From NCBI GenBank assembly GCA_025698865.1, contig JAILWQ010000001.1, forward strand, positions 434,001-498,000: 64,000 nt of DNA, in the 5' to 3' direction. This stretch comes from Erythrobacter sp. GTDB taxonomy: Bacteria; Pseudomonadota; Alphaproteobacteria; Sphingomonadales; Sphingomonadaceae. Each line of letters begins with the position of its first letter. The first letter of the stretch is position 1. The notes under the pieces are model-generated. The model did not search any database and had not been told where the DNA came from. It saw only the letters and a list, made by a program, of their open reading frames with translations. Of the stretch, positions 1 to 64,000 are shown in pieces. The position numbers and the translations under genes were made by a program.

Positions 1-1
1 C

Positions 2-835
2 AGCCGCATGATCCGCGACCGCCTGATGCGCGAGGCCGAGACCAATGTCGCGATCCGCGTGACCGAGGCCGAGGACAAGGACGCCTTCGAGGTCGCCGGT
101 CGCGGCGAACTCCAGCTCGGCGTGCTGATCGAAACGATGCGGCGCGAGGGCTTCGAGCTCGGCATCAGCCGCCCGCGCGTGCTGTTCCGCACCGAGGACG
201 GCCAGCGGATGGAGCCGTTCGAAACGGTCGTCATCGACGTCGACGACGAGCATTCCGGCACGGTCGTCGAGAAGATGCAGCGCCGCAAGGCGGAGCTGAC
301 CGAAATGCGCCCCTCGGGCCACGGCAAGACCCGCATCACCTTCTCCGCGCCCAGCCGCGGCCTGATCGGCTATCACGGCGAATTCCTGTCCGACACGCGC
401 GGCACGGGGATCATGAACCGGCTCTACGAGAAATACGATGCCCACAAGGGTCCGATCGAGGGGCGCCAGAACGGCGTGCTGATCTCGATGGTCCCGGGTG
501 ACGCCCAGGCCTATGCGCTGAACGCGCTGGAGGAGCGCGGGGAGCTGTTCATCGGCGGCGGCGCCAAGATCTACGAGGGCATGATCATCGGCGAGAATGC
601 CAAGCCCGACGATCTCGAAGTCAATCCGATGAAGTCGAAGCAGCTCACCAACTTCCGCTCGACCGGCAAGGACGACGCCATCCGCCTCACCCCGCCGCGC
701 GTGATGACGCTGGAGCAGGCGATCGCCTATATCGACGATGACGAGATGGTCGAGGTGACGCCCAAGACCATTCGCCTGCGCAAGGCGATCCTCGACCCGC
801 ACGAGCGCAAGCGGGCGAAGCGCGCCGCGCAGTAA
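2..835 (+). CDS. typA: TypA/BipA ribosome-associated GTPase, C-terminal part (5' truncated by window edge)
   Basis: The reading frame is open from the window's left edge, so only about the last 278 residues of a protein usually near 600 residues are present; the GTPase domain lies outside. What remains is the EF-G-like domain III (GRGELQLGVLIETMRREG), the domain V fold (PSRGLIGYHGEF) and the BipA-specific C-terminal domain (NGVLISMVPGDAQAYAL, then KSKQLTNFRSTGKDD). TypA is a translational GTPase that binds the 70S ribosome and helps 50S maturation and growth under cold or stress (family knowledge). A strong hairpin terminator follows 84 bp after the stop. Family assignment is secure from the RGLIGYHGEF and NFRSTGKDD motifs. 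Confidence 0.95.
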   Translation, partial: SRMIRDRLMREAETNVAIRVTEAEDKDAFEVAGRGELQLGVLIETMRREGFELGISRPRVLFRTEDGQRMEPFETVVIDVDDEHSGTVVEKMQRRKAELTEMRPSGHGKTRITFSAPSRGLIGYHGEFLSDTRGTGIMNRLYEKYDAHKGPIEGRQNGVLISMVPGDAQAYALNALEERGELFIGGGAKIYEGMIIGENAKPDDLEVNPMKSKQLTNFRSTGKDDAIRLTPPRVMTLEQAIAYIDDDEMVEVTPKTIRLRKAILDPHERKRAKRAAQ

Positions 836-914
836 GCGCCGCCCGGGAAGCACCGCGCCGGTTCGCTGGGATCGGTTCGACCGGATCCTTTCGAGCGATC
901 CGGACACGGCATAG

Positions 915-949
915 AAAAAGGGGCGCCGCAGCGTTGCGGCGCCCCTTCT
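915..949. terminator. Rho-independent terminator, probably bidirectional
   Basis: A perfect 10-bp GC stem (920-929 with 936-945) closes a 6-base loop. It is followed on the plus strand by TTCTC and preceded by ATAGAAAAA, which reads as a T-run on the minus strand. It lies between convergent typA and the outer-membrane protein gene, so it can serve both. Confidence 0.85.
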
Positions 950-979
950 CGTTCAGGCGCTGATATGCGCTAGCTGGCT

Positions 980-1828
980 TCAGAAGTGGAAGCCGACCGT
1001 CGCACGCAGCGAGTGAATGTCGAAGCGGTTGCTCGAATTGCGCAGGTCGGTCGAACCGGCCCCGCCGATCAGGAACGGATTGCTGTCCGGGGCCGTGCCC
1101 TGCGACACGTTCACCGAGTAGCTGTCGTCATCGTAGCGCGAATAGAGATATTCGAGGCCGAGCGACACGTTGTCGAGCACCATGAGCTCGGCACCGCCAC
1201 CGGCCTGCCAGCCGAATTCCCACTCGTCGTCGGTCGGAGTGAAGGCGTTGGCGCCGTTCGTGGTCAGGAACTCGTGGTCGATGTCGCCATAGCTGGCACC
1301 GCCGGTCACGTAGAACAGGCCACGGCCGTCACCCGGCGAATAGCCGACGCGGGCACGGGCCGAAACCGCATGGTCGAGCTGACGGGCGATGGTGTAGTTC
1401 GCCGGGGTGGTGCTGAAACCGGTCGTGTAGTCAATCGATTCCGACTTCCAGCCCTCGACGAGAGCGCCGACCACGAAATCGCCACCGCCGATGCGGCGGT
1501 CATAGCCGAGGCGCACGCCGTAGCCGAAATCGTTGTTGTCGTCGGCACAGCCCTGATCGGCGCGCGGACCGATCCCGCGGCCGTTGCAGAAGCCGGGCGA
1601 GAACGCGTCGGCACCGGTCGAGGTACGAACCACGTCACCGAAAGCGCCGTCGCCATTGCCGTCGAAAACCAGGCGGTCGCCGGCACGGCTGCCGTTCTGG
1701 TCGAGCGCGATGCTGCCCTGGATGTACGGGCCGTTGAAGTGCTCGGACGGAGTCGTCGTCTGGGCCATGGCAGGCGCGGAAAGGGCGCTGCCGGCGGCGA
1801 TCGCCGCAGCGATGGTAAGCTTTCTCAT
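980..1828 (-). CDS. Outer-membrane beta-barrel protein (Omp25/OmpA-like porin family)
   Basis: A 282-residue secreted protein. The start chosen is the ATG at 1828 because it opens directly into a signal peptide (MRKLTIAAAIAAG...APAMA, cleavage about residue 22) and has AAAGGA about ten bases upstream; the longer upstream reading has no signal. The mature part alternates short aromatic/polar strands typical of an 8-stranded barrel (GVRLGYDRRIGG, VGALVEGWKS, GYSPGDGRGLFYVTGGASYG, SLGLEYLYSRYDDD) and ends in ...GFHF, the C-terminal aromatic signature of Bam-assembled proteins. Barrels of this class in alphaproteobacteria are structural or adhesion-type surface proteins; the exact role is unknown. 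A cysteine pair (PGFCNGRG, DQGCADD) in an extracellular-loop-like segment could form a disulfide. Confidence 0.8.
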   Translation of the reverse strand: MRKLTIAAAIAAGSALSAPAMAQTTTPSEHFNGPYIQGSIALDQNGSRAGDRLVFDGNGDGAFGDVVRTSTGADAFSPGFCNGRGIGPRADQGCADDNNDFGYGVRLGYDRRIGGGDFVVGALVEGWKSESIDYTTGFSTTPANYTIARQLDHAVSARARVGYSPGDGRGLFYVTGGASYGDIDHEFLTTNGANAFTPTDDEWEFGWQAGGGAELMVLDNVSLGLEYLYSRYDDDSYSVNVSQGTAPDSNPFLIGGAGSTDLRNSSNRFDIHSLRATVGFHF

Positions 1829-1878
1829 TCTGGGAAGTCCTTTGTAACTTTGCCCCCGGATGGGGTTACCCTGTTTGT

Positions 1879-1893
1879 GACCTACCAAAGGTC
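1879..1893. promoter_or_regulatory. Inverted repeat in the leader of the outer-membrane protein gene
   Basis: GACCT and AGGTC arms flank a 5-base spacer about 50 bp upstream of the start at 1828. It could be an operator or part of the 5' untranslated region. I cannot place a convincing -35/-10 pair around it. Confidence 0.25.
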
Positions 1894-1945
1894 GAGGCGG
1901 ATCGGCGTTCCTCGGAAAATGGCGCAAATCGGTTGTTTTCCGGAC

Positions 1946-1965
1946 CTGTTGCGCTGTTGCAACAG
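1946..1965. promoter_or_regulatory. Hairpin/dyad between the SDR gene and the outer-membrane protein gene
   Basis: Seven-base arms CTGTTGC (1946-1952) and GCAACAG (1959-1965) surround a 6-base loop, 11 bp past the stop of the SDR gene on the minus strand. The last 12 bases (1954-1965) are also a perfect palindrome. There is no T-run, so it is either a weak terminator for the SDR gene or an operator upstream of the outer-membrane protein gene. Confidence 0.35.
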
Positions 1966-1975
1966 ATACGCCCGG

Positions 1976-2761
1976 TCACTTGAATGCGCCGAAATTGGGC
2001 TGTCCGTTGCTGGCATTCACCCCGCCGTCGACGGGCAGGTTGACCCCGGTGACATGGCGCGCATCCTTGCTGGCGAGGAAAGCGACGACGGCCGCGACAT
2101 CTTCCGGCTCGCCCGGAGCGCCGAGCGGCATCCGGCGGTTGAAAGCCGTCATCAGCTCCTCGTTGTCGGTCATGCCGTCGGTCATCTCCGAGCGGGTCAT
2201 CGACGGACAGACCGCGTTCACGCGCACGCCCTGCTCACCTAGCTGAAGCGCCAGAGCGCGGGTGAAATTGCTGACCGCGCCCTTGCTCGCGCAGTAGAGC
2301 GGCATCGTCCAGTCGCCGCCCAGCCCCGAAACGCTGGAGGTGTTGACGATCGAGCCGCCGCTTTCGACCAGATGCGGGATCGCCGCGCGGCACATGCGGA
2401 TGAGGCCTTTCACGTTGATCTCGAAGATGGCGTCGATGTCGTCGTCCTGCGCCTCGGCCAGCGGGCCGGGCGTGGCGATGCCGGCATTGTTGACGAGCAC
2501 GTCGAGCGCCCCGAACCGGTCGAGGGTCCTGTCGACGATCGACCGGGCGAAATCGGTTCCGCCCACATCGCCCTCGACGATGAGCGTGCGATCCTTGTCG
2601 AGACCGGCGGCGACCTTTTCCAGATCCTCGCGGCTGCGCGAATTGAGGACGACATTGGCGCCCTCGCTGGCGAAGCGCTTCGCGATCCCCTTGCCGATGC
2701 CGCTTGAGGAGCCGGTCACGATCACGGTTTTTCCGGCGAAGCGCTGGAGATTGTCTTCCAT
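1976..2761 (-). CDS. Short-chain dehydrogenase/reductase (SDR family)
   Basis: A 261-residue classical SDR. The N-terminal Rossmann motif TGSSSGIG (residues 16-23) binds NAD(P)H, NNAG follows at 91-94, and the catalytic residues are Ser in NTSSVSG (about 142), Tyr156 and Lys160 (YCASK). It ends with the usual PVDGGVNA segment. The start at 2761 was chosen over an upstream in-frame one because AGGACA sits just upstream and the family begins shortly before the Rossmann strand. It resembles 3-oxoacyl-ACP reductase/glucose dehydrogenase-like SDRs; the substrate cannot be read from sequence. The next minus-strand gene ends 79 bp upstream, so a shared transcript is possible but not shown. Confidence 0.85.
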   Translation of the reverse strand: MEDNLQRFAGKTVIVTGSSSGIGKGIAKRFASEGANVVLNSRSREDLEKVAAGLDKDRTLIVEGDVGGTDFARSIVDRTLDRFGALDVLVNNAGIATPGPLAEAQDDDIDAIFEINVKGLIRMCRAAIPHLVESGGSIVNTSSVSGLGGDWTMPLYCASKGAVSNFTRALALQLGEQGVRVNAVCPSMTRSEMTDGMTDNEELMTAFNRRMPLGAPGEPEDVAAVVAFLASKDARHVTGVNLPVDGGVNASNGQPNFGAFK

Positions 2762-2840
2762 TGAATGTTGTCCTGTTCCGATTGGCTGTACGCTTCTCAA
2801 AGCATCGAGCGCGGCAATCGGTCCGGTCCGTCGCCGGCTT

Positions 2841-3593
2841 TCAGCTCGCGAGGTGCAATTCGCCGATCACCAGCGCCGAGTAGATCGCGGCCCCGCCAAG
2901 GAACGGCAGGAAGTAGCTCTTGCGCTCCTCGGGCAGTTCCTCCTTCAGGACGACCAACACGATGCACCCGCCCACGAAGGCGAACAACCCCCCGATCACC
3001 AGCGGCGGCAGGACCAGCCGCGTGCCGACGAACCACCCGGCCAGCGTCGCGGCGACTAAAACCCACCGCCCCTTGCGGTCGTAAAGCTCGGGATGCTCGC
3101 GCCGCGCGCCGTAATCGCCGGTGACGAGATGCAGCATCATCGCGGCGAAGAACAGCATCAGCCCGACCACAGTCGCGTCCTCGCGGTGATTGAGCAGATA
3201 GGCGATCACCGAGATCAGCAGCGCCGAGGCGCCGATATGAAGCCAGAAGACTCCGTGTTCGGGCCGGTCGCGCCCTTCCTCGATCCGCCGGTCCCCGCGC
3301 GAAATCTTCAGCGCGCGCTCGATCCCGTAGAACAGCACCAGCCCGCCGAGGGCGAGCGCGTGGACCCAGCTTTCCGCCAGTGTCGGCGCGAGCCCCGTCG
3401 CCTCCTCGAACGCGACCGCGTGGCTCCCGAGTTCGGGCAGGATGTGGAGGAAGACATATCCGACCGCTACGCCGCCCGCGAAACTCAGCCAGCGGCTGCG
3501 CGGTTCGCGCGCAAGGAACCGCAGCCTGCCGACGAAGACATGCACTGCGCAAAAGGCGAGCGCCATCAAGGCGGTGACAAGCTCCGGCTTCAT
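2841..3593 (-). CDS. Polytopic membrane protein with ZIP-like features, function unknown
   Basis: About 250 residues with seven or eight hydrophobic segments. The second carries VGYVFLHILPELGSHA, which resembles the His-rich HxxPE helix of ZIP metal permeases, and a later segment has MMLHLVTGDYG. A cytoplasmic-looking charged loop (RGDRRIEEGRDRPEHG) separates the halves. It could be a divalent-metal transporter of a divergent ZIP branch, but conserved ZIP helices IV/V are not obvious, so I do not assign a substrate. The start is uncertain: ATG at 3593 (MKPELVTAL) or ATG at 3660-3662 giving a Cys-containing 23-residue extension; neither has a strong ribosome site. Divergent from the PutP-type symporter, with only about 86 bp between. 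Confidence 0.6.
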   Translation of the reverse strand: MKPELVTALMALAFCAVHVFVGRLRFLAREPRSRWLSFAGGVAVGYVFLHILPELGSHAVAFEEATGLAPTLAESWVHALALGGLVLFYGIERALKISRGDRRIEEGRDRPEHGVFWLHIGASALLISVIAYLLNHREDATVVGLMLFFAAMMLHLVTGDYGARREHPELYDRKGRWVLVAATLAGWFVGTRLVLPPLVIGGLFAFVGGCIVLVVLKEELPEERKSYFLPFLGGAAIYSALVIGELHLAS

Positions 3594-3679
3594 TGCCACA
3601 AGCACTGCCGCAGCCGCACAGCTTGCGCAACCGGGACCCCCGGTGGCCAGAACAGGTATCATTTGTTACGAGGACGCCC

Positions 3680-5167
3680 ATGCACACCGGAACATTGATC
3701 ACTCTCGCCCTCTATTTCCTCCTGATGATCGGCATCGGCCTGTTCGCGTGGAAGCGTTCGACCGACACCAGCGAGGGCTATCTGCTGGCAGGACGCAACC
3801 TCTCGCCGGGTGTCGCGGCGCTCTCGGCCGGAGCCTCCGACATGTCCGGCTGGTTGCTGCTCGGCCTGCCCGGCGCGCTCTATGCCAGCGGGCTGGTCGA
3901 GGCATGGATCGGCATCGGCCTGTTCTTCGGCGCGGTGGCCAACTGGATCATCGTCGCCCCGCGCCTGCGCGCCCAGACGGAAGCGCTGGGCAATGCGCTG
4001 ACAATCCCCGAATTCCTCGCCAACCGCTTCCCCGAACGGGCGGTGGCGCTGCGCGTGGTCAGCGCGGTGGTGATCGTGGCCTTCTTCACGGTCTATACCG
4101 CGGCGGGCCTCGTCGGCGGGGGCAAGCTGTTCCAGACCGCCTTTGCCGACCTGCTGCCGGCGGGCGGGATGAGCGATTACATGATGGGCATATGGATCAC
4201 GGCCGGCGTGGTGCTGGCCTACACAATGGTCGGCGGCTTCCTCGCCGTCAGCCTGACCGATTTCGTGCAAGGCTGCATCATGGTCGTCGCGCTGATCCTG
4301 ATGCCGCTGGTGGTGATGTTCGGCCCCGGCGGCGCGGCGGGCGACAGCATCCTCGCAGTCAATGCGGCACAGCCCGGCTTCCTCAGCTTCACCAGCGGAC
4401 TGACCGGCCTCGGCTTCATCAGCGCGGTGACCTGGGGGCTCGGCTATTTCGGCCAGCCGCATATCATCGTGCGTTTCATGGCGCTGCGCTCGGTCGAAGA
4501 CGTGCCTGCCGCGCGCAATATCGGGCTGATCTGGATGGCGGTTTCGATCGTCGGCGCGCTGGGCGTGGGCCTTGCAGGCCGCGCCTATGCCGATCGCAAC
4601 GGGCTGGTGCTGGAGGATCCGGAGACGATCTTCATCGTCCTGTCCGATCTCCTCTTCCACCCGCTCGTCACCGGGTTCCTGTTCGCCGCGCTGCTGGCCG
4701 CGATCATGTCGACGATCTCCTCGCAGCTGCTCGTCTCCTCGAGCTCGCTGACCGAGGATTTCTACCGCCTGTTCTTCCGCAAGAGCGCCAGCGAGCGCGA
4801 GGCGGTGAATGTCGGCCGGGTCTGCGTGGCGCTGGTCGCGCTCGCCGCCATCGCCATCGCGCAGGATCCGAACAGCGAGGTGCTCGGCCTCGTCGCCAAC
4901 GCCTGGGCCGGGTTTGGCGCGGCGTTCGGCCCGCTGATCATCCTCGCGCTCACCTGGGACCGGATGACCGGCGCGGGCGCGGTGGCGGGTCTCGTCACCG
5001 GCGCTGCGGTGGTCGCAGGCTGGATCGCGCTCAGCTGGAACACGAACTTCATCGGCGGACAGGGGCTCTACGAAATCGTGCCCGGCTTCATCTCCTCGTG
5101 GATCGCGATCGTGCTGGTCAGCAAGGCGACCAGAGCCTCGCTTTCCTACTCGCCCGCGAGGAGGTAA
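3680..5167 (+). CDS. putP: Sodium:proline symporter, SSS family (PutP type)
   Basis: A 495-residue, about 13-helix transporter. The start is fixed by GAGG seven bases upstream of ATG 3680; the protein then begins directly in helix 1. Hallmarks: residues ~24-60 with TDTSEGYLLAGRNLSPG and ALSAGASDMSGWLLLGLPGA (the unwound helix that coordinates Na+ and substrate), YTAAGLVGGGKLF, WGLGYFGQPHIIVRFMA, and the helix with MSTISSQLLVSSSSLTEDFY, whose Ser/Thr pair belongs to the Na2 site. These match PutP more closely than the pantothenate or glucose branches. Expected role: inner-membrane uptake of proline with Na+. No putA lies next to it. Confidence 0.88.
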   Translation: MHTGTLITLALYFLLMIGIGLFAWKRSTDTSEGYLLAGRNLSPGVAALSAGASDMSGWLLLGLPGALYASGLVEAWIGIGLFFGAVANWIIVAPRLRAQTEALGNALTIPEFLANRFPERAVALRVVSAVVIVAFFTVYTAAGLVGGGKLFQTAFADLLPAGGMSDYMMGIWITAGVVLAYTMVGGFLAVSLTDFVQGCIMVVALILMPLVVMFGPGGAAGDSILAVNAAQPGFLSFTSGLTGLGFISAVTWGLGYFGQPHIIVRFMALRSVEDVPAARNIGLIWMAVSIVGALGVGLAGRAYADRNGLVLEDPETIFIVLSDLLFHPLVTGFLFAALLAAIMSTISSQLLVSSSSLTEDFYRLFFRKSASEREAVNVGRVCVALVALAAIAIAQDPNSEVLGLVANAWAGFGAAFGPLIILALTWDRMTGAGAVAGLVTGAAVVAGWIALSWNTNFIGGQGLYEIVPGFISSWIAIVLVSKATRASLSYSPARR

Positions 5168-5313
5168 CACTCTCGCCCATGCGCTTTTCCCCCGCCCTCC
5201 CCGCTCCTTTCGCCAGGCGGGGTGGCCGGGCGGCGTGTTTTGCGTCAGGACAGTGTAACACCCGGTCCATGTCCAACAGGGATGGCCGGCCGGACGACAA
5301 CGGGAGAGATACG

Positions 5314-7103
<1,790 letters not shown>

Positions 7104-7110
<7 letters not shown>

Positions 7111-8078
7111 GCGGGGCTGCGCTTCTTCACGAAACCGGCGACGGCTCCGGCCACGCCGTCCGCCAGCGGCAGGTCGAGATCGGCATAGCTCGCCAGATTG
7201 GTCGCCCGGTCGCCGGCCGGCACGGTCTTGAGGACGTGGTTCATGCCCTCGAGCATGACCAGCTTCGCCTCGGGTTGCGCGGCCGCGAGTGCTTCGGCAT
7301 CCGCATCGCGCACCTGCAGATCCTCGCTGCCCTGCACGATCAGCACGGGCAGGTCGATGGCGGCGATGTCGGCCGCCGGATCACGGGACAGAAAGCTCGT
7401 CATGAAGGTCTGGAGCTGCGGACCGAACAGCGGCGCGAGGCCGGGATGGATGTCCCCCTCGATCCGCCCGCCGGCTTCCAGCGTGGCGATATAGCGCTCG
7501 ATCTCGTCCATCAGCGGAGCGGCGCCGTTGGCCGCGAGCTGTTCCTTGATAACCTCGCCCGGACGGCGCCCGAGCGAGGAGACGAGGATCACGCCGCACA
7601 GACCCGACGGATCCCGCCGCGCCGCATCGAGAACGACCAGCCCGCCCTCGCTGTGGCCAAGCAGCCAGGCGCAGTCCGCCCCGGTTTCGGCGCGCATCTC
7701 GGCCGCCCAGGCGAGCGCGTCTCCGGCATAGTCGTCGATCGTCACCTCGTTGGCATTCGCGATCGCCGCCTCGCTCGCGAACATGCCGCGCTTGTCGATC
7801 CGGATGGAGGGGATGCCCTGCGCGGCCAGCGCATCGGCCAGCAGGCGATAGGGCTGCGCCTTCACACCGAGCGGGCTGTTGCCGTCGCGGTCGGTCGGGC
7901 CGGAGCCGGGAACGATCACCACGCCGGGCGCAGCCTTGCCATCGCCCGCCGCACTCTCGAACGTGCCCGCCAGAGGTCCGGCAAGACCATCGCGCTGGAT
8001 CGTCACATCGCGCGCCATCGCCGTGCTCCCTCCGGCCAGTGATGCAAGCGCCGCGGTCAACAGGATTGCTCTTCTCAT
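7104..8078 (-). CDS. Secreted alpha/beta hydrolase
   Basis: A 324-residue protein with a signal peptide (MRRAILLTAALASLAGGSTAMA), which decides the start at 8078; AGGGGG precedes it. The catalytic triad can be placed: Ser143 in LLGHSEGG, Asp in LIVQGSEDLQV and His in LEGMNHVLK. The oxyanion strand VVIVPGSGPTDRDGN resembles acyl-peptidase/S9-like or BAAT-type hydrolases. It acts outside the inner membrane; the ester or peptide substrate is unknown. It converges on ggt, with the two genes overlapping by 7 bp at their stop codons. Confidence 0.82.
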
Positions 8079-8223
8079 GGCGGAAAGCCCCCTCCCTTGC
8101 GTTGAAATTGCATCCCCGTCATACCATCGGGCAAGGGCCGGAAACAGCACAAACCCGTCCGGCCCGTGATCGCCGATCGCGATCTTCGGCTCGCATTCAC
8201 CAAGGGACAGCCAAGGTAGGTCC

Positions 8224-8889
8224 ATGAGAGCCCTCGGCCTTTTCATCCTCGCCCTGACCGTGTCGGCTTGCGGTGCCGTTCCGGATTTCCGCCGCGATAC
8301 GCGCGTTGAACCGGGTGCCGTCCCGCATATCCCGAACGTGGAACAGCCGGGAGAGAACACCTGCCTCGTCCGGCTGAGCGCGAACGGATCGACCTTCTCG
8401 CCGCTGCCCGACCGGTATTACGGCGGCGGTTGCCAGGCTGTCGGGAGCGTGCAGCTCAGCGCGCTCAGCGGCGATGCCGGCAGCTTCGCGGTTTCCAATA
8501 TCGGACCGGTGACCTGTCCGCTCGCCAATCTGTTCGCGGCCTGGGCTCGATACGGGGTCGATCGGGCGGCACGCCAGATCCTCGGGAGCGCGCTCGTCCG
8601 GATCGAGACAATGGGTAGCTATTCCTGCCGCAATGTCGCCGGGACCAGCCGCCGCTCGGCCCATTCGCGGGCAGAGGCGATCGACGTCAGCGCCTTCGTC
8701 CTCGCCGATGGCCGGCGGATTTCGGTGAAGCAGGACTGGGACGACGGAAACCGGGCGGAGCGGGAGTTTCTCCGGGTCGTCCACGGCAGCGCCTGCAAGC
8801 GGTTCGGCACGGTGCTCGGCCCCCAGTACAACGCCGCTCACCGCGATCACTTCCACCTGGAACAGGGTGACGGTAGCTTCTGCCGCTAG
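8224..8889 (+). CDS. Extensin-like C-terminal domain lipoprotein
   Basis: A 221-residue protein starting at ATG 8224 with AAGGTAGG upstream. The signal ends in a lipobox (LTVSAC, Cys17), so it should be lipidated and anchored in the cell envelope. The rest is an extensin-like C-terminal domain: conserved Cys residues (ENTCLVRL, GGGCQAVG, GPVTCPLA, SYSCRN, GSACKRF, GSFCR) and the metal-peptidase-like pairs RSAHSRAEAIDVSAF and AAHRDHFHLE, resembling the HxxxxAxD and HxH zinc motifs of LAS/VanY-type D,D-peptidases. The role is likely in peptidoglycan or envelope handling; activity is not proven for the family. The stop codon overlaps that of the convergent regulator. Confidence 0.82.
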   Translation: MRALGLFILALTVSACGAVPDFRRDTRVEPGAVPHIPNVEQPGENTCLVRLSANGSTFSPLPDRYYGGGCQAVGSVQLSALSGDAGSFAVSNIGPVTCPLANLFAAWARYGVDRAARQILGSALVRIETMGSYSCRNVAGTSRRSAHSRAEAIDVSAFVLADGRRISVKQDWDDGNRAEREFLRVVHGSACKRFGTVLGPQYNAAHRDHFHLEQGDGSFCR

Positions 8890-9527
8890 GCCGCCGAGAT
8901 TCGCGGACCCGGCATTCCCGGCCCTGCCATCATCGCCTCGATCCGGCAGCGGACCGCATCGGCGGCATGCGAGGCGCCGAGCTTCTGCATCATGTTGGCA
9001 CGATGGATTTCGACCGTGCGCGGACTGATGCCCAGTTCGCGCGCAATGCCCTTGTTGCTCGATCCTTCGGCAAGCAGGTCGAGCACCTCGCGCTCGCGGC
9101 CGGTCAGCGTGCTCAACCGCAGCTTCGCATCGACCGTCCGCTGGTGCTCGGCTCCGCTTCGCAGGGCTTCTTCCCACACCGTTTCCAGCGTCTCGCGCAA
9201 TTGCGCGCGCCGCAGGGGCAGGCCGAGGAATCCCAAAGCGCCCTGCTTCATCGCGCGGACCACGGCGCCCGGATCGGGTTCGTAGGCGGTGCCGATGATG
9301 GGCAGCCAGATGCCGAGCCTGGACAGCTTGCCCGCCACCGCCTCGATCCCGCCCGACGTATCGTCGTTGCGGCACAGGATCAGACCGCGGCGCGGGGGAC
9401 GATCGTCGAATTCCTCCGCGCCTTCGTAGATCTCGGCATGGCAGCCGATGCTCATCAAGGTCCGGGACTGCTCCGCGCGCCCTCGGGACGATCGATCCGT
9501 AACATGCACCACCAGCCCCTCGAACAC
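8886..9527 (-). CDS. LuxR/FixJ-type DNA-binding regulator with degenerate receiver
   Basis: A 213-residue protein. The GTG at 9527 was chosen because GGGAGAC lies six bases upstream; a TTG at 9569 would add 14 residues containing two Cys. The N-terminal ~115 residues align with a response-regulator receiver, but the phospho-acceptor strand reads GLILCRNDD with no Asp at the usual position, and the conserved Lys of the KP motif is replaced (FLGLPLRR). The C-terminal GerE domain is intact: LTGREREVLDLLAEGSSNKGIARELGISPRTVEIHRANMMQKL in pieces (about residues 145-190). It is therefore probably a phosphorylation-independent or ligand-controlled regulator. It lies downstream, on the same strand, of the Anbu operon across a 170-bp A+T-richer gap. 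Confidence 0.8.
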   Translation of the reverse strand: MFEGLVVHVTDRSSRGRAEQSRTLMSIGCHAEIYEGAEEFDDRPPRRGLILCRNDDTSGGIEAVAGKLSRLGIWLPIIGTAYEPDPGAVVRAMKQGALGFLGLPLRRAQLRETLETVWEEALRSGAEHQRTVDAKLRLSTLTGREREVLDLLAEGSSNKGIARELGISPRTVEIHRANMMQKLGASHAADAVRCRIEAMMAGPGMPGPRISAA

Positions 9528-9581
9528 ATGCGTCTCCCTGCTTCCGCAATCGGAGCAAGTAACCCGCAAATTCAGTATTCA

Positions 9582-9599
9582 GACCTATCCTTCTAGGTC
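9582..9599. promoter_or_regulatory. Inverted repeat upstream of the LuxR-type regulator
   Basis: Perfect six-base arms GACCTA and TAGGTC around a six-base spacer, about 55 bp upstream of the chosen GTG start. The size suits a LuxR-type dimer, so autoregulation is possible. This is inference only. Confidence 0.35.
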
Positions 9600-9699
9600 C
9601 ATTATCAGAACTTTATCTAAGGGTCCCAGGAACTGACTAAGATTTACAACGGAAAAACTCAGTCCAAAATGGAATCGTTTCCGGACACGATCTGATCGT

Positions 9700-10452
9700 C
9701 TACGAATTGTCTTCGCGATAGAAGCTGTAGTCGGGCAGTGAATGAAACGCCTCTTTCAGCGCATCGCCCCAGCTCGAGGAGATCGCCTGAAAATAGCTGT
9801 CGTCATGCGCGATCCGTCGCTCGTGGCTCGCTTCGAACGTGTCGCGCTCGATCACCATCAGGTCCAGCGGCAGGCCGACCGAAAGGTTCGCCTTGAGCGT
9901 CGAATCGAACGAGACCATCAGCAGCTTGGCGGCATCTTCCAGGCTCATCGTCCGGTCGTAGCCGCGGATGATGATGGGCCGCCCGTATTTGGTCTCGCCG
10001 ATCTGGAAGAACGGCGTGTCCATGCCCGCTTCGATGAAATTGCCTTCCGGATAGACGAGGAACAGACGCGGTTCCATTCCGCGGATCTGGCCGGCCACGA
10101 TGATCGAGGCCGTGAACCGGTCGCGGCCGCGGATGCCGTTGGCCTCCTGCCGATCGGAGATGATCTCGCGCAGCAACGTCCCGATCTCGCTGGCGACCTG
10201 GAACATGGTCGGCGACTTGAGCAGGGTGTTGTGCCGGTCCTCAGGTGCCTTGGTCCGCTCCTCCAGCAGGCTCACGACGGACTGGGTGCTCGCGAGATTG
10301 CCCGCCGTCATCAGAGTGATGATCCGCTCTCCCGGCACCTGCCAGCTGAACATCTTGCGAAAGACGGAGATGTTGTCGACACCCGAATTGGTGCGCGTGT
10401 CGCTCATCAGGACGAGCCCGCGCTCGACGAGCATACCGACACAATAGGTCAT
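9700..10452 (-). CDS. Anbu-type proteasome-like peptidase
   Basis: A 250-residue Ntn-hydrolase of the bacterial proteasome-homologue class called Anbu. Removal of Met1 exposes Thr2 (MTYCVGM), the predicted nucleophile; Asp18 in MSDTRTN and Lys33 in VFRKMF complete the proteasome-type active site. Later GRPIIIRGYDRTMSLEDAAKLLMVSFDSTLKANLSVG is typical of the family. There is no propeptide, as usual for Anbu. Known Anbu proteins self-assemble into open helical or ring oligomers, and the natural substrate is unsettled. It follows the transglutaminase gene by 9 bp (TAAGGAAATTCCATG, which supplies a GGAA ribosome site), last in a four-gene unit. Cytoplasmic. Confidence 0.92.
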   Translation of the reverse strand: MTYCVGMLVERGLVLMSDTRTNSGVDNISVFRKMFSWQVPGERIITLMTAGNLASTQSVVSLLEERTKAPEDRHNTLLKSPTMFQVASEIGTLLREIISDRQEANGIRGRDRFTASIIVAGQIRGMEPRLFLVYPEGNFIEAGMDTPFFQIGETKYGRPIIIRGYDRTMSLEDAAKLLMVSFDSTLKANLSVGLPLDLMVIERDTFEASHERRIAHDDSYFQAISSSWGDALKEAFHSLPDYSFYREDNS

Positions 10453-10461
10453 GGAATTTCC

Positions 10462-11277
10462 TTACTGCTGTACCTGCCGCTGCTCCACCGCCACGGCGAC
10501 TTCGAGAGCCTGCGTCGTGGTGCCGAAGCTGATCCCGGTGATGGGCGCGGCGTCGCTGTAGTCCCGTCCGGTGGCGACGCGGACATAGCGTTGATCGGGG
10601 CTGATGCCATTGGACACGTCGAAACCGACCCAGCCGAGCCCCTCGACATGGGCTTCGGACCAGCCATGGGTTGCTTCCTGATCGATGCGATCGTCCATCA
10701 TCAGGTAACCGCTGACATAGCGCGCCGGAATGTCCAGCAATCGCGCCGCGCCGATGAAGATGTGGGAATGGTCCTGACACACGCCCTTCCCCTGCTCCAG
10801 CGCCTCCTCGGCCGGCGTATCGACCCGCGTCGTTCCGATGCGGTATTCGACCTGTTCGAGGATGCGCGCCGACAGGCGGTGGAGCATGTCCAGCGGTGCG
10901 AGACCTTCGTCGCGCACGCCCTTGACCAGCGCCTTCATCCCTGCGCCCGGGCGGGTCAGCGGAGTCTGGCTCTGGAACGTCCAGAGGGGCAGGTGACCGG
11001 CATGCTTGCCGATGACACCGGCGAAATCGTGCGTGTCGACGGTGCCGCTGCACGTCACGACGACCTGCGTCGCGCCCGGCTCCACCCCGACCAGAGTGGT
11101 CGTGTTGTGATGCTGATCGTCATAGGTCAGCTCGGTATGGGCGTTTTCGTATTCCATCGTCCATTCGAGGATTTCCTGCCCCTGCGTTTCCTTAGGGGTC
11201 AGGCGCAGGCGCTGAAGCGCATGCACCACCGGCTGATCGAAGGAATAGCGGGTCGTATGGCGGATCGCGAGGCGCAT
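10462..11277 (-). CDS. Bacterial transglutaminase-like cysteine peptidase (Anbu-associated)
   Basis: A 271-residue protein with the N-terminal bacterial transglutaminase-like beta domain (RHTTRYSFDQPV...LRLTPKETQGQ, residues ~5-90) and a papain-fold catalytic domain. Triad: Cys167 in GKGVCQDHSHIF, His204 in THGWSEA and Asp220 in VGFDVSNG. Start: the ATG overlaps the stop of the alpha-E gene as TAATG, indicating translational coupling. In the conserved Anbu neighbourhood this enzyme is expected to cleave or cross-link amide bonds in a peptide made by the accompanying ATP-grasp ligase (proposed by comparative genomics, not tested here). No signal peptide, so it acts in the cytoplasm. Confidence 0.9.
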   Translation of the reverse strand: MRLAIRHTTRYSFDQPVVHALQRLRLTPKETQGQEILEWTMEYENAHTELTYDDQHHNTTTLVGVEPGATQVVVTCSGTVDTHDFAGVIGKHAGHLPLWTFQSQTPLTRPGAGMKALVKGVRDEGLAPLDMLHRLSARILEQVEYRIGTTRVDTPAEEALEQGKGVCQDHSHIFIGAARLLDIPARYVSGYLMMDDRIDQEATHGWSEAHVEGLGWVGFDVSNGISPDQRYVRVATGRDYSDAAPITGISFGTTTQALEVAVAVEQRQVQQ

Positions 11278-12221
11278 TAGGCGAGGAACCTGTAATCTTC
11301 CGAGATCGCCTGCGCGATCGCCGAATTGGTGGAGATGAACTCGAGGATGAACTCGTGCAGCCCCTTTTCGAAAACCGCGTCGATGGTCACATCGGCCAGG
11401 CGCGTGTCGGCATCGCGCATCAGGGCGTGGCTCTGCCCCTCGTGCCCGTGAATGCGCGCGAGCGATGCGAGCTGATCGCGCAGAGCCGAATGGCAATAGG
11501 CGAGACTGCGGGGGAACCGGCCGTCCAGCACGAGGAACTCGACGATGCCCTTGGCGTCGATCTGGCCCGCATTCAGCCAGCGATAGGCGCGGTCTCCGGA
11601 AACGGAGCGCAGCACCGTATCCCACTGCCCCGTATCGAGGCTGGAGCCGACATAGGAGAGCGACGGGAGCAGCAGGTAGTATTTGATGTCGAGGATCCGA
11701 GCGGTGCTGTCCGCCCGCTCGATAAAGGTCCCTGCCCGGGCGAAATGGTAGCCTTGGTCGCGCAGCATCGATCCCCCGATCGCGCCGTGGGCCAGCGTTC
11801 CCGCCTGACGGATCATGGCGACCACCTCGCCCACCCGCTGTTCGGGCACGGGCTTGGCGAGGATGTCCTTGATCTGGATCCAGCTGTCGTTGATCGCCTC
11901 CCACAACTCGCCGCTCACCGCGTTGCGGGACTGGCGCGCATTGTCGCGCACCTGGCCGAACATGGCGAGCACGCTCTGGGGGTTCTCCTTTTCGCGCAGC
12001 ATGAAGTTCCACGCCTGCATGCCGGTATAGCTGCCGTGGCGCGCTTCGTAATTGCGGCGCAGCCCGGCGGTCGCGATGACCGAGCGCCATTCCTCCTCGG
12101 CCGTCACCAGATCGCGGGTCAGCGCCATGCGCACCCCGGCATCGAGCAGCCGCGCGGTGTTTTCCGCCCGCTCGAGATAGCGGAACATCCAGAACAGGGC
12201 GTTGGCAGTCCGGCCTAGCAT
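11277..12221 (-). CDS. Alpha-E domain protein (DUF403)
   Basis: A 314-residue, almost entirely alpha-helical protein. The diagnostic N-terminus is MLGRTANALFWMFRYLERAENTARLLD (in pieces: LFWMFRYLERAENTARLL), and repeated helices carry Glu-rich faces such as FIERADSTARILDIKYY. The family gives its name to the alpha-E fold and always travels with circularly permuted ATP-grasp and transglutaminase genes; it is thought to be a scaffold or peptide carrier in peptide ligation, but no activity is established. GGAGA lies nine bases before the ATG at 12221. The stop overlaps the transglutaminase start by one base, and the ATP-grasp gene ends 16 bp upstream, so the three genes are one operon. Confidence 0.92.
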   Translation of the reverse strand: MLGRTANALFWMFRYLERAENTARLLDAGVRMALTRDLVTAEEEWRSVIATAGLRRNYEARHGSYTGMQAWNFMLREKENPQSVLAMFGQVRDNARQSRNAVSGELWEAINDSWIQIKDILAKPVPEQRVGEVVAMIRQAGTLAHGAIGGSMLRDQGYHFARAGTFIERADSTARILDIKYYLLLPSLSYVGSSLDTGQWDTVLRSVSGDRAYRWLNAGQIDAKGIVEFLVLDGRFPRSLAYCHSALRDQLASLARIHGHEGQSHALMRDADTRLADVTIDAVFEKGLHEFILEFISTNSAIAQAISEDYRFLA

Positions 12222-12237
12222 GAGAATGTCTCCGGCA

Positions 12238-13665
12238 TCAGTCTTTCAGCACCCATGTGTCCTTGGTCCCGCCGCCCTGGCTCGAATTGACGACCAGCGA
12301 TCCCTTCTTGAGCGCGACGCGCGTCAGGCCGCCCGGCGTGATGTCGATATTGTCGGGCGAGACGAGGACGAATGGCCTCAGATCGACATGCCGTGGCGCA
12401 AGGTCGCTCTTGGTAAAGATCGGACAGGTCGAGAGGGCGAGCGTGGGCTGCGCGATGTAGTTTTCCGGCCGCGCCTCGATCTTCTTGCGGAATTCGGCGA
12501 TCTCCGCCTTGGTCGAGGTCGGGCCGATCAGCATCCCGTAACCGCCCGAACCGTGGACTTCCTTGACCACCAGTTCGGCGAGGTTGTCGAGCACGTATTT
12601 CAAACTGTCCGCGTCCGCGCAGCGCCAGGTCTCGACATTGGGCAGCAGCGGTTTCTCGCCGGTGTAGAACTCGACGATCTCGGGCATGAAGGAATAGATC
12701 GCCTTGTCGTCGGCCACGCCGGTGCCGGGCGCATTGGCGATGGTAATACCGCCTGCGCGATAGACGTCCATGATGCCGGGCACGCCCAGCACGCTGTCGG
12801 GATTGAACGTCAGCGGATCGAGAAACTCGTCGTCCACCCGGCGATAGATCACGTCGACCGGCTCGTAGCCGCGGGTCGTGCGCATCTGCACCCTGCCCCC
12901 GACCACGCGAAGATCGCTACCCTCGACCAGTTCGGCGCCCATCTGGTCGGCGAGGAAAGCGTGTTCGAAATAGGCCGAGTTGTAGATGCCCGGCGTCAGC
13001 ACGGCGACATTGGGCCGCCCCTGCGTCATCTGAGGCGCGCAGGCGGCGAGGCTCTTGGCCAGACGGCGGGGATAGTTCGACACGCTCTCGACCGGAACGC
13101 GCATGAACAGTTCCGGGAACATCGCCATCATCGTCTCGCGGTTCTCCAGCATGTAGGAGACGCCGCTGGGCGTGCGGGCATTGTCCTCTAGCACGAAGAA
13201 CTCGTCCGGCCCTGTGCGAACGAGGTCGATGCCGACGATGTGTGTGTAGACCCCGCCCGGCGGAGTGAAGCCGACCATGTTGGGGAGCCAGGCGGCGTTG
13301 TTGCGGAACAGCCGTTCCGGTACCCGCCCGGCGCGGATGATCTCCTGCCGGTGATAGAGATCGTGCATGAAGGCATTGAGCGCGCTCACCCGCTGCTCGA
13401 TCCCCCGAGTCAGCCGGCGCCATTCGCCGGCATCGATGATGCGCGGCACCATGTCGAAGGGGATCAGCCGCTCCTCGGCCTCGTTCTCGCCATAGACGTT
13501 GAAGGTAATACCGGTGCGGCGGAACTGCGTTTCGGCATCGCGGTGCTTGCGCGCCAGATATTTCTGGCCCTGTTCGGCGAACCACTGATGATATCCGGCA
13601 TAGGCATCGCGCACACCGCCATCCGCCGTATGCATCTCGTCGAAATATTCGCCCGTACCTGTCAT
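12238..13665 (-). CDS. Circularly permuted ATP-grasp peptide ligase (DUF404/DUF407)
   Basis: A 475-residue protein. Characteristic blocks run in the permuted order: GITFNVYGENEAEERLIPFD and PRIIDAGEW (residues ~55-85), PGGVYTHIVGIDLVR and FFVLEDNARTPSGVSYMLENR (~150-190), VDVIYRRVDDEFLDPL, NAPGTGVADDKAIYSF, KEVHGSGGYGMLIG, and the end VVNSSQGGGTKDTWVL. ATP-grasp enzymes form amide bonds through an acyl-phosphate; this branch is predicted to build a small peptide or modify a protein. The ATG at 13665 was chosen since GGGGCTC precedes it and the upstream 16 residues look non-coding. First gene of the Anbu unit; the alpha/beta hydrolase upstream ends 62 bp away and may or may not share the transcript. 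Confidence 0.9.
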   Translation of the reverse strand: MTGTGEYFDEMHTADGGVRDAYAGYHQWFAEQGQKYLARKHRDAETQFRRTGITFNVYGENEAEERLIPFDMVPRIIDAGEWRRLTRGIEQRVSALNAFMHDLYHRQEIIRAGRVPERLFRNNAAWLPNMVGFTPPGGVYTHIVGIDLVRTGPDEFFVLEDNARTPSGVSYMLENRETMMAMFPELFMRVPVESVSNYPRRLAKSLAACAPQMTQGRPNVAVLTPGIYNSAYFEHAFLADQMGAELVEGSDLRVVGGRVQMRTTRGYEPVDVIYRRVDDEFLDPLTFNPDSVLGVPGIMDVYRAGGITIANAPGTGVADDKAIYSFMPEIVEFYTGEKPLLPNVETWRCADADSLKYVLDNLAELVVKEVHGSGGYGMLIGPTSTKAEIAEFRKKIEARPENYIAQPTLALSTCPIFTKSDLAPRHVDLRPFVLVSPDNIDITPGGLTRVALKKGSLVVNSSQGGGTKDTWVLKD

Positions 13666-13727
13666 GAGCCCCCATCGTGCCGCCGCCCGCCGAGTACCGG
13701 CCGAGCGCTTCACTTCTTAACAAAGGT

Positions 13728-14498
13728 TCAGACGGTTTCGAGTTCCCCCAGCACCGCGTCGATCGCGTCCTTCGAATAGACGAAGCCCATGTGGGAGCAC
13801 CGGACGGACACCGCGCGGTCGCGCTCGCCCGCCCTGCCGCAGGCGCAACGCGGGCGGACCACGCCGTCGAGCGGGCTCCACAGGGCGACCGTCTCGACCG
13901 GAGGCTTGGCGGCCGGATCGGCGTCGAATTCGGGTTCGTCCACGCGGTGCCCGGCGATCGCCTGGTAGGCCCGCCAGCCATTGTTGGCGCGCGGGGAGCC
14001 CGAGAACGGCGAGCCCATGGTGATGACCTTGGCGACCTTGTCGGGATGGTGTTTGGCCAGTTCGCGCGCGATCACGCCGCCGAGGCTCCAGCCGACCAGC
14101 ACCAGCTTCTCGCCGCGGCGGTCGTAGAGATCGATCAGGCGCTCCTCCACTTTGCCGAAGCGTTCGGCCGTGGCGCCGAGATTGTAGCCCATGCCCCATC
14201 GCTTGACGCGGTGACCGGCTTTCTCGAGCTGGCGCGCCATGTAGCGCATGCGGATCGGATGGGCGCCGAAGCCGGGCAGCAGCATGACGGAGCGGGGGTT
14301 GGCGGAGGGCGCGATCTCGTGTTCGCGGAAGGCGCGCTTCAGCGGCTCGATCACCCACGTCATCTCGTTGAGCAGCAGCAGCGCGCGCGGACCCCGCACA
14401 TCATCGGGACCAGGCTCGCGCGCCAGCTCCCAGCGTCGCCTCAATTCGGCGCGGGTCCAGACGCTGTCCTCGCTACGGCTGAAAAGCGGTTCTGACAT
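13728..14498 (-). CDS. Alpha/beta hydrolase
   Basis: A 256-residue cytoplasmic hydrolase: LLPGFGAHPIRMRYMARQL forms the oxyanion-hole region, Ser138 sits in LVGWSLGG, and FVYSKDAIDA lies near the C-terminus with His in CSHMGFV as a likely triad member; an Asp is probably in the VALWSPLDGVV strand. A cluster of Cys (RPRCACGRAG, VRCSHMG) is unusual for the fold. The family resembles PGAP1/lipase-like acyltransferases; the substrate is unknown. It starts 110 bp from divergent uvrB. Confidence 0.8.
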   Translation of the reverse strand: MSEPLFSRSEDSVWTRAELRRRWELAREPGPDDVRGPRALLLLNEMTWVIEPLKRAFREHEIAPSANPRSVMLLPGFGAHPIRMRYMARQLEKAGHRVKRWGMGYNLGATAERFGKVEERLIDLYDRRGEKLVLVGWSLGGVIARELAKHHPDKVAKVITMGSPFSGSPRANNGWRAYQAIAGHRVDEPEFDADPAAKPPVETVALWSPLDGVVRPRCACGRAGERDRAVSVRCSHMGFVYSKDAIDAVLGELETV

Positions 14499-14608
14499 GA
14501 AATGTAGGATGCCTCCGCGGAAATGAATGCCGGATGATGGCGAGCGTTCCGCAGCCTCGGTTCGCGGCCCCGTTGCGGCGGGCCGCGCCGTTCCCCATAT
14601 GTGCGCCC

Positions 14609-16800
<2,192 letters not shown>

Positions 16801-16804
<4 letters not shown>

Positions 16805-16842
16805 TCGCAGTGGCCCTGATCGCGGTGGCCCTGATCGGGTGA
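16801..16842 (+). repeat. Short tandem repeat spanning the uvrB stop codon
   Basis: A 15-base unit CTGATCGCAGTGGCC is repeated at once with one change (16816-16830) and begins a third time (16831-16838). Because the unit is a multiple of three, each copy brings a TGA in the uvrB frame, giving stacked stop codons at 16802, 16817 and 16832. Confidence 0.75.
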
Positions 16843-16894
16843 CAGATCGGCGAGGCGATTTACTCGGCCGGTCTCCTTTGCCATAGCCGTGCCC

Positions 16895-18391
16895 ATGATA
16901 TCCCGTATCGCACTGGCCGTCGCCGCGCTCGCCCTTCCCCTGCCTCTCGCCGCTCAGGACGAGCCGGCGCCGAAGGACAATCCCGCCCCGGTCGAGGATT
17001 ACACGGCCAATTCCGCGTCCGAACGGTTCAGCGGCACATTCGGCGGCAACCGGGTGAGCTACACCGCCACCATCGCGGAACAGGTGCTGGAGGACGACAA
17101 GGGCAATCCCAAGGCCGCGATCGTCACGACCAGCTACATCGCCGAGCCGCGCGATCCCTCGCGCCCGGTGACGTTCCTCTTCAACGGCGGGCCGGGCTCG
17201 GGTTCGCTCTGGCTCCAGCTCGGCGCCTTCGGACCCAAGCGAGTCGCCATTCCGGGCGATGCGAGCGACGATGGCGGTCCGCCCTACCCCATTCTCGACA
17301 ATCCCGATTCCCTGCTCGACGTGACCGATCTGGTCTTCATCGATCCGGTCGGCACCGGCTTCAGCCGCGCGCTGGGCGATACCGATCCGGCCGATTACTG
17401 GGGCGTCACCAAGGATGCCCGCTCCGTGGCGGCGGTGATCCGCAAATGGCTGAACGAGAACGGGCGCTGGAACAGCCCGAAATTCCTCGGCGGGGAAAGC
17501 TACGGCACCACCCGGTCGGCCGCGGTCGTGAACGAGCTGGAAGGCTCCTACAACGACGTCGCGCTGAACGGTGTGATCCTGATCTCCACCGTGCTCGATT
17601 TCGGTGCCGGGGCGGAGACCGAGGGGGCCGAGCTCGGCTACATCACCACCCTGCCCAGCATGGCGGTGACCGCGCTCTATCACGGCAAGACCAGCGGCGT
17701 TTCCGCCGAAGCCGTGGCCGAGGAAGCCCGCCAGTTCGCCATCGGACCCTACGCCGCCTTCCTGCTCAAGGGGCAGCGCGCCGGGGCCGAGGAACGCGCT
17801 TCGGTGAGGCGCGAACTGTCGCGGATCACCGGCCTGTCCGAGGAATATCTGGAGCGCGCAGATCTGCGGGTCAGCAGCAGCCGGTTCTACAAGGAACTGC
17901 TGCGCGACCGGGGCCTCACCGTCGGCCGGCTCGACAGCCGCTACACCGGCCGCGATTACGACAGCGCCGGCGAGCGGCCCGACAACGATCCCAGCTTCTA
18001 CGGCATCGACGGGGGCTACACCGCCGCCGCCAACAGCTATTTCCGCGACACGATCGGCTTCGATACCGACCGCGATTACGTGACCATCGGCGGGGTGGGC
18101 GACTGGGACTGGAACCTTGCCGGGGGGCGGGACAACAACGCCTATCTCAACGTGACGCCCTATCTCGGCCGGGCGCTGCGCGAGAACAGCGATCTGCGGA
18201 TCTTCGTCGGCCAGGGGTGGTACGATTTCGCCACGCCCTTCTTCGCCGCCGAATACGCGCTGACCCGCACCGGCATTCCGCAAGACCGGATCGTCTATTC
18301 CTACTACGATTCGGGCCACATGATGTATGTCCGCGAACAGGATCGCGCGAAGCTGAGCTCCGATATCCGCGCCTTCATCCGCGCGCGCTGA
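16895..18391 (+). CDS. Secreted serine carboxypeptidase, S10 family
   Basis: A 498-residue exported peptidase; the signal peptide MISRIALAVAALALPLPLAAQ supports ATG 16895, with an in-frame GTG two codons earlier as the alternative. The S10 hallmarks are the oxyanion segment FLFNGGPGSGSLWLQLG (residues ~95-111), nucleophile Ser202 in GGESYGTTRS, Asp in GQGWYDFATPF and His in YDSGHMMY. S10 enzymes remove C-terminal residues at acidic pH; bacterial members are periplasmic and poorly studied. The following lipoprotein gene starts 4 bp after the stop, so the two are probably co-transcribed. Confidence 0.88.
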   Translation: MISRIALAVAALALPLPLAAQDEPAPKDNPAPVEDYTANSASERFSGTFGGNRVSYTATIAEQVLEDDKGNPKAAIVTTSYIAEPRDPSRPVTFLFNGGPGSGSLWLQLGAFGPKRVAIPGDASDDGGPPYPILDNPDSLLDVTDLVFIDPVGTGFSRALGDTDPADYWGVTKDARSVAAVIRKWLNENGRWNSPKFLGGESYGTTRSAAVVNELEGSYNDVALNGVILISTVLDFGAGAETEGAELGYITTLPSMAVTALYHGKTSGVSAEAVAEEARQFAIGPYAAFLLKGQRAGAEERASVRRELSRITGLSEEYLERADLRVSSSRFYKELLRDRGLTVGRLDSRYTGRDYDSAGERPDNDPSFYGIDGGYTAAANSYFRDTIGFDTDRDYVTIGGVGDWDWNLAGGRDNNAYLNVTPYLGRALRENSDLRIFVGQGWYDFATPFFAAEYALTRTGIPQDRIVYSYYDSGHMMYVREQDRAKLSSDIRAFIRAR

Positions 18392-18395
18392 CCCC

Positions 18396-18932
18396 ATGCT
18401 GCGGACCGCGCTTCTCGCGACGCTGCTGCTTGCCGGCTGCAATCCGCCGGCGAGCGACGAATATGTCGCGCGCGTCGGCCTTCAGGAACGGCAGGCGCCG
18501 GGCACTCCGATCGACACGCCCGATACGAAGGGCGCCGTCTGGGCGCCCGGCAGCCGCGCCGATCGCATTCTCTACGGCAAGCCGGGAGAGCGGCCGCTGT
18601 TCGTGCTGGAATGCCGGGCGGATCGCGGCGAGCCGGCGATCGTCTACACCCGCAACGCCGATGCCGATCCGGACGCGCAGGCGGTGCTGGCGCTGATCGG
18701 CAACGGCCATGTCGAGCGGGTGTGGGTCGATGCCACCCGCGAGGGCAAGCGCTGGCTCTGGCGCGGCAGCGTCGCCGCCGACAGCCGCCAGCTCGAAGGG
18801 CTGACCGGCGGGGGCAGGGTCGAGGCGACCGTGCCCGGCGCGGGCAGCCTGATCCTCAATGCAAGTGGCCTTCCCGGCCGGTTGATCAGTGAGTGCCGTC
18901 GCCGGGCAGGCCCGCCAGCAGATCGGGCGTAA
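18396..18932 (+). CDS. Predicted lipoprotein, unknown function
   Basis: A 178-residue protein with a lipobox near the N-terminus (LLLAGCN, Cys15), so envelope-anchored. No family recognised. The body has beta-rich stretches (FVLECRADRGEPAIVYTRNA, VWVDATREGKRWLWRGSVA) and a second Cys near the C-terminus (ISECRRRAG). It begins 4 bp after the S10 peptidase gene. Its last 47 bp overlap the end of the convergent dsbD-like gene, so its C-terminal ~15 residues share DNA with that gene. Confidence 0.6.
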   Translation: MLRTALLATLLLAGCNPPASDEYVARVGLQERQAPGTPIDTPDTKGAVWAPGSRADRILYGKPGERPLFVLECRADRGEPAIVYTRNADADPDAQAVLALIGNGHVERVWVDATREGKRWLWRGSVAADSRQLEGLTGGGRVEATVPGAGSLILNASGLPGRLISECRRRAGPPADRA

Positions 18933-20952
18933 GCAACTGCGGCAGTTGTCGCGGCTCCGCGCCGTCCGCCGGATACCACAGGTAGAGCGGCACTCCCGCT
19001 GCGCCCTGCCGGGTGAGAAAGGCGGTGATCGCCTCGTCCCGCCGGGTCCAGTCGCCGCGCAGGGTCACCACGCCGGCCCGCGCAAAAGCCGTGCGGACCG
19101 CCTCGCGCTCGATCGCCGCGCTCTCGTTGACCTTGCAGGTCAGGCACCAGTCGGCGGTGAACCAGACGAAGACCGGCCGGCCGGCCCCGCGCGCCTCGGC
19201 CAGCGCTTGCTCGGTGAAGGGCGCGGGATCGTGGATGCTGTCGCTCGCCTCCTCGGCGCGGGGGACAAAGCCGTATTGCATCCCCATCCCGATCAGCAGG
19301 AAGGTGGCGATGCCTGCCGCCGCCCAGCGGCTGCCCGCGCCTCTTAGCCCGCCGAGCATCGCTGCCAGCAGCAATGTCACCACCGCCGCAATGGTTGCCG
19401 CGCCGATCGCGAAAGCACCGCCGCCCATGCGCCAGAGCAGCCACAGCAGCGCGAGCGCGGTCAGCCCCATCGGGACGGCCATCAGCTTGCGGAACGTCGC
19501 CATCCACGCGCCCGGGCGGGGCAGGATCCGGCGCAATGCGGGGACGAAGCCGAGCAACAGGAACGGGAGCGCCAGCCCGAGACCCAGCGCGCCGAACAGC
19601 GCCAGCGCCTGCGCCGTCGGCAACAGCAGTGCCGCCCCCATCGCCGCCGCCATGAACGGCCCGGTGCAGGGCGTCGCGACGAAGGCGGCGAGCAGTCCGG
19701 TTGCGAAACTGCTCGTCTGACCGCGCCCGCCGCGCACGACGAGGCCGGGCAGTTCGAAGGCGCCGGCAAGGTTCGCCGTGATCGCCGTGGCGAGCACCAG
19801 CAGAGCGACGACGACCCAGGGTTCCTGCAACTGGAAGGCCCAGCCGACCTGCTCCCCCGCCGCGCGCAGGGTCAGCAGGAGCCCACCGAGCGCGAGGCAG
19901 GCGAGCACCACGCCGCCCGTATAGGCCAGCGCATCGCGCCGCGCCGCGCTCTCCTCGCCGCCCGCTTTCGCCAATGCCAGCGCCTTGAGGCTGAGGATCG
20001 GGAACACGCATGGCATGATGTTGAGCAACAACCCGCCCGCCAGCGCGCCGAGCAGCGCCAGCCAGAACGCGGGCAGATCGCCGCCGGCCGCCGCGACGGG
20101 TGTGCCCCCCGTCGGCACCTTGCCCGCCCGCGCGGTGAAGCGAATGCCCTCCCCGCCGCCGAAAGACAGGATCGCCTGCAATTCCTCGGGCGCCTCCCCC
20201 AGCCCCAGCGGCACCTCGACGATCAGCATATCGCCGAGCCGCGCGAAGCTCTGCGGCGCGGCGTAGTCAACGAGGTCGAGATTCCCGACGAAGAGATGCG
20301 GATCGCTCAGCGCCACGTCGCGCGGAAGCGGGATCGCCACACGCAGCCTGCCGCCGGAAAGGGCGAATTGTCCCACGCTGTCGAGCAGGGGCGCGATGTC
20401 GGCCCGCCAGCTGCCGAAACGCGCATCGCTCGCCGGCCGTGCCGGATCGATCCGCAGCACCGCGTCCTGCGGCACGCAGACCTTGTCGGTGCAAGCTAGA
20501 TATTGCGCATATAGCGAGATCGGCGGGGCGGCGGCGATATCCGCCCCCTCCGGCACGCGCAGGGGCACCAGCACGGTGTAATCGCCCTTGTAGACATGGT
20601 TCATCAGCCCCGCGACGGTCAGGCGCTGCGGCACGGGATAAAGCGGCTCGCCCGTCTCCCAGCCCTGCGGCAGGGTCCAGTCCAGCGTCATGCCGAGCCC
20701 CGCATCGCCCGGATTGGCCCAGTAGCCGTGCCATTCCTCCGACCGGGGCGAGAAGCGCAGGGCGAGCATCCATTCCGCGCCCGCCTGCGCCGGTCCATCG
20801 GCGACCAGCTCGACCGCCATGTTGGCGCTGCCGAAACGCGTTTCCTGCGCCGCGAGCGGGCTTCCGGACAGCAGGGCGGCAAGCAGGGCCAGCAGCACCG
20901 CGAACCATCCGGCCCGCGCCGTGCGCTGCGCCAATTTCCTTGCCTCGTTCAC
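18886..20952 (-). CDS. DsbD/ScsB-like thiol:disulfide interchange reductase
   Basis: A 688-residue protein starting at GTG 20952 (GAGGG just upstream; the N-terminus is then a signal peptide ending SPLAAQ). Domains: periplasmic N-terminal DsbD-alpha-like domain (residues ~30-270, with YLACTDKVCVPQ carrying two Cys), eight-helix membrane domain (~290-560, with PCVFPILSLK and ATPCTGPFMAAAM, the two membrane cysteines that carry electrons), and a C-terminal thioredoxin domain with Cys603-Leu-Thr-Cys606 (WFTADWCLTCK). It should pass electrons from cytoplasmic thioredoxin to periplasmic disulfide isomerases or cytochrome c maturation proteins. Divergent from the ubiH-family gene with 25 bp between start codons. 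Confidence 0.88.
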   Translation of the reverse strand: MNEARKLAQRTARAGWFAVLLALLAALLSGSPLAAQETRFGSANMAVELVADGPAQAGAEWMLALRFSPRSEEWHGYWANPGDAGLGMTLDWTLPQGWETGEPLYPVPQRLTVAGLMNHVYKGDYTVLVPLRVPEGADIAAAPPISLYAQYLACTDKVCVPQDAVLRIDPARPASDARFGSWRADIAPLLDSVGQFALSGGRLRVAIPLPRDVALSDPHLFVGNLDLVDYAAPQSFARLGDMLIVEVPLGLGEAPEELQAILSFGGGEGIRFTARAGKVPTGGTPVAAAGGDLPAFWLALLGALAGGLLLNIMPCVFPILSLKALALAKAGGEESAARRDALAYTGGVVLACLALGGLLLTLRAAGEQVGWAFQLQEPWVVVALLVLATAITANLAGAFELPGLVVRGGRGQTSSFATGLLAAFVATPCTGPFMAAAMGAALLLPTAQALALFGALGLGLALPFLLLGFVPALRRILPRPGAWMATFRKLMAVPMGLTALALLWLLWRMGGGAFAIGAATIAAVVTLLLAAMLGGLRGAGSRWAAAGIATFLLIGMGMQYGFVPRAEEASDSIHDPAPFTEQALAEARGAGRPVFVWFTADWCLTCKVNESAAIEREAVRTAFARAGVVTLRGDWTRRDEAITAFLTRQGAAGVPLYLWYPADGAEPRQLPQLLTPDLLAGLPGDGTH

Positions 20953-20977
20953 GGCCCTCGCTCTAGGGCGAGCGGCG

Positions 20978-22192
20978 ATGGACAACAAGCGCGACCTCCT
21001 GATCCTGGGCGGCGGCCTCGTCGGCATGACGCTCGCCCTCGCCGCCGCGAAGAAGGGCTTTTCGAGCCACGTGATCGACCGGGCCGACCCGGCCGAGCTG
21101 ACCGCCGAAGGCTTCGACGGGCGCGCCTCGGCGATCTCGACGGCGAGCTGGAATCTCTTCACCAATATCGGCTTGGCCGAAGCGCTGGAGGACCACGCCT
21201 GCCCGATCGCCTCGATCGCGGTGAGCGACCAGATGAAACCGGGCCGGCTCGACTTCCAGCCGGAGCCGCATGAGGGCAGCCTCGGCCGCATGTTCGCCAA
21301 CCGGACGCTGCGTCTCGCCTTGTTCGAGGCGGCACGGGCGGAGCCGCTCATCGCCTGGCATGCGCGCACCGAGATCGCCGCGCGCGAGCGGACCGAGCAT
21401 GGCGTGTCCGCGACCTCCACCGGCGGCGAACGCTTCGAAGCCGCGCTGATGGTCGCCGCCGAGGGGCGCAATTCGCCCACGCGCGGCGAGGCGGGGATCA
21501 AGCTCGCGAAGTGGGAATACGGCCACCGCGCCATCGTCGGCGGGCTGACGCATCAGCGCCCGCACGGCAATGTCGCCTGGGAAATCTTCTACCCCGCCGG
21601 GCCGTTCGCGCTGCTCCCGATGCTCGATGCCGAGGATGGCCGCCATCGCAGCGCGCTCGTCTGGACGGTGGACGAGAGAGATGCGGCGGGCGTGCTCAAG
21701 CTGTCCGACCGCGCCTTCCTCGCCGAGGTCGAGAAGCGCATGGGCAATGTGTTCGGCGCGATCACCGGCGTCGGTCCGCGCGCATCCTTCCCGCTCGGTT
21801 TCCACCATACGGCGAAGATCACCGACCACCGGCTCGCGCTGATCGGGGATGCGGCGCACGGCATCCACCCCATCGCGGGACAGGGCCTCAATCTCGGCCT
21901 GCGCGATGTCGGCGCGCTGGTCGAGGTGCTGGAGGAAGGCGCGCTGCTGGGCCTCGATCCGGGCGATGCGCAGGGTCTTGCCCGTTACGAGCGCTGGCGC
22001 GGGCTCGACAGTTTCATGGTCGCGCTGGCGACCGACGGGCTGACGCGGCTGTTCGGCATTCCCGGCCCCGCCGCCTCGGCGGTTCGCAGGCTCGGCATGT
22101 CGGGCGTGCAGCGTCTGCCCGCTCTCAAGAACTGGTTCATGGACGAGGCGCGCGGCGTCTCGGGCGATCTGCCGGAGCTATTGCGCGGCTGA
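20978..22192 (+). CDS. UbiH/UbiF/Coq6-family FAD monooxygenase
   Basis: A 404-residue flavoprotein hydroxylase. FAD ADP-binding motif LILGGGLVGMTLALAAA (residues 7-23), then DGRASAIS (the UbiH/Coq6 family Arg-containing motif), and the second FAD motif ALIGDAAHGIHPIAGQGLNLGLRD near residue 290. This family hydroxylates the ubiquinone ring at C1, C5 or C6; which position cannot be read here. The cofactor-binding sequence is complete. GGGCGAGCGG precedes ATG 20978. The last 15 bp overlap the end of the convergent mic60-like gene. Confidence 0.88.
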   Translation: MDNKRDLLILGGGLVGMTLALAAAKKGFSSHVIDRADPAELTAEGFDGRASAISTASWNLFTNIGLAEALEDHACPIASIAVSDQMKPGRLDFQPEPHEGSLGRMFANRTLRLALFEAARAEPLIAWHARTEIAARERTEHGVSATSTGGERFEAALMVAAEGRNSPTRGEAGIKLAKWEYGHRAIVGGLTHQRPHGNVAWEIFYPAGPFALLPMLDAEDGRHRSALVWTVDERDAAGVLKLSDRAFLAEVEKRMGNVFGAITGVGPRASFPLGFHHTAKITDHRLALIGDAAHGIHPIAGQGLNLGLRDVGALVEVLEEGALLGLDPGDAQGLARYERWRGLDSFMVALATDGLTRLFGIPGPAASAVRRLGMSGVQRLPALKNWFMDEARGVSGDLPELLRG

Positions 22193-23149
22193 CGCTCCAC
22201 CGGCCTGCATTGGGGTCTGCTCTGGCGCTGGCGCGAGCGCGGGGCTGGCCTGCTCGATCCGTTCGCCCCGCCCGTCCCGCAACATGCGCGGCTCCAGCAC
22301 GGCGGCGGTCTCGATCAGGTCGAGCGCGTTCTGCGCCGCGGCCAGCCGCTCGGCATCGGTGATCCAGCGCTGCGCGCGCGCGGCACCGGGCAACGCCGAG
22401 ACCTCGGCGACCGCCGCATTGATCCGCCCGCTCTGGAGGAACAGGCGCGCCCGGTCGATCCGGCGCTGCGGCTGGGGCGACGGGGTGCTCTCGCGCCGGA
22501 TGACGAACAGGCTCGAAAGCTCGCTCTTCAACCGGTCCCACGAGAAACCGCCATCGTTCTCGGTCAGATCGGGCGCCATGCCGTCGAGCCGGGCGAGCAA
22601 CTGGTCGATGGTGACCGGCTGGCGGCTGGCGGAGATCACCGCCGCCACCGCATTTGGCAGCGCGTCGCCGAAACGCAGCCGCAGCTGGTCGGCGAGATAA
22701 CCCAGTTCCACCCCGCGCTCGACCGCACGGCGCGCGGCGAAGGCGATCAGCAGCCCCTCGGCCCGCGCTGCATTGCCGGCGGCGGCCTGGGACTGGAGGT
22801 CAAGCCGGGCAAGCCGTTGTTCGGCGGCGGCGAGCCGCTGGTCTATCCCGCCCTGCTGTTCGGCCACGCGCTCGACCGCCTCGGCCGCCTCGCTCTGTTC
22901 TTCCTGCGCCTCCATGGCGGCCACGGCACTCGGCGTCGGTGCCGGTCCGCTGGTCGAATCTTCCGCCGCGATCGCGACCGGGGCGCTGGTTTCCGCCGGA
23001 GCTGGAACCGCCTCGCGCTCGTCGAGCCAGCGATACACCCCGTATCCGGTCAGCCCTCCGCCGAGCAGGAAGGCCGCCACCAGAGCGATGAAAATCGGCC
23101 GCATCGAGGCGCGGTTGCGCCGGGTGCCAGTGGTATCGTCCATCCTCAT
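22178..23149 (-). CDS. Alphaproteobacterial mitofilin (Mic60) homologue
   Basis: A 323-residue inner-membrane protein: short cytoplasmic N-terminus, one transmembrane helix (~18-38, IFIALVAAFLLGGGLTGYGVY), an Ala/Glu-rich coiled-coil (~80-150, EAQEEQSEAAEAVERVAEQ) and a C-terminal helical domain containing FSWDRLKSELSSLFVIRRE, the part that resembles the mitofilin signature. Position fits: alphaproteobacterial Mic60 genes lie beside hemC/hemD (established). Mitochondrial Mic60 shapes crista junctions; bacterial relatives bend the inner membrane and contact outer-membrane proteins. The start ATG at 23149 overlaps the hemD stop as ATGA, so translation is coupled; a second ATG lies two codons later. 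Confidence 0.82.
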   Translation of the reverse strand: MRMDDTTGTRRNRASMRPIFIALVAAFLLGGGLTGYGVYRWLDEREAVPAPAETSAPVAIAAEDSTSGPAPTPSAVAAMEAQEEQSEAAEAVERVAEQQGGIDQRLAAAEQRLARLDLQSQAAAGNAARAEGLLIAFAARRAVERGVELGYLADQLRLRFGDALPNAVAAVISASRQPVTIDQLLARLDGMAPDLTENDGGFSWDRLKSELSSLFVIRRESTPSPQPQRRIDRARLFLQSGRINAAVAEVSALPGAARAQRWITDAERLAAAQNALDLIETAAVLEPRMLRDGRGERIEQASPALAPAPEQTPMQAGGASAAQ

Positions 23150-23856
23150 CCGTTCTGCGTTCCCCGAAATCCCCCGGAGCAGTCGGGCAGATCTTGGCAC
23201 AATCGTGTCGCCAATGCCAGCAAGGCGGCATCGTCGGGCGTTTCGGCAATGCAGACCGCGCGCCATCCCGTCCTTGCCGCCTCGGCCACCCGCTGCGAGA
23301 TGGCGCACAGAGCAAAGGCGCTACGTTCACGCTCCAACCGCGCAACCTCTTGATCGAACTGGCGCGCGGTCGCCGCCGAGTGAAGCGCGATCACAGCCTT
23401 TTCGGGCAAGTCGCTTTCGTCCAGACGGAGCGTCCGGTTGCGATAGACCGGAACTTCGACGATCTCGACACCGGGCGGAGGGATCAGATCGACACGCTCC
23501 TCGCCCGTCAGGCGAAGCAGCCGCGCGGGCGGGTCGATCCGGTCGACGACGCCCTGCAACTCGCCCTCGCCCGCAACGCGAATGGCGAACCCGGCCGCGC
23601 GGGCCGCCCGGGCCGTGGCCTCCCCAACGCAGCAAACCGGCAGGTCGCGCAACCGGGCAAGGCCCGCGCCCCCGTGGCGAAACACGTTCGCGCTGCCGAT
23701 AAGAAGAGCGTCGAAGGAGCCCGGCGGCATCTCCCATTCCAGCGGCTCGATCGCGGTCAGCGGCGCGCCCCGGACCTCGAGCCCCATCGCCTTTGCGCGG
23801 GCGGCGCTCGCGCTCCAGCCCGGTTCCGGCCGCAGGAGCACCAGCGGCGCCATCAT
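23146..23856 (-). CDS. hemD: Uroporphyrinogen-III synthase
   Basis: A 236-residue two-domain HemD: LLLRPEPGWSASAARAKAMGLE at the N-terminus, FDALLIGSANVFRHGG for the first nucleotide-fold half, and KAVIALHSAATARQFD plus FALCAISQRVAEAA for the second. Sequence conservation in HemD is low, so the assignment rests on these patches and on the hemC neighbour. It cyclises hydroxymethylbilane to uroporphyrinogen III in haem biosynthesis. ATG 23856 overlaps the hemC stop (ATGA), and its own stop overlaps the mic60-like start the same way. An in-frame reading further upstream inside hemC is not coding. Confidence 0.88.
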   Translation of the reverse strand: MMAPLVLLRPEPGWSASAARAKAMGLEVRGAPLTAIEPLEWEMPPGSFDALLIGSANVFRHGGAGLARLRDLPVCCVGEATARAARAAGFAIRVAGEGELQGVVDRIDPPARLLRLTGEERVDLIPPPGVEIVEVPVYRNRTLRLDESDLPEKAVIALHSAATARQFDQEVARLERERSAFALCAISQRVAEAARTGWRAVCIAETPDDAALLALATRLCQDLPDCSGGFRGTQNG

Positions 23857-24806
23857 GCCGGGCCGGAGAACAGGCGCCGCACCTTGTCCGGTGCGCGCCG
23901 CAGCAGATCGGCGGCCAGAGCCGCGATCGCGCCGTCGCGGCCCTCGCCGATCTCGGTCTCGCCCTCGACACGTTCGGCACCGCATTCGCTGTAGATCGCC
24001 GCGCGCATCCGCATCGGATCCTCGCTCGAGGTCAGCACCGCGACCGGCGTGTGGCAGCTTCCGCCCAGCGCGGCGAGCAGTTCGCGCTCGGCCATCACCT
24101 CCGCATGGCTCGGCAAGTGGTCGATCGCGGCGAGCCATTCGCGGGTCCGCTCGTCATCGGTCCGGCATTCGATCCCGATCGCCGCCTGGGCGGGCGCGGG
24201 CAGCCACTCTTCGGGATCGAGCCGCACGCCGACATCCGCCTCGCCCAGACGGTCGAGCCCGGCGGCGGCGAGAAAGGTCGCGTCCACCTCCCCGCCGGCG
24301 AGCTTGGCCATGCGCGTGGCGACATTGCCGCGAAAGGTCACCACCCGGCAATCGGGGCGGCGGTTGAGCAATTGTGCGGCCCGGCGCGGGGCGCTGGTGC
24401 CGACGATGGCGCCGTGCGGCAGCGCCTCGATCGATGCCGCGCCCAGCAGACGGTCGGCCCGGTCGGCGCGCGGCAGGACCGCGGTGATCGCCAGTTCGAA
24501 CGGGCGGATCGTCTCGACGTCCTTCATCGAATGGACCGCCGCGTCGATGCGGTTTTCCACCAGCCAGCCGTCGAGTTCGCGGGTCCACAGCGCCTTGCCG
24601 CCGATCTCGGCGAGCGGGCGGTCCTGTATCCGGTCGCCGCTGGCCGTCACCGCGACCAGCTCGACCGCGTCCGCATCCCAGCCATGCGCGGCGAGCAGGC
24701 GGGCCTTCGTTTCCTCCGCCTGCGCCATGGCGAGCGGGGAGCGACGGGTGCCGAGGCGCAGCGGCTTGTCGGGTGTCGGGGTGGCGGGCGTGGGGTAGGC
24801 TGGCAT
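23853..24806 (-). CDS. hemC: Hydroxymethylbilane synthase (porphobilinogen deaminase)
   Basis: A 317-residue enzyme. RLGTRRSPLAMAQA (17-30), VHSMKDVE (91-98), the domain-2 segment GTSAPRRAAQL (136-146) and Cys251 in LGGSCHTPVAV, which carries the dipyrromethane cofactor, are all present. It polymerises four porphobilinogens in the cytosol. AAGGCGA precedes ATG 24806; a ~13-residue N-terminal extension precedes the usual start of the fold. First gene of hemC-hemD-mic60, divergent from tsaD with 45 bp between. Confidence 0.96.
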   Translation of the reverse strand: MPAYPTPATPTPDKPLRLGTRRSPLAMAQAEETKARLLAAHGWDADAVELVAVTASGDRIQDRPLAEIGGKALWTRELDGWLVENRIDAAVHSMKDVETIRPFELAITAVLPRADRADRLLGAASIEALPHGAIVGTSAPRRAAQLLNRRPDCRVVTFRGNVATRMAKLAGGEVDATFLAAAGLDRLGEADVGVRLDPEEWLPAPAQAAIGIECRTDDERTREWLAAIDHLPSHAEVMAERELLAALGGSCHTPVAVLTSSEDPMRMRAAIYSECGAERVEGETEIGEGRDGAIAALAADLLRRAPDKVRRLFSGPA

Positions 24807-24851
24807 TGCGTCGCCTTGCCCTAACGCCGTGCGTCGCTAAGGGAAAGCGGG

Positions 24852-25892
24852 ATGGCTGTGGTTCTCGGGATCGAATCGAGCTGCGACGAAACCGCGGCGG
24901 CACTGGTGACCTCTTCACGAGAGGTGCTGAGCCAGCGGATCGCCTCGCAGGACGAGGCGCATGCGCCCTATGGCGGGGTCGTGCCCGAAATCGCCGCGCG
25001 CGCCCATGCCGAGCGTCTGGCACCCATGATCGCCGAGGTGCTGGACAATGCCGGGCTGACCCTCGCCGATTGCGATGCCGTCGCCGCGACCGCCGGGCCG
25101 GGCCTGATCGGCGGGGTGATGGTCGGCCTCGTCAGTGCCAAGGCGCTGGCGATGGCGGGCGAGGTGCCGCTGATCGCGATCAACCACCTCGAAGGCCATG
25201 CACTGAGCCCGCGCCTCACCGATCCGGCGCTCGATTTCCCCTACGCCCTGCTGCTGGTCTCTGGCGGGCACTGCCAGATCCTGCTGATCGAAGGCATCGG
25301 CCGCTATCGCCGCCTCGCAACCACCATCGACGACGCGCTGGGGGAGGCGTTCGACAAGACCGCCAAGATTCTCAAGCTCGGCTTTCCCGGCGGCCCGGCG
25401 GTCGAGCGGCTGGCGCGCGAGGGCGATGCCGCGGCCGTCCCCCTGCCCCGCCCGCTGTTCGGCAGCGCCGAGCCGCATTTCTCCTTCGCCGGGCTCAAGA
25501 GCGCCGTGCTGCGCGCCCACGAGAGCGGGCAGTACGATCCCGCCGACATCGCGGCGAGCTTCCAGCAGGCCGCGCTAGACTGCGTCCTCGACCGGCTTTC
25601 CCGCGCGCTCGACGCCATGGAGCCCGTGCCCGCGCTGGTGGTGGCAGGAGGGGTCGCGGCCAACACTGCGATCCGCGCGGCGCTCCAAGGACTGGCGACG
25701 GCGCGCGGGATGCGTTTCGTCGCCCCGCCGCCGAAGCTGTGCACCGACAATGCGGCGATGATCGCCTGGGCGGGCTGCGAACGCCTCGCCCTTCCCGATT
25801 TCGCGCCCGATCCGCTCGATTTCGTCGCCCGGCCGCGCTGGCCGCTCGATCCCGACGCCGAACCGGCGCGCGGGGCGGGAGTGAAGGCATGA
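24852..25892 (+). CDS. tsaD: tRNA N6-threonylcarbamoyladenosine transferase subunit TsaD
   Basis: A 346-residue ASKHA-fold protein: [15 protein letters not shown] at the start, the metal-binding HAERL motif ([10 protein letters not shown], residues ~54-63), [21 protein letters not shown] and [10 protein letters not shown] in order. With TsaB/C/E it makes t6A37 on ANN-decoding tRNAs, an essential modification. GGGAAAGCGGG precedes ATG 24852. The stop overlaps gpsA as ATGA, a pairing widely seen in alphaproteobacteria. Confidence 0.97.
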
Positions 25893-26896
25893 CCCCTCGA
25901 CAGGCGCAGGGCGAGACGATCGGAGTGCTCGGCGCGGGCGCTTGGGGCACGGCGCTGGCGCAGATGCTCGCCAGCGACGGGCGCGACGTCCTGCTCTGGG
26001 CGCGCGAGCCGGCGCTGGTGGACGAGATCAACACCAGCCGCACCAATTCGGCCTACCTGCCCTCCGCCAGCCTCGCGCCGACGATCCGCGCGACCGGCGA
26101 TCTTGCCGCGATGGCCGATCTCGACGTCCTGCTGGTGGTTACGCCCGCCCAGCACATGGACACCGTCCTGCGGCAGATGCCCCGCCATCCGCGCGATCTG
26201 GTGCTGTGCTCCAAGGGGATCGAGGCCTCGAGCGGGCGGCTGATGAACCATGTCGCGCGGGACGCGGCGCCCGGCAGCGACGTGGCTGTACTCTCCGGCC
26301 CGACCTTCGCGCACGAGGTCGCCGACGGCCTCCCGACCGCGGTCACTCTCGCCTGCGGGGGGACCGAGGCGCAATGGCAGCGGCTTGCCCCCGTCGTCGC
26401 GCGACCCGCCTTTCGGCCCTATTATTCGGCGGACGTCACCGGCGCGGAGATCGGCGGGGCGGTGAAGAACGTGCTCGCCATCGCCTGCGGCGTGGTCGAC
26501 GGACTCGGCCTCGGCCAGAATGCGCGGGCGGCGCTGATCGCGCGCGGCTATGCCGAGATGCTGCGTTTCGGCGAAGCGCTGGGGGCCGATGCGGAGACGC
26601 TGGCGGGCCTGTGCGGGCTCGGCGATCTGGTGCTCACCTGCACCTCGACCGCCAGCCGCAATTTCTCGCTCGGCAAGGCGCTCGGCGAAGGCGGCAGCGC
26701 GGAAAGCCTGATGGCCGACCGCCGCACCGTGGCCGAAGGCGCCTTCACCGCCCCCATTCTCGCCCAGCTCGCCGACGATCACGGCATCGCCATGCCGATC
26801 GTGGGCGGGGTCGTCCGCCTGCTCGACGGCGATCCGGCCGACCGCGTGGTCTCCGCCCTGCTCGCCCGCCCGCTCAAGGCCGAGCGCGAGGGCTGA
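25889..26896 (+). CDS. gpsA: Glycerol-3-phosphate dehydrogenase [NAD(P)+]
   Basis: A 335-residue enzyme with the Rossmann motif [16 protein letters not shown] (12-27), [25 protein letters not shown], the catalytic Lys region [29 protein letters not shown] and [11 protein letters not shown]. It makes sn-glycerol-3-phosphate for phospholipids. The ATG overlaps the tsaD stop; the flippase gene begins one base after its own stop, so the three genes form one transcript at least by arrangement. Confidence 0.97.
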
Positions 26897-26897
26897 C

Positions 26898-28469
26898 ATG
26901 GCCAGCACGCCGCCGAACCCGCTGGGCACGATGCCGCCCGACGCGCCCGATACCGACCGCCCGGATACCGACCGTGAGGACGGCGACATCGCCGCGCTCG
27001 CCAAGGGCGGGCGGACCAATTTCATCGGCTTCCTGCTGCGGCTGGTCGCGCGCATTCCCTTCCTCTTCATCGCCGGCCGGCTCTACGGCGCGGAAAAGCT
27101 CGGCCTGTTCGCTTCGGCGCTGGTCGTGGTCGAGCTCGTCGCGCTGATATGCTCGATGGGCGAGAAGCGCGGTCTCGCCCAGCGGCTCACCGAGGGAGAG
27201 GAGGACGCGCAGACCAATCTGGTGTTCGACGGCATCCTGCTGGCGACGATCTTTTCCACGATCGCCGCGCTGTTCCTCTATTTCGTGCCCTATCCGATGT
27301 TTCCCGCCGGGCGCTATTCGGAGATCGACCGGCTAATCGTGCTGACGATCCCGGCCTATGCGCTGACCGAGATCGTGCTGGCGGCGCAGGCCTACAAGTT
27401 CGACATCGCCACCACGGTGCGCGCGCGGGCCGTGGTCGAGCCGTGGACGATCTCGATCATGGCCGGCGCGCTGTGGTTCTGGACGCCGGAGGACGGGCTG
27501 ACGCTCGCCTATATCCTGTCGATCTATGCCGGGCTGCTGACGGGGCTGTGGACCTTCCTCAAGACCTACGGCCTGCCGCGCCGCTGGCGGCCGCGTCCGC
27601 GATACATGCTGCGGGTCACCTGGCGCGCCCTGCCGCTCGCCACGGCCGACGCGATCGAATGGGGCACGCGGCGGCTCGATATCTTCATTCTCGGCCTGTT
27701 CGCCGCGCCCGCCGCGGTCGGCGTCTATTACATCGCCCAGCAGGTCGCGAGCCTGCCGCAGAAGCTCAAGACCAGTTTCGAGCCGATCCTCGGCCCCGTC
27801 ATCACCCGCAACCTCGCCGACAGGAACTACGCGGCGATCGCGCGGCAGGTGTGTCAGGTGGGCTTCTGGATCACGGCGATGCAGGCGGGCATCGCGCTGG
27901 CGCTCGGCCTGCCGGGCGAGGCGGTGATGGGTCTGGTCGGGCCGAACTTCGTGGGCGGGACCGGCGCGCTCGGTTTCCTGCTGGCGGCCGAGGTCGTGGC
28001 GGCGACCGCGGTCGTTTCCGAAGCGGCGCTGATCTATGTCGCGCGCGTCCGCAATCTGTGGATCTCGATCGGCACGATCGCGGTCCAGGCCGCGATCACC
28101 GTCGCCCTGATCCTTCTGGTCGAGCGGCTGGGTTATCGCGAGCCGTTCAAGGCCGCCGCCGCTGCCGCCGGGCTGATGATCGCCCTCGGCATCGCCAGCG
28201 TGGTCAAGGCCGTCATGCTGTCGCGCATCCTGCGCCACCCGGTCAACAACTGGCGCTGGGCGGTGATCTGGGCGGCGGCACCCGCGATCGTGGTCGGTTA
28301 TGTGGTGACGCGCCTTCCGGAATGGGTCGAACTCGCGATCGGCATTCCGCTGATCCTCGCCACCTATGGCTGGGTGATCTGGCGGCGAGGCTTCGGGCCG
28401 GAGGACCGGGTCCTGTTCCGCAGCATGAGCAGCGACACGGCGAAAGCGGAGAAGCCCGATGCGGCGTAA
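26898..28469 (+). CDS. Polysaccharide/lipid-linked oligosaccharide flippase (MOP superfamily, Wzx-like)
   Basis: A 523-residue membrane protein. After an acidic, Pro/Asp-rich 40-residue cytoplasmic N-terminus, about 12-14 hydrophobic helices follow. Recognisable MOP features are GGRTNFIGFLLRLVARIPFLFIAGRLYG at helix 1, ADAIEWGTRRLDIFILGLF midway and VYYIAQQVASLPQKLKTSFEPILGPVI. This is the usual lipopolysaccharide-biosynthesis/oligosaccharide flippase layout. No glycosyltransferases adjoin it, so the sugar cargo is unknown. Start codon is one base after the gpsA stop. No other genes for surface polysaccharide lie in the window. Confidence 0.8.
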   Translation: MASTPPNPLGTMPPDAPDTDRPDTDREDGDIAALAKGGRTNFIGFLLRLVARIPFLFIAGRLYGAEKLGLFASALVVVELVALICSMGEKRGLAQRLTEGEEDAQTNLVFDGILLATIFSTIAALFLYFVPYPMFPAGRYSEIDRLIVLTIPAYALTEIVLAAQAYKFDIATTVRARAVVEPWTISIMAGALWFWTPEDGLTLAYILSIYAGLLTGLWTFLKTYGLPRRWRPRPRYMLRVTWRALPLATADAIEWGTRRLDIFILGLFAAPAAVGVYYIAQQVASLPQKLKTSFEPILGPVITRNLADRNYAAIARQVCQVGFWITAMQAGIALALGLPGEAVMGLVGPNFVGGTGALGFLLAAEVVAATAVVSEAALIYVARVRNLWISIGTIAVQAAITVALILLVERLGYREPFKAAAAAAGLMIALGIASVVKAVMLSRILRHPVNNWRWAVIWAAAPAIVVGYVVTRLPEWVELAIGIPLILATYGWVIWRRGFGPEDRVLFRSMSSDTAKAEKPDAA

Positions 28470-28537
28470 GGCGTGCCCGCCGCGCTTTTCGCACAGCCCC
28501 CTTTTGCTGGGACGGCGGGTTGGGTAGGGACCCGCCC

Positions 28538-29278
28538 ATGGCCGTTCGCCCCTTCCTCGCCTTCCTGTCCGGTGCCGTGCTCGTCGCCGGGATCGGCTAT
28601 GCGGGCAGCGCGCAATATGCGCGGGAGTTCGCCGCGAAGGAAAGCGCGCTTGCCGCCGCCGCCATCTCCGAGGCCGGCGGCACGGGGGTCGAGGCCAGCT
28701 TCGTCAACCGAATGGGCGCCGTCGTGCGCCATCCGGTGCTGAGCGGCGGGGAAGACCTCGACGAGGGGACCCGCGCACAGGTTGCGCAGGCCGTGTCGGA
28801 ACTGCCCGGCGTCGGCGGCGTGTTCTGGAGCGATGGAACGGCGGTCGCCCAGCGCGATGCGCCCTCGTTCACGCCGATGCATTGCCAGGAAGACGTCGAG
28901 GGCCTGCTGGCGACCCGCACCATCCGTTTCGAGGAAGGCTCGACCGCGTTCACGCGCGCCAGCCGCACGCTGCTCGACGAGGTGGCGCAAGCGCTTAGGC
29001 CCTGCCTCGGCTCGATCATCGCAATCACCGGCCATACCGACGAATCCGGCACCGAAACCACCAACCTGCTGCTCAGCCGCGAACGCGCGATCGTCGTGCG
29101 CGAGGCGCTGGTGGAGCGCGGCATCCCGCGCACGGGCCTGCGTGCCGAGGGCGTCGGATCGGCCGAGCCGATCGCGGGCCTCGGCCCCACCGACCCCGCC
29201 AACCGGCGGATCGAATTCTCGGTCATCCAGACCGAACCCGTGACCCCGACCCCGATCGACACGCCGGGGGCACGCTGA
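28538..29278 (+). CDS. OmpA-domain protein with N-terminal membrane anchor and BON-like region
   Basis: A 246-residue protein. One N-terminal hydrophobic helix (residues ~5-24) looks like an uncleaved anchor; then a ~60-residue region (GVEASFVNRMGAVVRHPVLSGG...AVSELPGVGGVFWSDG) that resembles a BON domain; then a C-terminal OmpA peptidoglycan-binding domain: IRFEEGSTAF, ITGHTDESG, NLLLSRERAIVVREAL, and the NRRIEFSV end with the diaminopimelate-binding Asp/Arg. BON plus OmpA domains also occur together in mycobacterial ArfA. Likely role: tethering the envelope to peptidoglycan. TAGGGA precedes ATG 28538. A 45-residue membrane peptide gene starts one base after its stop. Confidence 0.82.
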   Translation: MAVRPFLAFLSGAVLVAGIGYAGSAQYAREFAAKESALAAAAISEAGGTGVEASFVNRMGAVVRHPVLSGGEDLDEGTRAQVAQAVSELPGVGGVFWSDGTAVAQRDAPSFTPMHCQEDVEGLLATRTIRFEEGSTAFTRASRTLLDEVAQALRPCLGSIIAITGHTDESGTETTNLLLSRERAIVVREALVERGIPRTGLRAEGVGSAEPIAGLGPTDPANRRIEFSVIQTEPVTPTPIDTPGAR

Positions 29279-29279
29279 C

Positions 29280-29417
29280 ATGCCGCTGGTGCTCGAACTC
29301 ATCGTGCTGATGCTGGCGGCCTATGCCGCAGGGCTCGGCATAGGCTGGCTGATCTGGGGCAGCGGCGCCGGCCCGGATCCGGCGGCGGACGACAGCCGGG
29401 CGGACGACCCGGATTAA
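29280..29417 (+). CDS. 45-residue single-helix membrane peptide
   Basis: Short open frame missed by usual length cut-offs: ATG at 29280 right after the OmpA-domain stop, one hydrophobic helix (LVLELIVLMLAAYAAGLGIGWLIW) with a glycine-zipper-like GLGIG, then an acidic tail (PDPAADDSRADDPD). It begins as GACATG within two bases of the preceding stop and is followed 11 bases later by the next gene with AAGGAG overlapping its stop. Tight packing and a helix-plus-acid-tail design make translation likely; the function is unknown. Confidence 0.65.
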   Translation: MPLVLELIVLMLAAYAAGLGIGWLIWGSGAGPDPAADDSRADDPD

Positions 29418-29428
29418 GGAGAAATGCC

Positions 29429-30103
29429 ATGATGGAAATGATCGAAGCCAACTGGCTGCTGATCCTGCTGGCGCTGGTGATCGGCATCGCGATCGCGTGG
29501 TACGTGTTTCACGCCGCGCGCAAGACCCGGGTGACCGGCGACCGGCGCGACGTGCTGGACGAAGGCGCCGCCCCCGCCGCCCGCAATCAGGCGCTGATCG
29601 ACGCGCCATCGGGAACCGCGGCCGCACCAACCCCGCCGGTCGTCCCGCCTGCCACGCCCGCGGGCCTTGCCGGCGCGGGCGAGATCGCGAGCCTCGCGGC
29701 CGAACGCGCGCAGGAAGAAGCGGCGGCCACCGAGGCCCCCGCTCCCCCGCCGCCCCCCGCACCGGCGGCGACGGTCGACCCGGTTCCGGCTCCCGCGCCC
29801 GCCCCTGCGCCCGCGCCCGCCTCTGCCGCGACCAATGTCACCGGCAGCGAGACCGACGACTTTACCCGTCTGAAAGGCGTCGGCCCGAAACTGGCAGCGC
29901 AACTCGGTGAAATGGGCGTGACCAGCTTCGCCGAAATCGCGGCGTGGAACGAAGCCGACATCGACCGGATCGACGCCCAATTGGGTCGCTTCCAGGGACG
30001 CATACGGCGTGACAGCTGGGTCGAGCAGGCGGGTTATCTCGCCCAAGGCGACAGCGAGGGTTTCGCGGCGAAATACGGCAATCTCGACCGGCCCCAGCGA
30101 TAG
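29429..30103 (+). CDS. Membrane-anchored helix-hairpin-helix domain protein
   Basis: A 224-residue protein: N-terminal transmembrane helix (NWLLILLALVIGIAIAWYVF, ~8-27), a Pro/Ala-rich linker with PAPAPAPAPAPA (~115-140), and a C-terminal HhH domain FTRLKGVGPKLAAQLGEMGV (~146-165) followed by IDAQLGRFQGRIRRDSWVEQA. This C-terminal module is the COG3743-like 'flap-endonuclease-like' HhH seen in several alphaproteobacterial proteins, including fusions with NuoE and L21 relatives; nuclease activity is not established. AAGGAG precedes the first of two adjacent ATGs. DNA-binding module tethered to the inner membrane is the plausible reading. Confidence 0.75.
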   Translation: MMEMIEANWLLILLALVIGIAIAWYVFHAARKTRVTGDRRDVLDEGAAPAARNQALIDAPSGTAAAPTPPVVPPATPAGLAGAGEIASLAAERAQEEAAATEAPAPPPPPAPAATVDPVPAPAPAPAPAPASAATNVTGSETDDFTRLKGVGPKLAAQLGEMGVTSFAEIAAWNEADIDRIDAQLGRFQGRIRRDSWVEQAGYLAQGDSEGFAAKYGNLDRPQR

Positions 30104-30119
30104 GGCCGGAGCCGGTTCG

Positions 30120-30144
30120 GGAACCTAACTTGCGTTAGTCCGTC
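30120..30144 (+). promoter_or_regulatory. EcfG-like general-stress promoter candidate upstream of the response regulator
   Basis: GGAAC at 30120-30124, 16-base spacer, CGTC at 30141-30144, 44 bp before the response-regulator start. The EcfG consensus in Sphingomonadales and relatives is GGAAC-N16/17-CGTT; this is one base off. The spacer also contains CTAAC-TTGC-GTTAG, an inverted repeat. Confidence 0.4.
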
Positions 30145-30187
30145 TTGTTCTTCTGGGGCGCCGGAACGGAACGGAGTGGGTGGACCT

Positions 30188-30547
30188 ATGAAACAGCCGA
30201 TCATCCTCGTCGCGGAAGACGAGCCTCTCATCGCCCTCGAGCTTTGCGAAACGGTCGAAACGGCGGGATATGCCGTCGATGGCCCGTTCGAGGATATCTC
30301 CTCGGCCATGCTGTCGTTCCAGAAGCACAAGCCCGATCTCGCGATCCTCGACGTCCAGCTGCGCGACGGCAACGTCTTCCCGCTTGCCGAACAGCTGATG
30401 GCGGAAGACGTGCCGGTCATCTTCCATTCGGGCAATTACGGCCCAGAGGATGTCGTGGACCGGTTTCCCGCCGCCTCCACGCTGTCGAAGCCGTGCCCGC
30501 CGGCCAACATCATCGACAGCGTCCAGCAGGTGCTCGGCCAAGGCTGA
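30188..30547 (+). CDS. Single-domain response regulator (receiver only)
   Basis: A 119-residue CheY-like protein with no output domain. Acidic pocket VAEDEPL (Glu10-Asp11), phospho-acceptor Asp in LAILDVQLRDGN (about residue 55), Ser/Thr switch in VIFHSGNYG and the conserved Lys in TLSKPCP. The sequence most resembles the receivers attached to HWE/HisKA2-type kinases of alphaproteobacteria, which act in phosphorelays including the general stress response; it is not the FATGUY-motif subclass. The ATG at 30188 follows GGAGTGGGTGGA. A candidate EcfG-type promoter lies just upstream. Confidence 0.85.
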   Translation: MKQPIILVAEDEPLIALELCETVETAGYAVDGPFEDISSAMLSFQKHKPDLAILDVQLRDGNVFPLAEQLMAEDVPVIFHSGNYGPEDVVDRFPAASTLSKPCPPANIIDSVQQVLGQG

Positions 30548-30570
30548 AACGGTTCCTGCGCGGCGTTTTC

Positions 30571-30596
30571 GGAACGGATGGGATTGCCGGGCGGTT
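30571..30596 (+). promoter_or_regulatory. EcfG-like promoter candidate upstream of the Cys-rich protein gene
   Basis: GGAAC at 30571-30575, a 17-base spacer and GGTT at 30593-30596, 33 bp before the start codon at 30630; one base off the GGAAC-N16/17-CGTT pattern. It is the second such match in 450 bp. Confidence 0.35.
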
Positions 30597-30629
30597 CGAT
30601 GGGTATAACCCCGAACCGGAAGGAACCCC

Positions 30630-31016
30630 ATGTCGCTCCAGGATATGATCTCGCGCCACCCGCAGGTGGACGACACGACCGAGGAACTCGTTCTCGCCGC
30701 GCGCCACGCGATGCTGTGCTCGCTGTTCTGCACGAGTTGCGCCGATGCCGATGTTGCCGAGAATGGCGACATGCAGCAATGCATCCGCAACTGTCTCGAC
30801 TGCGCCGATGTCTGTGCCGCGACGGCGCGCCTCGCCGTCCGCCGCACCGCCCGAAATGTCGAGGTGCTGCGCGCCCAGCTCGAACTCTGCATCCTCGCCT
30901 GCGAGACTTGCGTGGCGGAATGCGAGAAACACGATCACCCCCATTGCACGAAATGTGCGGAAATGTGCCGCGAATGTGCCGCGGATTGCCGTAAGGCGCT
31001 GCCCGAAGTCGTGTAA
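30630..31016 (+). CDS. Cys-rich four-helix-bundle protein (copper-binding DUF326/Csp-like)
   Basis: A 128-residue cytoplasmic protein with 16 cysteines spaced on one face of four helices: LCSLFCTSCADAD, CIRNCLDCADVCAAT, CILACETCVAEC, CTKCAEMCRECAADC, plus a HDHPHC loop. The pattern matches the four-helix-bundle copper storage/DUF326 group, in which the Cys line the bundle core and bind many Cu(I). No signal peptide is present, so a cytosolic Csp3-like role is the better guess. GAAGGAA precedes the ATG. No copper transporter lies nearby; the neighbour is a response regulator. Confidence 0.82.
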   Translation: MSLQDMISRHPQVDDTTEELVLAARHAMLCSLFCTSCADADVAENGDMQQCIRNCLDCADVCAATARLAVRRTARNVEVLRAQLELCILACETCVAECEKHDHPHCTKCAEMCRECAADCRKALPEVV

Positions 31017-31109
31017 TCGACGCCGTCTTGCCCCGCCTTTCCCGCCCGACCTTGCGTCCGGCGCGTGCCGATGCCATCGAGCGGGTGCACGCCAGATAAC
31101 GGAGACTTT

Positions 31110-32294
31110 ATGGCAGGAATGGTGCCATTCGCCTGGGACGATCCCTTCGCTCTCGACGACCAGTTGACCGAAGACGAGCGGATGATCCGCGATGCCGCGC
31201 GTGGTTTCGCGCAGGGCGAACTCCAACCGCGCGTGATCGAGGCCTTCCGCGAGGAAAAGGACGCGCCCGAACTCTTCCCGCTGATGGGCCATGCGGGCCT
31301 GCTGGGCGCGACGATCCCCGAGGAATATGGCGGCGCTGGCGCAGGCTACGTCGCCTACGGCCTGATCGCCCGCGAGATCGAGCGGGTCGACAGCGGATAC
31401 CGTTCCATGGCGAGCGTCCAGTCCAGCCTCGTCATGTATCCGATCCATGCTTACGGCTCGGAAGAACAGCGGCGCAAATACCTCCCCGGCCTCGCCAGCG
31501 GCGAGCTGATCGGCTGCTTCGGCCTGACCGAACCCGATGCCGGGTCCGATCCGGGCGGAATGAAGACCGTGGCGCGCAAGGACGGCGACGGCTACGTCCT
31601 CAACGGCTCCAAGACGTGGATTTCCAACGCGCCCTTCGCCGATGTCTTCGTGGTTTGGGCCAAGAGCGACGCGCATGACGGCGGCATTCGCGGCTTCGTG
31701 CTCGAGAAGGGCATGAAGGGTCTCTCCGCCCCCAAGATCGAGGGCAAGATTTCGCTGCGCGCCAGCACCACCGGCATGATCGTGATGGACGATGTCCATG
31801 TCGGCGCCGATGCCTTGCTGCCCGAGGTGCAGGGCCTGAAAGGCCCGTTCGGCTGCCTCAACCGGGCGCGCTATGGCATTTCCTGGGGGGCGATGGGCGC
31901 GGCGGAATTCTGCATGCACGCGGCCCGGCAATACGGGCTCGACCGCAAGCAGTTCGGCGTGCCGCTCGCCAGCAAGCAGCTCTACCAGCTCAAGCTCGCC
32001 GACATGCTGACCGATATCGGCCTTGGCCTCCAGGCCTCGCTCCGCGTCGGGCGCCTGATGGACGAAGGCAAGTTCGCGCCCGAGATGATCTCCATCGTCA
32101 AGCGCAACAATGTCGGCAAGGCGCTCGACATCGCCCGCACCGCGCGCGACATGCATGGCGGCAACGGCATTTCCGAGGAATATCAGGTGATCCGCCACAT
32201 GGTGAATCTCGAAACGGTCAACACCTACGAAGGCACGCACGATGTCCACGCGCTGATCCTGGGCCGGGCAATCACGGGGATCCCCGCGTTTTGA
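31110..32294 (+). CDS. gcdH: Acyl-CoA dehydrogenase, glutaryl-CoA dehydrogenase type
   Basis: A 394-residue FAD enzyme. [31 protein letters not shown] fits the glutaryl-CoA dehydrogenase branch; [15 protein letters not shown] is the ACAD signature; the catalytic base is Glu374 in [20 protein letters not shown], placed as in GCDH. Family reaction: oxidation and decarboxylation of glutaryl-CoA to crotonyl-CoA in lysine/tryptophan breakdown. ACGGAGAC precedes ATG 31110; an upstream in-frame ATG has none. The stop overlaps the TTG start of the isomerase gene. Arg residues that bind the gamma-carboxylate were not individually verified. Confidence 0.85.
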
Positions 32295-32938
32295 TCCGGC
32301 TCCACGGATATTATCGCAGTTCGACGAGCTATCGCCTGCGCATCGCGCTGGAGTTGAAAGAGCTCGCCTATGAATACGTGCCGGTCAATCTGCTCTCCGC
32401 CGAGCAGAAGAGCGATGCCTACATCGCGCGCAATCCCTTCGGTTCGGTTCCCCTGCTGGAAGCGGAGGGCCGCGACCGGGCGCAGTCGATGGCGCAGCTC
32501 GAATGGCTGGACGAGGCCTATCCGGACGCGCCGCGTCTGCTGCCTGCCGACATTGAGCAGCGCTTCACTGCGCGCGAGCTCGCCTACGCGATCGCCACCG
32601 AACTCCACGCGCCGCTGAACCTGCCGGTCCTGAAATACCTCAAGGATCCGCTCGGCCATTCGCAGGACGAGGTCGACACCTGGTACCGGCATTTCCTCGC
32701 CCGCACACTCGAGCCGGTGGAGCGGCGGCTCGCCGAGTTCGACAGCGGCGATTTCCTGTTCGATGCGCCCGGCCTGTTCGAAGTCGTCTTGCTGCCGCAG
32801 GTCTACAATGCGCGGCGCTTCGCCTTCGACCTTGCCGCCATGCCGCATATCGAGCGGATCGAGGCGGCGTGCCTCGCCCTGCCCCCCTTCCAGCGCGCGC
32901 ATCCGGATGCGCAACCCGACAATCCAGACAACGCCTAA
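32291..32938 (+). CDS. maiA: Maleylacetoacetate isomerase (zeta-class GST)
   Basis: A 215-residue zeta-class glutathione S-transferase: [20 protein letters not shown] holds the SST/SSTSYR glutathione motif, then [10 protein letters not shown]; the C-terminal helical domain has [11 protein letters not shown] and [11 protein letters not shown]. It isomerises maleylacetoacetate to fumarylacetoacetate in tyrosine/homogentisate breakdown. The start is TTG at 32291 overlapping the upstream stop (TTGA); no ATG fits, since the fold begins at the second codon. The FAA hydrolase gene, the next pathway step, lies 20 bp downstream. Confidence 0.87.
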
Positions 32939-32958
32939 GGCCCGAAAGGAACGCCACC

Positions 32959-33969
32959 ATGAAACTCGCAACGCTCAACGACGGCACTCGCGACGGAAAG
33001 CTCGTCGTCGTCTCGAAAGACCTCACGCGCTACTGCGTCGCCGACAACATCGCGCCGACCCTTCAGGCCGCGCTTGACGATTGGGGGGCGATCGCACCCA
33101 AGCTCGAAGCGCTCTACACCGATGTCCAGCACGAAGCCGTGCCGACCGAGCGGTTCCACGAGCGCGAGGCGCATTCGCCGCTGCCGCGCGCCTATCAGTG
33201 GGCGGACGGTTCGGCCTATATCAACCACGTCGAACTGGTGCGGAAGGCGCGCAATGCCGAGGTGCCGGAAAGCTTCTATCACGACCCGCTGATGTACCAG
33301 GGTGGTTCGGACAAGTTTCTCCCGCCGCGTGCCGACATCCCGCTGGGCGACCCCGCCTGGGGTTGCGACATGGAGGGCGAGATCGCCGTCATCACCGACG
33401 ACGTGCCGATGGGCGTGTCCAAGGAGGCGGCCGCGGATCACATCAAGCTGGTCATGCTGGTGAACGATGTGTCCTTGCGCGGCTTGATCCCGGGCGAGCT
33501 CGCCAAGGGCTTCGGCTTCTTCCAGTCCAAGCCCGCCTCCGCCTTCAGCCCGGTTGCGGTCACACCCGACGAGTTGGGCGATGCCTGGCAGGGCAGCGTG
33601 ATCCACCTGCCGCTGATGGTCGATTACAATGGCGAACCCTTCGGCCGCGCCGATGCCGGGGTCGACGCGACCTTCAGCCTCGCCGAACTCGTCGCCCACG
33701 CCGCCCAGACGCGCGAGCTCGGCGCGGGCACGATCATCGGTTCGGGCACGGTCTCCAATCAGGGGCCGGACGGCGACCCGGGCAAGCCCGTCGCCCAGGG
33801 CGGGCTGGGCTATTCCTGCATCGCGGAGATCCGGATGATCGAGACCATCGCAGACGGCGAGGCCAAGACCCGCTTCATGCGCGCCGGCGATACCGTGCGG
33901 GTCGAGATGCGCGACAAGGAAGGCCATTCCATCTTCGGCGCGATCGAGCAGAAGGTCGTCGAAGCCTGA
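32959..33969 (+). CDS. Fumarylacetoacetate hydrolase family protein (probable fumarylacetoacetase)
   Basis: A 336-residue protein. N-terminal MKLATLNDGTRDGKLVVVSKD, then the FAH fold: DMEGEIAVITDDVP (metal-binding Asp/Glu), LVMLVNDVSLRGLIPGELAKGFGFFQSKPASAFSPVAVTP in sections, and GTIIGSGTVSNQ. Length and pattern fit the short bacterial fumarylacetoacetases rather than 5-carboxymethyl-2-oxo-hexene-dioate enzymes. It cleaves fumarylacetoacetate to fumarate and acetoacetate, joining the step of the adjacent maiA. GAAAGGAACGCC precedes ATG 32959. Confidence 0.8.
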   Translation: MKLATLNDGTRDGKLVVVSKDLTRYCVADNIAPTLQAALDDWGAIAPKLEALYTDVQHEAVPTERFHEREAHSPLPRAYQWADGSAYINHVELVRKARNAEVPESFYHDPLMYQGGSDKFLPPRADIPLGDPAWGCDMEGEIAVITDDVPMGVSKEAAADHIKLVMLVNDVSLRGLIPGELAKGFGFFQSKPASAFSPVAVTPDELGDAWQGSVIHLPLMVDYNGEPFGRADAGVDATFSLAELVAHAAQTRELGAGTIIGSGTVSNQGPDGDPGKPVAQGGLGYSCIAEIRMIETIADGEAKTRFMRAGDTVRVEMRDKEGHSIFGAIEQKVVEA

Positions 33970-33971
33970 GC

Positions 33972-34370
33972 ATGGTCGCGAGCTGTCTCTGCGACGCTGT
34001 CCGCGTCGAGACGCGGGATACGCCCGAATTCCTGCATGAATGCAACTGCACGCTCTGCCGCAAGACCGGGGCGCTCTGGGCCTATCCCTCGCCCGACACG
34101 GTAAGCGTGAAGGGCACGACGGCGCGCTATCAGCGGACCGACAAGGAGCGGGCGTCGGCGGAAATCCACTTCTGTCCCACTTGCGGTTCGACCACGCATT
34201 TCACGCTTACCGAAGGAACGATTGCGGCGTTCGGCAACACCATGATGGGCGTCAACGCCCGCCTCGCCGACGAGGCCGAGCTGGCCGGGGTGGAACTGCG
34301 CTTCCCGGACGGTGCGGCATGGGCCGGCGCCGGCGAATTCGGCTATGTCAGGGAGGCGGTCAGGCTCTGA
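33972..34370 (+). CDS. GFA-domain (glutathione-dependent formaldehyde-activating-like) protein
   Basis: A 132-residue zinc protein: SCLCDAV, HECNCTLCRKTGALW and FCPTCGSTTHF supply the conserved cysteines of the GFA/CENP-V fold (two zinc sites). Proteins of this domain were linked to formaldehyde-glutathione adduct formation, but most members have no proven substrate. The start is 2 bp after the FAA hydrolase stop, so it belongs to that transcript, though no formaldehyde enzymes are nearby. Confidence 0.88.
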   Translation: MVASCLCDAVRVETRDTPEFLHECNCTLCRKTGALWAYPSPDTVSVKGTTARYQRTDKERASAEIHFCPTCGSTTHFTLTEGTIAAFGNTMMGVNARLADEAELAGVELRFPDGAAWAGAGEFGYVREAVRL

Positions 34371-34397
34371 CCGCCTCCCCCGGCATTCGCCTCGGCC

Positions 34398-35561
34398 TCA
34401 CATCGAGCGGGCGATCACCATCTTCATGATCTCGTTCGATCCGCCGAAGATGCGGCTGATCCGGCTGTCGCGAAACATGCGCGCGATCGGATAATCGTTG
34501 ATGTAGCCGGCCCCGCCGTGAAGCTGGAGGCACTTGTCGACCGTTTCGCCCTGCAGTTCGGTCAGCCAGTATTTGGCCATGCAGGCGGTCGGCACGTCGA
34601 GCTCGCCCTTGAGGTGCTTCGCGATGCAATCGTTGAGGAACACCTTGGCCGCGGTGCCGCGCGCTTTGAGATCGGCAAGCGTGAACTGCGTGTTCTGGAA
34701 ATCCCAGATTGTCTGCCCGAAGGCCTTGCGGTCCTTGGTGAAAGCCACGGTTTCGTCGAGAGCGCGCTCGATCGTGGTCATCGCGCCCATGGCGATGATC
34801 AGGCGTTCCTGCGGCAGCTCGCCCATGAGCTGGTAGAAGCCCTTGCCTTCCTCGCCGCCGAGCACGTTCTCGGCCGGAACGAAGACGTCGTCGAAGAAAA
34901 GCTCAGAGGTGTCCTGCGCATCGAGCCCGACCTTGTCGAGCTTCTTGCCCCGCTGGAAACCTTCCGCCCCTTCCGTTTCCAGCAGCATCAGCGAGATGCC
35001 CTTGGCGCGCTCTGCGGGATCGGTCTTGGCGACGACGATGATGAAATCGGCGGTCTGGCCGTTGGAGATGTAGGTCTTGGCCCCGTTGATCCGGTAGCCG
35101 TTGCCGTCCTTCAGCGCAGTGGTGGTGATGCTCTGGAGGTCCGATCCCACGCCCGGCTCGGTCATGGCGATCGCGCTGACCAGCTCGCCGGTGATCAGCC
35201 TAGGCAGGTATTTCTTCTTCTGCTCCTCGGTCCCGTGGCGCACGAGATAGGGCAGGATCACGGTGTTGTGGAGACTGGCCGAAAAGCCCTCCACTCCGTG
35301 TTTGCCCTGCTGGTCGATCACCACCATCTCGTGGCGGAAATCGCCGCCATGGCCGCCATATTCCTCCGGCACCGAGGAACCGAGCAGGCCCGCCTCGCCC
35401 GCCTCGTTCCAGAAGGCGCGCTCGACCTGGCCTTCCTCGCGCCATTTTAGCACACGCTTTTCCGGCGCGTGTTTCTCGTAGAACTTGCCCACGGCATCGG
35501 CGAAGATCGAGATCTCCTCGTCTTCCATGAATTCGGGCTGGGCTACATCGATGACCGGCAT
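34398..35561 (-). CDS. Acyl-CoA dehydrogenase (long-chain type)
   Basis: A 387-residue flavoprotein. SVPEEYGGHGGDF, AIAMTEPGVGSDLQSI, RINGAKTYISNGQTADF and LQLHGGAGYINDYPIARMFRDSRISRIFGGSNEI. Glu at the C-terminal YEGT-type position is absent (FGGSNE), while GELPQERLIIAMGAM carries a Glu on helix G, as in LCAD and isovaleryl-CoA dehydrogenases, where that residue is the base. So likely a fatty- or branched-acyl-CoA dehydrogenase. The upstream hydratase gene ends 3 bp before its start. Confidence 0.86.
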   Translation of the reverse strand: MPVIDVAQPEFMEDEEISIFADAVGKFYEKHAPEKRVLKWREEGQVERAFWNEAGEAGLLGSSVPEEYGGHGGDFRHEMVVIDQQGKHGVEGFSASLHNTVILPYLVRHGTEEQKKKYLPRLITGELVSAIAMTEPGVGSDLQSITTTALKDGNGYRINGAKTYISNGQTADFIIVVAKTDPAERAKGISLMLLETEGAEGFQRGKKLDKVGLDAQDTSELFFDDVFVPAENVLGGEEGKGFYQLMGELPQERLIIAMGAMTTIERALDETVAFTKDRKAFGQTIWDFQNTQFTLADLKARGTAAKVFLNDCIAKHLKGELDVPTACMAKYWLTELQGETVDKCLQLHGGAGYINDYPIARMFRDSRISRIFGGSNEIMKMVIARSM

Positions 35562-35564
35562 GGC

Positions 35565-36326
35565 TTATCTCCCCTTCCAGTTGGGCGCGCGCTTCTCGGC
35601 AAAGGCGGCGGCGCCTTCGCGCGCGTCCTCGGACACGAAGACCGGCGCGATCAGCTCTGTCTGGCGCTTGTAGCGCTCGTCCATCGGCCAGCCGCGCGAC
35701 TGCTTCAGGACCTGCTTCGAGACCCGCACCGCCAGCGGTCCGTTGGCGGCGATCGTGGCGGCAAGTTCCTTCGCGCCGTCGAGCGCCGCGCCGGATGTCA
35801 CGCGGTTGATGAGCCCCAGCTCATAGGCGCGGCCCGCGTCGATGAAATCGCCGGTCAGCGCCAGTTCCATCGCGATCCGTTCGGGGATCTGGTCGGGCAG
35901 CATCATCACGCCCCCGGCGGCAGCGACAAGGCCGCGCTTCACCTCGGGGATGCCGAATTTCGCGTTTTCGTTCGCGACCACCAGATCGCAGGCGATCATC
36001 AGCTCCAGTCCGCCCGCCAGCGCATAGCCCTCGACCGCGGCGATCAGCGGCTTTTCCGGCGGTTTCTGGACCACGCCGCCGAAGCCGCGCCCCTCGACGC
36101 TGGGCGATTCCCCGCGCAGGAAACCTTTAAGGTCCATGCCCGAACAGAAGCTGCCGCCCGCCCCGGTCAGGATGCCGACGCGCAGATCGTCGTCGCTGTC
36201 GAGCCGGTCCATCGCCGCGGCGATCCCCTCGGCCGCGGCCTTGCTCATCGCATTCTTCGCCTCGGGGCGATTGATCGTGACGATCAACACGCCGTCTTCG
36301 ACCTGGGTCAGGATTTCCTCTGACAT
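35565..36326 (-). CDS. Enoyl-CoA hydratase/isomerase (crotonase family)
   Basis: A 253-residue crotonase-fold protein. The oxyanion-hole segments are FCSGMDLKGFL and GYALAGGLELMIACDLVVA; ENAKFGIPEVKRGLVAAAGG carries the Glu of the hydratase active site, while one of the two usual catalytic Glu seems absent. Step: hydration of trans-enoyl-CoA in beta-oxidation, or a related isomerase. It precedes the acyl-CoA dehydrogenase gene by 3 bp in one unit, divergent from the thiolase. Confidence 0.86.
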   Translation of the reverse strand: MSEEILTQVEDGVLIVTINRPEAKNAMSKAAAEGIAAAMDRLDSDDDLRVGILTGAGGSFCSGMDLKGFLRGESPSVEGRGFGGVVQKPPEKPLIAAVEGYALAGGLELMIACDLVVANENAKFGIPEVKRGLVAAAGGVMMLPDQIPERIAMELALTGDFIDAGRAYELGLINRVTSGAALDGAKELAATIAANGPLAVRVSKQVLKQSRGWPMDERYKRQTELIAPVFVSEDAREGAAAFAEKRAPNWKGR

Positions 36327-36382
36327 CCGTTGCTCTCTCCCATTGCATTATGAAACTGTTCTTGCGCCCTTGCTGCGTGAGG

Positions 36383-36398
36383 CTTACGCAAACGTCAA
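36383..36398. promoter_or_regulatory. Imperfect dyad between the hydratase and thiolase genes
   Basis: CTTACGCAAACGTCAA: outer bases TTACG-N4-CGTCA form an imperfect palindrome, centred in a 111-bp divergent region. Its other strand reads TTGACGTTTGCGTAAG. It looks like the kind of operator used by TetR/MerR-family fatty-acid and branched-chain acid regulators. A second smaller inverted repeat (TGCGT-N7-ACGCA) overlaps its left side at 36374-36390. Confidence 0.35.
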
Positions 36399-36437
36399 CC
36401 GGCAAAAGCCGCAATGTTGTTACGCGAGAGGACGACC

Positions 36438-37718
36438 ATGGCCACCCAGCCCCACCAAGCCTACATCATCGACGCCGTCCGCACGCCGCGTGGGATCGGC
36501 AAGCAGGGGAAAGGCGCCCTTGCCCACATGCACCCGCAGCACCTCGCCGCGACCTGCCTCAAGGCGATCGCGACACGCAACGGGCTCGATACCGCGACCG
36601 TTGACGACGTCATCTGGTCGGTCAGCACGCAGGACGGGATGCAGGCGGGCGACATGGGCCGGATGGCCGCGCTCGATGCGGGCTACGACATCACCTCGTC
36701 CGGAACGACGCTCGACCGGTTCTGCGGCGGCGGGATCACCAGCGTCGCTCTCGCGGCGGCGCAGGTGATGAGCGGAATGGAGGACTGCGTGGTCGCCGGC
36801 GGCACCGAGATGATGAGCCTCACCGCGCAGATGGCGAAGGACAAGATGGCCGCTGGAATGAAGCCGCCGATGATGGGCAGCCATAACGAACGCCTCGCCC
36901 GCCTCCACCCGCAGAGCCATCAGGGCGTATGCGGCGATGCCATCGCGAGCATGGAGGGGTTCACCCGCGAGGAACTCGACGAGGTCGGCTATCGCAGCCA
37001 GCAGCGCGCGGCGCAGGCGATCGCGGAAGGCCGGTTCGACAAGTCTCTGGTTCCGGTGACGGACGATGACGGGAACGTGGTGCTCGACCGCGAGGAGTTC
37101 CCCCGCCCCCAGACAACGCGAGAGGGTCTCGCCGAACTCGAACCCGCCTTCACGAAGATCGCCGACGTGCCGCTCGACAGGGACGGCACGACGTTCCGCA
37201 AGCTGGTCAACGCGAAATATCCCGACCTCGAGATCGAGCATTTCCACCATGCGGGCAACAGTTCGGGCGTGGTCGACGGGGCGGCCGCCGTGCTGGTGAC
37301 GAGCCGCGACTATGCCGAGAAGCACGGATTGAAGCCCCGCGCCCGCATCGTCGCCACCGCCAATATGGGCGACGATCCGACCCTGATGCTCAACGCCCCG
37401 GTCCCGGCGGCGAAGAAGGTGCTGGAGAAAGCCGGGTTGAGCCTCGATGATATCGACCTGTTCGAAATCAACGAGGCTTTCGCCGTCGTGGCCGCGAAGT
37501 TCGTGCGCGACCTCGACCTCGACTGGGATAAGGTCAACGTCAATGGCGGCTCGATCGCGCTCGGCCACCCCATCGGCGCCACCGGGTCGATCCTGATCGG
37601 CACCATGGTCGACGAGCTGGAACGGCAGGACAAGCGCTACGGCCTCGTCACCATGTGCGCTGCCGGCGGGATGGCCCCCGCCATCGTGATCGAGCGGGTC
37701 GAGGGCTTCGTTGACTGA
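36438..37718 (+). CDS. Acetyl-CoA C-acyltransferase (thiolase)
   Basis: A 426-residue thiolase. Nucleophile Cys96 in TLDRFCGGGITSVALA (the usual CaSG is CGGG here), His in NGGSIALGHPIGATGS and the second Cys in VTMCAAGGMAPA. The ATG at 36438 is preceded by GAGAGGACG. Thiolytic cleavage of 3-oxoacyl-CoA completes beta-oxidation with the divergent hydratase and dehydrogenase. It may prefer medium/long chains like FadA/FadI; chain length cannot be read off. A hairpin (37764-37785) follows. Confidence 0.9.
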   Translation: MATQPHQAYIIDAVRTPRGIGKQGKGALAHMHPQHLAATCLKAIATRNGLDTATVDDVIWSVSTQDGMQAGDMGRMAALDAGYDITSSGTTLDRFCGGGITSVALAAAQVMSGMEDCVVAGGTEMMSLTAQMAKDKMAAGMKPPMMGSHNERLARLHPQSHQGVCGDAIASMEGFTREELDEVGYRSQQRAAQAIAEGRFDKSLVPVTDDDGNVVLDREEFPRPQTTREGLAELEPAFTKIADVPLDRDGTTFRKLVNAKYPDLEIEHFHHAGNSSGVVDGAAAVLVTSRDYAEKHGLKPRARIVATANMGDDPTLMLNAPVPAAKKVLEKAGLSLDDIDLFEINEAFAVVAAKFVRDLDLDWDKVNVNGGSIALGHPIGATGSILIGTMVDELERQDKRYGLVTMCAAGGMAPAIVIERVEGFVD

Positions 37719-37763
37719 ACGGCCGGATCGAATGCGGAAGGTCCGATCTTGCGCTTGTCGAGC

Positions 37764-37785
37764 CGCCTCTCTCCCGCTAGAGGCG
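37764..37785 (+). terminator. Hairpin after the thiolase gene
   Basis: CGCCTCT and AGAGGCG (7 bp) around an 8-base loop, 46 bp past the thiolase stop and 24 bp before tRNA-Ser. No T-run follows, so it may be a weak or Rho-assisted terminator. Confidence 0.3.
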
Positions 37786-37808
37786 CGCCTCTGCCAGAAC
37801 AGGCATGC

Positions 37809-37899
37809 GGAGCGGTGGCCGAGTGGTCGAAGGCGCACGCCTGGAAAGTGTGTATACGGTAACCCCGTATCGAGGGTTCGAATCCCTCCCGCTCCGCCA
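37809..37899 (+). tRNA. tRNA-Ser (anticodon GGA)
   Basis: A class II tRNA of 91 nt: the acceptor arm GGAGCGG pairs with CCGCTCC, the discriminator G and CCA are encoded, the D-loop has GGCCGAGTGGTCGAAGGC, the anticodon loop reads CTGGAAA with GGA at 37843-37845, and a long variable arm (TATACGG...CCGTAT) and GTTCGAATCC T-loop follow. It decodes UCC/UCU. Confidence 0.97.
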
Positions 37900-37958
37900 T
37901 TTCTGAAGATGCGAGGCTAGACGCCAGAAGGATCCTCTGTGCTATGGGTGCTCGCGAT

Positions 37959-39152
37959 CTACTGGCCTTCAAGGGCCGGGATCAGCGATCTCGCGAGTGT
38001 CTCCGCCGCATTTCGTGTGCCCGTCCGATTTACGTCGTCGGCGACCTCGTAGGTGAAGGCCGGGATGCGGTATGTCTCGAAGAACCAGTTCTTCGCGGTT
38101 CCGCTGCCGGGATTGGCATTGCGCGGTTCGATGGTGAAAGAATAGTCGGGGAAAGCGCTTTCCTTGCCTTCGAGCCAGTTGGCGAGAAATTGCCGTCCTG
38201 CTTTCGATGCCTCGTCGCCCTGAACGTAGAACAGATTGCGTCCGGTCGAATGAAAATCGATCATCGCGACGGGAGTTATGCTGCCGGGCAGGCCGTCGAG
38301 CCAGCGTTTGATCGCGCGTGTTTCCGGCTGCGAGAACGCGCCCCAGTCGCGGTTGAGGTCGCGCGCGCCGCTATTGGCCCGCCAGTTTCCGTTGGCGACG
38401 CCATCGGGATTGACCATCGGCACGACAAGCACCTGATACCGCGTCCCCAGATCGCCATCGGCAGCGAAGCGATCCGCGAAGGCGTCGACGAAGGATTGCA
38501 TCGCAATCGCGCCGGTCACCTCGGGCGGATGCTGTCGGCCGAGCAGAACTATCAGGCGCGGGGCGGCGGCATCGCCGAACCGCACCGCCTCGATGGGTCG
38601 GCCTTCATGGGACCGGCCAAGCACCAGCCCCCGGGTGCCTGTCATCTCGGCCCAGCGGGACAGGTCGGCCTGGCTCTGCTCCGGTCCGATCAGTTCCTGC
38701 GCGCTGACGATCCCCTCCCCCGGCGGCAGGATGAGGGTCGCCGCACTCCCGTCCTCGTCGACCGACACCGACAGGGGAACCGGGGTTTGCGTCCCGCCAG
38801 CAGTCATCACCGGCGCGTAGCGATGCCTCGCCCCCAGATATTTCAGCCGCACCGTCACGTTCTGGTCGCCCCGAGAACGGTAGCGGAAAGCGTACCACGG
38901 GCTCGGATTGATCGGCGGCGCATGTTCCGGCGTGATCAGGATCGCAAAGGCCCGCTCCCCCTCGACCGCGCAGCGCGAGCGCGAGGCCCCCTCGAAGTCG
39001 AAAGCGACCATCGCCGCATCGGTCCGGCACGCGGCAGAGCCGCCAATCGTGGCAGGATGCGACTGAACCGCTGGCAGCGTGGGCACACAGCCCGCCGCCG
39101 CCGGCGCGATCAGCAGCGCAAGGGCGCTAGAACGTCTTGCGGAGCTCGACAT
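37959..39152 (-). CDS. M14-family zinc carboxypeptidase, lipoprotein
   Basis: A 397-residue protein. The lipobox is LLIAPAAAGC (Cys22), so envelope-anchored. An N-terminal beta-sandwich domain is followed by a metallocarboxypeptidase domain: HxxE zinc ligands in GRQHPPEVTG, NPDGVANGNWRANSGARDLNRDW, the third ligand His in VAMIDFHST, and catalytic Glu in FTYEVADD. This arrangement is like the cytosolic/periplasmic M14 peptidases with an N-terminal domain. The start at 39152 lies 26 bp inside the end of the TonB-receptor gene and has a weak ribosome site, so coupling to that gene is likely. Last gene of the dctA operon; it may trim peptide or amide cargo. Confidence 0.8.
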   Translation of the reverse strand: MSSSARRSSALALLIAPAAAGCVPTLPAVQSHPATIGGSAACRTDAAMVAFDFEGASRSRCAVEGERAFAILITPEHAPPINPSPWYAFRYRSRGDQNVTVRLKYLGARHRYAPVMTAGGTQTPVPLSVSVDEDGSAATLILPPGEGIVSAQELIGPEQSQADLSRWAEMTGTRGLVLGRSHEGRPIEAVRFGDAAAPRLIVLLGRQHPPEVTGAIAMQSFVDAFADRFAADGDLGTRYQVLVVPMVNPDGVANGNWRANSGARDLNRDWGAFSQPETRAIKRWLDGLPGSITPVAMIDFHSTGRNLFYVQGDEASKAGRQFLANWLEGKESAFPDYSFTIEPRNANPGSGTAKNWFFETYRIPAFTYEVADDVNRTGTRNAAETLARSLIPALEGQ

Positions 39153-42100
39153 GGAAGACCCGCCCCCGCGCACTGTGGAGATCGCTGTAGAATCCGTAGG
39201 TCTCGTCCGCCAGCGGCGGATCCTCGTCGAACAGGTTGTTGATCGCAAAGCGGAGCCTCGTGCCGTCGAGCGCGGTGTCGTTCTCGATCGTATAGGCGAC
39301 CGAGAGGTTCATCGTGAACCAGTCGCTGACCGGGTAGTAATTGTCGCGCGGATCGTCGGAATCGACGAGCACGTCGCGCACCACGCTGGTGTCGTAGAAC
39401 TTGCCGACATACTGGCCGAACAGGCCCACATCGACCGGTCCGCTTTCCCAGTTGATCGCGCCGGTTGCACGCCATTTCGGCCGCCCGTCCAGCTCGAGCA
39501 GCTCGCCGAGGCCGCCGACCGTCACGTCGAGCGGCAGGACACCGTCCGCGACCGCCTGGATCAGTTCCTGCCCGTCCGGTCCGGCGACCTGCTCGAAGCC
39601 CAGCAGGCGCGCCGCGTTGAGGCTCAGGCGCAAATCGCCGAGGCCGAATTCGGGCACCTGGTAGTAGAGGCCGAAATCGAGGCCCTTGGAGCTTCGGCTG
39701 TCGAGATTGAGATAATCGTCGATCACGAAATCGATCTTGCCCGCCGGCTCCAGGCCCGTCCCATCGAAGAGCGCGATGTCCTCGGCCGTCGGCGCCAGCC
39801 GCACGACATTGGGATTGGTATCGCCATTGAGGCGGCGCAGGAAATCGAGCGCGATCGCATTGTCGTCCCCGAACGTACCGACCAGACCGGTCTGCTTGAC
39901 CCGCCAGTAATCGACCGTCAGCGTCAGGCCCGGAAGGAAATCCGGCTCGAGCACGACGCCGAGATTGATCGAGGTGCTGTCCTCGGGAACGAGATTCTCG
40001 GTCCCGGCGCGGAAGCTGATGACGCCGGCGCCCGGACATCCGCCGAGGCTGTCGATGATCCCCTTCTGCACCTGCGCCTGACAGACCACGAAATCGTCGC
40101 GGGTGTTTGAGCGCGTCGTTCCCCCGTCATTGACCTGCACGAGGTTCGGAGCCCGGAAACCGCGCGACCATGCGCCGCGCAGGGTGATGCCGGGAACGGT
40201 CGTCCACGCACCGGCGATGCGCGGAACCACCGCCGTCTCGTCGATATCGGTGAAATGTTCCATCCGGCCCGCGATCTGGAAGTTCAGTTCCTCGACCAGC
40301 GGAATGTCCATGTCGCGCCCGATCACCGGCACGAAAGCCTCGGCATAGGCCGAATAGACGTTGCGGCTGCCATCGGTGTCCGGCGACTGGCTGGTGCCCG
40401 CCACATCGCTGCCGTTGAATTCGCCGGTCACGCTGTCGGTGAAGGTGATGGTCCCGTCGAGCCTCGGGTCGCGGTCGTCGTAGAAGGTCTCGCGGCGCCA
40501 TTCGACGCCCGCGGCGACGCCGAGGTCACCGCCCGGCAGTTCGAACAGGTCGGACCGGCTGACCTTGAAATCCGCCAGAGCCAGGCTCGTCCCTCCCTTG
40601 CGGAACACGTCGATACGGAAGGGATCGATCGAACTCGCCGGATTGGGCGTGCAGTCGCCCTCGCCCGGATCGTCGAGACAGCCGCCGTTGAAGGGGTTGT
40701 AGGCATCGGGCGTGGTCAGGTTGATCTGCTGCTGGAGCAGGGTGAGCGAAACGCGGTTGCGCGCGAGATCGAGCGACTCCGCCTCCGAATAGAGGAAGCC
40801 GGTGTCGAAATCCCAGGCGCCGAAATTGCCGCGCAGTCCCCCGACAAGGCGATAGGTATCCTTGTCCACCGACACGTCGCGATTGCCGGCGTCAACGAAG
40901 CGATAGCGTTCCATGATGACATCGGCGCCGCCGGCGGGGATCGTGGTTCCGGCCAGTCGCTCGGGATTGGGCTGCCCGTCGCGCAGGGCGGGGCCGAAGG
41001 GATTGTAATAGGCGTTGCGGGAGATGCCGAGCGGGACTGCGCTGAGAATGGCCGAGGCATCGATATTGCGCCGGTTCTCCGAACGGTAATAGCTGCCTTC
41101 GAAATAGGCCTCGATATCGTCGGTCAGCTCGTAGTTCAGCAGCGTCTGGAGGTTGTAGCGGTTCTTCTCGCTGAACAGGTCGTTGCCGAAGATCGTGTTG
41201 TAGCGGACCGCCGCAGCCGGCGTGGTCCCTGCCCGGGCGCAGATCCCGTCGCCGAAATCGAAGGCACAGCCGGGAAAGGTGCTCGGCTGGAGATAGAAAT
41301 CGTCATCCCCGATCGGCGTGCGGCTGGCGGGCGAGCTGCCCTGGATGTCGAACTGGCCGAAAGGACCGAACGTGTTGCGGTTGTTAAAGGAGGCGTCGCC
41401 TTCGAATGCGGTCCCCTCGACCAGCCGCAGACGGTTGTCGTCGGAGGAATAGTCGCGATCCGAGGCCGGCATTCCGCTTTCATGGAAATAGCTGCCATAG
41501 GCGGTGAAATTGCCGCGACCGCCGGCGAAATCGAAACCGTAGCCTGCCGACAGCTGATGACCGTACATGCTGGTCCCGTCGTAAAGGCGGTAATCGCCCT
41601 CGACGAAACCGCCGGTGCGATTGCCGCGCAGCACGGTGTTGACCACGCCCGCGACCGCGTCCGCCCCGTAGATCGCCGAGGCACCGTCGCGCAGCACTTC
41701 GAGCCGGCGGACAGAGCCGGGCCCGATCTCGTTGGTATCGGACGAGACGACCGGTACCAGCAGCTCGGTCTGGAAACCGGGATGCAGCGTCATCCGCCGC
41801 CCGTTGATCAGCAGCAGCGTATTGCCGGTCCCGAGATCGCGAAGATTGACCGAGCCGACATCGCCGCGCGCGCTGTTGACCGTGTCGGAGTTCTGTTCGT
41901 TGAAAGCGACCGTCCCGGTCTGCGGGATGGAGCGGAAGAGCTCGTCGCCCGAAGCAGCGCCGGTGTTCTCGATCGCCTGCTCGTCGAGCACGGTGACGGG
42001 CAGGATCTCGTTGATCTGCGCGCCCTGTATCCTCGTGCCGGTGACGATGATTTCCTCCGGCACCGGACCTGTCAGCTCGTCGGCCGGAGCCGGGCTCGCG

Positions 42101-42186
42101 GCGCCCTGCGCAAAGGCGGGCGCGGCATAGGCCATCATGCTGGCGCTGCCCATCAGCGCCAGTCGGGATATCGTCGATGTCGTCAT
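39127..42186 (-). CDS. TonB-dependent outer-membrane receptor
   Basis: A 1019-residue receptor. The start is unusually clear: GGGGAGGGGAAA precedes ATG 42186 and a signal peptide ends AYAAPAFAQ (~26). TonB-box-like EEIIVTGTRI (~45-54), plug domain with VNLRDLGTGNTLLLINGRRMTLHPG and VRRLEVLRDGASAIYGADAVAGVVNTVLRG, and a 22-strand-type barrel ending in ...HVELRKTF with the C-terminal Phe. Substrate is not read from sequence. Siderophore receptors are one possibility; carbohydrate- or peptide-type receptors in Sphingomonadales share the plug style. It lies 29 bp after the esterase gene and overlaps the peptidase gene by 26 bp, in the operon headed by dctA. Confidence 0.92.
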   Translation of the reverse strand: MTTSTISRLALMGSASMMAYAAPAFAQGAASPAPADELTGPVPEEIIVTGTRIQGAQINEILPVTVLDEQAIENTGAASGDELFRSIPQTGTVAFNEQNSDTVNSARGDVGSVNLRDLGTGNTLLLINGRRMTLHPGFQTELLVPVVSSDTNEIGPGSVRRLEVLRDGASAIYGADAVAGVVNTVLRGNRTGGFVEGDYRLYDGTSMYGHQLSAGYGFDFAGGRGNFTAYGSYFHESGMPASDRDYSSDDNRLRLVEGTAFEGDASFNNRNTFGPFGQFDIQGSSPASRTPIGDDDFYLQPSTFPGCAFDFGDGICARAGTTPAAAVRYNTIFGNDLFSEKNRYNLQTLLNYELTDDIEAYFEGSYYRSENRRNIDASAILSAVPLGISRNAYYNPFGPALRDGQPNPERLAGTTIPAGGADVIMERYRFVDAGNRDVSVDKDTYRLVGGLRGNFGAWDFDTGFLYSEAESLDLARNRVSLTLLQQQINLTTPDAYNPFNGGCLDDPGEGDCTPNPASSIDPFRIDVFRKGGTSLALADFKVSRSDLFELPGGDLGVAAGVEWRRETFYDDRDPRLDGTITFTDSVTGEFNGSDVAGTSQSPDTDGSRNVYSAYAEAFVPVIGRDMDIPLVEELNFQIAGRMEHFTDIDETAVVPRIAGAWTTVPGITLRGAWSRGFRAPNLVQVNDGGTTRSNTRDDFVVCQAQVQKGIIDSLGGCPGAGVISFRAGTENLVPEDSTSINLGVVLEPDFLPGLTLTVDYWRVKQTGLVGTFGDDNAIALDFLRRLNGDTNPNVVRLAPTAEDIALFDGTGLEPAGKIDFVIDDYLNLDSRSSKGLDFGLYYQVPEFGLGDLRLSLNAARLLGFEQVAGPDGQELIQAVADGVLPLDVTVGGLGELLELDGRPKWRATGAINWESGPVDVGLFGQYVGKFYDTSVVRDVLVDSDDPRDNYYPVSDWFTMNLSVAYTIENDTALDGTRLRFAINNLFDEDPPLADETYGFYSDLHSARGRVFHVELRKTF

Positions 42187-42215
42187 GGGTTTCCCCTCCC
42201 CTCGTAGTCTCGCGG

Positions 42216-43166
42216 TTATCGTTGTGATTTGAAGTCCCGCCTGGTGATCCATGCCTCGAATATCTCGGGCCACTGGCTCAGGCCCTGTTCGGGCGTGCCG
42301 AGGCCCCAGCCGTGCCCGCCGGCTTCGAAGATGTGCAGTTCGGCGGGGGCCTTCGCGCCGACCAGCGCCTGGAACAGGGCGATGCCGTGGCCGGGCGGCG
42401 TGATCGGGTCGTCGGATGCGGAAAAGATGATCGTCGGCGGAGCGCCCTCATGCGCATGGGTGTCGAGCGACCACGCCGCTTCGGCAGCGGCGCTCGCATC
42501 GCGGCCCACGATCTCGCGCCGGGTGCGGGTGGTGTCGTAGGGCGCGCGCAGCGTGACGACCGGGAACAGCAGCGCCGCGAAATCGGGCCGCGCGCTGACC
42601 TGTTCGTAGCGGTCGTCTCCGCTGTAGAGCTCCTGTTCCGGCAGAAGGGCGGTGTAACCGGCCAGATGACCGCCGGCCGAAAAGCCCATGATGCCGATCC
42701 GGTCCGGGCGCAGGCCGAATTCCTCGGCACGGGTGCGGACGATCTTCATCGCGCGCTGCGCATCGGCGAAGGGGGCCGAGGGCTCCCAGCCGTCGCTCGG
42801 CAAGCGATAGAGCAGCTCGAACACGGTGTAGCCGCGGTTCTGCAACCAGCGGGCGGCGGGCGTGCTCTCCTTCCACAGCTGGATGCGGAAATAGCCACCG
42901 CCCCCGCATACGATGACCGCGCGTCCGTTGGGATGGTTCGGCCGGTAGACCCGCATCCGGGGGCTCGCGATGTTGGAGACCGCGCCATAGCCCGCCCCTT
43001 CGCCGCCAAGCTTTTCCGGACCGGTGACACCGCCCTTGCCCGGCGGGGTGCCCGGCCACAGCGGTATTTCCTCCACCGCGTGTGCCTGAAGCGGGGAGAG
43101 GCCGCCGAGCGCGTGCGCCGCGATGGCTGCGGCTGGCAGGCCCATGAAAAATCGCCGTGTGGTCAT
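42216..43166 (-). CDS. Exported alpha/beta hydrolase (BD-FAE/acetyl-xylan-esterase-like), Tat-type signal
   Basis: A 316-residue protein. N-terminus [20 protein letters not shown] has the T-R-R-x-F pattern of a Tat signal, with cleavage likely after AHA. Oxyanion region [10 protein letters not shown], nucleophile Ser in [13 protein letters not shown] (about residue 170), Asp in [12 protein letters not shown] and His in [15 protein letters not shown]. The CGGGGY-type motif is typical of BD-FAE/polysaccharide esterases, which cleave acyl or feruloyl esters. ATG 43166 overlaps the dctA stop (ATGA). In context it may release a C4-dicarboxylate or acyl group from the cargo of the TonB receptor. 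Confidence 0.84.
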
Positions 43167-44554
43167 GCCCGTTCCTCCAGCTGTTCGGTCACCGCCTCGC
43201 TGTGCGGGCCGGAGCGCTCGTGACGCTCGATATCCTCGCTCGGCAGCGCGAGCGGAGCGCCGGCCATGGCGGCGGCGAGGCGGTCGGTGTCGAGCGCCTT
43301 CTCCCAGCGTGCGACCACGATCGTGGCGACGGCATTGCCGATGAAATTGGTGAGCGCCCGGCACTCGGACATGAAGCGGTCGATGCCGAGGATCAGCGCC
43401 ATTCCCGCGACCGGGACCGAGGGCACGACCGAGAGCGTCGCCGCGAGGATCACGAAGCCCGCGCCGGTCACGCCCGCGGCGCCCTTGGAACTGAACATCG
43501 CGACCAGCACCAGCGCAAGCTGCTCGCCGAGCGAAAGGTCGATGCCGACCGCCTGCGCGATGAACAGCGCCGCGAGCGTCATGTAGATGTTGGTGCCGTC
43601 GAGGTTGAAGGAATAGCCGGTCGGCACGACCAGCCCGACCACCGTCTTGCGGCACCCGGCGATCTCCATCTTCTCCATCAGTGTCGGCAGCGCGGCCTCG
43701 GACGAGGAGGTGCCGAGGACCAGCAGCAATTCCTCGCGCAGATATTTGACCAGCGCGAAGATCGAGAAGCCTGCCAGGCGCGCGACGATGCCCAACACTA
43801 CGAAGACGAACAGCAGCGAGGTGAGATAGAAGGTCGCGATCAGCGCCGCCAAATTGGCGAGCGAGCCGATGCCGAACTCGCCGATGGTGAAGGCGATCGC
43901 ACCGAACGCCCCGATCGGCGCCAGCTTCATCAGCATGTGGACGAGCTTGAAGATCACCTCGCTGAAGGAGGCGAGCACGTCGAGCACCAGATCGCTCTTG
44001 GGCCGGGTGGCGGCAATGGCGATGCCCGACAGGATTGCGACCAGCAGCACTTGCAGGATCGAACCGCTGGTGACGGCGCTGAACAGGGTGGTCGGGATGA
44101 TCGCCAGCAGGAAGCCCGACAGGGTCTGTTCCTCGGCGGTCTGGGTGTAGCTGCTGACCGCGTCGGCATCCAGCGTTGCCGGGTCGATGCCCAGCCCCGC
44201 ACCGGGCTGAACCACATTGGCGACGATCAGGCCGAGAATGAGCGCCAAGGTCGAGAAGAACAGGAAATAGACGAACGCCTTGCCCGCCACGCTGCCGACG
44301 GAGGACATGTCCTTCATGCCCGCGATACCGGTGGCGACGGTCAGGAAGATCACCGGGGCGATGATCATCTTCACCAGCGCGATGAAGCCATCGCCCAGCG
44401 GCTTCAGCGTCGTGCCGAAATCGGGAAAGAGATGACCGACGAGCGCGCCGACCACGATGGCGGCAACCACCTGTGCGTAGAGCCGGCGATGTATCGGTAC
44501 GCGGCGCGCCGGTGCGTGCGGGGGCAACGGGCGTGCCGATGCGTCTGCCATCAT
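43163..44554 (-). CDS. dctA: C4-dicarboxylate transporter DctA
   Basis: A 463-residue DAACS-family symporter. [16 protein letters not shown], the serine-rich hairpin [46 protein letters not shown] and [29 protein letters not shown] all match DctA/GltP. It takes up succinate, fumarate or malate with Na+ or H+ across the inner membrane. First gene of the operon; the stop overlaps the esterase start as ATGA. Its 5' region (44555-44740) shares a divergent control region with dctB. Confidence 0.93.
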
Positions 44555-44644
44555 GTCCTCTCCATGCCGCTCTGACAGCGGTCGACCGAGAGCTTAACGG
44601 CGCGGTTTCAAGGAGAGAAACCTTTCCGGTCTTGTTATTTTTTA

Positions 44645-44652
44645 TGCGATAT
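44645..44652. promoter_or_regulatory. Extra TGCGATAT half-site near dctA
   Basis: TGCGATAT here equals the left half of the second operator at 44718. Its right half is missing (CAATATC). It lies 40 bp to the dctA side of operator 1 and may be a weak third binding site. Confidence 0.2.
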
Positions 44653-44681
44653 CAATATCTTGCTCTCGAAGCCTCGCGTCT

Positions 44682-44701
44682 CTGTGCGAAATACCGCACA
44701 G
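44682..44701. promoter_or_regulatory. DctD-type operator 1 in the dctA-dctB divergent region
   Basis: Perfect inverted repeat CTGTGCG-AAATAC-CGCACAG (7-bp arms, 6-bp spacer). Its centre is 33 bp from operator 2, three helical turns, so both face the same side. Rhizobial DctD also binds tandem inverted repeats upstream of dctA. Confidence 0.75.
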
Positions 44702-44717
44702 TTTTTCCTCGCCAGAA

Positions 44718-44734
44718 TGCGATATTCCGCACAG
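44718..44734. promoter_or_regulatory. DctD-type operator 2 in the dctA-dctB divergent region
   Basis: TGCG-ATATTC-CGCACAG. Matches operator 1 (TGCGAAATACCGCACAG) at 15 of 17 positions, with the left arm cut to four bases. It overlaps a possible ATG at 44717, which supports a later dctB start at GTG 44744. Confidence 0.7.
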
Positions 44735-44743
44735 GACTCCCCG

Positions 44744-46441
44744 GTGCGCATTGCCCTGCCCACCGACTCGCCCGCGCGTACGGGCTCGCTTCTGGCGATC
44801 GCGATCTGCGGGCTGGCGATCGTCGGCTTGCTAGCCTTGCTGGCGGTCGGGAGGATCAAGCGCGAGGCGGCCATCCTCGACGTGCGCGAGCAGGCGATGG
44901 CCGATGCGGACATCCTCGCCGACGGACTGCGGGCCGAGCTCCAGAAATTCGGACTGGTCCCCCGCGTCCTTGCGGAAGATCTCCAGGTCGAGGCAGTCCT
45001 TCGCGGCAGTCTTGCGGATCGCCGATTGCTCGACCGGCGGCTGGAGCGGATCGCCGATCAGACGGGTGCGGCGGTGCTGTACGTGATGGATCGCGACGGA
45101 CGCACGCTGGCAGCGAGCAACTGGAACCGCCCGACCAGCTTCGTCGGCTCGAACTATGCCTTCCGCAGCTATTTCCGCGAGGCCATAGCCGAGGGGGAAG
45201 CCTCGCAATTCGCGCTCGGCACGGTCAGCCGCGCGCCCGGCCTCTATATCGCACAGAGGGTGTCGGCAGGTGGCAGCGTGCTCGGCGTGGTGGTGCTCAA
45301 GGTGGAATTCGATGCTCTGGAACAGGGCTGGCGCCGCTCGCGTGTCGAGGCCGTGGTCGCCGACGATGATGGCATCGTCCTGATCGCGAGCGATGCCGCG
45401 TGGCGGTTCCAGGCGCTGCGCCCGATCGATCCGGCCACACGCGATGCGGCCGCGGATCGCCGCCAATACGGCGTCGCACGCTTCGAGCTTTTCGCACCGC
45501 CCCGGCGATCGGCACTGCTGGTCGACGTTCCGCTCGGCTATCCACCGGAGCTGGAGCTAGAGCGGGGCAGCGGCGAGTGGCGGCTCCATCTGGTCGCTGA
45601 CACGGGTCCGCGCGTTCTCGCCGCAGTCCAGACCGCGCGTCTGGAGGTCCTGCTCGCTCTCGCCGTTCTCGGTCTTGCTCTGTGGATCGGTCTGCAATGG
45701 CATCGCCGCCGCGAGTCGCGCACGCAGGCGCTGGTCGCGGAACGCACCGTCGCGCTGCGCGACCAGCTGACCCAGGCCAACCGGCTGGCGACACTGGGAC
45801 AAGTCACCGCCGGGGTGGGCCACGAAATCCGCCAGCCCCTCGCCGCCACGCGGGTCTTCGCCGAGAACGGCCAGCGCCTCCTTGCCGCCGGAAACACGCA
45901 GGCCGCATCGGAGAATTTCGGCCGGATCGCAGGACTGATTGGCAAGGTCGGCGAGATCACCGACGAATTGCTTCGCTTCAGCCGCCGCGATGCCCGCGAA
46001 CCGCGCGAGATGCCGCTGGCGCAGGCGATCGACGGCGCGCTCCTGCTCCTGCGCGACCGGTTCGCGACGCACGAGGTGGAGCTGGCCATGCCCGAACCCG
46101 CACTCGCGGAAACGATCGTCAGGGCCGAGCCGGTCCGGCTGGAACAGGTTCTGGTCAATCTGCTTCAGAACGCGCTCGACGCAGTGTCCGGTCCGGGGAG
46201 GATCGCCCTGGAGATCGCGGTCGATGAACGGCATTGCCGCCTCAGCGTGATCGACGATGGTCCAGGCATCGACTCACTGGCGGCGGAGAGGCTGTTCCAG
46301 CCCTTCGCGACCTCGAAACCCGATGGCCTGGGCCTCGGCCTCGTCATCTCGCTCGACATCATGCGCAGCCTCGGCGGGGATCTCGTCGCCGAGCCTGCCG
46401 ACAGGGGCGCCCGCTTCACCATGATCATACCCCGCGCATGA
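44744..46441 (+). CDS. dctB: C4-dicarboxylate sensor histidine kinase DctB
   Basis: A 565-residue membrane sensor. GTG 44744 was chosen because AGGA lies seven bases upstream and the operator sits just before it; ATG 44717 would add nine residues. TM1 (~17-37), a ~250-residue periplasmic dCache/PAS sensor with the DctB ligand motif region SNYAFRSYFREAIAEG and GTVSRAPGLYIA, TM2 (~295-315), a coiled segment, then the kinase: LATLGQVTAGVGHEIRQPLAATR with the phospho-His, and N-, G1- and G2-boxes (NLLQNALDAV, DDGPGID, GLGLGLVISLDIM). Senses dicarboxylates and phosphorylates DctD. The stop overlaps dctD as ATGA. Confidence 0.9.
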   Translation: MRIALPTDSPARTGSLLAIAICGLAIVGLLALLAVGRIKREAAILDVREQAMADADILADGLRAELQKFGLVPRVLAEDLQVEAVLRGSLADRRLLDRRLERIADQTGAAVLYVMDRDGRTLAASNWNRPTSFVGSNYAFRSYFREAIAEGEASQFALGTVSRAPGLYIAQRVSAGGSVLGVVVLKVEFDALEQGWRRSRVEAVVADDDGIVLIASDAAWRFQALRPIDPATRDAAADRRQYGVARFELFAPPRRSALLVDVPLGYPPELELERGSGEWRLHLVADTGPRVLAAVQTARLEVLLALAVLGLALWIGLQWHRRRESRTQALVAERTVALRDQLTQANRLATLGQVTAGVGHEIRQPLAATRVFAENGQRLLAAGNTQAASENFGRIAGLIGKVGEITDELLRFSRRDAREPREMPLAQAIDGALLLLRDRFATHEVELAMPEPALAETIVRAEPVRLEQVLVNLLQNALDAVSGPGRIALEIAVDERHCRLSVIDDGPGIDSLAAERLFQPFATSKPDGLGLGLVISLDIMRSLGGDLVAEPADRGARFTMIIPRA

Positions 46442-47790
46442 GCGCCACTGCCCCCCTTCACGTCACGGTGGTCGAGGACGATGCCGAACTGCGCGAGGCG
46501 ACCGCGCAGGCTCTCGCGCTCGAAGGCGCGGAGGTGCGGGCCTTCCCGGAAGCGCGTGCGGCGCTGAGTGCCCTGACGCCGGATTATCCGGGCGTCGTCG
46601 TCACCGATGTGCGGATGCCGGGCATGGACGGGATCGCCCTGTTCGAGCGGCTGCGCGCCGTGGATGCGAGCATTCCGGTCATTCTCGTCACCGGGCATGG
46701 CGACGTCGGAATGGCGGTGGAGGCGATGAAGAACGGCGCGGCCGATTTCCTGACCAAACCCTTCGCCACCGCCGATCTGCTTCGTTCGGTCCGCTCCGCG
46801 TGCGACAGGCGGCGCCTCGCGCTCGAGAACCGTGCGCTTCGCGAGGAGCTGGTTCGGGCGGGCCGCGGCGCACGATCGATCCTGCTGCACGGCCCTTCGC
46901 CGGCCGCCGAACAATTGCGGTCTCTGGTCGAGGCGGTCGGAGGCGCGGAGATCGACGTCGTGATCGACGGCGCGCGCGGAGTGGGCAAGACCGCCGCCGC
47001 CAGGCTCATCCACGAGACCAGTCCGCGCGCGGCCCGCCCCTTCGTGGCGATCGACAACGGCGTCTTGGCGCATGAGGACGCGGAACTGCTGCTGTTCGGC
47101 CGCGACCCGGCAGCTGGCCTCTCCCGCACCGGACTGATCGAACGGGCGAATGGCGGGACATTGTTCCTCGACGATCTGGACGGCCATTCGGAGGCGATGA
47201 ACGCGCGGCTCCTCGCCATGCTCGACAGCCGATCGGTCCTGCCGATCGGTGCGGAGCGCGGGCGGGCGCTCAATCTGCGGATCGTGGTCGCGCGCACCGT
47301 GCCGTCGTCGCACGACACGGCGAAACCGGCTCTTTTGCTGGAGCAGCGGCTCGGCGCCGTGCGGGTCACCGTTCCTTCGCTTTCCGACCGGCGCGAGGAT
47401 ATCATCGGCCTGTTCCGCTTCTTCGTATCCCGCCACGAACAGGATCTGGGGATCGAGAGCACCGCGCTCGACCAGATCCACTGGGAGCATCTGCAGAATC
47501 ACGACTGGCCGGGCAATCTGCGGGAGCTCGATGGTTATGCGCGCGCGGTGGTGCTGGGGCTGCCGCTGCATCCCGCGGCCGATCCGGTCCCGCAGAACAT
47601 GTCGCTCGCCCAGAGGGTCGCCTCGTTCGAGCGGTCGGTTCTGGACGATGGCCTGCGACGGCATCGCGGCAATGTCGAGGCGTTGCGCAACGAGCTCCAG
47701 ACCCCGCGCAAGACTCTGTACGACAAGCTGAAACGGTTCGGGCTGGAGGCCAGGCTCTTCCGGCGTGGGGCCGGACCGGAGTCCGAGTAA
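46438..47790 (+). CDS. DctD-like response regulator lacking the sigma-54 GAFTGA loop
   Basis: A 450-residue NtrC-architecture protein. Receiver (1-120): Asp57 in VVVTDVRMPG and Lys107 in FLTKPFA are intact. AAA+ domain (~150-375): Walker A GARGVGKT (178-185) is intact, Walker B is GGTLFLDDLD (second acidic residue Asp, not Glu), WPGNLREL (357-364) is present. The GAFTGA loop that touches sigma-54 is replaced: LLFGRDPAAGLSRTG (218-232). The Fis-type HTH is kept (~395-440, RGNVEALRNELQTPRKTLYDKLKRFGL). So it should be phosphorylated by DctB and bind DNA but not activate sigma-54, like other family members that lost the loop and act at sigma-70 promoters. The start overlaps the dctB stop. Confidence 0.9.
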   Translation: MSATAPLHVTVVEDDAELREATAQALALEGAEVRAFPEARAALSALTPDYPGVVVTDVRMPGMDGIALFERLRAVDASIPVILVTGHGDVGMAVEAMKNGAADFLTKPFATADLLRSVRSACDRRRLALENRALREELVRAGRGARSILLHGPSPAAEQLRSLVEAVGGAEIDVVIDGARGVGKTAAARLIHETSPRAARPFVAIDNGVLAHEDAELLLFGRDPAAGLSRTGLIERANGGTLFLDDLDGHSEAMNARLLAMLDSRSVLPIGAERGRALNLRIVVARTVPSSHDTAKPALLLEQRLGAVRVTVPSLSDRREDIIGLFRFFVSRHEQDLGIESTALDQIHWEHLQNHDWPGNLRELDGYARAVVLGLPLHPAADPVPQNMSLAQRVASFERSVLDDGLRRHRGNVEALRNELQTPRKTLYDKLKRFGLEARLFRRGAGPESE

Positions 47791-47877
47791 CCCGCGCCAT
47801 CCCGATCCCCGGTTTGCAGCGACGGGTACCCCGCTCTAGGGGCGACCCCCACCCCTTCGACTGCCGAGGATACAGGT

Positions 47878-48501
47878 TTGCCCAGCACCATCGCCATCAC
47901 CGGAACCGACACCGATATCGGCAAGACGGTCTTCGCCGCCGGTCTCGCCGCTGCCCTGGGCGCGCATTACTGGAAGCCGGTGCAGGCCGGGCTCGATGAT
48001 GGCAGCGACAGCGCGCGGGTGGCGGATCTCGGCGTTCCGGCGGGCATGATCCTTCCCGAAGCCTACCGCCTGACCACGCCCTGCTCGCCCCATCGCGCGG
48101 CGGAGATCGATGGCGTCGTTATCGATCCCGAAACGCTCGCCCTGCCCCGCACGGACGGCCGGCTCGTGGTCGAGGGGGCAGGCGGCGCGCTGGTGCCGGT
48201 TACCCGGACGCTGCTCTATGCCGATCTCTTCGCGCGCTGGAACGTGCCGACCGTCATCGTCGCGCGGACGGCACTGGGGACGATCAACCACAGCCTGCTC
48301 ACGATCGAGGCCTTGCGGGCGCGCGGCGTTCCGATCCTCGGCATGGCCTTCATCGGCGATGCCGTGCCGGACAGCGAGGACACGATCTGCGAGATCGGCG
48401 GGGTCCCCCGGCTCGGCCGCCTGGCACACCTCGATCCGCTGACAGCCGAGACCCTCGCCAGCGCTTTCGCCGACAATTTCGATCTCGGGGCCTTTGCATG
48501 A
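47878..48501 (+). CDS. bioD: Dethiobiotin synthetase
   Basis: A 207-residue P-loop enzyme: [18 protein letters not shown] (7-24; P-loop 9-17), [25 protein letters not shown] and [11 protein letters not shown]. It closes the ureido ring of biotin with CO2 and ATP. TTG 47878 is the start: GAGGATACAGGT precedes it and the P-loop begins five residues later, leaving no room for another start. The stop overlaps bioA as ATGA. Confidence 0.92.
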
Positions 48502-49754
48502 GCCACTCCCCCATTTGGCACCCTTTCACCCAGCACGGGCTGGGCGAGCCGATCCCCAAGGTCGCACGCGCCGAGGGTGCCGAACTCCATCTCGCGGACG
48601 GCCGAACGGTGATCGATGCGATCTCGTCATGGTGGGTGACGACCCACGGTCACGCCCACCCCCGGATCGCGGCGGCGATCGCGGAGCAGGCCGCCCGTCT
48701 CGACCAGATCATCTTCGCCGGCTGGACTCACGAGCCCGCCGAACGCCTCGCAGCGGGGCTGCGCGCGATCATGCCGGACAGCCTTGCCCGCGTGTTCTTC
48801 TCCGATTCCGGGTCGACCAGCGTCGAAGTCTCGCTGAAGATGGCGCTCGGCTACTGGCGCAATCGCGGCGAGCCGCGCGAGCGCATCGTGGTGATGGACA
48901 ACGGCTATCACGGCGACACGATCGGGACCATGTCGGTCGGCGCCCGGGGCGCCTTCAACCGCGCCTACGAACCGCTGCTGTTCGACGTGACCTCGATCCC
49001 CTTTCCGGATCAAGGTGCCGAACAGGCAACGCTCGACGCACTGGACGCCGCCTGCCGCGCTGGCGCAGCGGCTTTCATCGTCGAGCCGCTGGTGCTGGGC
49101 GCAGGCGGAATGCTGGTCTACGGCCCGCAAACGCTGGCCGAGATGCGGCGCATCTGCGCAAGCCACGGCACGCTGTTCATTGCAGACGAGGTGATGACCG
49201 GCTGGGGCCGCACCGGCACCCTGCTGGCCTGCGAACATGCCGGCGTGGAGCCCGATATTCTCTGCCTCTCCAAGGGCCTGACCGGCGGCGCGATCCCGCT
49301 TGCGGTCACCATGGCAAGCGAGCCGATCTATCAGGCGCATTTCTCGCCGGATCGCTCGCGCATGTTCTTCCACTCCTCCAGCTACACCGCCAACCCCATC
49401 GCCTGCGCGGCGGCCTGCGCCAATCTCGACATCTGGCGCGAGGAGCCGGTCGCGCAGCGGATCGCCCTGCTCGCCGAGCGGCAGGCGGCGCGCCTCGCGG
49501 ACCTCGCCCGCCACCCCCTGATCCGCAATCCGCGCCAAGTCGGCACGATCGCGGCCTTCGATGTCGGCGACGTGGAAGGGTACCTCTCCGATCTCGCTCC
49601 CCGGATGCTGGGCATGTTTCGCGAGCGCGACGTGCTCCTGCGGCCGCTCGGCAACACCGTCTACGTCATGCCGCCCTATTGCACGAGCGAGCGCCAGCTG
49701 GACCGGATCTACGAGGTCGTGCGGGAGGTTCTGGAGCAGGTCGCGCTTGGATAA
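48498..49754 (+). CDS. bioA: Adenosylmethionine-8-amino-7-oxononanoate aminotransferase
   Basis: A 418-residue fold-type I PLP enzyme. IWHPFTQH at the N-terminus and [13 protein letters not shown] (43-55) are BioA-specific; Asp230 in [15 protein letters not shown] and Lys259 in [11 protein letters not shown] bind [19 protein letters not shown] binds the ketone. It transaminates KAPA with SAM as amino donor. It shares a 4-bp overlap with bioD. The bioF, bioB and bioC genes are not in the window. Confidence 0.95.
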
Positions 49755-49877
49755 TCTACCTCTGGTTCGCACCCGGCGAGGGGCCGCGAATTTGATCTAT
49801 CGCCCTGGATCGGTATGAAAGCGGCGACTTTTCCCACTGTTCGCCGAACCTTGGGCCTCCAGGAACGCGAGACGAAC

Positions 49878-51554
49878 ATGCCATCCGACAAGACCAGGGG
49901 CATCGCCCCACCGCTCATCGAATTGCCGATCCGCACCGCCACGCGCGGGTTCTACGACGGGTTCAGCCCCCAGGTGACGATCCCCTCGAAGATCATCGTG
50001 TCGCTCATCATCCTGTGGGCGATCTTCTTCCCGGTCAGCGCCAACGAGACGCTCACGCGGGCCAATTCGACGATCATCTCGTCGTTCGCCGGGTGGTACG
50101 TCTATCTCGTCGCCGCGCTGATCGCGGTCTGCGGACTGCTCGCCGTCGTCCCGGCGACCGGCAGCCTGCGCATCGGCAATCCCGGCGAGAAACCCGAGTT
50201 CACGCGCCTGTCGTGGTTCGCGATGCTGTTCGGCGCCGGCATCGGGATCGGGCTGCTGACCTATTCGGTGGGTGAGCCGATGGCCCATTTCGCCAACAAT
50301 CCGCAGATCATCCGCGGCGCTGTCGAGCCGCTGTCGTCCGAGGCGGTGCGCCCGGCCTATCTCTACACCTTTCTCCATTGGGGCTTCGCCGCCTGGGGGA
50401 CCTATGCGCTGGTCGGGCTGGCGATCGGCTATGTCGCGTTCCGCCGCAATCTGCCGCTGACGATCCGTTCCGCGCTGACGCCGATCTTCGGCCGCGCGAT
50501 GTCGGGACCGGCCGGGCATCTGGTCGATATCTTCGCCGTGGTCGCGACCATTCTCGGGGTCGCGGTGACGATGGGGCTCGGCGTCGAGCAGTTCGTCATC
50601 GGCCTCTCGCGTCTCGGCCTCGGCGACTGGCTGCTCGATGCCGACGGATCCTCGTCGGTGGTGGCGATCGGGCTTGCCCTCGCCATCCTCGTCGGCGCCT
50701 CGACGCTCAGCGCGCTGTCGGGCGTCGGCAAGGGGATCAAGTGGCTCTCCAACCTCAATCTCGGCCTGTCCTTCCTGCTCCTGCTGCTGTTCGCTGTGAT
50801 GGGATCGGACCTGTTCGCGCTCGAACTGCTCGGGCAGGGGCTTGTGGATTACATCGGCGGTTTCCTGCCGCTCTCGCTTACCCTGTTCAGCGAGGACGCG
50901 CCCTTCGGCGAGCAGCTGGTCCGCTGGCAGCTCGACTGGACCGCGTTCTACTGGGCCTGGTGGATCGCCTTCGCACCCTTCGTCGGCATGTTCATCGCGC
51001 GCATCTCGCGCGGGCGCACGATCCGCGAGTATGTGCTGGGCGTGGTGCTCGTCCCCTCGCTCGTCTGCTTCGTCTGGATGACCCTGCTCGGCGGCACCGC
51101 GATCGCGCTCGAGCTGAGCGGCGCGGCCGGAGGATCGATCGTCGCGACGGACATTTCCGACCAGATATACGCGACGCTGGCGGTGATGCTCGATCCCGGC
51201 GTCGCCCAGATCGTGTCGGGCCTGATCGTGGTCCTGCTGCTGACCTATCTCGTGACCTCGACCGACAGCGCGATCCTGATCATCAACACGATCAACGGCG
51301 CGGGCGAGACCGAGGGCGAGCGGGCACGCCACGTCCTGTTCTGGGGAGCGGCTTTGTCGCTGGTGGTCGGCAGCATGCTGGTGATCGGCGGGATCGAGGC
51401 GATCCGGATCACCATGATCATCGGCGCCCTGCCCTTCTCCTTCGTGGTGGGGCTGATGACCGTGGCGATCCTGAAGGCGATCGCCTACGATCTCATCCGC
51501 AAGAGACAGGGCGTGCCCACCACCGCGGCGGGCATGGCCGGCCCGGAAAGCTGA
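49878..51554 (+). CDS. BCCT-family transporter (betaine/carnitine/choline type)
   Basis: A 558-residue, 12-helix transporter if started at ATG 49878 (GAGACG seven bases upstream); ATG 49815 would add 21 residues. The glycine-rich helix WFAMLFGAGIGIGLLTYSVGEPM contains the GxGIGxxxxxxxEP pattern of Na+-coupled BCCT members, and the Trp box appears as YWAWWIAFAPFVGMFIARISRGRTIRE. FLHWGFAAWGTYALVG is helix 5. Likely an osmoprotectant importer; a betaine/choline/DMSP choice cannot be made here. Followed by a convergent flavodoxin-like gene, 31 bp between stops. Confidence 0.9.
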   Translation: MPSDKTRGIAPPLIELPIRTATRGFYDGFSPQVTIPSKIIVSLIILWAIFFPVSANETLTRANSTIISSFAGWYVYLVAALIAVCGLLAVVPATGSLRIGNPGEKPEFTRLSWFAMLFGAGIGIGLLTYSVGEPMAHFANNPQIIRGAVEPLSSEAVRPAYLYTFLHWGFAAWGTYALVGLAIGYVAFRRNLPLTIRSALTPIFGRAMSGPAGHLVDIFAVVATILGVAVTMGLGVEQFVIGLSRLGLGDWLLDADGSSSVVAIGLALAILVGASTLSALSGVGKGIKWLSNLNLGLSFLLLLLFAVMGSDLFALELLGQGLVDYIGGFLPLSLTLFSEDAPFGEQLVRWQLDWTAFYWAWWIAFAPFVGMFIARISRGRTIREYVLGVVLVPSLVCFVWMTLLGGTAIALELSGAAGGSIVATDISDQIYATLAVMLDPGVAQIVSGLIVVLLLTYLVTSTDSAILIINTINGAGETEGERARHVLFWGAALSLVVGSMLVIGGIEAIRITMIIGALPFSFVVGLMTVAILKAIAYDLIRKRQGVPTTAAGMAGPES

Positions 51555-51585
51555 GCGGAGCCGGTCAGCCCTTGGCCACGAAGGA

Positions 51586-52200
51586 TCAGCCTGCACCCGG
51601 ATATTGCGACGATTTCAGCAGTCCGGCGAGATGGGCGGCGTTGGTCGCGACCATGCCGGCGGTCTTCGTAACCTTGTCGGGCGTCTTGTCGAATTCCTTG
51701 AAATCCTTGCTGCCCATCGCCTCGCCCACCCAGTAGCAGGCGGCGACCGCGGGGATCGTCCAGCCGGTGTCGTTGAGCGACTGGAACAGCTGCGCGCTGC
51801 TCCAGTGGGCGCCGTCCTCGTTGCCGACGATCGCGGCAACCGCGACCTTGCCGTAGCTCGGCATCCGGCCCTCGTCGTCGGTTTCCGAGAGAAACGCGTC
51901 CATCCGCTCAAGCACCCGCTTGGCGATGGAGCCGATCTGGCCCATCCAGATCGGGCCGCCGAAGATCAGGATATCGTGCGCGAGGATCTTCTCGCGCAAG
52001 TCGGGCCAGTCGTCCCCCTCGCCCTCGTCGGAGGTGACACCGGGCAGCACGTTGTGGTCGGCGATGCGGATCGTTTCGGCCAGTTCGACATCGCGGTCGG
52101 CGAAATGCTTCTTCAGCACTGCGATCATCGCGTCGGTCGAACTCGCCTCGTCCGAGGTCTTCTTGAGGGAGCAATTGATCGCGATTGCGGTGACAGCCAT
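51586..52200 (-). CDS. Flavodoxin/NAD(P)H-dependent FMN oxidoreductase family protein
   Basis: A 204-residue flavodoxin-fold protein: IAINCSLKKTSDEASST (FMN phosphate loop), ILAHDILIFGGPIWMGQIGSIAKRVLERMD (flavin loop and helix) and AAIVGNEDGAHWSSAQLFQSLNDTGW. Members include quinone reductases and NADPH-dependent FMN reductases; the electron donor cannot be seen. AAGGA nine bases before ATG 52200 fixes the start, and upstream reading frame is non-coding. Divergent from the SLC13-type gene with 222 bp between. Confidence 0.8.
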   Translation of the reverse strand: MAVTAIAINCSLKKTSDEASSTDAMIAVLKKHFADRDVELAETIRIADHNVLPGVTSDEGEGDDWPDLREKILAHDILIFGGPIWMGQIGSIAKRVLERMDAFLSETDDEGRMPSYGKVAVAAIVGNEDGAHWSSAQLFQSLNDTGWTIPAVAACYWVGEAMGSKDFKEFDKTPDKVTKTAGMVATNAAHLAGLLKSSQYPGAG

Positions 52201-52348
52201 GGTTTGGGTCCTTCGTCGAGAGACAGTCCGGTCAGGCGATGGAAGCCGGTCCGGCGAAAAAACCGCTCCCGCTTCCGGTCCTCTCGCCGTCGCTAACAGG
52301 GGAAGCGGGGGCGGCGTGCTTTTGTTCCGTCGTTCGTGCTGGCGGTCC

Positions 52349-52358
52349 GTTTGCAAAC
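52349..52358. promoter_or_regulatory. GTTTGCAAAC palindrome upstream of the SLC13-type transporter
   Basis: A perfect 10-bp palindrome 65 bp before the transporter start in the 222-bp divergent region. It may be a regulator site; short palindromes also arise by chance. Confidence 0.25.
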
Positions 52359-52422
52359 TTGGCAAGAACGGATGCCGAGGAAAGCGCAGGGCTTTCCGAT
52401 AGAACGGGTCCTTTCCACCTTG

Positions 52423-54228
52423 ATGCATCCTCTCGCGCCGTTTCTCGATCAGTACGGCGATGTCGTCGGCCTCGTGCTGCTCGTCGCGCTCTTTGTCGGG
52501 TTCGCCACCGAGCGCTTTCCGCCGGTCGTCCTCGCCATCGTCGCCGGGGTCGTGATGATGGGGCTCGGCTTCCTCCAGCCGGACGAACTGCTCGGCGTGT
52601 TCGGCAACCCCGCACCGATCACCATCGGGGCGATGTTCATCGTGTCGGGCGCGCTGCTGCGCACCGGCGTGCTCGAAGAGGTGTCTGGCTGGGTCGTCCG
52701 CCGCGCGCAACGCAGCCCGAAGCTCGCCGTGGCGGAGATCGGCGGTGGGACCGTGGCGGCTTCCGCCTTCATGAACAACACACCGGTGGTGATCGTGATG
52801 ATCCCGATCATCAAGCGGCTCGCGCGGATGCTCGGCACCTCCGCCACGCGGCTGCTGATCCCGCTGTCCTACATCTCCATTCTCGGCGGCACGCTGACGC
52901 TGATCGGCACCTCGACCAACCTGCTGGTCGACGGCGTGGCGCAGTCACAGGGGATCGCGCCTTTCGGCATATTCGAGATCACGGTGGTGGGCCTGTGCGT
53001 GCTGGCAGGCGGCGTCGCCTATCTCGTCGTGGCCGGCCCGCTGCTTCTGCCCGACAGGGCCGCGTCGGGCCTCGCCGACAAGGACGAGAGCGACGCCTAT
53101 CTCTCCCACCTCCTCCTCAACGCGGACAGCGATCTCGTCGGCGTGCGGATCGGCGAGAGCGCGCTGGCGCGGCGGCAGGGCGTCCGGATCACCGCGGTGC
53201 GGCGCGGGCTGAGTGTCCATCGCAAGGACATCGACGAGATGGAATTCCAGGCAGGCGACCAGCTGGTGATCGCCGCCAGTCCCGCCGAACTCGCCTCCCT
53301 CGGCGAGGCCGAGGATTTCCGCGTCGGGCTGACCGGGGTCGGTGGCGGTATCACCATGAGCGGCCCCGACCGCTCGCCCGATGCGACGCTGATCGAGGCT
53401 GCGGTCTCGCCCTCGCACCCGATCATCGGACGTCGGCTCGCTGAAATCCCGCTGCTCTCGCGCCTCAAGCTGCGCGTGCTCGGCCTCGCCCGCCCGCGCC
53501 ACGTGGCCGGGCCGGACCTTGCCGAGGTCCGCGTGCGTGCCGGCGATCGTCTCCTGATCGCGGCCGAGCCGGACGCAGCCATCGCGCTTCAGGGAAACAG
53601 CAACCTTGCCCAGGTGACCGAGGCGCCGACCCGTGCCTTCAAGCGCCGCAAGGCCCCCATCGCGGTGGTGACGCTGGCCGCCATCGTCGGCCTCGCGGCG
53701 ATCTTCCCTCTCCCGATCGAGGCGCTGGCGCTGGCCGGCGTCGCGGTGGTCCTGATCACCCGCTGCATCGAGCCCGAGGAGGCGTGGAGCACGATCGACG
53801 GCAACACGCTGGTCCTGATCTTCGGAATGCTGGCCTTCGGCATCGGGTTGCAGAACGCCGGGACAGTCGAACTGGTCGTCCAGTGGGCCGAACCGCTGCT
53901 GATCGGCCTGTCGCCGCTGATGCTGCTGATCGGCGTCTACACGCTCACCAGCATCCTGACCGAGACAGTGACGAACAATGCCGTGGCAGTGATCATGACC
54001 CCGATCGTGATCGCTCTGGGCGCCGCGCTCGACGCCGATCCGCGCCCGCTGATCGTCGCGGTGATGTTCGGGGCCAGCGCCAGCTTCGCCACCCCGATCG
54101 GCTATCAGACCAACACGCTGGTCTACGGCGCGGCGAATTACCGCTTCAACGATTTCGTCAAGATCGGCCTGCCGATGAACATCGTCGTCGGGCTGGTCGC
54201 CTGCATCGCCATCGACGCCTTCTTCTGA
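52423..54228 (+). CDS. SLC13-family anion/dicarboxylate transporter with two TrkA-C domains
   Basis: A 601-residue DASS/ArsP-like membrane protein. The two SLC13-type motifs are FMNNTPVVIVMIP (116-128) with TLIGTSTNLLV (160-169), and TETVTNNAVAVIMTPI with IGYQTNTLVYG in the C-half. Between the halves sits a ~200-residue soluble insert with two RCK_C/TrkA-C domains (IGESALARRQGVRITAVRRG; LAEIPLLSRLKLRVLGLARP), likely ligand-gating. The cargo could be sulfate, dicarboxylate or another anion. The start is uncertain: ATG 52423 has a weak ribosome site, with an in-frame ATG at 52372 as alternative. Confidence 0.86.
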   Translation: MHPLAPFLDQYGDVVGLVLLVALFVGFATERFPPVVLAIVAGVVMMGLGFLQPDELLGVFGNPAPITIGAMFIVSGALLRTGVLEEVSGWVVRRAQRSPKLAVAEIGGGTVAASAFMNNTPVVIVMIPIIKRLARMLGTSATRLLIPLSYISILGGTLTLIGTSTNLLVDGVAQSQGIAPFGIFEITVVGLCVLAGGVAYLVVAGPLLLPDRAASGLADKDESDAYLSHLLLNADSDLVGVRIGESALARRQGVRITAVRRGLSVHRKDIDEMEFQAGDQLVIAASPAELASLGEAEDFRVGLTGVGGGITMSGPDRSPDATLIEAAVSPSHPIIGRRLAEIPLLSRLKLRVLGLARPRHVAGPDLAEVRVRAGDRLLIAAEPDAAIALQGNSNLAQVTEAPTRAFKRRKAPIAVVTLAAIVGLAAIFPLPIEALALAGVAVVLITRCIEPEEAWSTIDGNTLVLIFGMLAFGIGLQNAGTVELVVQWAEPLLIGLSPLMLLIGVYTLTSILTETVTNNAVAVIMTPIVIALGAALDADPRPLIVAVMFGASASFATPIGYQTNTLVYGAANYRFNDFVKIGLPMNIVVGLVACIAIDAFF

Positions 54229-54235
54229 GCCGCGC

Positions 54236-55174
54236 TCACAGCGTGGCGACGTGGTAGCCCAGGAAAGCGAGATAGATCGTCACGAGGACCGCGCCCGATT
54301 TGCGCGAGACCTGTCCGAAGAAGAAGACCAGCCCGGCAAGCGCCGCCGCCGCTCCCACCATCAGGTACAGGTCGAACACGACCAGCTCGCGCGGGAAAGG
54401 CTCGGGTGCCATGACCATCGTCGTCCCGCCGATCAGCAGGAGGTTGAACAGGTTGGACCCCGCGACATTGCCGAAGGCGACCTCCGGCTCGCCCCGGCGC
54501 GCCGCGACGATCGCCGTGACCAGTTCGGGAAACGACGTGCCGACGGCGACCACGGTCACGCCGATCATCGCTTCCGACATGCCGAAGTAGCGGGCGAGGT
54601 CGATCGCCCCGTCGACCAGCATCTGCCCGCCGATCACGAGCGCGGCCAGCCCTGCGCCGGTCAGCAGCAGCGGCATTGTCCACCCGGCCGGCTCGTCCGC
54701 AGGGATCTCGGTCTCGGTCTCTTTCGGCTGCCGTTCCTGCCGCATGGCGTAGACGAGAAAGCCGCCCAGCAAGACCAGCATGACAACACCGGCGACCGCG
54801 TTGCCCACCTCTCCCAGCGCGAGAAAGAGCAGCGCGAAGGATGCGACCAGCCCGCACAGGGGATCGCGCAGGAAGCGCCCGCCGGACAAGGCGATCGGCG
54901 CGACCAGCGCCGCCGCGCCCAGTATCAGCAGGGCATTGGCGATGTTCGAGCCGACAATATTGCCCCAGGCGAGGTCGGACGTGTCCATCAGCACCGCCTC
55001 CACGCTGGTGACCAGCTCGGGCATCGAGGTGCCGAGCCCCACGATCACCACGCCGATCACCAGTGAGGAGAGCTGCGCTTTCCGCGCGATGCCCACCGCA
55101 CCCTTGACCAGCACTTCCCCGCCGAGGACGAGCGCGAACAGACCGCCAATCGTGAGCAGCGTCGCCGTCAGCAT
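54236..55174 (-). CDS. Calcium/sodium antiporter (CaCA family, YrbG type)
   Basis: A 312-residue membrane protein with the two internally repeated alpha motifs: VIVGLGTSMPELVTSVEAV...GNIVGSNIANALLILG in the first half and VAVGTSFPELVTAIVAARRG...GNVAGSNLFNLLLIGG in the second, each with the essential Glu. A central acidic loop (KETETEIPADEPAG) links the halves. Predicted cation/Ca2+ extrusion across the inner membrane. It follows nhaA on the minus strand after 47 bp. Confidence 0.93.
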   Translation of the reverse strand: MLTATLLTIGGLFALVLGGEVLVKGAVGIARKAQLSSLVIGVVIVGLGTSMPELVTSVEAVLMDTSDLAWGNIVGSNIANALLILGAAALVAPIALSGGRFLRDPLCGLVASFALLFLALGEVGNAVAGVVMLVLLGGFLVYAMRQERQPKETETEIPADEPAGWTMPLLLTGAGLAALVIGGQMLVDGAIDLARYFGMSEAMIGVTVVAVGTSFPELVTAIVAARRGEPEVAFGNVAGSNLFNLLLIGGTTMVMAPEPFPRELVVFDLYLMVGAAAALAGLVFFFGQVSRKSGAVLVTIYLAFLGYHVATL

Positions 55175-55221
55175 GGCATGGCGCGTTCAGGGATAGCGAA
55201 GGGCACCGGCGCAGCGGATCG

Positions 55222-56475
55222 TCAGATGGCCTCTGGCGCCGGTTTCGCCTTGCTGAAGCGCAGGACCAGATAGCCGCCCAGAGCCGCGATCACCGATCCG
55301 CCCAGCACGCCCACGCGCACGAGGTCGAGCGTCTCAGGGTCGGGGAAAGCGAGGCCGCCGATGAACAGGCTCATGGTGAAGCCGATGCCGCAGAGCAGCG
55401 AGAGCCCATAGATATGCATCCAGCCCGCATTCTCCGGCAGCGGCGCAAGCCCGCCCTTCACTGCCGCGAAGATCGCGCCGAAGATGCCGATCTGCTTGCC
55501 GATCACCAGCCCCAGCGCGATGCCGAGCGGCAGGGGCGAGGCTAGCGACGCAGGCGACATGCCGCCCAGCGCAACACCCGCATTGAAGAAACCGAACAGC
55601 GGGATGACCCCGAAGGCGATCCACGGGTGAAGTCCGTGTTCCAGCCGGTGCAGCGGCGAAGGCCGCGCCTGCTCGTGGGTTTCGGGCGCCTCCATCTCGG
55701 CATCGGCATCGAGCGTTGCGGCCTCGGCCGTGCGGACCGGGTTCTTGAGCGGGATCGTCAGCGCGACCGCCACGCCCGCCAGCGTCGCGTGAACGCCGGA
55801 CAGCAGCACCGCGACCCAGACCGCCAGCCCGACCAGTCCGTAGATCCACAAATTGCGGACGTTGAAGCGGTTCATCGCCACCAGTACGAGCACGCCCGCG
55901 ATACCCAGACCGAGCGGCAGCAGCGCCAGATCCTCGGTATAGAAGATCGCGATGATGGCCACGGCCACCAGATCGTCGATCACGGCGATCGCGGTCAGCA
56001 GGACCTTGAGCGAAATCAGCGCCCGACTGCCGAGGAGCGCGAGGATACCGAGAGCAAATGCGATGTCGGTCGCGGCGGGAATAGCCCAGCCGCGCGACAG
56101 GCCGGGCTCGCCGCCGGCAACCATCATGTAGACGATTGCCGGAACCGCCACGCCGCCGCCCGCCGCCAGCGCCGGGAGAATGCGCGAGGACGCGGTGGAC
56201 AGCTGGCCTTCCAAGAACTCCCGCTTGATCTCCAGCCCGACGAGCAGGAAAAACAGCGCCATCAGCCCGTCATTGATCCAGTAGGACAGCGTCAGCGGAC
56301 CGATATAGCTCGCCTTGGCGCCGAAATAGGCGTCGGCGAAGGGGGAATTGGCGACCAGCAGCGCCGCGGCGGCAGCAGCCATCAGCAAAATGCCGCCCGC
56401 CGCCTCGATCCTGACGAAGCTGCGAAGCGCTTCGAGAATGGGGTCCGGCACGATCCGCCGCGCAATCGCCTTCAC
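55222..56475 (-). CDS. nhaA: Na+/H+ antiporter NhaA
   Basis: A 417-residue antiporter: WINDGLMALFFLLVGLEIKREFLEGQL (~66-92), Asp137 in IPAATDIAFALGILALLGSRALISLKVLLTAIAVIDDL, and the paired Asp167-Asp168 (D163/D164 of E. coli NhaA) that bind the ion. The C-half has IPLFGFFNAGVALGG and LLCGIGFTMSLFIGGLAF. A Glu/Asp-rich loop (TLDADAEMEAPETHEQ) interrupts the middle. It exports Na+ in exchange for H+. The start is GTG 56475, with an adjacent TTG three bases earlier; AAAGG lies upstream. Confidence 0.95.
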   Translation of the reverse strand: MKAIARRIVPDPILEALRSFVRIEAAGGILLMAAAAAALLVANSPFADAYFGAKASYIGPLTLSYWINDGLMALFFLLVGLEIKREFLEGQLSTASSRILPALAAGGGVAVPAIVYMMVAGGEPGLSRGWAIPAATDIAFALGILALLGSRALISLKVLLTAIAVIDDLVAVAIIAIFYTEDLALLPLGLGIAGVLVLVAMNRFNVRNLWIYGLVGLAVWVAVLLSGVHATLAGVAVALTIPLKNPVRTAEAATLDADAEMEAPETHEQARPSPLHRLEHGLHPWIAFGVIPLFGFFNAGVALGGMSPASLASPLPLGIALGLVIGKQIGIFGAIFAAVKGGLAPLPENAGWMHIYGLSLLCGIGFTMSLFIGGLAFPDPETLDLVRVGVLGGSVIAALGGYLVLRFSKAKPAPEAI

Positions 56476-56629
56476 CAACGGACCGCGCCTTTTGCAAGCG
56501 AGCGATCGCCCGCGCCGGCCTTCTCGAATTGCCCCATTCTCGCAACGCCCCTTGGATTGCTTTTTGTGTCTTAAGCGAAGGAATGAAACGGGATGGGGGT
56601 TGGTTCCTCCGGAAAGCGTGGCGCGGGTT

Positions 56630-57682
56630 TCAGGCAGGTGTGCGGATGTGATCTCGGACGGCGCGGGCCACTTCGCCAGTGCTCGCGCTTCCGCCGACGT
56701 CGCCTGTCATGATGCCGTCGCTCAGACAGCGCCCCACGGCACTCTCGATGGCGGTGGCCGCTGCTCCTTCGTCGAGCGCATGACGCAACAGCATCGCCGC
56801 GCTCAGGATCGCGCCGACGGGATTGGCCTTGCCCTGCCCGACGATATTGGGCGCGGAGCCGTGGATCGGCTCGTAGAGCCCGCCCTGGGTCTCGGAGAGC
56901 GAGGCGGAGGGCGCAAGGCCGATGGAGCCGGCGATCACCGACGCCTCGTCGCTGAGGATGTCGCCGAACATGTTCTCGGTCAGCACCACGTCGAAGGCGG
57001 CGGGCCGCTCGATCAGCTTCATCGCCATCGCGTCGACCAGCACGTGGTCGAGTTCCACGTCGGGATATTCGGCGTCGCGCAAGGCCACCACGGTCCTGCG
57101 CCACAGCCGGCTGCTGGCCAGCACATTGGCCTTGTCGACCGAGGTGACCCGGCCCGACCGGGCGCGCGCCGCGTCGAAGGCGATCCGGGCGACCCGCTCC
57201 ACCTCGGGGCGGGTATAGGCGCACAGGTCGCTGGCGCGCTCCTCGCCCTCGACCTTGTCGCCGAAATAGATGCCGCCGGTCAGCTCGCGCACGATCAGCA
57301 TGTCGGTGCCCATCACCCGTTCGGGCTTGAGCGGGGAAAGGTGTTCCAGGCCGGGGAAGAGCGTGATCGGGCGCAGATTGGCGAAAGCGCCGAGCGCCTT
57401 GCGCAGGGCAAGCAGCCCCGCTTCCGGACGGGGACCGCCGCCCTCCCATTGCGGCCCGCCGACCGCGCCGAGGAAGACCGCATCCGCCGCCTTGCACGCC
57501 TCTGCGGTTTCGTCGGGAAAAGGGTCGCCATGCGCGTCGATCGCGCAGCCGCCGATGTCGTGGCTGGCGAATTCGAGCGAGAGATCATGCGCGCCGGCAG
57601 CGGCCTCCAGCGCGATCCGGGCCGCTTCGGTGACCTCGGGGCCGATCCCGTCGCCGGGGAGACAAACGATGCGTTTCGTCAT
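56630..57682 (-). CDS. leuB: 3-Isopropylmalate dehydrogenase
   Basis: A 350-residue decarboxylating dehydrogenase: CLPGDGIGPEVT at the start, AVGGPQWEGGG, ANLRPITLFPGLEHLSPL, VRELTGGIYFGD (substrate Arg/Tyr), NMFGDILSDEASVIAGSIGLAPSA (Mg2+ Asp residues) and YEPIHGSAPNIVGQGKANP (NAD+ specificity). Last gene of the operon; the ATG overlaps the leuD stop, preceded by GAGGACG. Oxidises 3-isopropylmalate to 2-oxoisocaproate. Confidence 0.97.
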   Translation of the reverse strand: MTKRIVCLPGDGIGPEVTEAARIALEAAAGAHDLSLEFASHDIGGCAIDAHGDPFPDETAEACKAADAVFLGAVGGPQWEGGGPRPEAGLLALRKALGAFANLRPITLFPGLEHLSPLKPERVMGTDMLIVRELTGGIYFGDKVEGEERASDLCAYTRPEVERVARIAFDAARARSGRVTSVDKANVLASSRLWRRTVVALRDAEYPDVELDHVLVDAMAMKLIERPAAFDVVLTENMFGDILSDEASVIAGSIGLAPSASLSETQGGLYEPIHGSAPNIVGQGKANPVGAILSAAMLLRHALDEGAAATAIESAVGRCLSDGIMTGDVGGSASTGEVARAVRDHIRTPA

Positions 57683-58257
57683 CGGGCGTCCTCGAATGCG
57701 GCGATCGCGCTTTCCTGCGCAAGGATGTGGCCGAGCGGGTCGACGCCATCCAGCAGGCACCGCCGCGCGAAGGGTTCGACGGCGAATTCGGCGCGCAGCC
57801 CGTGCTCGGTCTCGATCAGGCAGCGCTCCAGGTCGATCACGATGCGGATACCGGGTTGCTCCATCAGCTTCGCGTGGGTGGTCCGGTCGATCTCCACCGG
57901 CAGGAGACCGTTCTTGAGCGCATTGCTCTTGAAGATATCGGCGATGTCGGAACTGATCACCGCGCGAAACCCGTAGTCGAGCAGCGCCCAAGGCGCATGT
58001 TCCCGCGACGAGCCACAACCGAAATTCGCTCCCGCAACCAGTATCTTGCGCTCGCCCGCTCCCTCGACCGGAAATGGCGTCGCATTCTTGGGCACGTCAT
58101 CGCCGGTGTAGCGCCAGTCGTAGAAAGCGCCCTTCCCGAGGCCCTCGCGCGACGTGGTCGTCAGAAAACGTGCCGGAATAATCTGGTCGGTGTCGATATT
58201 GGACTGCGGAAGTACCAGACTGTACGCTTCCAGCCGTGTAAAAGGTTCAGGCTGCAC
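57679..58257 (-). CDS. leuD: 3-Isopropylmalate dehydratase small subunit
   Basis: A 192-residue swivel-domain subunit: [13 protein letters not shown] (20-32), [16 protein letters not shown] and [16 protein letters not shown]. It pairs with LeuC to isomerise 2- to 3-isopropylmalate. The start is GTG 58257, with GGGGAGG upstream inside leuC, and the gene overlaps leuC by 11 bp. Confidence 0.96.
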
Positions 58258-59680
58258 GGGCTGCCTCCCCGTTCAGATAGTCGGAAGGGTCGACGATGCG
58301 CCCGGCAATCGCGCAGGCCGCCGCCGTCGCCGGCCCAGCAAGGACGGTCCGCACGCCCTTGCCCTGCCGCCCGACGAAATTGCGGTTGGAGGTCGAGACG
58401 ACGAGATCGCCCGGCGCGCCCTGATCGCCGTTCATCGCGATGCACATGGAACAGCCGGGCAAGCGCCACTCGGCCCCCGACTCGAGGAACACCGTGTCGA
58501 GCCCCTCGGCCTCCGCCGCGCGCCGCACGGCTTCCGAGCCCGGCACCACCAGCGCGGTGATCCCTTTAGCCACTTGGCGGCCGCGCATTACCTCGGCCGC
58601 CTCACGCAGATCGGACAGGCGCGAATTGGTGCAACTGCCGATGAAGACCCGATTCACCGCCATCTCGGCGAAGGGTCGGTCGGGGATAAAGCGCATATAG
58701 TCGGCCGCCTCGCGCTCGCCTGCCGTTGCGGGGATGGGAGCACGCCCGCCGGCCGGAGCAGCCGCGTCGGGCGACACGCCAAAGGTGATCATCGGGCGGA
58801 TCGCGGCGGCATCGACGCGCACCTCGCGGTCGAACGCGGCACCGGGATCGGAGGGCAAGGCGCGCCAGCGTTCCAGCGCCGCGTCCCATGCCTCGCCCTG
58901 CGGCGCGCGTTCGCGGCCCTCGATATAATCGAAAGTGGTCTGGTCCGGTGCGACCATGCCGACGCGCGCGCCCGCCTCGATCGCCATGTTGCACAGCGTC
59001 ATGCGGCCTTCCATCGACAGCGCTTCCACGGCCGGCCCGGCGAACTCCACCGCGTAGCCCTGGCCACCGTCGGCGCCGATCTGCGCGATCATGGCGAGCG
59101 CCATGTCCTTCGCTCCGACGCCGGGCGCAAGTTCGCCCTCGAAATCGATCCGCATGGATTTCGGCTTGCGCTGCAACACGCACTGCGTCGCCAGCACATG
59201 GCCGACTTCTGTCGTGCCAATGCCGAAGGCGAGCGCGCCGAACGCGCCATGGGTCGAGGTGTGGCTGTCGCCGCACACGATCGTCTTGCCCGGCTGCGTC
59301 AGGCCGAGTTCGGGTCCCACCACATGGACGATCCCGCGCCGCGGGTCGTCGAGCCCGAGCAGGTCGATGCCATGCCGGGCACAGTTCTCCTCGAGCTGGC
59401 GGACCTGCTTTTCCGCCGCCTCGGTGGCGTAGGGAAGCCGCCCGTCCGCCCCTGCGGGCAGCGTCGGGGTCGAGTGGTCGAGCGTCGCCTGCGTGCAATC
59501 GGGCCGTCGCACCGCAAGGCCGCGCTCCTCAAGCATGGCAAAGGCCTGGGGCGAGGTCACCTCGTGCACCAGATGAAGGTCGATGAAGAGGATAGCCGGA
59601 CTGTCCTCGCTTTCCGGGACGACGACATGCGCGTCCCACAATTTGTCGAACAGCGAGCGCGGCCTTGCGGCATCGGTCAT
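58247..59680 (-). CDS. leuC: 3-Isopropylmalate dehydratase large subunit
   Basis: A 477-residue aconitase-superfamily protein. [49 protein letters not shown] (first cluster Cys) and [12 protein letters not shown] (two more) bind the [4Fe-4S] cluster. ATG 59680 is preceded by AGGAGA, 13 bp after leuA. Acts with LeuD. Confidence 0.97.
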
Positions 59681-59693
59681 GGTTCCGCTCTCC

Positions 59694-61253
59694 TCAAGCC
59701 GCATCGGCCAGCCGCGCGGATTGCGCGATCCGGGCGTGGTTGTTGAAAGCGGCGAGCAACGCCTCGGCCGCGGCGATCACCACATCGGTGTGCTGGCTGC
59801 GGCCCGAAATGCCCGTGCCGTCGACCGTCAGCCCGACCTCGATCTCCATCTCACGGTTGAGCTGATGGGCATCGACGCTGTCGAGCGTCCCCTCCACCTC
59901 CGCTGCCACGCAGAAGGCATCGGTCAGCGCCTCGAACGGGCCGGTCCCGTGGCCGATCGCGGTCAGCCGCCCGCGCGCCACGTGATCGAGCGTCACCTTG
60001 GCGGTGGGGCGGGAGTTGGCCTTGGTGCCGGTGCGCATCTCCACCCGCACCAGTTCCCACGTGTGGCCCTGCCCGTCCTCGGCGACGAGATCGCACAGAT
60101 CGTTGTCGGTGACCTCGCGCTTGGTATCCGCGAGGCGCTTGAAATCGGCGTAGAGCTTTTCGAACCGGTTGCTGCCGAGATCGTGGCCGAGCGCTTCCAG
60201 CCGGGCGCGCAAGGCGTGTTTGCCGCTATGCTTGCCCAGCACCAACGCGTTCGACGGCAGGCCGATGTCCTCCGGGCTCATGATCTCGTAATTGCGGCGG
60301 TCGGCCAACACGCCGTGCTGGTGAATGCCGGCTTCGTGCGCGAAGGCGTTGCGCCCGACGATCGCCTTGTTGCGCGGCGGCGCATTGCCGGTGGTCTCGC
60401 CCAGCAAGCGGCTGACGGCGTAGAGCTCGCGCGTTTCGACCCCGGTGGTTGCGCGGTAATGATCGGGCCGGGTCCTGATCGCCATCACGACCTCCTCCAG
60501 CGCGCAGTTCCCCGCACGCTCGCCGATGCCGTTGACGGCGCATTCGATCTGGCCCGCCCCGCCCCGCACGGCGGCGAGGCTGTTAGCGACCGCCATGCCG
60601 AGATCGTCGTGATTGTGCGTCGAGAAGATCACGTGATCGGGCCGCGCGACATTCGCGGTGAGGTCGGAGAACAGCGCGTAGATTTCCTCGGGCGAGATGT
60701 AACCGACCGTGTCGGGAACGTTCAGTACCTCGGCCCCGGCGGCGGCGGCGCATTCCATCACTTCCTTCAGGAAAGCGCGATCGGTGCGGATCGCATCCTC
60801 GGCCGAGAACTCGACCTGCGTGAACCGCCCCTTCGCCGAACGCAGCGCCCGCTCGATCGCCGCCAGCGCCTCGGCGTGGGTCATCCTGTGCTTGGTCGCG
60901 AGATGCAGTTCGCTGGTGCCGAGGAAGAGGTGAAGGCGGCTACGCCTAGCGGGTGCCAGTGCATGTTCGGCGGCCTCGATATCGGCTTCGACCGCGCGGG
61001 CCAGCGAGCACAGGACCGGCGCGTCGTCGTGTCCGCCGATCTCCTCGGCAATGGCGCGGATGGCTTCGGCATCGCCGGGGGACGCGGCGGCGAAGCCCAC
61101 CTCCATCACGTCCACTTTCAGTTTTGCCAGCGCCCGCGCCATGACGAGTTTCTGGCCGGTGTTCATCGAGAAACCGGGCGCCTGCTCGCCGTCGCGCAGG
61201 CTGGTGTCGAAGATCGCGATGCGGCGCGGTTCGGCCTCAGGCATATGCGGCAT
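59694..61253 (-). CDS. leuA: 2-Isopropylmalate synthase
   Basis: A 519-residue enzyme. [17 protein letters not shown] (metal and acyl site), [51 protein letters not shown] with the His metal ligands, and GHDLGS plus the C-terminal regulatory LeuA dimer domain ([16 protein letters not shown] and downstream). Condenses acetyl-CoA with 2-ketoisovalerate; leucine feedback is expected at the regulatory domain. GGAGGTAA precedes ATG 61253. Overlaps the end of ilvN by 17 bp. Confidence 0.97.
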
Positions 61254-61515
61254 GGGTTACCTCCGCTACTGGAGGGACATTGGTCAGGCGGATCGTGGTC
61301 TCGACCTCCTGCAAACGGGTCAGCTGGCGCAGCAGCGTGTCGACCTTGCGGCTCTCGTCGCGCGGCTCCAGCGCCAGCGTCATCACCGCGCGGTCGCCAT
61401 CGCTGCCCATCTGCATCGAGCGGACGGAGAAGGCGCGCGCCTCGGTCACGCCGAGAACCCGGCGAAGCGCGCCCTCGGCGCAGCGGAATTCGATGCGGAC
61501 ATGCTCAACCTTCAT
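61237..61515 (-). CDS. ilvN: Acetolactate synthase small subunit, short ACT-only form (IlvM-like)
   Basis: A 92-residue protein with one ACT domain (VEHVRIEFRCAEGALRRVLGVTEARAFSVRSMQM, then AVMTLALEPRDESRKVDTLLRQLTRL). Most IlvN proteins carry a second C-terminal domain and reach 160-180 residues; this one is the short type, nearer to E. coli IlvM in size. GGAGAAACG precedes ATG 61515. It overlaps ilvB by 11 bp upstream and leuA downstream by 17 bp. It should regulate the ilvB product, perhaps with altered feedback. Confidence 0.88.
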   Translation of the reverse strand: MKVEHVRIEFRCAEGALRRVLGVTEARAFSVRSMQMGSDGDRAVMTLALEPRDESRKVDTLLRQLTRLQEVETTIRLTNVPPVAEVTHAAYA

Positions 61516-63226
61516 CGCGTTTCTCCATCATTTCGGCATTGGACTTGCCCGGCGGCACCAGCGGCCAGACATTCTCTTCCGGGTCGATCCGGACATGGGC
61601 GAGGATCGGCCCGCGGGCCTGCATCAGCCGCTCGATCGCGCCGTCGACTTCCTCGCGGCGCTCGATCGCGAAAGCCTCGATCCCGAAGGCGTGCGCGACT
61701 TCGACGAAATCCGGATTGTCGGACAAGTCGACTTCGGAATAATTGCCGGCGAAGAACAGCTCCTGCCACTGGCGCACCAGCCCGAGCATGGCGTTGTCGA
61801 GCAGGACGATCTTCACAGGGATCCGGTAACGCCGCAGGGTGGCGAGCTCCTGAATGTTCATCTGGAAGCCGCCATCGCCGCAGATGGCGAACACGTCCGC
61901 GTCCGGTTCGGCCAGCTTGGCTCCGATGGCAGCGGGCAGACCGAAGCCCATCGCGCCGAGCCCGCCAGAGGTCAGATGTGCCTGTGGCCGCGAAAACCGG
62001 CAATGCTGAGCGACCCACATCTGGTGCTGGCCGACATCGCAGGCGGCGACGAAGCTGTCTCCGACCCGCTCCGACAGGTCTTTCAGCAAGGCGGGCGCGT
62101 AGACGCCATTGCCCGGCGCATCGTATCGCGGCGCATGAGTTTCGCGCGCGGCCATGACGTCACTGCGCCAGCCATCGATCTCGCCCGGCTCGAAGTCGAT
62201 CGCGACCAGGCTCGATTTGAGATTGCTGCAGACCGGCGCATGGGCATGGCGCAGCTTGCCCATCTCCGCGGCGTCGACGTCGATATGGACGATCGCGGCG
62301 TGGGGCGCGAACTCGGCGAGCTTGCCGGTCGCCCGGTCGTCGAACCGCGCACCGACGACGATCAGCAGGTCGCATTCCTGCACTGCCATGTTCGCCGCGC
62401 GGTGGCCGTGCATTCCCAGCATTCCGAGCATGGCGGGATGGCCGGACGGCAGGACGCCCAGCCCCTGCAATGTCGCGACCGCCGGGATGCCGCTGTCCTC
62501 GACCAGGCGGCGGACCATCTCCGTCGCGTTGGACCGGGCGATCCCGCCGCCGAGATAGAAGAGCGGCTTTTCGGCCGCCGCGATCAGCCGCTCCGCCTCG
62601 GCGATGGCCTCGGGCGCCGGTGCGGACAGGACCTGCGCCTCGCCGCGCCACTTGCCGGGCGGGGTGCAGCTCGCCTGCTGGACGTCCTTGGGCAGGTCGA
62701 CCAGCACCGGACCGGGGCGCCCGCTCTCGGCGATGGCGAAGGCTTCGCCCAGCGCCGCCGGAATATCCTCGGGCCGGCGGACGATGATCGAATGCTTCAC
62801 GATCGGCATGGTCATGCCGAAGATGTCCGTCTCCTGAAACGCGTCCGTGCCCATGAACGGCTGCGCGACCTGACCGGTGATCGCCACCATCGGGACCGAA
62901 TCGAGATAGGCGTTGGCGATCCCGGTGATGAGGTTCGTCGCGCCCGGGCCGGAGGTGGCGAGGCACACCCCGGCCCGCCCCGTGATCCGGCCATAGGCAT
63001 CCGCCGCGAAGGCGGCCGCCTGCTCGTGCCGGACGAGGATGTGGCGCGTCGAACCGGCGGTGATCGCATCGTAGACCGGCATGATCGCACCGCCGGGATA
63101 GCCGAACACGCATTCGACCCCGAGCGCGTCCAGCGTGTCCACCACCAGCTGCGCGCCGGTACGGGTGGCTGGGCGAGTGGCAGGCCCGGTTTCGGGAATG
63201 GTGATGGGCTGGGGCATGACGGTCAT
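61505..63226 (-). CDS. ilvB: Acetolactate synthase large subunit
   Basis: A 573-residue ThDP enzyme. VFGYPGGAIMPVYDAI, the catalytic Glu in LVRHEQAAAFAADAYGR, SGPGATNLITGIANAYLDSVPMVAITGQV, GTDAFQETDIFGMTMPIVKH, and the ThDP-binding GDGGFQMNIQELAT...DNAMLGLVRQWQELFF. It forms acetolactate or acetohydroxybutyrate. Start ATG 63226 with GAGAG upstream (a second ATG follows three codons on). ilvC ends 35 bp upstream, ilvN overlaps its end. Confidence 0.97.
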   Translation of the reverse strand: MTVMPQPITIPETGPATRPATRTGAQLVVDTLDALGVECVFGYPGGAIMPVYDAITAGSTRHILVRHEQAAAFAADAYGRITGRAGVCLATSGPGATNLITGIANAYLDSVPMVAITGQVAQPFMGTDAFQETDIFGMTMPIVKHSIIVRRPEDIPAALGEAFAIAESGRPGPVLVDLPKDVQQASCTPPGKWRGEAQVLSAPAPEAIAEAERLIAAAEKPLFYLGGGIARSNATEMVRRLVEDSGIPAVATLQGLGVLPSGHPAMLGMLGMHGHRAANMAVQECDLLIVVGARFDDRATGKLAEFAPHAAIVHIDVDAAEMGKLRHAHAPVCSNLKSSLVAIDFEPGEIDGWRSDVMAARETHAPRYDAPGNGVYAPALLKDLSERVGDSFVAACDVGQHQMWVAQHCRFSRPQAHLTSGGLGAMGFGLPAAIGAKLAEPDADVFAICGDGGFQMNIQELATLRRYRIPVKIVLLDNAMLGLVRQWQELFFAGNYSEVDLSDNPDFVEVAHAFGIEAFAIERREEVDGAIERLMQARGPILAHVRIDPEENVWPLVPPGKSNAEMMEKRDEG

Positions 63227-63261
63227 GGCTCTCGCTCGTTCTCGGCTCGGTCCGGGCGCGC

Positions 63262-64000
63262 TCAGGCGGCCTTCTTCGCGCTCTTCTTGTTGGCCTCAAG
63301 CCACGGCATCATCGCGCGCCGCGCGCGTCCGGTGGCCTCGATCGGGTGATCGAGATCGGCCTTCTGCATCCGGTCGTATTCGACTTTCCCGGCCTCGTTC
63401 TCGGCGATCCAGTTCTTCGCGAAGGTACCGTCGCGGATGTCGCTCAGCACGTCGCGCATCCGGGCGCGCGTCTCGTCGTTGATGACGCGCGGGCCGGAGA
63501 CGAGATCGCCGTAGATCGCGGTCTCGGAGATGAATTCGTGCATCTTGGCAAAGCCGCCTTCGTAGAGCAGATCGACGATCAGCTTCAGCTCGTGCAGGCA
63601 TTCGTAATAGGCGATTTCGGGCGCGTAGCCGGCATCGACCAGCGTCTCGAACCCGGCCGCGACCAGTTCGGTCGCCCCGCCGCACAACACCGCCTGTTCG
63701 CCGAACAGATCGGTCTCGGTCTCCTCGCGGAAAGTGGTCTCCAGCGTGCCCGCCGTCGTCCCCCCGATCAGGCTGGCATAGGCGAGTGCCTTGGCCGCCG
63801 CATCGCCGCTCGCATCCTGATGGACCGCGAACAGGCAGGGGACGCCCGCGCCGCGTTCGTATTCGCGGCGGACCAGATCGCCCGGCCCCTTGGGCGCGAC
63901 GAGGATCACGTCGATCTCGGCAGCGGGCTTGATCCGTTCGTAGAGAACGGTGAACCCATGCGCGACCAGCAGCGCGTCGCCTGCTTCCATGTGCGGCGCG
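63262..64000 (-). CDS. ilvC: Ketol-acid reductoisomerase, C-terminal part (N-terminus beyond the window)
   Basis: The reading frame runs off the right edge; codons up to 63999 still read Ala-Pro-His before [13 protein letters not shown], the end of the NADPH domain, so the start lies outside. The visible ~245 residues hold [42 protein letters not shown] (Mg2+ Asp/Glu) and [19 protein letters not shown], the knotted C-terminal domain. Converts acetolactate to 2,3-dihydroxyisovalerate. It is the first visible gene of the ilv-leu operon, upstream of ilvB. Confidence 0.97.

What the first reader, a model, noticed from the sequence alone, without database searches (positions are those of the whole stretch)
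9700..13665. Complete four-gene Anbu module: ATP-grasp ligase, alpha-E protein, transglutaminase, Anbu peptidase
Four adjacent minus-strand genes form a self-contained set: a circularly permuted ATP-grasp ligase, an alpha-E protein, a transglutaminase-like peptidase and a proteasome homologue. Junctions are 16 bp, a TAATG overlap and 9 bp, so this is one operon. Active-site residues are all readable (Thr2/Asp18/Lys33 in Anbu, Cys167/His204/Asp220 in the transglutaminase). Comparative genomics linked these families before, with a guess that they make and then cleave a peptide or tag, but the substrate is still unknown. The neighbouring alpha/beta hydrolase (13728-14498) and the receiver-degenerate LuxR regulator (8886-9527) flank it on the same strand and may be accessory parts.
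Basis: partly seen in the sequence, partly recalled or inferred. Interest (0 to 1): 0.75.

Follow-up and report, generated by a model that had tools for sequence, protein, structure and literature searches.

The report
Canonical Anbu proteasome-like four-gene operon
This is an intact copy of a bacterial gene set that was already described (an ATP-using ligase, a helical partner protein, a transglutaminase-like enzyme and the proteasome relative Anbu); the four genes belong together, the flanking hydrolase does not, and what the set acts on is still unknown.

Summary
On the minus strand lie CP-ATP-grasp (12238-13665), Alpha-E (11277-12221), a transglutaminase-like protein (10462-11277) and Anbu (9700-10452), with junctions of 16 bp, a 1-base TAATG overlap and 9 bp, and the named catalytic residues present. 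It is the published Anbu operon in its published gene order (PMC6376114, PMC5666114), so a new member of a known kind. New here is comparative. 76 of 80 named loci hold the four genes in this order. Congeners G017 and G575 lack Anbu, Alpha-E and CP-ATP-grasp, while in G017 the hydrolase stays in place. In Qipengyuania mesophila the block sits apart from the hydrolase, without LuxR. Dependence runs one way: Anbu genomes nearly always have Alpha-E (62 of 63 in a class sample, 158 of 161 in a phylum sample), whereas 74 of 232 Alpha-E genomes lack Anbu. This fits Anbu acting on the product of the ligase core. The hydrolase is a fixed neighbour, LuxR optional. Alpha-E gives a confident all-helical model without a Foldseek match in the PDB. 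Substrate unknown.

The parts
12238..13665 (-). Circularly permuted ATP-grasp ligase, 475 aa (PF14403/PF04174)
   Evidence: Pfam 550 bits; PDB 3n6x E 5e-194; only PF14403 match in the own genome; 196 of 475 positions kept in at least 98% of rows
11277..12221 (-). Alpha-E protein, 314 aa (PF04168), all-helical, two ER motifs (E17-R18, E168-R169)
   Evidence: Pfam 287 bits; only PF04168 match in the own genome; AlphaFold2 model mean pLDDT 90.4, pTM 0.89; no Foldseek match in the PDB at E <= 0.001
10462..11277 (-). Transglutaminase-like cysteine hydrolase/transferase, 271 aa, C167-H204-D220
   Evidence: Pfam; PDB 3isr E 2e-14 over residues 139-252; triad in 116 of 116 rows
9700..10452 (-). Anbu, 250 aa, N-terminal nucleophile Thr2 (Thr1 after Met removal), Asp18, Lys33; Anbu-1 type S1 pocket by reading (T21, F31, T49, L53, T56 in window numbering)
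   Evidence: PDB matches 5loy, 5nyj, 5nyf, 5nyw, 5lox; residues kept; pocket residues of Anbu-1 and Anbu-2 from PMC5666114

Best explanation
These four genes are a standard Anbu-1 operon (about 0.97 sure). Most likely way of working (about 0.45): the ATP-grasp protein, with Alpha-E as its dedicated partner, activates a carboxylate as acyl phosphate and couples it to an amine, making a small peptide-like or isopeptide product on a metabolite or protein; the transglutaminase-like enzyme cuts or transfers within that product; Anbu, an open-ring N-terminal-nucleophile hydrolase, acts last, on something that only this ligase core makes. The set would be a make-and-break amide cycle, used under nitrogen limitation at least in some Pseudomonas and Burkholderia. 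Shown here: gene identity, catalytic residues, block inheritance and the one-way dependence of Anbu on Alpha-E. Inferred: order of action, product, physiological role. Substrate not found in any paper passage seen here.
For: Family and structure matches. Catalytic residues kept. Order and spacing kept: 76 of 80 named loci; median gaps 6, 3 and 23 bases with n 113, 116 and 114 (both locus sets, some genomes twice). Anbu, Alpha-E and PF14403 all without match in G017 and G575, block elsewhere in L144. One-way dependence: Anbu with Alpha-E 62 of 63 (class sample of 240) and 158 of 161 (phylum sample of 397), Alpha-E without Anbu 21 of 83 and 74 of 232. 13 of 13 class genomes with only a divergent Anbu also have Alpha-E, in no case seen within 4 kb. 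Published: the Yersinia bercovieri ATP-grasp of this operon releases phosphate from ATP (passages). Nitrogen link: Burkholderia cluster of DUF404/407, DUF403 and two transglutaminase genes under NtrC/sigma54 (passages); P. putida PP_2686-2688 up 11- to 15-fold in nitrogen limitation (first strain column; passages); marine metagenome correlation with urea domains (passages).
Against: YbAnbu, HyAnbu and PaAnbu cut none of three proteasome substrates, and no specific complex between YbAnbu and its operon partners was found. The authors of PMC5666114 hold that Anbu's inhibitor binding and pockets favour protein degradation over a peptide-synthesis system. In the P. putida table the Anbu-like gene PP_2685 itself changed only 1.12-fold in the first column, although the text cites induction in earlier work. 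Anbu-type genes without Alpha-E and CP-ATP-grasp exist: three genomes of one phylum genus, and the divergent ones of G054/G059; L105 keeps an Anbu with dN/dS 0.14-0.21 and no Alpha-E or CP-ATP-grasp in its genome. Sigma54-like sites are not enriched upstream of the ATP-grasp gene in this clade (12 of 112 at 9 or more of 12 positions, against 8-9% in controls), so the nitrogen link is not shown for this organism. The co-occurrence tests are not corrected for shared ancestry, the two samples overlap, and 9 of the 13 divergent-Anbu genomes have the two genes on different contigs, so a link across a contig break is not excluded there.
Confidence: 0.5

Rival explanations
1. Tag-and-degrade: the ligase attaches a peptide or amino acid to proteins as a mark, and Anbu degrades or deconjugates marked proteins, as with Pup or ubiquitin.
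For: Proposed in the literature quoted in PMC6376114; Anbu binds proteasome inhibitors and has many sites in a ring; ligase and peptidase-like protein in one operon.
Against: No cleavage of proteasome substrates and no complex with partners; none of the six proteins scanned is an AAA+ unfoldase; the core exists without Anbu in 74 of 232 Alpha-E genomes. A tag gene was not searched for.
Confidence: 0.2
2. Metabolite conjugation: the pair works like glutathionylspermidine synthetase and amidase, making and splitting a small amide, with Anbu as an amidohydrolase like penicillin acylase.
For: The one solved relative of the ligase found by sequence is annotated as a putative glutathionylspermidine synthase; Ntn hydrolases that cut other amide bonds are known (discussion); nitrogen-limitation expression in other species.
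Against: Anbu resembles proteasome beta subunits most closely among Ntn hydrolases; the annotation of 3n6x is itself 'putative'.
Confidence: 0.22
3. A six-gene module that includes the alpha/beta hydrolase and the LuxR regulator.
For: Same strand, close by; hydrolase at 45 and LuxR at 44 of 80 named loci (matches over 60 bits); in L105 Anbu and LuxR stay together after the other three are gone; S138, D211 and H236 of the hydrolase kept in 8 of 8 aligned rows (that these are the triad is inference).
Against: Hydrolase stays in module-less G017 and is left behind where the block lies elsewhere (L144). LuxR has no match at 4 of 35 congeneric loci that keep Anbu and evolves fast (median 49% identity against 73-86% for the four). 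Neither is matched over 60 bits at the loci of more distant groups (L145-L156).
Confidence: 0.05
4. Four genes that are merely adjacent, without common function.
For: None found.
Against: Order kept in 76 of 80 loci, joint absence and relocation, co-occurrence in genomes.
Confidence: 0.02

Closest known systems
Anbu operon of Yersinia bercovieri, Pseudomonas (PA1733; PP_2685-2688) and others (Iyer et al. 2009, not held, cited through PMC6376114 and PMC5666114)
   Same: Same four families; PMC6376114 describes four genes in conserved order, listed as ATP-grasp, alphaE, transglutaminase-like, Anbu
   Different: Nothing of substance seen: other species and flanks; no excess of sigma54-like sites in this clade
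Cluster I35_5080-83 of Burkholderia cenocepacia (DUF404/407, DUF403, two transglutaminase-like genes; NtrC/sigma54 regulon)
   Same: ATP-grasp, Alpha-E and transglutaminase core
   Different: The four genes as annotated in the paper include no Anbu; the fourth is a large second transglutaminase-like protein
CP-ATP-grasp/Alpha-E fusion proteins (about 800-1000 aa frames)
   Same: Same two families in one frame (inferred from frame length; in genome G301 both families match one 859-aa frame)
   Different: Fused; the two single matches in the window's genome lie in separate frames
HslV and 20S proteasome beta subunits
   Same: Ntn fold, Thr/Asp/Lys site
   Different: No AAA+ partner among the scanned neighbours; the own genome has one further PF00227 match on contig 34, probably HslV (inference)

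Membership tests
Anbu (Anbu-1) | Best solved relatives are Anbu structures | tested here: met
   the five best PDB matches, E 7e-86 to 2e-62, are three named Anbu and two named 'Peptidase' (5lox is Anbu; 5nyw recalled as Anbu); an archaeal-type proteasome beta subunit only at 2.5e-4
Anbu (Anbu-1) | Catalytic Thr1, Asp17, Lys32/33 without propeptide | tested here: met
   T2, D18, K33 with Thr directly behind the start Met
Anbu (Anbu-1) | Anbu-1 S1 pocket (T20, F30, T48, L52, S55 in P. aeruginosa; not the basic pocket of Anbu-2) | tested here: met
   Read off by position from the window protein (T21, F31, T49, L53, T56 with Met as 1) against residues quoted; Thr at the last position, as PMC6376114 gives for YbAnbu; no structural superposition made
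Anbu (Anbu-1) | Open dodecameric ring | not testable with these tools
   Needs protein
Four-gene Anbu operon | ATP-grasp, Alpha-E, transglutaminase-like, Anbu in this order on one strand | tested here: met
   order shared by 76 of 80 named loci
Four-gene Anbu operon | One transcript | tested here: inconclusive
   Junctions of 16, -1 and 9 bp without terminator-like sites on the strand, but one such site inside the ATP-grasp gene; no expression data
Four-gene Anbu operon | NtrC/sigma54 control under nitrogen limitation (reported for some relatives; not a defining feature) | tested here: inconclusive
   No excess of sigma54-like sites in 112 upstream regions; the consensus used is recalled; one order relative, L070, has a 10 of 12 site
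ATP-grasp ligase, active | Nucleotide-site residues intact | tested here: inconclusive
   196 of 475 positions kept in at least 98% of rows, but individual ATP or Mg ligands were not mapped
Transglutaminase-like core | Cys-His-Asp triad | tested here: met
   C167/H204/D220 in 116 of 116 rows

The most novel reading that the evidence does not exclude
Anbu is not a general protease but the dedicated last enzyme of a widespread amide-forming pathway: it cleaves a product that only the ATP-grasp/Alpha-E pair makes, and Alpha-E, a possibly internally duplicated helical protein without a fold match in the PDB, is the carrier or acceptor-binding subunit of that ligase. The one-way dependence of Anbu on Alpha-E, seen also for divergent Anbu genes not found beside an Alpha-E gene (13 of 13 in the class sample; 9 of these on other contigs), would be the trace of this.
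Probability: 0.3. Interest if true: 0.65.

Novelty: new member of a known kind. Interest (0 to 1): 0.3.

Why it matters
Anbu has crystal structures but no known substrate in the papers seen. The comparative result narrows the search: look for substrates that depend on the ATP-grasp/Alpha-E pair, in deletion strains rather than with proteasome peptides. Close relatives that lack the block and rare lineages that kept only Anbu are natural controls. The window itself is an ordinary example of the system.

Tried and rejected
Sigma54/NtrC control in this clade: scanned the window (134 matches against a shuffle mean of 172) and 112 upstream regions (no excess); not supported, though a weak or shifted site could be missed. 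One of the 112, L096, had its start misplaced by the script and counts among the 12 (11 of 111 without it). The best-looking site is upstream of L070 (G043).

Conserved footprint upstream of the ATP-grasp gene (34 rows) or of the LuxR gene (31 rows): apart from flanking coding sequence only a GGGG ribosome-site-like stretch and a weak T-rich stretch stood out.

Hydrolase and LuxR as module parts: rejected or downgraded. Gamma-glutamyltranspeptidase and SSF symporter next door as parts: GGT matched 16 of 42 and the symporter 33 of 42 fetched stretches of the first set, and 6 and 18 of 80 in the second (stretches often end before them), so no link claimed.

Fold relatives of Alpha-E: no sequence match in the PDB up to E 10, no Foldseek match at E <= 0.001; helical proteins are hard for such searches, so this is not proof of a new fold. 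Internal duplication of Alpha-E: two ER motifs by eye and one weak half-against-half BLAST hit (21% identity, E 3e-4 with composition correction off and a search space of one short sequence), suggestive only.

Literature on a function: (65 found none; of the 50 papers and the 216 only 20 each were listed, and no listed title besides those read concerned this operon's function; the BPH paper PMC5777263 was seen as a listing only). The library lacks most subscription papers, and Iyer et al. 2009 was not held. Only passages of papers were read, no whole text; one search gave no useful passage on Alpha-E.

Not resolved: 4 of the 36 congeneric Anbu matches carry a stop inside the match, perhaps at the variable C-terminus; not checked one by one. 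Coordinates of the Anbu genes of G383, G530 and G613 fell below the listing limit, so their neighbourhoods were not read. The transglutaminase was not searched genome-wide, so its absence from G017 (only locus L073 seen) and G575 (not looked at) is open. The hydrolase was not searched in G575.
Full report
What is there. Four minus-strand genes lie at the given places: ATP-grasp 12238-13665, Alpha-E 11277-12221, transglutaminase-like 10462-11277 and Anbu 9700-10452, with junctions of 16 bp, a one-base TAATG overlap and 9 bp. Pfam names them CP_ATPgrasp_2 (550 bits), Alpha-E (287), Transglut_core with Bact_transglu_N (78 and 65) and Proteasome (36); NCBIfam has no model above its cut-off for any of the four. 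The Anbu protein matches five Anbu-type sequences of the PDB (three so named, two named 'Peptidase') far better than a proteasome beta subunit. The ATP-grasp matches 3n6x over residues 6-475, the transglutaminase matches 3isr over its core, and Alpha-E matches nothing in the PDB by sequence up to E 10. The genome has one Alpha-E and one PF14403 match, both here, and two PF00227 matches, Anbu and one on contig 34 that is probably HslV.

Residues. In 117 aligned Anbu rows T2, D18 and K33 stand in 116, 117 and 116, the rest being gaps; in 116 transglutaminase rows C167, H204 and D220 stand in all (the window and loci scoring over 100 bits, L038 left out, some genomes twice). Read by position, the S1 pocket is of the Anbu-1 kind described in PMC5666114 (passages). 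The ATP-grasp is the slowest to change of the six genes (median 86% identity in the genus), then Anbu 83%, Alpha-E 76%, transglutaminase 73%, hydrolase 71%, LuxR 49% (31 to 35 loci each).

Within the genus. Of 37 genomes (the own one and 36 others) 36 have Anbu, 36 have Alpha-E and 37 have the hydrolase. Of the 35 other loci read, 34 show all four genes in the same order (L038 with the ATP-grasp cut by the contig end) and one (L066) ends inside Alpha-E; LuxR has no match at L051, L057, L060 and L066. In G017 the hydrolase is followed directly by the extensin-like gene, where elsewhere the block and LuxR stand between them (L073), and PF14403 is absent from that genome. A further congener of the phylum sample, G575, has no match for Anbu, Alpha-E or PF14403. 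This agrees with gain or loss as a block, with the hydrolase outside it.

Named relatives. 76 of 80 hold ATP-grasp, Alpha-E, transglutaminase and Anbu in this order and orientation (L096 with a cut ATP-grasp included); L107 and L126 are cut by contig ends; L105 has only Anbu and L108 only transglutaminase and Anbu. In L105, a Croceibacterium MAG, an intact Anbu follows the hydrolase directly and LuxR follows Anbu, and neither Alpha-E nor PF14403 is found in that genome; its dN/dS against five linked relatives is 0.14-0.21, within the 0.10-0.24 of the linked pairs, so loss of the partners is recent, or Anbu still has a use, or the MAG is misassembled. In L108, also a MAG, hydrolase and transglutaminase are truncated where the other two genes are missing. 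In L144 (Qipengyuania mesophila) the block lies beyond the extensin-like gene, away from the hydrolase and without LuxR. The hydrolase is at 45 and LuxR at 44 of the 80 loci (matches over 60 bits); at the loci of more distant groups (L145-L156) neither is seen.

Wider co-occurrence. In a class sample of 240 genomes Anbu is found in 63 and Alpha-E in 83, 62 in common (Fisher 7e-38, not corrected for ancestry). Of 56 strong Anbu places in 50 genomes 42 lie within 4 kb of an Alpha-E gene; 49 of the 50 genomes have Alpha-E. The exception, G207, has a PF14403 gene at a contig end, so an assembly gap is likely. Thirteen genomes have only a divergent Anbu (94-115 bits; one, G135, matches over 105 positions only). 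None of these is seen within 4 kb of Alpha-E, yet all thirteen have Alpha-E: on the same contig 370 kb or more away in four, on another contig in nine. In a phylum sample of 397 genomes (overlapping the class sample) Anbu is in 161 and Alpha-E in 232, 158 in common. The three exceptions are one genus (G383, G530, G613) and also lack PF14403. Two order-level genomes with a divergent Anbu (G054, G059) lack Alpha-E and PF14403 as well; the one from G054 matches the same five PDB sequences as the window's Anbu and no others at E <= 0.001. The other way round 74 of 232 Alpha-E genomes have no Anbu match. So Anbu rarely occurs without Alpha-E, while Alpha-E often does without Anbu. This direction suggests that Anbu acts on what the core makes; that step is inference.

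Alpha-E. A 32-row alignment gave an AlphaFold2 model with mean pLDDT 90.4 and pTM 0.89, helices only. Foldseek against the PDB returned no match at E <= 0.001. The ER motif of the Pfam description occurs twice (E17-R18, E168-R169; both invariant in 32 rows), and a weak half-against-half match hints at an internal duplication.

What is known. [quoted passage not shown] PMC5666114 describes the open dodecamer, Anbu-1 and Anbu-2, and prefers a role in degradation (passages). Under nitrogen limitation P. putida PP_2686-2688 rise 11- to 15-fold in the first column of the table while PP_2685, the Anbu-like gene, stands at 1.12; the text cites induction of all four in earlier work (passages; the column headings were not seen). 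NtrC/sigma54 drives the Burkholderia cluster without an annotated Anbu (passages); [quoted passage not shown] I found no excess of sigma54-like sites in this clade.

Verdict. The hydrolase is a fixed neighbour, the LuxR gene an optional local one. The one-way dependence and the lack of a fold match for Alpha-E are the useful additions. The mechanism remains open; a ligase core with a dependent terminal hydrolase is the best reading of the evidence.

Noticed in passing
L105 8001-8732: An Anbu gene beside the hydrolase and LuxR in a Croceibacterium MAG, with no Alpha-E or CP-ATP-grasp match in the genome and dN/dS as in linked copies.
   Followed up: partly
L144 4777-8732: In Qipengyuania mesophila the four-gene block sits beyond the extensin-like gene, without LuxR and with Anbu only 75% identical to the window's while UvrB is 93% identical, so it may have been moved or reacquired.
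   Followed up: no
L062 8765-9035 and L065 8831-9101: In two congeneric loci about 270 bases separate Alpha-E and the transglutaminase match, where the other loci have them nearly touching; content not looked at.
   Followed up: no
L071 7670-8392 (G054) and G059: Divergent lone Anbu-like genes in genomes without Alpha-E or CP-ATP-grasp; the L071 copy stands among genes without evident link to it.
   Followed up: partly
window 5302-7110: Gamma-glutamyltranspeptidase, another Ntn-type hydrolase (recalled), about 2.6 kb from Anbu on the other strand; matched in 16 of 42 fetched stretches of the first set.
   Followed up: partly
window 8886-9569: LuxR-type regulator whose best NCBIfam model is FixJ (below cut-off) and which shows no receiver domain in Pfam at E 0.01; it changes much faster than its neighbours (median 49% identity in the genus).
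   Followed up: partly
window 13728-14498: Alpha/beta hydrolase with the GWSLGG motif, in 37 of 37 genomes of the genus sample and placed between uvrB and the block, also in G017 where the block is absent; function unknown.
   Followed up: partly
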